Shown: positions 1-24,655 of the stretch, one piece after another
Layout of the letters: every line of letters starts with the position of its first letter
Position numbering within the stretch: position 1 is the first letter of the stretch
From: a virus
IMG/VR virus record: IMGVR_UViG_3300020177_000060
Coordinates: 1-24,655 of that record
Length of the DNA: 24,655 nt
Direction: 5' to 3' (one strand)
Program-made: the position numbers and the translations under genes
Notes under the pieces: generated by a model
The model's database searches: none
What the model was told of the DNA's origin: nothing
Seen by the model: only the letters and a program-made list of their open reading frames with translations

Positions 1-1308
1 GGCTGATTGTATACCACTTAACCCTTCTATAAAGTCGTCATCTTTAGCAAGTATAGCAGATAATCTCTGTCCACTCAGGTAAATATCGCTAGCAACGTGT
101 AAGTCTCCACCACCAGTAATGTATACTCCATCTTGATATGCTAAAGATAAACTATGCCCAGGGGAAATAAATTCACTTGGATCCCTTCCATCAGTTAGAA
201 TCATTGTTCCTGAATCGCCTACAATAGTATCTGTTGCAAAAATTCTATCAGCATGTAAAGTGCCTCCGACATGCAAATCTCCTCCAGTTATAAATACCCC
301 ACTTTTAAATGCTATTGTTAATGTATTTGCCTGTGTTTGATTCTTGTAAATATCAAAACTTTCCCTATCAGCTATATATAAATTATTTTTATCACCAGTT
401 GTTGTGATTCCTCCAGACGGTATTATATAATCATGAAAAGTTTTATTTCCTGTGATGGTTTGTTCGAAACCAGTAATAATTAAAACCTGTTTTTCATCTA
501 ATTTAGCACTGTATTCTGTAAATGGTTTACCGCTGACTAATAGGTCTCCCCAAAAATCTTTCCTACCTGTTATTTTTTGATCTCCAGTTTGATAAACACC
601 ACTTCTTACATAAAGAGCAGTTCCAGAAAGATTACCGCTAACATTCCCCTTGATGAATTCATCAAAAGTCTTGACCCCACTTATGGTTTGGTTTCCTGTA
701 GAATAAACACCATCCTGAACATATCTAGCAGTACCAGAAAGATTACCGCTAACATTTCCCTTGATGAATTCATCAAAAGTCTTGACTCCACTTATGGTTT
801 GGTTTCCTGTAATATATACCGCTGTTTCCTTAACTGGTTGCAAGTAGCGATTTATTTCCCCAGTTATTAAAGAATATATCGGCTGTCCGCTTAAGTATAA
901 ATCATCTTTAAAATCTTTAACTCCAAATAAACTTTGATCCCCAGTTACATATACCCCATCAACTACATATCTTGAAGTTCCCGAAAGATTTCCGCTAACA
1001 TTTCCTACTATGTACTCTTCGAATACCTTGACTCCATCTACTCTTTGATCTCCAGTTACATATACCCCATCAACTACATATCTTGCAGTTCCCGAAAGAT
1101 TTCCGTTAATTGGGTCGAAAAAAGTTTTAACTCCAGATACATTTTGATCTCCTGTTTGAAAAACAGAATGTTTTTGAATGGCTTTTCTTAAGTTTGTAAA
1201 TGTTATCTTGTAATTAGCAACATCTTCTCTTGCTATAAGGAAAAAGTCAGGATCCTTCGGAGGCAATGGCACATTGTCCAAGTCCGAAATTTTTCTATTT
1301 GAGGCCAT
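1..1308 (-). CDS. Repeat-rich phage tail fibre (3' end beyond window)
   Basis: An open frame of 436 codons runs from an ATG at 1308 to the left edge without a stop, so the C-terminus is missing. The first 45 residues (MASNRKISDLDNVPLPPKD...) look like a short virion-attachment segment. Then come about seven repeats of the type TGDQ/TGNQ-x-(I/V)-x-G-x-K-x-F followed by GNVSGNLSGTARYV, the NQTxxGxKTF pattern common in phage tail-fibre shafts. From about residue 330 the repeats change to ITGGDLHVGG-type beta-rich units, with a second copy (ITGGGDLHVASD) near residue 400. The adhesive tip is presumably outside the window. The gene starts 22 bases after the 389-residue gene, with no good Shine-Dalgarno; a GTGTATATATAAC motif sits directly upstream. 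Fibre identity is well supported by repeat style and location; receptor and exact family are unknown. Confidence 0.8.
   Translation of the reverse strand, partial: MASNRKISDLDNVPLPPKDPDFFLIAREDVANYKITFTNLRKAIQKHSVFQTGDQNVSGVKTFFDPINGNLSGTARYVVDGVYVTGDQRVDGVKVFEEYIVGNVSGNLSGTSRYVVDGVYVTGDQSLFGVKDFKDDLYLSGQPIYSLITGEINRYLQPVKETAVYITGNQTISGVKTFDEFIKGNVSGNLSGTARYVQDGVYSTGNQTISGVKTFDEFIKGNVSGNLSGTALYVRSGVYQTGDQKITGRKDFWGDLLVSGKPFTEYSAKLDEKQVLIITGFEQTITGNKTFHDYIIPSGGITTTGDKNNLYIADRESFDIYKNQTQANTLTIAFKSGVFITGGDLHVGGTLHADRIFATDTIVGDSGTMILTDGRDPSEFISPGHSLSLAYQDGVYITGGGDLHVASDIYLSGQRLSAILAKDDDFIEGLSGIQSA
589..811 (-). repeat. Two adjacent 111-bp in-frame tandem repeats in the fibre gene
   Basis: The stretches 616-700 and 727-811 differ at only 3 of 85 positions and lie exactly 111 bases (37 codons) apart. 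They encode STGNQTISGVKTFDEFIKG-type units. Conservation at third codon positions points to recent duplication or gene conversion rather than selection on protein alone. Confidence 0.9.
941..1109 (-). repeat. Second 111-bp repeat pair in the fibre gene
   Basis: The stretches 941-998 and 1052-1109 differ at 2 of 58 positions, again with a 111-base period. They encode the SGTxRYVVDGVYVTGDQ part of the fibre repeat. The pair is more alike internally than it is to the 616-811 pair, so the array seems to have grown by separate local duplications. Confidence 0.85.
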
Positions 1309-1310
1309 AT

Positions 1311-1323
1311 GTTATATATACAC
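1311..1323 (-). promoter_or_regulatory. GTGTATATATAAC motif upstream of the fibre gene
   Basis: On the minus strand the bases GTGTATATATAAC end two bases before the fibre ATG. The same GTGTATA core occurs on both sides of the 2501-2580 divergent region. It could be an AT-rich late-promoter -10-type element, which would give a nearly leaderless transcript, or simply AT-rich spacer. GTGTATA also occurs inside the J gene, so the motif alone is not decisive. Confidence 0.25.
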
Positions 1324-1330
1324 CTTTTTG

Positions 1331-2500
1331 CTAATTCTTAGTTACACTATTTGAGAATTTCTTTAATGTCCCCAGCATGTCTAAAGCAGCCTCTGATAGT
1401 ATTCCAACTTCACCGTTAGGGAATTCTAATAAAATATTCAGAACATCGACCCCTTCTCCTTCAAAAACATTATCTACTTGAGCGATATGTTGAGACATCC
1501 AGGCTCCATAGTTTCTAGTTATTTCTAGGTTAAAATCTATTGAAGTTTTAAGAAAATCTCCAGATCTAGAAGTTATGTTATAATTTTGACTCCTTATCTT
1601 AGCTCCCTTAAAAAGTAATCCTGATTTTTGATCATTAGGGGTTCTTTGTAGAGTTTCACAGCTCCTCCTAGCATTGGTTATTGTAAAATCACTCTCTCTA
1701 TCATTACATAATAATTCAGATAATTGACCGTGAATACTTTTTCTAACTACAGCTTCTATACTAATACTAGCATCTATTGGGAAAACTAATTTTCTATTAT
1801 GAAATTTTTGACCAAAATCGTATAATATTTTATAATTTAAAGGTGCTGAAAAATTAAAATTAGTAACTATGTCCTTCATTGTAAAACCACCCATACTTAA
1901 ATTTATCTCAGATTCATCTCCTGGGTTTATTATTAAGTAATTTTCATTTGTTATTTCCAGGTCTTCGTTATCGAAATCCAAAAAATTATATCTTTCAATA
2001 TTTTTAAAAGTTTTAAAAATTAAATCATCAGCGGAAAATTCAACATTTATTTTTATCATGCCTGAAGCTGTCACGGTCATATTGTAATTTTCCATTACAG
2101 CATTTGAAAATGCACACATTTCAATTAAATCGTCACCCTTTCTTGATTGTGTATTTTGATCAAAATCAGAAAAGCCAGGTATAGTTGCAAAAAATAAATC
2201 AAAGCTTTCCATATTACTAAACATTGCCTTCCCGTCTTGAACTGATTCTTCACTTGTAACTGGCATCCTAAATAATTTTTCATTATCTACATCAGATAAA
2301 TAATAACTAAATCTTATTGAAGGTCTCGGACTTTGATTTATATTGTCCTGAATATATTTATAACCTACTGATTTAATCCTAGATCTATCTACATCAAATC
2401 CAAATTCTACATCTGTTATTAAAGATATCGGATTTAATGATCCTTCAGCTGTTCTTGACTTGGCAAATAGCCTCGCAGAATTATATCTTATTAAATTCAT
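1331..2500 (-). CDS. Tail-tube-like structural protein, two-domain paralogue (389 aa)
   Basis: This frame of 389 residues starts at an ATG without a clear Shine-Dalgarno. No enzymatic motif, signal peptide or membrane segment is visible. It appears to be built like the 278- and 253-residue proteins at 20678-21514 and 19915-20676. A first domain ends in a hairpin around residues 134-156 (ENYNMTV...INVEF). A second domain carries YKILYDFGQKF (223-233) where the others have YYKIG or SYKIG, and closes with GAKIRSQNY and a beta strand (299-327). About 60 extra residues follow (328-389). It stands alone between the fibre gene and the divergent region, away from its paralogues. It may be a tail or baseplate-like adaptor for the fibre encoded just downstream. 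That role is inference; the paralogy is a pattern match by eye. Confidence 0.55.
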   Translation of the reverse strand: MNLIRYNSARLFAKSRTAEGSLNPISLITDVEFGFDVDRSRIKSVGYKYIQDNINQSPRPSIRFSYYLSDVDNEKLFRMPVTSEESVQDGKAMFSNMESFDLFFATIPGFSDFDQNTQSRKGDDLIEMCAFSNAVMENYNMTVTASGMIKINVEFSADDLIFKTFKNIERYNFLDFDNEDLEITNENYLIINPGDESEINLSMGGFTMKDIVTNFNFSAPLNYKILYDFGQKFHNRKLVFPIDASISIEAVVRKSIHGQLSELLCNDRESDFTITNARRSCETLQRTPNDQKSGLLFKGAKIRSQNYNITSRSGDFLKTSIDFNLEITRNYGAWMSQHIAQVDNVFEGEGVDVLNILLEFPNGEVGILSEAALDMLGTLKKFSNSVTKN

Positions 2501-2510
2501 TTGTTTTTTT

Positions 2511-2567
2511 CAAATAATATATACACTTTTTAGATTAAAAAATTAAAATTAGTGTATAATATAATTG
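2511..2567. promoter_or_regulatory. Divergent promoter region with 17-bp inverted repeat
   Basis: The 80-base gap 2501-2580 separates a minus-strand and a plus-strand gene. Its right arm (2551-2567, AGTGTATAATATAATTG) contains a perfect TATAAT at 2555-2560 reading toward the plus-strand pair. Its left arm, read on the minus strand (2527-2511), is AGTGTATATATTATTTG and matches the right arm at 13 of 17 positions. The arms are separated by 23 A/T-rich bases. No convincing -35 box is seen at 2531-2537. The arms could be two outward promoters with the same recognition element, or an operator shared by both. Confidence 0.5.
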
Positions 2568-2580
2568 ATAAGATCTTGAT

Positions 2581-4419
2581 ATGGCTAAAACATCAAATAT
2601 AAAAATTAGAGGAACTTTTAAGGTTGGCAATTCATTAATAGATAATACAATGCCTATTTATAAGCCTACTGGGGATCCAGTAACTTTAAGGCAATTACTG
2701 GATAGGCCCGAACATTACCTAGGAAAAGTCGGTAAATATTTCGGAATCGATTATGATTCTAAAACAATAAAAAAACAAGACTTCTGGATACCAGGTGAAG
2801 GCAATAAAACAGTAGTCAATCCAGGCAAAGGAGATTCTTCAATAGATTTAAAAAAGTATCTTGAATATGATGACGACCCATTTATTTCTGTAGATACTGT
2901 ATCTCCAGGAGATCATGATACTATTAATTCATCTGAATACCAACTTGAGTACTCTGACCCTATCCACGGGACCAAACAAAGCAGGAAGTTGAAATATCAC
3001 ATGACCTGTGAAGAAATACAATATGTACTTGATAATGATTTTATTAGTGGTATCAGTGGTTTTAATGTCTCTTCGGCTGGATATATAAACTGGCCAGTTT
3101 TTGGGCCTTACTTAATACAAAATAATGAAACAGGTATTTTCAATCAAACTCTATCTGTAATCAACCAAGATAACCCAAGTTTTATTAGCGGTAATGTGGA
3201 TAATGTTTTTGATGGAAGCGATAGCGACCGAGCTATTAAATATTTAAAGTTTCATAAAACAGGCCAAATTAAAGATCAAGTTTATAGAGTAACAGTTAGT
3301 GGTTTTCCCGAATCCTTCATTGAAGGAAATTCTTACCAAACATACAATATTGGTTCAAGAAGCATGTCAATAAGTACTGCTGCTGGAAGGATTTTAAATG
3401 ATGGTAATGGTATCCCTTATATGTATGAAGGGTATTTTAGTATATCGGGAGCCGAAGACCTTGATGAAAATAATAATTACATAGTTGATATAACAGGAAA
3501 TTACGAAACGGGAGCATTTGGATCGGTTTCTGAATTTATTTTATATAAAAATTATGAAGAATTTTATATTACATTTGATGATGTTATAGATGCTGATGAT
3601 ATGGACAAGCCTCTTCACATTATTGATGCTGAGTCAGAATCAGTTATAAATGAAGTTACTCGTTTTGCTGCAAATCCAACAATAATTGGCTTGCAAGATT
3701 TCAATTCAAATGCAGATTATACTGAAAATAATTATTGGTATGTTGGAGCTCCTTATGTTTTTCATGCCCATCCATACTTTAACTACAAAAAAGTAACTAT
3801 TAAAAATAGCCCTGAAATAGAAGCCTTTAGAATTCCAGGTCAAAATGCTAAAGCTACCAGATTTTTGCATGAAATCGAATGTACTAATAACCCTAATTTA
3901 GAATATTTTAATATACCTGCAGGATTGCATTTGTCTAAATTAAATCTCTCTGGATGTAATGTTAAAAATTGGAATGAAGCTCATAGTTATCATCCTAATC
4001 AGGAAGCTAGCGGATCCTACCCTAATAATATGTATTCATATTTTGACACGGGCAAGCATGTGATGATCGGATATGATGGTGTTGAAAAAGACCTTCCTGG
4101 ATCAGAACAGTTAAGCCTACTTTCTTTTGGTTCTGCTGGTTTGAGCTATATTAATTTATATGGAAATAATTTAAACCAAACTGGTATACATTACATATTG
4201 GCGACTCTTCAGACGTCGGCGGTTAATGGATACCTAGACATAAGATCCCAGACTCCCAGAAACGGCCCACAGGCTGCAATTTTCAATGGTTTCAGGGAAA
4301 ATCCATACGATAAAATTGGAGATAAAAACAATTTCATTGTTAGCGGAATTATGTATTTAATGGACCAGGGATGGACCGTTAAATACGACGGATCAATACC
4401 AAATTACCCAAGCCATTAA
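2581..4419 (+). CDS. Leucine-rich-repeat-like virion/adhesin protein (612 aa)
   Basis: A 612-residue protein opens the only plus-strand block of the window. The N-terminal 350 residues are hydrophilic, Asp/Asn-rich and probably beta-rich, and I recognise no family in them. Residues about 400-600 look like irregular leucine-rich repeats: KKVTIKNSPEIEAFRIPG, LHEIECTNNPNLEYFNIP, LSKLNLSGCNVKNW, LSYINLYGNNLNQTGIHYIL. The tail ends in the LMDQGWTVKYDG closure often seen after such repeats. There is no signal peptide, membrane segment or sortase signal, which suits a virion protein more than a bacterial surface protein. The start has a TATAAT box 20 bases upstream but no clear Shine-Dalgarno. The gene lies 5 bases before the next and is probably co-transcribed with it. 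Likely a host-binding or decoration protein; this rests on repeat type and position next to tail-fibre genes. Confidence 0.55.
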   Translation: MAKTSNIKIRGTFKVGNSLIDNTMPIYKPTGDPVTLRQLLDRPEHYLGKVGKYFGIDYDSKTIKKQDFWIPGEGNKTVVNPGKGDSSIDLKKYLEYDDDPFISVDTVSPGDHDTINSSEYQLEYSDPIHGTKQSRKLKYHMTCEEIQYVLDNDFISGISGFNVSSAGYINWPVFGPYLIQNNETGIFNQTLSVINQDNPSFISGNVDNVFDGSDSDRAIKYLKFHKTGQIKDQVYRVTVSGFPESFIEGNSYQTYNIGSRSMSISTAAGRILNDGNGIPYMYEGYFSISGAEDLDENNNYIVDITGNYETGAFGSVSEFILYKNYEEFYITFDDVIDADDMDKPLHIIDAESESVINEVTRFAANPTIIGLQDFNSNADYTENNYWYVGAPYVFHAHPYFNYKKVTIKNSPEIEAFRIPGQNAKATRFLHEIECTNNPNLEYFNIPAGLHLSKLNLSGCNVKNWNEAHSYHPNQEASGSYPNNMYSYFDTGKHVMIGYDGVEKDLPGSEQLSLLSFGSAGLSYINLYGNNLNQTGIHYILATLQTSAVNGYLDIRSQTPRNGPQAAIFNGFRENPYDKIGDKNNFIVSGIMYLMDQGWTVKYDGSIPNYPSH

Positions 4420-4424
4420 TTAAC

Positions 4425-5516
4425 ATGAGTATATTTATAGACATAAGTAATACACTATTCAATGCCCAAACAGACAAGGACGGACAAGAACTAGATTATA
4501 TAACATTTGTTCCATGTGCTACTGTTTATCATGAAGATTCTGTATCTGTAACTAATTACAGTTGGACTTTTTTAGAACTGCAATCTACATTCAAAAATGC
4601 AGTGGGCCATGAAACATATGCTTCACTAAGCTCTATAGGAGACACTAATAAAATAAATCCATTATTTAAATTATCCGACATACAACAAGATGAAGTTGTT
4701 TTTGTTAATTTGGGTTTAGAAGTAACCCTCGATGATGGATCTGTTTTTTCAGAACGAGCAAACATAACACTATACAGAGGCGACCCTAAAAACACAAGTT
4801 TTGCTATACAGCATCAACAAAACGGAAGAATCGTAAAAGAATATATATATGACAGAGCTGTTGAGGAGCAAATACTTGCCGCTAATATTGGTGATAGAAA
4901 TTTTTTCTCTGAGCAATCTGATACCGTTCAAGGTATGAATTATAGCATATCTCAATATTTATCTCAGAAAAAATATTTGAAAGAACAGGGGTTGGATTGG
5001 TCGGCTTATTCTGATCGCGGTCCTGTCAAAAACAAAGACGGAGAAATTAATCAAGCTAGTGAAGAAACATTCACTTCAAGAAAAGCTACTCAATTCGTGA
5101 AAAATGAATTAGCTTTTTATGCTCATGGCAGAAAAACCGATAAGACTTCAATATCCACCCTCTTATATCAAAACCCAGCTAATTTTCAAAAAAATGGTAC
5201 TGAAGCTCCTGACTTCGGCATATATCAAATTGCTGTAGAAAATTGGTGGGAATCCCCTCCAGGGTTTAATACATTTGAAACTCCTTTACTTAATCCTACT
5301 TTAGGAAAGTCTGCTAAGTTTTATTTTCCAGGCAGAAGTAGTCACGGCGGAGGCTCAAGCGGGCCGCTATTCTGCTGGACAGATCTAATAACTTTTACAT
5401 GGACTCCTCCTACTTATCCCCCAGATTGTCCTCCAGGTGATACTTCATTGATATGTCAAGGTACAGCTACCTTTAGTGTTCCTCATTGCGTGCCTATAAT
5501 TTGTTCAAGTTGTTAA
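4425..5516 (+). CDS. PKD/Ig-like protein with cysteine-rich C-terminus (363 aa)
   Basis: Second gene of the plus-strand pair, starting 5 bases after the leucine-rich-repeat gene without a visible Shine-Dalgarno. Residues about 30-118 resemble a PKD or Ig-like beta-sandwich (NYSWTFLEL, then VVFVNLGLEVTLDDGS and ANITLY). Residues 125-270 look mostly helical and polar. From residue 303 the protein changes to a Gly/Ser stretch (SSHGGGSSG) and a Pro/Cys-rich tail with cysteines at 317, 335, 344, 355, 360 and 363; only one other cysteine (31) occurs. The final SSC is the very C-terminus. I do not recognise a family. Close coupling to an adhesin-like gene suggests a partner structural protein, perhaps with a metal-bound or disulfide-linked tip. 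There is no signal peptide. Its stop faces the stop of the 909-residue gene across 12 bases. Confidence 0.5.
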   Translation: MSIFIDISNTLFNAQTDKDGQELDYITFVPCATVYHEDSVSVTNYSWTFLELQSTFKNAVGHETYASLSSIGDTNKINPLFKLSDIQQDEVVFVNLGLEVTLDDGSVFSERANITLYRGDPKNTSFAIQHQQNGRIVKEYIYDRAVEEQILAANIGDRNFFSEQSDTVQGMNYSISQYLSQKKYLKEQGLDWSAYSDRGPVKNKDGEINQASEETFTSRKATQFVKNELAFYAHGRKTDKTSISTLLYQNPANFQKNGTEAPDFGIYQIAVENWWESPPGFNTFETPLLNPTLGKSAKFYFPGRSSHGGGSSGPLFCWTDLITFTWTPPTYPPDCPPGDTSLICQGTATFSVPHCVPIICSSC

Positions 5517-5528
5517 AGAATTTTATTT

Positions 5529-8258
5529 TTACTTGGCCACAATATAAAGTTGATAATTATCAACAGGTATCATAGCTGTCCCCAACCCTAGCAGAACAGA
5601 ACCTTCCATTACTCTACCCTGTGGGTTTATATTTTCTTCTTGAAATGGTATTCCCGCTTGATGTAAAGATACCTCAAAAGTAGTGCCAGGTCTTATTTTT
5701 TCATCACTATCATAAATGGTAAAAGTATGAAACAATTCATTTGCCATTTCCCCCCCCCAACCCAACTGATCGTAATCAAAACCATAAGATGCAAGTACCC
5801 ATGGATGTAATAATGTTTTAACTTGCTTTGCAACCATTTCTCTCGAAATGGCTGATGTAGCCCTGTCATTTGTATAAGCTCCAGTTCCAAACATTCTTTG
5901 CATGCTAAATGCGGCTACAATAGTTGGTGTTAGGAAATTATATTGAGTATCTACATAAAAAGCGTTCAATGCACTATCTTTTTCATGAGCACAGAAAACA
6001 TACCACGCTTTATCTAAATTTTCCGCAACATTAGCTGTTCCGTAAGCTGAAACATTTTGGAAAAAATTAGTCCATTGACCAGATCTAGTAGAAAAATTTT
6101 GAGCGAAAAAACCTGGAGAGAAACTTGCTAAATTTATTTTATAACTCGGCCATATTGACCCAGAAACAGGATCTAAACCCCCAAACATAAAAGATCTAAT
6201 ATCAAGGTTTATGTTGTCATAAGGCCCTTGTATGTCATCAGCAGTTCCAAGTACCCCATCTGGTCCAGAAGAATAAGAATTATAAGTCTCTTTTTCTGTC
6301 GCTATAAAGTTTAAAAAACTTAAATCTAAAACAATACTCTTCATGCCAGTAAAACCTGTTGATCCTCCAGCTCCGCTACCTGCAACAGCCCTTTCGTGTT
6401 CATAGTATGTTACCCAAGCACAATTATCCCATGAAATACTTTGAGCTCCTATATCTGTAGAAATATGCCCTAATCCTGAATTTGCAGTTCCTAATCTAAA
6501 CCTATCCCAATATGCAGCCATTGAATAATCTTTTGTAAGAAACAAAGATTCTCCTAACTCGTTTCCAAAATGAGGGTGTCTTACAGCTTTACCGCTACTT
6601 TTAGTTGGAAAATCAGGGTTAAATCTAGCCTGATTATAAACTCCTTGTATTGTTTCATTTCCATTATTTGCGTTGCTTCCTGTTGATTGGAAAAGATCGT
6701 AACTCAATGGAGTTAAAAATCTTGCCCACCTGTTCGCCTCTGAACCTAAATGTTCATACCTTATGTTCGCGCAACTTGAATTTATACTATTATCCTCATC
6801 GAAGACACTTAATTTATAATTACCCCATGTATAATCTGAATTGGGTGATCCTCTTGGTACTCTTAGTGTAAACTCAACACTACTCTTTGCTTTGCTTGGG
6901 GCTTGACTTAATGTCGCACCATCTTTAGATGCAGCTGTAATCTTGTACCAAGTATCATCTCCACTGAATTTTATTTGGAATCCAGCGGCTACGTATCTAT
7001 CAACTTTTGTAGTGGATGCATTTGATATATTTGAATAATAGCTCGCAAATGTTAGTGTTGCTCCTGCAGTGCTTGCTTTTCCTAATGAATATATACTCGT
7101 TCTCGGGACTTCCACCCAAGGCCCTAAAACATCATCCTTAGCTTTTAGCACGTTATCGTTTTTCTTAATAGTTATGTTTTTAATATTTACTGACCCCGTG
7201 TCGATTTGTTGCCTAGGAACAATTGTTCTATGAATAACAGCATCGCTTACAGGAATCTCGCCTGCATAAGTTGTTCCCTTTGCTCCTGGAACCCAGCCGT
7301 TAGAACTCCAATAAACAGGGTCTTCATATTGCCAAGTATCAGTTCCAGCAAAGTCTATTGCAGGATCAACTCCAACCGCTACATTCCCTGCATTTCTTGG
7401 CCAAATAAATCGATCACAAAACATAGCAGCTATTACTCTTTCAATGTCCCCCTGAGGAAGTCCTGCAGCATTAACTTCATTATGATTATAATATTGCCCT
7501 ATTCTATAAAAATTTAAATCTCTTCCCCAAAATGTCTGCCAACTAGTTTCGAATGTCGGAAGCCTTCTATCTGACAAATTCATATTTGTTTGGTTATATA
7601 TATATCTCGTTCTTTTTAAAACCAACCTATAGCCTTTGTAGTTCTTTGTTGTTACTATTTTTAATGGAAATGATGAATGTATACCAATAAATGGATTTGT
7701 TATGTTATATATATTAGCGCTAGTACTTAATTGATGACAACCTTCTCTGTTTTGTGCTTGGAATAAATGATCAACTAAAGTGGAATGATTATCTGTAGCG
7801 CTCAAATCACCTCTTTCCCCAACTGGATATCCAGCGTTGCCGTTTAAATCATTTACGTCCATACCATTAACCGTTGATGTGCTGTATAGCCTGGCGCTGT
7901 ATTCTCCGTCTAATGCGCTAATATCTGGCCAGCCGAAAACATGTTCTTGCTGTTCTCCCATTTCAAAATCAAAATTCTGTTGGTTTTGGCTCCAAGCTTC
8001 TGTTTGTGGATAAAATCGATTATTCGCAAATGTGCTCCATGAACCATCAGCGTATGGCCAATTCTGCAACCTTAAAGCTATAGCTTTAAATGGAGCCATG
8101 CAAAATCTTCTGTAGCCTGGCCAACTAAATGTAGAATGAGAATCTTCTGATTGTGTTTGTCCAAACCTTACATCAATAGCATTTGAAGATTCTCCATCTC
8201 CTCTATCAGCATAGTCGCTCCCCAGAAATCCATGCCAAACAATATCATCAAAAGGCAT
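5529..8258 (-). CDS. Large protein of unknown function, probable virion structural (909 aa)
   Basis: A 909-residue frame of unrecognised family. Composition (rich in Asn, Ser, Tyr, Trp and Gly, poor in Lys runs) and position downstream of J suit a large beta-rich tail or capsid-decoration protein. There is no signal peptide or membrane helix. Residues 365-470 look like a small beta domain (WVEVPRTSIYSLG, then FQIKFSGDDTWYKITAAS). Residues 665-682 hold GPDGVLGTADDIQGPYDN, resembling calcium-binding DxDGxxGTxDD loops. The final domain (about 835-909) is beta-rich, with TIYDSDEKIRPGTTFEV and a LLGLGTAMIPVDNYQLYIV ending. The ATG at 8258 lies 12 bases after the 48-residue gene, with only a weak GAAAG upstream. 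A nine-G run near residue 834 is unusual in this AT-rich gene. Alternatives are a tail-tip or receptor-binding protein or a phage-encoded head fibre; no enzyme motif is evident. Confidence 0.5.
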   Translation of the reverse strand: MPFDDIVWHGFLGSDYADRGDGESSNAIDVRFGQTQSEDSHSTFSWPGYRRFCMAPFKAIALRLQNWPYADGSWSTFANNRFYPQTEAWSQNQQNFDFEMGEQQEHVFGWPDISALDGEYSARLYSTSTVNGMDVNDLNGNAGYPVGERGDLSATDNHSTLVDHLFQAQNREGCHQLSTSANIYNITNPFIGIHSSFPLKIVTTKNYKGYRLVLKRTRYIYNQTNMNLSDRRLPTFETSWQTFWGRDLNFYRIGQYYNHNEVNAAGLPQGDIERVIAAMFCDRFIWPRNAGNVAVGVDPAIDFAGTDTWQYEDPVYWSSNGWVPGAKGTTYAGEIPVSDAVIHRTIVPRQQIDTGSVNIKNITIKKNDNVLKAKDDVLGPWVEVPRTSIYSLGKASTAGATLTFASYYSNISNASTTKVDRYVAAGFQIKFSGDDTWYKITAASKDGATLSQAPSKAKSSVEFTLRVPRGSPNSDYTWGNYKLSVFDEDNSINSSCANIRYEHLGSEANRWARFLTPLSYDLFQSTGSNANNGNETIQGVYNQARFNPDFPTKSSGKAVRHPHFGNELGESLFLTKDYSMAAYWDRFRLGTANSGLGHISTDIGAQSISWDNCAWVTYYEHERAVAGSGAGGSTGFTGMKSIVLDLSFLNFIATEKETYNSYSSGPDGVLGTADDIQGPYDNINLDIRSFMFGGLDPVSGSIWPSYKINLASFSPGFFAQNFSTRSGQWTNFFQNVSAYGTANVAENLDKAWYVFCAHEKDSALNAFYVDTQYNFLTPTIVAAFSMQRMFGTGAYTNDRATSAISREMVAKQVKTLLHPWVLASYGFDYDQLGWGGEMANELFHTFTIYDSDEKIRPGTTFEVSLHQAGIPFQEENINPQGRVMEGSVLLGLGTAMIPVDNYQLYIVAK
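5750..5758 (-). repeat. Nine-G homopolymer in the 909-aa gene
   Basis: The plus strand shows nine C in a row (G9 on the coding strand), encoding the Trp-Gly-Gly of QLGWGGEM. It is the longest G/C run I noticed in the window; the next is a G7 in the tape-measure gene. A one-base slip would replace the last ~75 residues and, in the frame I read, stop after about twenty codons. Confidence 0.8.
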
Positions 8259-8270
8259 TTTTAAAACTTT

Positions 8271-8417
8271 CTATCCTGTTTTATTGTTTTCAGACTTTTC
8301 TCTATCTTTTATTTCTTGTTCGAGAACTCTTATGTTATTATCTATTTTTTCTCTCTCCAAAATTAAATCGTAAAGTAAAGCTTTTATATTAATAATGTCT
8401 AAAGTTTTAATATTCAT
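8271..8417 (-). CDS. Small helical protein (48 aa), unknown function
   Basis: A short frame (ATG at 8417, TAG at 8271-8273) fills the gap between J and the 909-residue gene. It encodes 48 residues beginning MNIKTLDIINIKALLYDLIL and ending KSENNKTG. The middle (residues 10-42) is highly charged with hydrophobic residues at heptad spacing (IKALLYDLI, IDNNIRVLEQEI), so a single amphipathic helix or coiled coil is likely. Twenty bases of pure A/T separate it from the J stop, and 12 bases separate it from the next ATG. No Shine-Dalgarno is visible. From memory, short proteins with a KAxxYDxxxxIE...L..Q..I pattern recur beside tail-fibre genes of aquatic phages, with no known role. An assembly chaperone or fibre trimerisation partner is possible. 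Confidence 0.6.
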   Translation of the reverse strand: MNIKTLDIINIKALLYDLILEREKIDNNIRVLEQEIKDREKSENNKTG

Positions 8418-8437
8418 ATAACATTATTATAATATAT

Positions 8438-11400
8438 TTATTTTGAAAAAGTTCCATCTCTTTGTAAGTTTATTCTAAATCTTATGCTTGAGTTGTTTCC
8501 TATTGCAGTTGGCCTAATAACAATATATGATTGAGCTGTATTTGCTTCTATAAATCTTGTAGCGCTTGAAAATGCAGTCCATCTTCCAGCCGTAGTCCCC
8601 TGATATGTAGTAGCAGCTTCCACAGTTCCATTTATTGGAGTATAAGTGCTTCCAGCCTTAGTTTTACCTAATTGTATTGTACAATCGCCCGCATCAGTCT
8701 CTAAATATATACCTTTAACTTCGTACCCTAATGTACTCTTAGCTATTATTGTATAATATTCATTTTCTATAGGATCTTTAATTTCTCCACAAATTTGTGT
8801 TTCAACTTTTTTTGCTATGCCTGTGGCGCTAGCACTATCTGTAGTAAAATTAGATATATAACTTCCTGCATTTAACCCCCTAAGGTAGAAACCTTTACCT
8901 TTACCTCTTGCATTTTCTATTGTTGTAAAATCTGAGCCATTAACATTGCTCGAACTAGCAATTCCTGTAATAGCTACATAATCATGTTGACCAGGAATCC
9001 ATGACAAATATGTGCCCGCAGCATTTTGAAGAGTAAATGTCCCATCTGTTCCTATAAATACACCTGCTGTCGTACTGTCTTTTGTCTCTCTACTCGTATT
9101 TGTGTCTCTGTTGAATGTGCCAACCCATTGTTCTTCAAACCTTAAAGATCCTATGACTCCATCGCTACCTGTAATACTGCCTTTTATATAAGCATCATTT
9201 GCATGTAAAGCTCCATGTCTACTGACATAAAATGGGTCAGTGTCTTTAGGTAGAGTGAACGCTGTTTCTGTTCCATTTATGTCACCATTGCTTTTATATC
9301 GATAACTACCCACACTAATCTCACCTTGTTCAGATACTTTAAACCAAGGATCGTCTTGAGTTCCTTTACCCATCAATAAAGAAACTCCAGAAAAATAACC
9401 TCCAGTTACAGAAAGACTATGAAAAAATCCTTTTCCATTGTTTTGTAATTTAAAACCAGCTTGACCCCCTCGATGTAAAAAACCTCTTGATTCGATAGCT
9501 TCTGGATATATATATATAGCACCATTTGGGCTATTAGATACTCTAATCCCTTCGCCAACATCAACCGTACCTGTTACAGCAAGATCTCCAGATATAACAG
9601 CATTCTTGGCTCTTAAATTACCATCGCTTGAAACATAGAAGTTATTGTGTTTGGGGATTAAGCTTGTGCCAATGCTCATTTCGCCTAAACTGTTAACCCT
9701 AAAAAAGTCCCTAGTATTACAGCCGTCTCCAATGTGGAGACCCATTCTTCCAGATATTACTCCAGATCTTATATCTATACTTTTGAATATTGCATGACCA
9801 TCCCCTCTAATTCTCCAACCACCAGCATATGCACTTGGATTACATGGATCAATATCTTCATCAAACCCTTTTGTTTCAATTATACTTTTTTCGTCTTGCG
9901 GTCCATCTCCAAGTGTTATAGTTTTTCCAACCTCTAAAGAATCAGCTTTTGCAGTACCTAATATCCTAGCATCGGCAGCGAATAAAGTACCTTCATTTGT
10001 AACTTTAAATTTAGCTTCATGCAATCTCCACCAATCTCTATATTTTGGGTATCCTCCAAGTTGTGTGTTTTCTGGGAAAATTTCTCTTGTACCAGTGGTT
10101 ACAACTCCAGAAAGCCCGTATGTATTTCCTTGAATATCATAAAAATTAAAACCTACATATGCTTGAAAAGGTATCCCCAGTTTAACAGTAGCATATCTAC
10201 CATCAGTATGATTTATTGTTTCAATATTTTCTATAGCTCTAACTTCCCAACCTCTTAGAGAGCCCCTAATCCAATTTGTTTCCAGAAAAGCACCTCCATT
10301 TTGCAAAGCATTGAATTGGATTTTCTGTACATTAGAAAGATGATCTGTCTCTAATTGTACATATATAGATTCAGCCGCTTGGTCATCACTAGTAGTAGCT
10401 CGTAAATAATTTGGCACTTGACCTAATAGTCCAGAAACCCCTTGATCTCCCTTAAAGAATCCAGATATAGATTTATTTTGATTTCCTATGGTTAAGGTTC
10501 CTTCTGAATCCACACTTAAAGATGAAGATTTATTATCTCCTATCTCAATTGTTCCAGCGGTCATGTTTCCTCTTATTTCTAAGGTATTTGGATTAACATT
10601 ATTAAAATGAAATCCGTCTGGATCTTTCGAGAACGTGGGTTGCTTAAATTTTCCATTCGCCAATTTTTCACCCGTCCAAAATAAACCGAATCCTCGATCT
10701 CCATTTTGCCCTGGATCCCCAATCCTGAACATTTTATGATCCATAAATATCCCAGAACCTACAGTATATGCATATCGATCATCGTTTGAGGATCTAGCAT
10801 AAACATTATCACTTAATATCCTTCCGCTCGGGTGGCCAAGTATTAGGGCATTAGTACTTATTTTGTCTGTTATTATTCTGCTAGCATAAATGTTGGTAAT
10901 GTAATCTGCACTTATAGCCCCTCCAGTTATATAGCCTTGATTGTGGGGAACAGATCCATACTGCTCATTCACAAAAGAAGATTTTTGGGTTTCAGCTTTA
11001 TTTGTAAAATAGTAATGGTGCTTGTCATTAGATACTCCAGAAACAAAATGCTCTCCAGTATTATTGGATCTATCTACTGTTTTTAATAAATAGTGATAAT
11101 ATATAGATTGTTTTGGATCATTCTTATTGGGGAAACCTATTCCTGTTTCAATATCTGAATCAATATAAAAAGTAGACGCTGATAATTTATTTGCATACTC
11201 GTTCGGATTGTCTTCAAAATATCCGCTAATATCTGATATCTTCCAGCAGTTTGTGTTTTTGTTTGAAGGTGACGCAACTCTACCCGTAGGTATTCCTGTT
11301 TTATATACTAAGACACTTTCTATATCAGAAGATATACCTGCACCCCAATCCCATTCTAGTATCGCCTGTTTTGGGCCAGATGTAATCTTAAAATTTTCTG

Positions 11401-14400
11401 GATTAATCGGTGGCGTAGTGTCTTTTGGCGTTAATATTGGATTATCTATTGAGCTTGTGTATATACTGTATTTTCCATCAAATTCATGTATCCTAGCTCT
11501 TAAATAATAATTTTTATTAGCTAATAAATTTGTAAATACCCCGCTCCCTGTATTGCCTACTCCATAAGTAACATCAGAAAATTGGGATCCTACAATTTGT
11601 CTATATTGCGGGTCTGATGCTAAATCTACTTTGTAATATGCATGCTGATAATTTAATTCATCTTCGATTTTATATGATATAAAAGCATGTATAGATCCAT
11701 CTCCTTTATCATCATCCTGTAAACCTGATAAAGCTCTTATTTCGATTGGGGCTAATGCTTCTGTTAAACCTACAGATATCCTTTGGCCAAAATCTGCTAT
11801 AGGATTATTTGTGGCCACACTAAAATCCCCTGTATTATTAGAAGTATCTACAGCTCTTAGCCAAAAATAATATTCCATATTTTCGTTTCTAGCAAAATCT
11901 TTCAACGGTATAATTTCCGAAGTGGATTTTGTTTGCTGATGAATCATTGTTCCTTCGCTTCTACCAGTATTATTTGCAAAACCAGAATATAACACTATTC
12001 GATCTAAATCGAAGTCTCTTGGATTATCCCAAGATAGAAAAATGTTGTTTCCATTTTTCACTGAACTTACCCAGGTCGGCACACCTGGCTTAGTTTTGTC
12101 AGGTGGGGCATAAATATACGGAGAATTTATAATGCCTGGATTGTCAGAAAATTTTGCATTTGAAAGTGGTATGTCTTGCCCCCAGTTAGTTTCCAAAACA
12201 TCCAAAAACACTCTTGTTTCTACTTCATATAATCTGTTGCCTTTAGCTTCAAATGAAAAATGACCTGAACCCATCCCTATTCTGCTTGGATCGTAAGAAG
12301 CCTTGTTTGTATCAATAAAAGATGAAATTGTCGTATCTTGGGTTTCTTGATATTTCGTTAAATAGTATTTAAATGATTCTTCATTTTGTATACTTCCTGA
12401 ATAAAAAACATGAATCAAAGATCTTCCATCTGTAGTTAACTCTCCGCTTGTATGAACATTTGGCCCTGCTAGATTTGCATATCGGTATGTGTAACCTGTA
12501 TACATTCCAGTGTTATTAGATGTATCTACAGCTAAGGCATGAAAAGGGAAGCTAGTTTTTTCCCATGATTCCTTCCCCTTGTCTCTAAATGAGTCTATAG
12601 TAAAAGAAGGGAAATCGTCAGGCAAAACAGATGCAAATGGTGCTTGTATTGGTTCGTTCACTATTCTTGCATCTGCAGCGTTTTGCTCTTCTTCACTCAT
12701 TCCGAAATTTTCTTTTCCGTCACCTGTGAATAGTAATATTTTAGCTACATCATATTCTTTTGGCATATCCCAGGAAAATCTAAAATTAGAAAACTGTTTA
12801 GAGACTCTAAAATTTTCCAAAGGTGATGGAGGTATGTTATCTTGACCTAAAGTGGTTCTACTTTCTCCGTCTGGAGTGCTTCTTCCATCTACAGTAAAAG
12901 CTGATAATTTTCCTAAATAAGTGCTATTTGGCAAGACTTCTAAAATTTCTAAATGTCCCGATGTCCCAGCATTATATTTTGGATCAGCTACTGATATATC
13001 GGATTTTCTTATATTTATACTTTTCGAAGGGGTGCCATTTGTCTCATCATATATTTTTAATATATATCTGTCAAATGCTTTTGCCTCATGATAGCTTCCA
13101 GAATAAAATGCATGAAGTACTGGTCCAATATGGTATGAGTCTGTACCTCCTGCCACTTCTCTAATTTCTCCAGATAAATATAAAGAAGGTGGCACTTTTA
13201 AATCAAATAAACTTAGCAAGTTACTATTCAACGGGTCACTTAAATTACTTGCATAATCAAAGGCTCTTAAATGAAAAGCTCCTGTTTCATTAAAGCTAAT
13301 TCTGTTTCCATCATTATCCCTTATGGTTCCGTCTGAAGTGTCAGCTTCATATGTAAAATAAGTCGTATTAGGACCGTAAACCTCTGCAAATTCTGAACCC
13401 GCTTTTGGTTCAAAAAATTCATTCCCTTCTAGTTTCGTATCTTTTAGGTCTGTAAATTCAATATCTGGATTATTGCCTCCTAAATGTCCAGTATATATTC
13501 TATATCCTGCCAAGTCTCTTGGTTTGTCTTCTTGACTCCATGCAAAGTTTAAAGAATTTGGGAATAGTGAGCTTATTTTAACCTTAAAGGTTTTTGGTTT
13601 TCCAGGTGGGACATTATCTACATTAGCTCTAAAAAACCCAATTTTATTTGCTGACCTTCCATATTTATTAGCCTCACACCATCTAAATTCATAATAAGCA
13701 TCTGGATTCGGAACTTCAAACTCTCCAGATAAAACATTGCCAGTTGTTAAACTTGAATAAGTTTCTCCAAAAACATCACAACCTTCTATTTTCAATTCTC
13801 CCATTTCTTGGGGTTCTCTCGCTCGTCGAACTTCTATAGATTGATTAAAATTATCTTCTTCGAATCCTGGTATAGACACTTCTTTTCTAGTCTGTCCTCC
13901 AAATACCGCTTTCTTATTATCGGGCCCAAATTGCCCTCCGTCGCTTAAGTCTGCAGCCGAAGGATCATAAAGTATTTTGTATTGAGCACATCTTTCTCCA
14001 CTCAATACATATTGTCCATTTTGCAATACATTTACTCCTCTATTTTTAGAAGATGATAGTCTTGAGAAATAGTCTTCTTTTATTTCTTGAACTCTAATCT
14101 CATACCTTCCATCCGCACTTCCTTGGTAATATGAAGCGTTTTGCATGGTATTATGAAAGTAATATCTAACTTTCGCTTTTGGCTCTCCTAAACTATTTAC
14201 ATACCCAGAGGAAGTGAGTATTAAATCTACTGTATTTTCTCTAGGAAAACCAAAATGTATTATCTGTTCTTCTGTTTCTCCTTCATCTACTAATCCAGGG
14301 CCTCCTCCTCCTGCTCCTGGATTAGCATCTTCCGTATCAAAACTATCTCTAAACCCAGGTGATGTGAAAATTGGAGAATCATCATCTGCTATGTTAAATT

Positions 14401-16846
14401 TTCCAGAGTCATATTCCACCGCTGTTATGGAGTAAGTTCCATTATCGTTTTCTTGTTTAGCTACCAATTCATAGTTCTTACTATAGTTAAAAACTTCCCC
14501 AGCTTTGCTTTCTATATGTATTACATAAATGGTTCCAGGGATTATTTTATAAGGCCAATTTGATCGATCATCACCCTCAATCATGGTTCTTAAAACACCA
14601 GTTGACAAAAAGTAATCATTTAATGTAGCAAACCCTGCGCCGCCTGCCATTAAATCCCTATTCTCTTTTGGTTGAGCTACAACCAAAGGCTCATCCGCAT
14701 TTGTTTTAATAATTGTTCCAGATGTTGAGTGTCCAAAATAATTATTAATTGAATTGTTATCCGATGTATCTGAATTAATTGGTATTTTCGCAAAGCTCCT
14801 GCTTCCTGCATCTAAACCAGCTGTTATATTATAACCATTTCTGTGTATAAAATCTGAATATGAATTTTCTTTAAAATCTTCCTCATCTTCCCTTGGGATT
14901 AAAAAACTTATTTTGTTTATATTGTAATCTCCAGTTGGAATTTGCCTATCCAGTACAATAAAATTGTCTTCTATATTGGGTTTATTATCTTCTATATGTC
15001 TAACTCTTCCCCCAATTATAAATCCATTTTTTAGTTCATCTTTTACTGAGAAAATATCTCCAGGCATTAGTCTTTCCGCATCTCGAAAGGCAGCAAAAGA
15101 AATTTGCTCCTCCTCTCTATTTGAGCTTAATAATATCCATCTTGCTACTCTTTTAGCTTGATCTCTAGATGTACAACCGACAGCAGTAATTTCTTTTTCA
15201 AGCAAGCCGTATCGAATTATCCCTTCAGGGTCCTCCAAATATTCATATCTGGGTAGAAAAGAGTTCTCTTTATCCTTATATGCTACTTTTACTGCTGTAA
15301 ATTTAGTATGTTTAGGGGTTCCCCCGTAACTAAACATACCTTCAGCCACACTATCATTCGTGAATGTTGCTATGCTTTCCTTGGGAGCGTTTAAAGCCAC
15401 GAAAACAGCCAAATTATTAAAATAGACCATTCCTCTGAAAATGCTAGCAATTTCTTTTACCGCTTGATAAGCTTCCATAGAATTTGATAACATTATATTG
15501 CAAGTATACCTTCTTTCTGTAACAAATGATGTTGATGATTTCTCTAAAGGTTTTGATGTGGTTACTATTTCATCGCAATATTTTGCTATTTTATATAACT
15601 CCCATTTGTCAATATATATATCTTTTGTATATTCGCCAAGTCCATACCTATCATTTGTTATGATATCATAAAGAATCCATGCTGGGTTATCTGTCCACTC
15701 TAATTCGTCTTTAAATGTACCGTCCCAAATTCCTTCATGTCTTTCTTCGCTTGTATGTAAAGATCCTTTAGCATGCCCTTTATAAGCGTATGCTCTTTTT
15801 TTTGTAGGCCCTTCTGGGCCTTCAAGTTTTTCTACATAATTAGAAGGTACTTTTACTTTTTTTAGCTTTATATCGTATGACCTAGAAGGTATACCAGCAA
15901 AAGCTTCTGCAGACAAAACTGTTCCAACATAAGCAGAAGAAGGGTAAGATAAATTTACTTTTACAATTTCCGTAACACTATCTAATGCGACAGCAAACTT
16001 AGATTTAAAATTAAAAGACTCTTCTGTTGTATTTTGTATGTATACTTTTCTTGGCCTTGGCTTTCCTCCAGGCAGATCTTTTACATCTATTAGTTTTAAA
16101 AAAACATCTTCCTTGTATTCGCTTAGAGCTATACCTTTAATCTTTAAAAACACATTTCTTTCATTAAATCCATCGTCGCTAATTGGTAGAACTTCGTTTT
16201 CCGCCAAAGATCTATGAGCAACCCCAGAAATATCTCCCCATATATGAACTCCTCCATTATTGATAATATGTGACCCATCATCGTCTATTGCATAACACAT
16301 TGGTACTGAAATCGTCAACCCTAACCAATCTACATCGTTATCTATTACTGAGTGATTGGCTTGTGATTGTAGGGTGCTAGGTTGAACTGTTTGATCTTCA
16401 AGTTTTATGCTATTGTTTAAAGGTATCCTTAAAGGTATCGTCTGTGAAGTGTAGGAAAAATCTTCCAGCCAATAGAAATTATCGTCTTGCTCTTGGTATA
16501 AAGGGGTTTGATTTTCTGTTCCTATTTTAAATCCTATATTTATATTTCTAAAATTATATTGCCCCCCTCCTGCGGTTCTTACATATTCTGTATTCTGTAC
16601 GGGAACTTCATTTAGATATATAGCTTTTAATATATCTGTGCCTTCTACTTTTCCTCCAGTTGCATCACAAAAACCTTCTATCGGCCCTTCACATATTAAA
16701 TCTACAGTTTTAATAAATGACAAAGATTGTAGTTTTTCTTTATCTTCGTCCGAAGGAGTGTATACTTTTTCATTTCCGCGTCTTATTCTCCTAAAAAATA
16801 TCCTAGGATCTGTGTCCGATGCATTCGCATGTATAGTGACAGCCAT
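8438..16846 (-). CDS. J: Tail tip / host-specificity protein, lambda J-like, giant (2802 aa)
   Basis: The N-terminal ~700 residues match lambda J: LICEGPIEGF at 51-60; about residues 365-425 GIWDGTFKDELEWTDNPAW, YDIITNDRYGLG and DKWELYKIAKYCD; then SMEAYQAVKEIASIFRGM and LMPGDIFSVKD. This part should form the hub that closes the tail tube. A Gly-rich hinge (PGAGGGGPG, near 840) leads to a stalk of fibronectin-III-like modules (about 1080-1945). The C-terminal ~830 residues form a beta-structured fibre with repeated FxVxxxGxLxAxxAxIxG units (e.g. KFKVTNEGTLFAADARILG, FYVSSDGNLRAKNAVISG, FYVSRHGALHANDAYIKG). The final domain has GDCTIQLGKTKAG and IRFRINLQRDGTF. Lambda J has about 1130 residues, so this is roughly 2.5 times longer. 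It likely anchors on the tail tip and binds the host receptor through its distal end. The start follows the I gene by one base, with the best ribosome-binding site in the window. Confidence 0.93.
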   Translation of the reverse strand: MAVTIHANASDTDPRIFFRRIRRGNEKVYTPSDEDKEKLQSLSFIKTVDLICEGPIEGFCDATGGKVEGTDILKAIYLNEVPVQNTEYVRTAGGGQYNFRNINIGFKIGTENQTPLYQEQDDNFYWLEDFSYTSQTIPLRIPLNNSIKLEDQTVQPSTLQSQANHSVIDNDVDWLGLTISVPMCYAIDDDGSHIINNGGVHIWGDISGVAHRSLAENEVLPISDDGFNERNVFLKIKGIALSEYKEDVFLKLIDVKDLPGGKPRPRKVYIQNTTEESFNFKSKFAVALDSVTEIVKVNLSYPSSAYVGTVLSAEAFAGIPSRSYDIKLKKVKVPSNYVEKLEGPEGPTKKRAYAYKGHAKGSLHTSEERHEGIWDGTFKDELEWTDNPAWILYDIITNDRYGLGEYTKDIYIDKWELYKIAKYCDEIVTTSKPLEKSSTSFVTERRYTCNIMLSNSMEAYQAVKEIASIFRGMVYFNNLAVFVALNAPKESIATFTNDSVAEGMFSYGGTPKHTKFTAVKVAYKDKENSFLPRYEYLEDPEGIIRYGLLEKEITAVGCTSRDQAKRVARWILLSSNREEEQISFAAFRDAERLMPGDIFSVKDELKNGFIIGGRVRHIEDNKPNIEDNFIVLDRQIPTGDYNINKISFLIPREDEEDFKENSYSDFIHRNGYNITAGLDAGSRSFAKIPINSDTSDNNSINNYFGHSTSGTIIKTNADEPLVVAQPKENRDLMAGGAGFATLNDYFLSTGVLRTMIEGDDRSNWPYKIIPGTIYVIHIESKAGEVFNYSKNYELVAKQENDNGTYSITAVEYDSGKFNIADDDSPIFTSPGFRDSFDTEDANPGAGGGGPGLVDEGETEEQIIHFGFPRENTVDLILTSSGYVNSLGEPKAKVRYYFHNTMQNASYYQGSADGRYEIRVQEIKEDYFSRLSSSKNRGVNVLQNGQYVLSGERCAQYKILYDPSAADLSDGGQFGPDNKKAVFGGQTRKEVSIPGFEEDNFNQSIEVRRAREPQEMGELKIEGCDVFGETYSSLTTGNVLSGEFEVPNPDAYYEFRWCEANKYGRSANKIGFFRANVDNVPPGKPKTFKVKISSLFPNSLNFAWSQEDKPRDLAGYRIYTGHLGGNNPDIEFTDLKDTKLEGNEFFEPKAGSEFAEVYGPNTTYFTYEADTSDGTIRDNDGNRISFNETGAFHLRAFDYASNLSDPLNSNLLSLFDLKVPPSLYLSGEIREVAGGTDSYHIGPVLHAFYSGSYHEAKAFDRYILKIYDETNGTPSKSINIRKSDISVADPKYNAGTSGHLEILEVLPNSTYLGKLSAFTVDGRSTPDGESRTTLGQDNIPPSPLENFRVSKQFSNFRFSWDMPKEYDVAKILLFTGDGKENFGMSEEEQNAADARIVNEPIQAPFASVLPDDFPSFTIDSFRDKGKESWEKTSFPFHALAVDTSNNTGMYTGYTYRYANLAGPNVHTSGELTTDGRSLIHVFYSGSIQNEESFKYYLTKYQETQDTTISSFIDTNKASYDPSRIGMGSGHFSFEAKGNRLYEVETRVFLDVLETNWGQDIPLSNAKFSDNPGIINSPYIYAPPDKTKPGVPTWVSSVKNGNNIFLSWDNPRDFDLDRIVLYSGFANNTGRSEGTMIHQQTKSTSEIIPLKDFARNENMEYYFWLRAVDTSNNTGDFSVATNNPIADFGQRISVGLTEALAPIEIRALSGLQDDDKGDGSIHAFISYKIEDELNYQHAYYKVDLASDPQYRQIVGSQFSDVTYGVGNTGSGVFTNLLANKNYYLRARIHEFDGKYSIYTSSIDNPILTPKDTTPPINPENFKITSGPKQAILEWDWGAGISSDIESVLVYKTGIPTGRVASPSNKNTNCWKISDISGYFEDNPNEYANKLSASTFYIDSDIETGIGFPNKNDPKQSIYYHYLLKTVDRSNNTGEHFVSGVSNDKHHYYFTNKAETQKSSFVNEQYGSVPHNQGYITGGAISADYITNIYASRIITDKISTNALILGHPSGRILSDNVYARSSNDDRYAYTVGSGIFMDHKMFRIGDPGQNGDRGFGLFWTGEKLANGKFKQPTFSKDPDGFHFNNVNPNTLEIRGNMTAGTIEIGDNKSSSLSVDSEGTLTIGNQNKSISGFFKGDQGVSGLLGQVPNYLRATTSDDQAAESIYVQLETDHLSNVQKIQFNALQNGGAFLETNWIRGSLRGWEVRAIENIETINHTDGRYATVKLGIPFQAYVGFNFYDIQGNTYGLSGVVTTGTREIFPENTQLGGYPKYRDWWRLHEAKFKVTNEGTLFAADARILGTAKADSLEVGKTITLGDGPQDEKSIIETKGFDEDIDPCNPSAYAGGWRIRGDGHAIFKSIDIRSGVISGRMGLHIGDGCNTRDFFRVNSLGEMSIGTSLIPKHNNFYVSSDGNLRAKNAVISGDLAVTGTVDVGEGIRVSNSPNGAIYIYPEAIESRGFLHRGGQAGFKLQNNGKGFFHSLSVTGGYFSGVSLLMGKGTQDDPWFKVSEQGEISVGSYRYKSNGDINGTETAFTLPKDTDPFYVSRHGALHANDAYIKGSITGSDGVIGSLRFEEQWVGTFNRDTNTSRETKDSTTAGVFIGTDGTFTLQNAAGTYLSWIPGQHDYVAITGIASSSNVNGSDFTTIENARGKGKGFYLRGLNAGSYISNFTTDSASATGIAKKVETQICGEIKDPIENEYYTIIAKSTLGYEVKGIYLETDAGDCTIQLGKTKAGSTYTPINGTVEAATTYQGTTAGRWTAFSSATRFIEANTAQSYIVIRPTAIGNNSSIRFRINLQRDGTFSK
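11010..13615 (-). repeat. Alternating two-domain (a/b) module array in J
   Basis: Residues about 1078-1945 of J contain four 'a' modules and three interleaved 'b' modules, with a combined period near 245 residues. The a modules start near 1078, 1334, 1580 and 1808 with PP/KPG-type openings, a (F/L)xW strand and (I/L)xxYxG or LFTG, and end in AVDTSNNTG or similar. The b modules start near 1214, 1458 and 1690, contain GPVLHAFYSGS, SLIHVFYSGS or GSIHAFISY, and are followed by a KYxxKxxE-type strand. Both look like fibronectin-III-type beta-sandwiches. DNA-level repetition is not obvious, so the duplications are old. Confidence 0.7.
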
Positions 16847-16847
16847 G

Positions 16848-17612
16848 TTAACTCCTAAATAAATCTACATGCATTGCCCCAACCGTGTTTCCTTCACTAT
16901 CTATTTCAGTGTCAGAAACTTTATCAAAAGCAGCTGTTCTAGCATTTAATAAAGAAGAAGATACTACATGACTACCCACTCTCAATCGACCATAACCAAG
17001 TGGCACTGGGACACCTTGTTGTACATTATTCATGGGTCGCTGGAAAGTATAAGATGTAGTTGACTTTAATGTCGGGGCAGCATCTTCTCCCAAAGTTGGA
17101 GGCTCTGGATCGTCTATTAATTCTTGTTTGAACCCTTCCAATAATGCCCAATTTCCATATTCATATGATAGATCTGATGCAAGATGAGATAGATTACCAA
17201 AAAACCCACCAAAACTATCAAACCAACCATCTCCACCAGGATTAGCCCAATCTCCTAATTTATCAAATCCCCAACCTAAAGTTGATCCCGCAGCCCAGTC
17301 TCCTACACCGCCTCCCCCTGTTAAGCCGCCTTCAAACAGGCCTAAAATCATTTCAAATTTACCTCTTACTCGCGGGAAAATGTGTAAGCTTTTTTTCCCT
17401 TTTAATGATACTTTTATTTCTTCTTTTGCGCTTAAAGGCTTTCTATCTGCATATATTTTATATGTAATTTGCTCGTTTTCATATAAAAACCTTCTGAAAT
17501 CTGGAAAGTTAGCATCTAATGCTCTTACTACTTCTTGAGTATTTTCAACACTTAAATTATGTTTTTTTCCAAATTTTTTACCTAAAATTCCATGTAAATT
17601 TACCTCAACCAT
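16848..17612 (-). CDS. I: Tail assembly protein, lambda I-like (254 aa)
   Basis: The N-terminal ~80 residues form the ubiquitin-like domain of lambda gpI (VEVNLHGILGKKFGKKHNL, VVRALDANFPDFRRFL, then a KVSLKGKKSLHIFPRVRG strand). A long Gly/Trp/Leu-rich flexible middle follows (about 85-170: GGLTGGGGVGDWAAG, GGFFGNLSHLASDLSYEYG). The C-terminal part has NNVQQGVPVPLGYGRLRVGS (about 198-217), a hallmark of I homologues. Lambda I is about 223 residues, so the length is normal with a slightly longer linker. I acts with K, L and J in forming the tail tip; its precise role is not settled. It begins 15 bases after K with AGGA seven bases before the ATG (17620-17623) and is coupled to J by a one-base gap. 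Confidence 0.9.
   Translation of the reverse strand: MVEVNLHGILGKKFGKKHNLSVENTQEVVRALDANFPDFRRFLYENEQITYKIYADRKPLSAKEEIKVSLKGKKSLHIFPRVRGKFEMILGLFEGGLTGGGGVGDWAAGSTLGWGFDKLGDWANPGGDGWFDSFGGFFGNLSHLASDLSYEYGNWALLEGFKQELIDDPEPPTLGEDAAPTLKSTTSYTFQRPMNNVQQGVPVPLGYGRLRVGSHVVSSSLLNARTAAFDKVSDTEIDSEGNTVGAMHVDLFRS
16852..16856 (-). promoter_or_regulatory. Strong Shine-Dalgarno for J (AGGAG)
   Basis: AGGAG lies five bases before the J ATG, inside the last codons of gene I (TTTAGGAGTTAACATG). It fixes the J start and shows that translation of I and J is coupled. Several other genes here have no comparable site. Confidence 0.8.
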
Positions 17613-17627
17613 ACCTTTTTCCTATAC

Positions 17628-18005
17628 TCAAGTTACACATGATAAAGTTTTTTTCAGAGATTTTAAATGCTTGCAATCTTCAATTTCATTAATGTATGTT
17701 TTTTTTGTTTCTTTTTCATACATCAAAAAAGGTATTTGCAGGTATTCTGAATTTAATAAATCATATTTTGATAATCCATTAGTTCCATATGGGTGCGAAT
17801 GAAATATGCATACTATTTCTCCATTGTTGTGAATATCAATATAGTCTTTATCACATATAATAAATTCATGTTTTTTGTTATTTGCCATATTGATACATTC
17901 TTTAAATAAAAATCTATTTTTTGATTTGTAAATAATTCCACACACTTCTTCGTCGCTATTCTCTGAAATTTTTATTATATATTTTATTATTTTTTCTAAA
18001 GACAT
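17628..18005 (-). CDS. K: JAMM/MPN metalloprotease-type tail protein, lambda K-like (125 aa)
   Basis: The JAMM (Mov34/MPN) zinc-protease signature is complete: the acidic segment EEVCGIIY near residue 20, then HSHPYGTNGLSKYD, which fits H-x-H-x7-S-x2-D exactly. Such domains cleave isopeptide or peptide bonds; the substrate in phage tails is unknown. Lambda K also carries an NlpC/P60 peptidoglycan peptidase domain after the JAMM part. Here the protein ends soon after it, so the second domain is absent. I take the ATG at 18005 (MSLEKIIKYI), one base after the L stop. The frame could be opened 11 residues earlier from a TTG at 18038 inside L, but that adds an unconserved-looking segment. No strong Shine-Dalgarno precedes either start (AGG ten bases before the ATG). 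Confidence 0.88.
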   Translation of the reverse strand: MSLEKIIKYIIKISENSDEEVCGIIYKSKNRFLFKECINMANNKKHEFIICDKDYIDIHNNGEIVCIFHSHPYGTNGLSKYDLLNSEYLQIPFLMYEKETKKTYINEIEDCKHLKSLKKTLSCVT

Positions 18006-18006
18006 C

Positions 18007-18912
18007 TTAAAATAACCTGCTAGAAGGAAAGCCTCCAAATGGTAGGCTTATTTCATCCCTAAACCTTAATTTACATCCATTGAGGGTTTTTGAGCACTCA
18101 TCTCGTACCCAATTAACATTACTGATACTCGGCTTGTTCGTATCTGAGGATGTATGGTCTTGTGAGCACACATAGACTGTATGTCTTGTGTCATTACCTT
18201 CTCTGGTGATTAAAAACACAGCATCATTAATTCTATAAGCTTGATTCAACTCCCACAAACCTTTATCCACTATGACTTTTTTAAATTTTACATTATTTGC
18301 ATCTGCTACTGGGTTTCCTACATAGCCGCAATTTTTACCTCTATACTTCCAATAACAATAATTATTTATTACTTTTCTTCTTGGAATTGTCACATTTTCC
18401 ATATCAAGAGCATTCGAAAGCTCAAATTCTGCATAAAATTTATTTTCTTGTATTTTGTGATTTATAATCCATATGTCGTCCCTAAGTTTTGCTTGGGGAT
18501 CTGGATTTACACCTATTTTATCCCAGTATCGTTTATCTTGTTGATAATTTAAAAAGTTTTTTTCATCTAGAAATTTCACAAAAGTTCTCGTTCTTTTGAC
18601 TTTAGCTTTTAAAAAATCATTTTTATTTACAATGTATTTAGAAAGAAACCCGTTAAAATTGATTATTTTAAGAGTCGGTCTAGATAAATTTCCATCGCCC
18701 CTTACCTCTATATTTTCTATAGAATATGGGACATAGAAATACTCTTTGTCGTCAAAAAAAAGTGAAGAATGAACGGCTCCGTGACCAGAATGCATTCTTA
18801 TTACGTCTTCCGTGTTTGGTATAGAGAATATTTCTATTAACTCCACAATCAAAGATCTGTTCGAGAGAAAAAGCTCCCTGTTTATTTTCGCACTGTTTTG
18901 TTGAGAAGGCAT
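18007..18912 (-). CDS. L: Minor tail protein, lambda L-like, with iron-sulfur Cys quartet and inserted module (301 aa)
   Basis: The C-terminal half matches lambda L closely: CYWKYRGKNCGY (186-197) corresponds to CTWTYRGDECGY, NPVADANN to GPAVADEYD, and CSKTLNGCKLRF (273-284) to CSKCLSGCKFR, followed by FGGFPSSRL. The Cys spacings 186/195 and 273/280 equal those of the four lambda L cysteines reported to bind a [4Fe-4S] cluster. The N-terminal half has the RPTLKIINFNGFLSKYI strand region seen in L. Lambda L has 232 residues; the extra length lies mostly between the two Cys pairs (78 residues here against 23 in lambda) and looks like a small carbohydrate-binding module. The protein should sit at the tail tip with K, I and J. 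It starts at an ATG after a 34-base A/T-rich gap without a visible Shine-Dalgarno; its stop is one base from the K ATG. Confidence 0.92.
   Translation of the reverse strand: MPSQQNSAKINRELFLSNRSLIVELIEIFSIPNTEDVIRMHSGHGAVHSSLFFDDKEYFYVPYSIENIEVRGDGNLSRPTLKIINFNGFLSKYIVNKNDFLKAKVKRTRTFVKFLDEKNFLNYQQDKRYWDKIGVNPDPQAKLRDDIWIINHKIQENKFYAEFELSNALDMENVTIPRRKVINNYCYWKYRGKNCGYVGNPVADANNVKFKKVIVDKGLWELNQAYRINDAVFLITREGNDTRHTVYVCSQDHTSSDTNKPSISNVNWVRDECSKTLNGCKLRFRDEISLPFGGFPSSRLF
18100..18294 (-). other. CBM5/12-like insert between the Cys pairs of L
   Basis: Residues about 207-271 of L have the layout of a family 5/12 chitin/carbohydrate-binding module: W220, Y226 with IND at 228-230, V232, YVC at 247-249, HTSS at 253-256, P261 and W268. 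The insert falls exactly between ...PVADANN and DECSKTL, which are contiguous in lambda L apart from a short loop. Identification is by motif order only. Confidence 0.6.
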
Positions 18913-18946
18913 TATTAAATAATAAATTTATAAACATTTTTTTCCA
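18913..18946 (-). promoter_or_regulatory. AT-rich gap upstream of L, possible internal promoter
   Basis: This 34-base gap is the longest between the tape-measure gene and J. Read on the minus strand it has GTTTATAAATTTATTATTTAA before the L ATG; TTATAAATT is reminiscent of phage late-promoter -10 boxes. There is no -35 element, no Shine-Dalgarno and no terminator hairpin. It may equally be plain spacer. Confidence 0.2.
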
Positions 18947-19915
18947 CTAAATACTGGACTTCATTTTCATTGAAAATCCATTCTCCATAAGAGTGACAGT
19001 TATATCGTTAGAGTTTTTAAAAACAAAATTATGCTCTATAGTTTTACAATGCACATGGAGCTCTCTTGGTCTAGGGCCTTTTGTTTTGAATTTAATTGTT
19101 TCAAACCCTTGTTTTTGCAAGAAGAAAGATATTATTTTTAAAGCCTCTGCATCAGACACTCCTTTATATATTAAATTGAATGAATTATTAAAATTCATCT
19201 CGCTGTCAGATTTGCTATAAGCCAAACCTTTTCCTTCAGAAAATGTTTGCGAAACTCCTTTTGCCGCAAAAGATTGCTCGTATGAAGGTTGAATGTCAAG
19301 TTCTTCTCTAAAGAAATAATCATTAATTATTTCTTTTTGCTTCTCAGGCAAAGCTTCTATATAAATTATGTTTCTTAAATTTAATTGAGATAGATTATCT
19401 GCCATAAAAGTCGTGCTTATTGATGCTGTGTTCGGATCGGATTGTTGTACTCCGTATGATTCGAATTCAAACTCCTGAACAAAGTAAGGCTCTAACGAAT
19501 ACAAAGACTTATATTTATTTGAAATATCTAATTCATCGTAAGGTTTTGGTTGAAATATGAACTTTTCTCCAGCTTTAGTTTTTTCAAAAAAATCAATTAA
19601 ATAATAACCATCCCTAAGGTTTAGATAGGAAAAGTCTAAATTCATCCTAAAGGATACTCGGTTTAAATTATACATATCATGCACTACATGGCCATTATTA
19701 GATCTCATGAAATTTATTGAGAAATCTATCGTGACCTTAGAGCCATAAGAAGGCATTAAAGTCATTGGATTATTAAATTTAAATTTTTTTAAATTCTTGT
19801 CTCCCCTTGACCCTTTAAGAAAATCAGAATAAGTGTTATAATTATTCGAGCCTATGTTTTGAGACTCTATGAAATAGTCTCTATTTAATGCTCCTATTTT
19901 TATAAAATCTTCCAT
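18947..19915 (-). CDS. Minor tail protein, probably M-like with internal duplication (322 aa)
   Basis: It sits immediately before L, the place of lambda M. Two segments resemble each other and M-type tail proteins: residues about 88-178 (VSFRMNLDFSYLNLRDGYYLIDFF, then KFIFQPKPYDEL, FVQEFEFESYGVQ, ASISTTF) and about 240-312 (NFNNSFNLIYKGVSDAEALK, IISFF, ETIKFKTKGPRPREL, HCKTIEHNFVF, DITVTLME). Each has strand, helix with x-FF, strand, Pro-rich turn, then two strands. Lambda M is about 109 residues, so this would be a double version with an extra N-terminal arm and a linker (185-235). The ATG overlaps the stop of the preceding gene (TAATG), showing translational coupling. Likely location is the distal tail between tube and tip; no enzyme motif is visible. 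Confidence 0.6.
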   Translation of the reverse strand: MEDFIKIGALNRDYFIESQNIGSNNYNTYSDFLKGSRGDKNLKKFKFNNPMTLMPSYGSKVTIDFSINFMRSNNGHVVHDMYNLNRVSFRMNLDFSYLNLRDGYYLIDFFEKTKAGEKFIFQPKPYDELDISNKYKSLYSLEPYFVQEFEFESYGVQQSDPNTASISTTFMADNLSQLNLRNIIYIEALPEKQKEIINDYFFREELDIQPSYEQSFAAKGVSQTFSEGKGLAYSKSDSEMNFNNSFNLIYKGVSDAEALKIISFFLQKQGFETIKFKTKGPRPRELHVHCKTIEHNFVFKNSNDITVTLMENGFSMKMKSSI

Positions 19916-20676
19916 TATAAAACCATTTCCTGCACTTCTATAGAACCATTTAATATGGAGTCTTTTGACATTGTTAAATTTTGGTTTTTAATAATACCAA
20001 TACATTCCAGGGTTTTTCCTCTAGCTTCGTAATCTATATTCCTTGGAGATATATTAATTGATGCTGTTTTTTCTCCTGAAAACCTAATTAGATTTCCTAT
20101 ATTTTCTCCTTCTACTTTAAGTCTTTTTGACATAGCTGTTAATGTCACATATCTAGGGAATTCGGATCCTATTTTGTAGCTGGCTGTTCTCTCGCACATA
20201 ACTGAATAATTAATACTTTTAGGAAATTCTAGTCCAATTGATTTTTTATTAAAATTTATTAATTCTGCATACGCTGCGTTTGCTAGTTTTCCAGGGTCTT
20301 CTTCAAATGCTCCTGTTTTAACCGATCCATCAAACCCACTGTACATCGTAAAACTCGCATTACATAGCACAGGCTTGTATGGACTCATGTCTATTTCGTA
20401 GTTTGTTAAATATGCTCCAGAAAAATTTATTCCACCGAAACTCCCGCTACACGGCTTATTTCCAGTCAATTCCGCTATTAAATCTGTTTCTCCTGTTGTA
20501 TAATATTGGATATTCATTGTTGAGTCTATCTGGCTTGATGCAGAATATTCTCTAAATCCGCCCCCATAAATTTTTGAGCTTTGAGTGTTAGCGGCATTTG
20601 CCATGCTAGCTTCTATAGCAAAAACTTTTTGGTTATTAATTTCTACTACGAACTCGTTGTATTTTATGTAACTCAT
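19915..20676 (-). CDS. Tail-tube-like structural protein (253 aa)
   Basis: This protein is similar in plan to its upstream neighbour (278 aa). The first half begins with KVFAIEASMANAANTQ and a GGGFREYS loop, and ends with the hairpin YLTNYEIDMSPYKPVLCNASF (the TNY at 91-93). The second half contains SYKIGSEFPRYVTLTAM (166-182) and closes with GIIKNQNLTMSKDSILNGS near the C-terminus. In the 278-residue protein the NY and YKIG landmarks are 76 residues apart; here they are 75. No signal peptide, membrane helix or catalytic motif is seen. Placed after the tape measure and before M and L, it is more likely a distal tail ring or hub adaptor than the main tube protein, which in lambda-like order lies before the tape measure. 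Start ATG lies one base after the previous stop (TAATATG) with no Shine-Dalgarno. Confidence 0.55.
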   Translation of the reverse strand: MSYIKYNEFVVEINNQKVFAIEASMANAANTQSSKIYGGGFREYSASSQIDSTMNIQYYTTGETDLIAELTGNKPCSGSFGGINFSGAYLTNYEIDMSPYKPVLCNASFTMYSGFDGSVKTGAFEEDPGKLANAAYAELINFNKKSIGLEFPKSINYSVMCERTASYKIGSEFPRYVTLTAMSKRLKVEGENIGNLIRFSGEKTASINISPRNIDYEARGKTLECIGIIKNQNLTMSKDSILNGSIEVQEMVL

Positions 20677-20677
20677 A

Positions 20678-21514
20678 TTATGTATATTTTATATTAACCC
20701 CCCTCATTGATGAAGAGACATAGCTTAATGTAACGGATGTATTATTCTCTGCGTCTGTAGATAAAGATTCTGATTTTAGTTCAGCATTTTCAAAAATATA
20801 TTCAACTTTTTTTTCTTGGCCGCATTTCCCTGATAATACAATTTTTATATCTTTAATATGTATGCCTGTCTTTATATAATCATAAACATTTTTAGATTCA
20901 TAGTCGTCTATATCTATAGTTGTCGTGAAATTTTGGGTGACGGGTAATTGAGTAACTACTTCGCATGGATATATGTCTCCTATCTTATAATAAGGTTGGT
21001 TATTAAACTCTATGCTAAATGAAAAGCTGGTAACTCGGTTAGTTGAAACTCCATCGCAATATAAAAATATACCGCTATTAGGGGGTATAAATAACTCTTT
21101 TTGAGGGTTTTCTTTGATTTCTAAATTAGACTCTGCCTCGTTTCCCATTTTCCCGAATATTGATGCAGATAAACTTGTTTCAGGAATTTGATCTACAGTA
21201 AAAGAGCAATCATAATTATTTATATACCCGCTTTCAAAGTTTAAAGATTTATCTCCGTATTTTAAACCTCCGTTAAAACCACTTTTGCTTAAAAATAGCC
21301 TTGTAATCGGCTCGTCATCAGATATCATCAACCTAGAAAAACTAAGATTTCCAACCCCCGCACCGTTTTGCATACTTTTTATAGCTCCATTATATCCCAG
21401 GAAAACTTCCTTCTCTGAGGGTATTGTATAACCCATGTTAATAGAAGATATTCCAGATATTTGTGTTCCATCTATATAGAAAGCTTGCTCTTCGTTTGCT
21501 ATAAAGTTTTTCAC
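20678..21514 (-). CDS. Tail-tube-like structural protein (278 aa)
   Basis: Translation begins at GTG, sharing its first base with the tape-measure stop (TAGTG), so it is coupled to that gene. The N-terminal half (FYIDGTQISGISSINMGYTI, NGAIKSMQNGAGVG, LSFSRLM, then GYINNYDCSFTVDQIP with ASIFG) reads like a phage tube or distal-tail beta-barrel domain. The second half repeats the plan: VTSFSFSIEFNNQPYYKIGD (161-180), LPVTQNFTTTID, then FENAELKSESL and VTLSYVSSS at the end. It therefore looks like two fused tube-like domains, as in the 253-residue neighbour and the 389-residue protein at the left of the window. Exact role is unknown; the position suggests a component at the distal end of the tail tube. 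There is no enzyme or membrane signature. Confidence 0.55.
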   Translation of the reverse strand: MKNFIANEEQAFYIDGTQISGISSINMGYTIPSEKEVFLGYNGAIKSMQNGAGVGNLSFSRLMISDDEPITRLFLSKSGFNGGLKYGDKSLNFESGYINNYDCSFTVDQIPETSLSASIFGKMGNEAESNLEIKENPQKELFIPPNSGIFLYCDGVSTNRVTSFSFSIEFNNQPYYKIGDIYPCEVVTQLPVTQNFTTTIDIDDYESKNVYDYIKTGIHIKDIKIVLSGKCGQEKKVEYIFENAELKSESLSTDAENNTSVTLSYVSSSMRGVNIKYT

Positions 21515-24500
21515 TACCTCAATCTACCTCCAGTTCTTTGCTCTTTAGCTATAACGTCCATCACCGCAGCCTTCACTTTTTTAGCAAAACTAGCGGATTT
21601 AGTTGGATCAGACATTGAAGAACTAACACCTCCCCCAGAGTCAACATTAATATTTATGTTTACATCTCCATGGGAAATATTTGATACACTACCTGATCCA
21701 CTACCGCCCTGAACTGGCAGGGTTCCCGTATTTAATTGATTCATAACATTAGAACCATATTTTTTTACGGACTGCGGGTTCATTACATACTCACCAGATG
21801 TTAACACACTTGGAACTCCTCCGCCTTTATTCCTAAGTATTACTTGATTTTGTGTCACCTGCCCCCTTTGTCCAGTTCTAGCCATTTCAGAGGCGGCTAT
21901 TTGAGGCCCTTCATAACGTCTTAACGCATCATAATAATCATGCGCTGCGACCCTATCATCTGGGTTCTTGTAAATTGAGGTTGCGCTATTTCCAGGCACG
22001 TCAATGTATCCATCTCTTTTGTATTGCTTCTCAGATCTTTCTTTAAATCTTTTTTGGCCAAAATCACTTTCTCTATACTTCTGTCTTGCAAAATCTGCCA
22101 CCTTTCCAATCACAGCCCCCCCGACCATTCCGTAAAGCATTCCAAGCATTGCATTTTTTTCCAGTTTCTTTTGGTAATCTTTAACTTTTTCCCTGTATTT
22201 TTCTTGGGCGGCTGTTTGTTGATCCTGACGTAATATATTTTCTTTGTCTTTAAAGTATTCCTGAATCACTCTATCGTTCGCTATAGCATATGAACTTAAA
22301 TTTTTATTGATTCCTATTTCCCCTCTCGTTACTTTGTATCTCGTTACCGAACCATATTCATTAGTGTCTTCATACTCTTCTCTTTTAGCGGCGAAAGGAG
22401 CTCCAATACTGAGTCCAACTGCCCCTCCGTCTTTATATCCACCCAGTATTCCTTGATTCAAATTGTTCAAAAAGTGAACTCCGTATTTATCTACAGAACT
22501 TTTTTTAATAACATATTCCCCACCAGTAAGCATTGCTGGAACATCATCCCTAACACCACTTCCACCAGTTACCATGCCTCCATAATTATAACCAAGCCCA
22601 GTTATTTCTCCAAATGCACTTAAAACTCTTGATGAGGCACTTTTTAATACAGCTTGCTGTATATGATTTATCAATTGGATGCCTACTTTTTTCATGGCAT
22701 TGCCGAAGCTATCGGCGCCGCTTAATGCCACACCCATTGCATCAGCAAGACCGTCCCTTAATTGCATAGGCAAATCTTGACCAAGTCTTGTATATATTTG
22801 CTCTGCATCGCTTTTTACATTTGCAAATCCAGATTTTAATCCATCAGTCATGTTGGGAAAAAACTCTCCCATGAATCCTCCGTCACGACGAGTTGTTCTT
22901 GACATTTGTGATGCAAGGTTTTGCATGCTTTTATCCAATGTTTCTATTGAGCTTTTTAATGAATCCGCAGCTTGTATGCTTGCTGGGTCTTGAGATTGGT
23001 AACCTTGACTTTGTCTCACTTCTGATAAAGCAGCTAGTTTTTCAGTCCTTTCATCTATCATTGAGGAAAATTTTTCAAGCTGATCAGGAGTACCAATCGA
23101 TTGTTGGTTTGCCATTATCCTAGCTTCAGCCACTTCAGCTGAACTCGCTGAAGGGTCTCTAGCTAAAACTTCATATTGTTTTTGTCTTCCTAATTGCTCT
23201 ACAGCTCTATCAAATGCAGATGCTCCAGCTTGAGCTTCCACATCTAATTGATTTAAATTTCTAAATTTATCAATAGTTCCTGATGAATATTTTCCAAACT
23301 TTAAAGAGCCTTCGAAGTTCTCAATATCTCTTTGAGCTTGGCGCAGAAACTCTTGATTCGTTAGTTGATTAATTGTTTCTTGATATTTATCTCCAAATAC
23401 CTTCAGAGTATCTACAAGATTTTTAAATTTATTATAATTTTTATCGCTCGAAGGTATTGTTGATAACATGTTATTTAATTCATCATTAATACCTTGAATG
23501 CTTGTTCCCTCTTTTATCTTCTCATCGTATTTTTCAGTTAAATTAATATTGATATTGTCAAATGTTTTGATTTGTTGAGTTACGGCCTCATTGGCTTGCC
23601 TTGATTTATCAATAACAGTTTTTGAAGATTGGTTTGGTGTTGAAGATTGTTTAGATGCAGCCTTTAATTCAGTATTTATATCTTTTAGTTCTGAATTTAA
23701 TTTTTCTAAACCTTTGTCTGCATCAGCCAATACAGCTTCCTGTGCTGCGACAAGTTCTTTTTGCTCTTTAATAGCTTCTGGTAGTTTTTTCTTTACTTTA
23801 TCATAGTCGCCAGGCTCTATCTGCCTAACTGCATCTGAAATCATTGATGATCCAGGTCCAGCTGCATAAACTTTATAATTTTCCCTAAGCAAATCCTCTC
23901 TTCCACTGGTTTTAATGTATTTCTGGAGCATTTTATCTCCAGCCGCAGTTAATGGTTGGAAGACTCCTTTGTTTTTATCTTCCTGAAATAAATTAAATGC
24001 GTTTTCGAGAGCATTTAAAGATTGTCTTTTTTTATCTAAAACACTTGCTTGGCGCTTTCTTGCTTCCCCCGCCTGCTCTATAGCTCCTTTCTTTGCTCCT
24101 TGCTTGTCTCCAAGTTGAGCTATATAATCGCTAGGGGCTCTAGGTCTTGAAATTCCAGGTATTCCTCCACCTTTATTTACTGACACATTCGTTTTCGAGC
24201 CATCTGGGATAATTAAATTATTTCTAGATGTTTCTCCTCCATCTGGAGCCAATTCATCTTTAATAGTGTCTCCTAATTTATTGAGAGAATTGATTAGATC
24301 TCTCTCGGACATTAATCTAAGAGCATCTCTTTTGAAATTCGAAAGCATCTCTGATTGTTTTAGAGCTTTTTCTTCTTCAAATATTTTTCTTTGTATTGAG
24401 TCTTGACGTTTTATTTCTTGCTCGTCAGTCCTCATCCCTCTAAATATAGGAGACTGCTGAAATTCCAATTTACTAATATTGCTGGATGCTCTTCCTTCAG

Positions 24501-24655
24501 CTCTCATCAATGATAAATCAGATCGAGCCTCAAACAAACCTATTGAAGATGATCTATCTTCAAGCATGCCTTGTATTTTAGATTGAATTTTATTTATTTG
24601 ATTGGTTAATTCTAAGTTTCTTTTGTCTGCAGCTATAGATTCTGCCAAAACATCA
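21514..24655 (-). CDS. Tail tape measure protein (5' end beyond window)
   Basis: The frame is open to the right edge. A TTG at 24648 could be read as a start, but the frame continues as Asp-Val before it, so the N-terminus is probably outside. At least 1044 residues are present. Residues 1-600 are charged, Gln/Lys/Glu-rich and largely helical or coiled-coil (QEALKQSE-like runs, DKGLEKLNSELKDINTEL). A region at 595-680 (GGFMGEFFPNMTDGLKSGF, LADAMGVALSGADSFGNAMKKVG) is typical of tape-measure C-terminal parts. A hydrophobic Gly-rich stretch (AMLGMLYGMVGGAVIGKVADF, 833-853) may be a membrane-active segment. Two GEYV repeats (694-735 and 940-977) and a Gly/Ser/Asn-rich tail complete it. Lambda tape measure is 853 residues; at the usual ratio this implies a tail longer than lambda's. 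No lytic transglycosylase or NlpC domain is seen in the visible part. Confidence 0.82.
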   Translation of the reverse strand, partial: DVLAESIAADKRNLELTNQINKIQSKIQGMLEDRSSSIGLFEARSDLSLMRAEGRASSNISKLEFQQSPIFRGMRTDEQEIKRQDSIQRKIFEEEKALKQSEMLSNFKRDALRLMSERDLINSLNKLGDTIKDELAPDGGETSRNNLIIPDGSKTNVSVNKGGGIPGISRPRAPSDYIAQLGDKQGAKKGAIEQAGEARKRQASVLDKKRQSLNALENAFNLFQEDKNKGVFQPLTAAGDKMLQKYIKTSGREDLLRENYKVYAAGPGSSMISDAVRQIEPGDYDKVKKKLPEAIKEQKELVAAQEAVLADADKGLEKLNSELKDINTELKAASKQSSTPNQSSKTVIDKSRQANEAVTQQIKTFDNININLTEKYDEKIKEGTSIQGINDELNNMLSTIPSSDKNYNKFKNLVDTLKVFGDKYQETINQLTNQEFLRQAQRDIENFEGSLKFGKYSSGTIDKFRNLNQLDVEAQAGASAFDRAVEQLGRQKQYEVLARDPSASSAEVAEARIMANQQSIGTPDQLEKFSSMIDERTEKLAALSEVRQSQGYQSQDPASIQAADSLKSSIETLDKSMQNLASQMSRTTRRDGGFMGEFFPNMTDGLKSGFANVKSDAEQIYTRLGQDLPMQLRDGLADAMGVALSGADSFGNAMKKVGIQLINHIQQAVLKSASSRVLSAFGEITGLGYNYGGMVTGGSGVRDDVPAMLTGGEYVIKKSSVDKYGVHFLNNLNQGILGGYKDGGAVGLSIGAPFAAKREEYEDTNEYGSVTRYKVTRGEIGINKNLSSYAIANDRVIQEYFKDKENILRQDQQTAAQEKYREKVKDYQKKLEKNAMLGMLYGMVGGAVIGKVADFARQKYRESDFGQKRFKERSEKQYKRDGYIDVPGNSATSIYKNPDDRVAAHDYYDALRRYEGPQIAASEMARTGQRGQVTQNQVILRNKGGGVPSVLTSGEYVMNPQSVKKYGSNVMNQLNTGTLPVQGGSGSGSVSNISHGDVNININVDSGGGVSSSMSDPTKSASFAKKVKAAVMDVIAKEQRTGGRLR

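Follow-up and report, generated by a model that had tools for sequence, protein, structure and literature searches.

Leucine-rich-repeat (LRR)-like tail-module proteins and phage surface proteins with Ig or PKD domains are already known kinds of phage product, according to the accessible text of the reports that describe them. The Vibrio mediterranei phage P. lipares encodes an LRR-like tail-module protein that is the most variable of its set and has been proposed to act in host recognition, its LRR homology being weak (10% probability by HHpred; PMC10945359). T4 Hoc, T5 pb10, and Sf14 gp20 are capsid decoration proteins with Ig/PKD domains and are thought to be adhesive (PMC11821841, PMC13370021). 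The two proteins described here, P1 and P2, recall both kinds. P1 is, like the P. lipares protein, a tail-module product with LRR-type segments, and P2 has a predicted PKD/Ig-like beta-sandwich domain like that of Hoc, pb10, and gp20. However, P. lipares is a different phage, and the available portion of its report describes neither a PKD partner nor an opposite-strand pair (PMC10945359). P2, for its part, differs from what the accessible accounts say of Hoc, pb10, and gp20 in that it is encoded among tail-tip genes, ends in a Cys-rich tip, and has an LRR partner. Internalins and other LRR adhesins offer a further comparison, as the LRR solenoid is also the predicted recognition surface of P1, whose fold comes from a moderate model only and whose Pfam LRR scores lie below the cut-off. 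Phages can also carry morons, extra genes that lie among the late genes and are transcribed independently of them. P1 and P2 resemble morons in having a start element of their own and in running opposite to their neighbours. Unlike morons, they are not variable in presence among the loci seen, have no terminator-like site, and use a start element that is common to structural genes.

The window analysed here is a complete IMG/VR virus record of 24,655 bases. P1 (positions 2581–4419, + strand; ATG start) encodes 612 aa and is followed after 5 nt by the co-directional P2 (4425–5516, + strand; ATG start), which encodes 363 aa. An initial annotation, made from the sequence of the window, had described the two as an opposite-strand block that diverges from one tail gene and converges on another, and this is borne out: of the 13 largest non-overlapping ORFs (≥80 aa), 11 lie on the − strand, and the two on the + strand are P1 and P2. 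The longest − strand ORFs inside P1 and P2 measure 54, 79, and 61 aa. Judged from sequence conservation, P1 and P2 are real genes, because homologues with 23–37% identity to those of the window and without internal stops are present in nine other lineages.

P1 and P2 sit at the downstream end of a lambda-type tail series. This series comprises a gpL-like protein (Phage_tail_L, E 2.8e-39), proteins that we take to correspond to gpK (PHROG minor tail protein, E 5.1e-17) and gpI (PHROG tail assembly, E 1.1e-29), a gpJ-like protein of 2802 aa with ~30% identity to host specificity proteins J, and a tape measure assigned from its position and size. P1 is divergent from a gene for a 389-aa protein (1331–2500, − strand), a distant relative of the tail-tube-like gene that lies upstream of the tape measure, and P2 is convergent on a gene for a 909-aa protein (5529–8258, − strand), whose homologues range from 634 to 1492 aa; the stop codons of P2 and the 909-aa gene are 12 nt apart. 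Beyond the 389-aa gene lies a fibre gene with BppL_N-type repeats (1–1308, − strand; Pfam BppL_N, E 1.1e-12), truncated by the end of the window. P1, P2, and their homologues yielded no significant match in Pfam or PHROGs, nor did the 909-aa and 389-aa proteins, and none of these four proteins was found in 50,697 phage records. A sequence-profile search of solved structures likewise gave zero rows for the 909-aa and 389-aa proteins, and profile comparison indicated that P1 and the 909-aa family are unrelated. The initial impression that neither P1 nor P2 is a standard tail part agrees with the lack of a significant match to any named tail family.

Scans with P1, P2, or the 389-aa protein as single queries found nothing in viral contigs or in the phage collection. 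Using the 909-aa and J-like proteins as anchors led to eight IMG/VR contigs from relatives. Seven of these were searched, and four (G002, G003, G004, and G006) carry both P1 and P2 on the opposite strand, between the 389-aa and 909-aa homologues. The remaining three do not span the P1/P2 site: G001 ends within the 909-aa gene, G005 is a 14-kb piece that matches none of the four proteins, and G007, which was considered as a relative without the pair and rejected as such, is uninformative because the contig stops inside the fibre gene, before the place where the pair is expected. The eighth contig, 3300020188_001611, also ends within the 909-aa gene. A P2 profile added L051, L052/L055, L053, and L062 with the same layout; loci recovered via P2 profiles are biased toward presence of the pair. 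The cleanest test of pair presence is a profile of the 389-aa protein, a bait independent of P1 and P2. It recovered ten viral loci (eight distinct phages), two of which, L074 and L080, had not been reached by the other baits, and P1 and P2 were found in all ten, always directly divergent from the 389-aa gene. The comparison of related phages for presence or absence that had been suggested at the outset thus revealed a pair that is not variable. By the initial annotation, relatives that always carry both genes in this place as core tail genes of known function would have spoken against its reading; both genes are indeed there in relatives that span the site, but their function is not a known one. 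Altogether, ten distinct lineages carry the pair, including the window (G003/G004 and L052/L055 each counted once).

We consider it probable that P1 and P2 are a fixed, late-made two-protein tail-tip adhesin of an uncultured marine phage group. The computed support comprises conservation, synteny, a shared start element, fold resemblance, and faster divergence. Both proteins would be present in the virion, contact each other, be made late, and bind a receptor. They would be read as one short operon from an element that also precedes tail and some head genes. P1 would be anchored at the tail tip by its N-terminal half and would recognise a cell-surface receptor through the LRR solenoid at its C-terminus. 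P2 would serve as the partner or stalk of P1 and would be built of a PKD/Ig-like domain, then a conserved middle, and then a variable Cys-rich outer tip. A role in host interaction, already raised by the initial annotation, is the likeliest function that we infer, favoured by the folds, the divergence, and the tail position.

AlphaFold2 models of both proteins were built from seven sequences. The P1 model has a low to moderate mean pLDDT of 59.6, and its top VIA-align rows are LRR proteins, mostly over approximately residues 367–612 (3679–4416, + strand). The internalin 4fmz (Z 10.2, rmsd 2.8, 147 aligned) and the Nogo receptor 5o0q (Z 10.2, rmsd 3.0, 156 aligned, model residues 369–610) are among them, with Z values of ~10 that lie below the ~13 under which, by the advice of VIA-align, matches between repeats may reflect a common arrangement only. 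LRR-type segments were also counted, and eight P1 proteins contain 25 of them against 9.9 (sd 3.0) in composition shuffles, with 0 of 2000 shuffles as high, in a test that was not blind, as the pattern was written after the sequences had been viewed. No such excess was detected in P2 or in the 389-aa and 909-aa proteins. Pfam LRR families remained below their cut-off in the window copy (LRR_1, 11 bits vs. a cut-off of 20.6), and the best LRR row among seven P1 homologues was LRR_6 at E 0.017. An LRR solenoid is likely for the C-terminal part of P1, at the low-to-moderate confidence of the model. The early LRR-like impression of P1, which had been offered as a prediction that could fail, did not fail in either the model or the segment count. 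Foldseek gave no match of P1 to the PDB at E ≤0.001, the sequence-profile search of solved structures produced weak rows for P1 (best E 0.018), and the best viral fold match was a protein with the name tail fiber protein at E 6.7e-6 with a TM-score of just 0.15. A weak Glyco_hydro_77 row (E 0.012) was seen in one P1 homologue.

The P2 model has a mean pLDDT of 48.4, with values of ~53–83 per 10-residue block over residues 1–123 (4425–4793, + strand). The top four VIA-align rows for this part are PKD domains (Z 9.5–8.8), led by 2yrl (Z 9.5, rmsd 2.8, 94 aligned), and AAVR 6ihb was matched at Z 9.1. We thus suggest, with low-to-moderate confidence, that the N-terminus of P2 resembles a PKD/Ig-like domain, in keeping with the PKD-like impression first gained from its sequence. 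Foldseek returned three PDB matches at E just below 0.001, none of them a PKD domain, and the sequence-profile search of solved structures gave weak rows (best E 0.41). In Pfam, taken up to E 1, seven P2 homologues showed no PKD family and one weak Big_10 row (E 0.23) in a single member. Since Pfam cut-offs are not reached, both the LRR of P1 and the PKD of P2 are to be read as fold resemblance and not as family membership. Fold comparison hardly reached residues 1–167 of P1 and P2 from ~122 on. The Cys-rich tip noticed initially is real: six of the seven Cys residues of P2 lie in its last 80 residues, and sequence comparison delimits a variable C-terminal tip at residues 311–363 (5355–5513, + strand). 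The P2 of L080 is without most of the conserved middle. Two PHROG tail fiber families gave weak rows (E 0.0065 and 0.0087), each in one P2 homologue.

The pair has diverged more than its neighbours. Mean pairwise identity over eight lineages (L074 and L080 left out) falls from 55.7 (389-aa protein) through 43.8 (909-aa protein) and 39.0 (P2) to 35.3 (P1), and the closest pair, G002/G006, gives 91, 81, 72, and 74 in the same order. By region (seven sequences), the N-terminal half of P1 is better conserved (residues 111–230), and residues 231–366 have a mean pairwise identity of 0.18 against 0.33 for the LRR part (367–612), so that the LRR part is not the most variable. The faster divergence of both genes than of either neighbour would fit host contact. 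It also bears on the main rival explanation, which gives P1 and P2 a structural or assembly function at the tail tip (as a collar, chaperone, or adaptor) with no receptor contact and leaves host binding to the fibre and the J-like protein. The strict conservation of P1 and P2 and their tight linkage to the tail-tube-like paralogue would be expected under such a function, and the adjoining fibre gene with its BppL_N repeats encodes an obvious binding protein. We nevertheless consider this explanation unlikely, given that the 909-aa and 389-aa proteins have changed more slowly than the pair and that LRR and PKD/Ig folds typically serve in recognition and adhesion.

The initial annotation had assigned the block its own TATAAT box. 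The box is present (2555–2560), within a start signal before P1, but it is not private to the block and belongs to a phage-wide element, GTGTAW. The copy before P1, GTGTATAATATA (2552–2563, + strand), lies 29 nt before the ATG; a second, GTGTATATATTATTTG (2511–2526, − strand), precedes the 389-aa gene, and a third precedes the fibre gene (1309–1323, − strand), 15 nt before its ATG, as in all eight lineages compared. GTGTAAT occurs 17 times (1.0 expected) and GTGTATA 11 times (0.9 expected) in the 60 nt before 278 ORFs of the phage group, the null being genome-wide word frequency, under which other AT-rich words are enriched 3- to 6-fold and GTGTAAT 17-fold. With fixed starts, the 45 nt ahead of the start codon contain GTGTAW in 8/8 lineages for each of P1, the 389-aa gene, and the fibre gene, and in 0/8 for each of P2 and the 909-aa gene; random 45-nt windows of G011 contain it in 228 of 20,000 cases. 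In L074 and L080, too, GTGTAW stands upstream of both P1 and the 389-aa gene. G011, G001, G006, and G007 all show it ahead of the tape measure, and two of them, G011 and G007, ahead of a portal-like gene as well, where G001 and G006 lack it; the phage collection offers one match to this portal-like gene, 20% identical and labelled portal in one of its two records. In G011, GTGTAW is found at 7 of 33 genes in the late block vs. 6 of 124 outside it (one-sided p 0.0067). The latter include a ribonucleotide reductase gene (Pfam) and a second gene that presumably also encodes ribonucleotide reductase, and the element is accordingly not purely structural. A plain sigma-70 promoter before P1 was considered and rejected, as sigma-70-type sites occur in the region at chance level (18 vs. 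16.0, sd 3.7, in shuffles).

Because GTGTAW also stands before structural genes, among them those for the 389-aa protein, the fibre, the tape measure, and some of the head proteins, P1 and P2 are probably transcribed with such genes. P2 is probably co-transcribed with P1, given that it has no element of its own and begins −4 to 14 nt after P1 across lineages. The short, near-constant distance from GTGTAW to many start codons suggests very short leaders. The shared element also makes less likely a role of the pair in or on the infected cell, outside the virion, such as the anti-host or superinfection function that had been mentioned initially. The opposite strand and the start element before P1 could be read in favour of such a role, which is nevertheless improbable: the element is common to structural genes, the pair lies among tail genes in all lineages, and the folds predicted by the models are of adhesin type.

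Nothing on either family, on the pairing of the two, or on their divergent arrangement with a tail-tube-like gene was found in the literature searched, which covered few subscription journals, and phage-collection searches revealed no close cultured relative of this phage group. The pair provides two undescribed, co-conserved protein families, together with a start element, for this group of marine phages, which are themselves large. Should P1 prove to be what recognises the host, the LRR face would offer a direct means of approaching host range in these phages. It is also possible, in a more tentative reading, that P1 and P2 form a new apparatus of two proteins for receptor recognition, in which an LRR protein reads the receptor alongside a PKD/Cys-tipped partner. 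Such an apparatus would define this group of large, uncultured phages and would stand back to back with a tail-tube-like paralogue via a double phage-specific start region, such that recognition and tube proteins would be made in step.

The gene order J, 909, P2<P1, 389, fibre is shared by nine of the ten lineages, and in these nine the pair is flanked by J and the 909-aa gene on one side and by the 389-aa and fibre genes on the other. In the tenth, L080, the pair adjoins the 389-aa and fibre genes. There, the P2-P1-389 block is flipped together with one additional gene of 370 aa, so that P1 and P2 point the same way as J, the 909-aa gene, and the fibre, and the 389-aa gene runs opposite to them. 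The flip was seen in the distant L080 only, and it implies that the opposite orientation is not essential. All ten lineages keep P2-P1 in a back-to-back arrangement with the 389-aa gene, whereas the strand relative to the tail operon is not conserved. The 3′-ends of P2 and the 909-aa gene are −4 to 12 nt apart wherever the two are convergent.

This conservation leaves very little probability for the mobile cassette, serving host range or virion decoration, that had been suggested at first; such a moron-like insertion into the tail operon is now largely refuted. Opposite orientation, the start element before P1, and the flipped block with its extra 370-aa gene in L080 would accord with such a cassette, as would a block of other opposite-strand genes after the 909-aa homologue in G007, a contig that ends before the expected position of the pair. 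Against it stand the presence of P1 and P2 in 10/10 loci covering the 389-aa site and the same order in 9/10 lineages. Moreover, the window shows no G+C step around the pair, no terminator-like site in 2400–5700 (a result within the shuffle range of 1.9, sd 1.7), and no long inverted repeats, the best in 2300–5800 being 20 nt at 75%. For a phase-variable invertible cassette, the observations are this short inverted repeat and a flipped block in the distant L080 only. Genes that form an island on the opposite strand of a tail operon are therefore not necessarily accessory inserts.

A tail protein diversified by a diversity-generating retroelement (DGR) was rejected, as the reverse transcriptase family PF00078 was found in 0/8 records (fragments or of uncertain completeness; control genomes were positive), and a DGR-type repeat search of G011 gave best matches of 23 nt at E 0.04. 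A host link to Neomarinimicrobiota, the label of the MAG contig L062, was set aside since this single contig may be a binning error. By eye, the opposite-strand genes that follow the 909-aa homologue in G007 appear to be sugar-related.

The protein encoded by the 389-aa gene (window positions 1331-2500, minus strand), which diverges from the first gene of the opposite-strand pair, matched a 561- to 594-aa protein of related phages with 25-29% identity over approximately 100 residues (E-values of 3e-5 and 2e-4; matches at G001:C1:25068-25355 and G007:C1:25340-25654). In gene order, the gene for the longer protein lies immediately upstream of the tape measure gene. Because of this distant kinship with a protein encoded just upstream of the tape measure, the 389-aa protein looks like a tail-tube-type paralogue located at the tail tip. 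In the distant relative L080, where the block is flipped, the 389-aa gene is followed by an extra 370-aa gene (5449-6561, plus strand), with an GTGTATATATAAG element of its own lying 15 nt ahead of the ATG.

The repeats of the fibre gene (window positions 1-1308, minus strand) match BppL_N (E-value of 1.1e-12), a domain that forms the N-terminus of baseplate proteins of the lactococcal-phage type. The GTGTAW start element precedes the fibre ATG by exactly 15 nt in all eight lineages compared (window positions 1309-1323, minus strand, and equivalents). Since this spacing leaves too little space for a long leader, it is possible that late transcripts are near-leaderless.

Past the 909-aa homologue, phage contig G007 (G007:C1:48900-65075) is rearranged relative to the 163-kb relative G011 and carries a block of minus-strand genes that appear, by eye, to be sugar-related; its fibre gene, at the contig end, is in the reverse direction compared with G011. 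In G011, a run of approximately 20 plus-strand genes follows the tail block (G011:C1:83575-103339), many of them sugar-metabolism or glycosyltransferase-like by eye.

Another opposite-strand island, comprising three genes, was observed among the head genes of the late block (G011:C1:37230-39290; G001:C1:28271-30355). It is kept in the related contigs G001, G006, and G007, with 74-79% identity for its 253-aa protein.

A contig of this phage group (JAQXAG010000048.1) was binned in a Candidatus Neomarinimicrobiota MAG, which provides a weak lead towards Candidatus Neomarinimicrobiota as the host.
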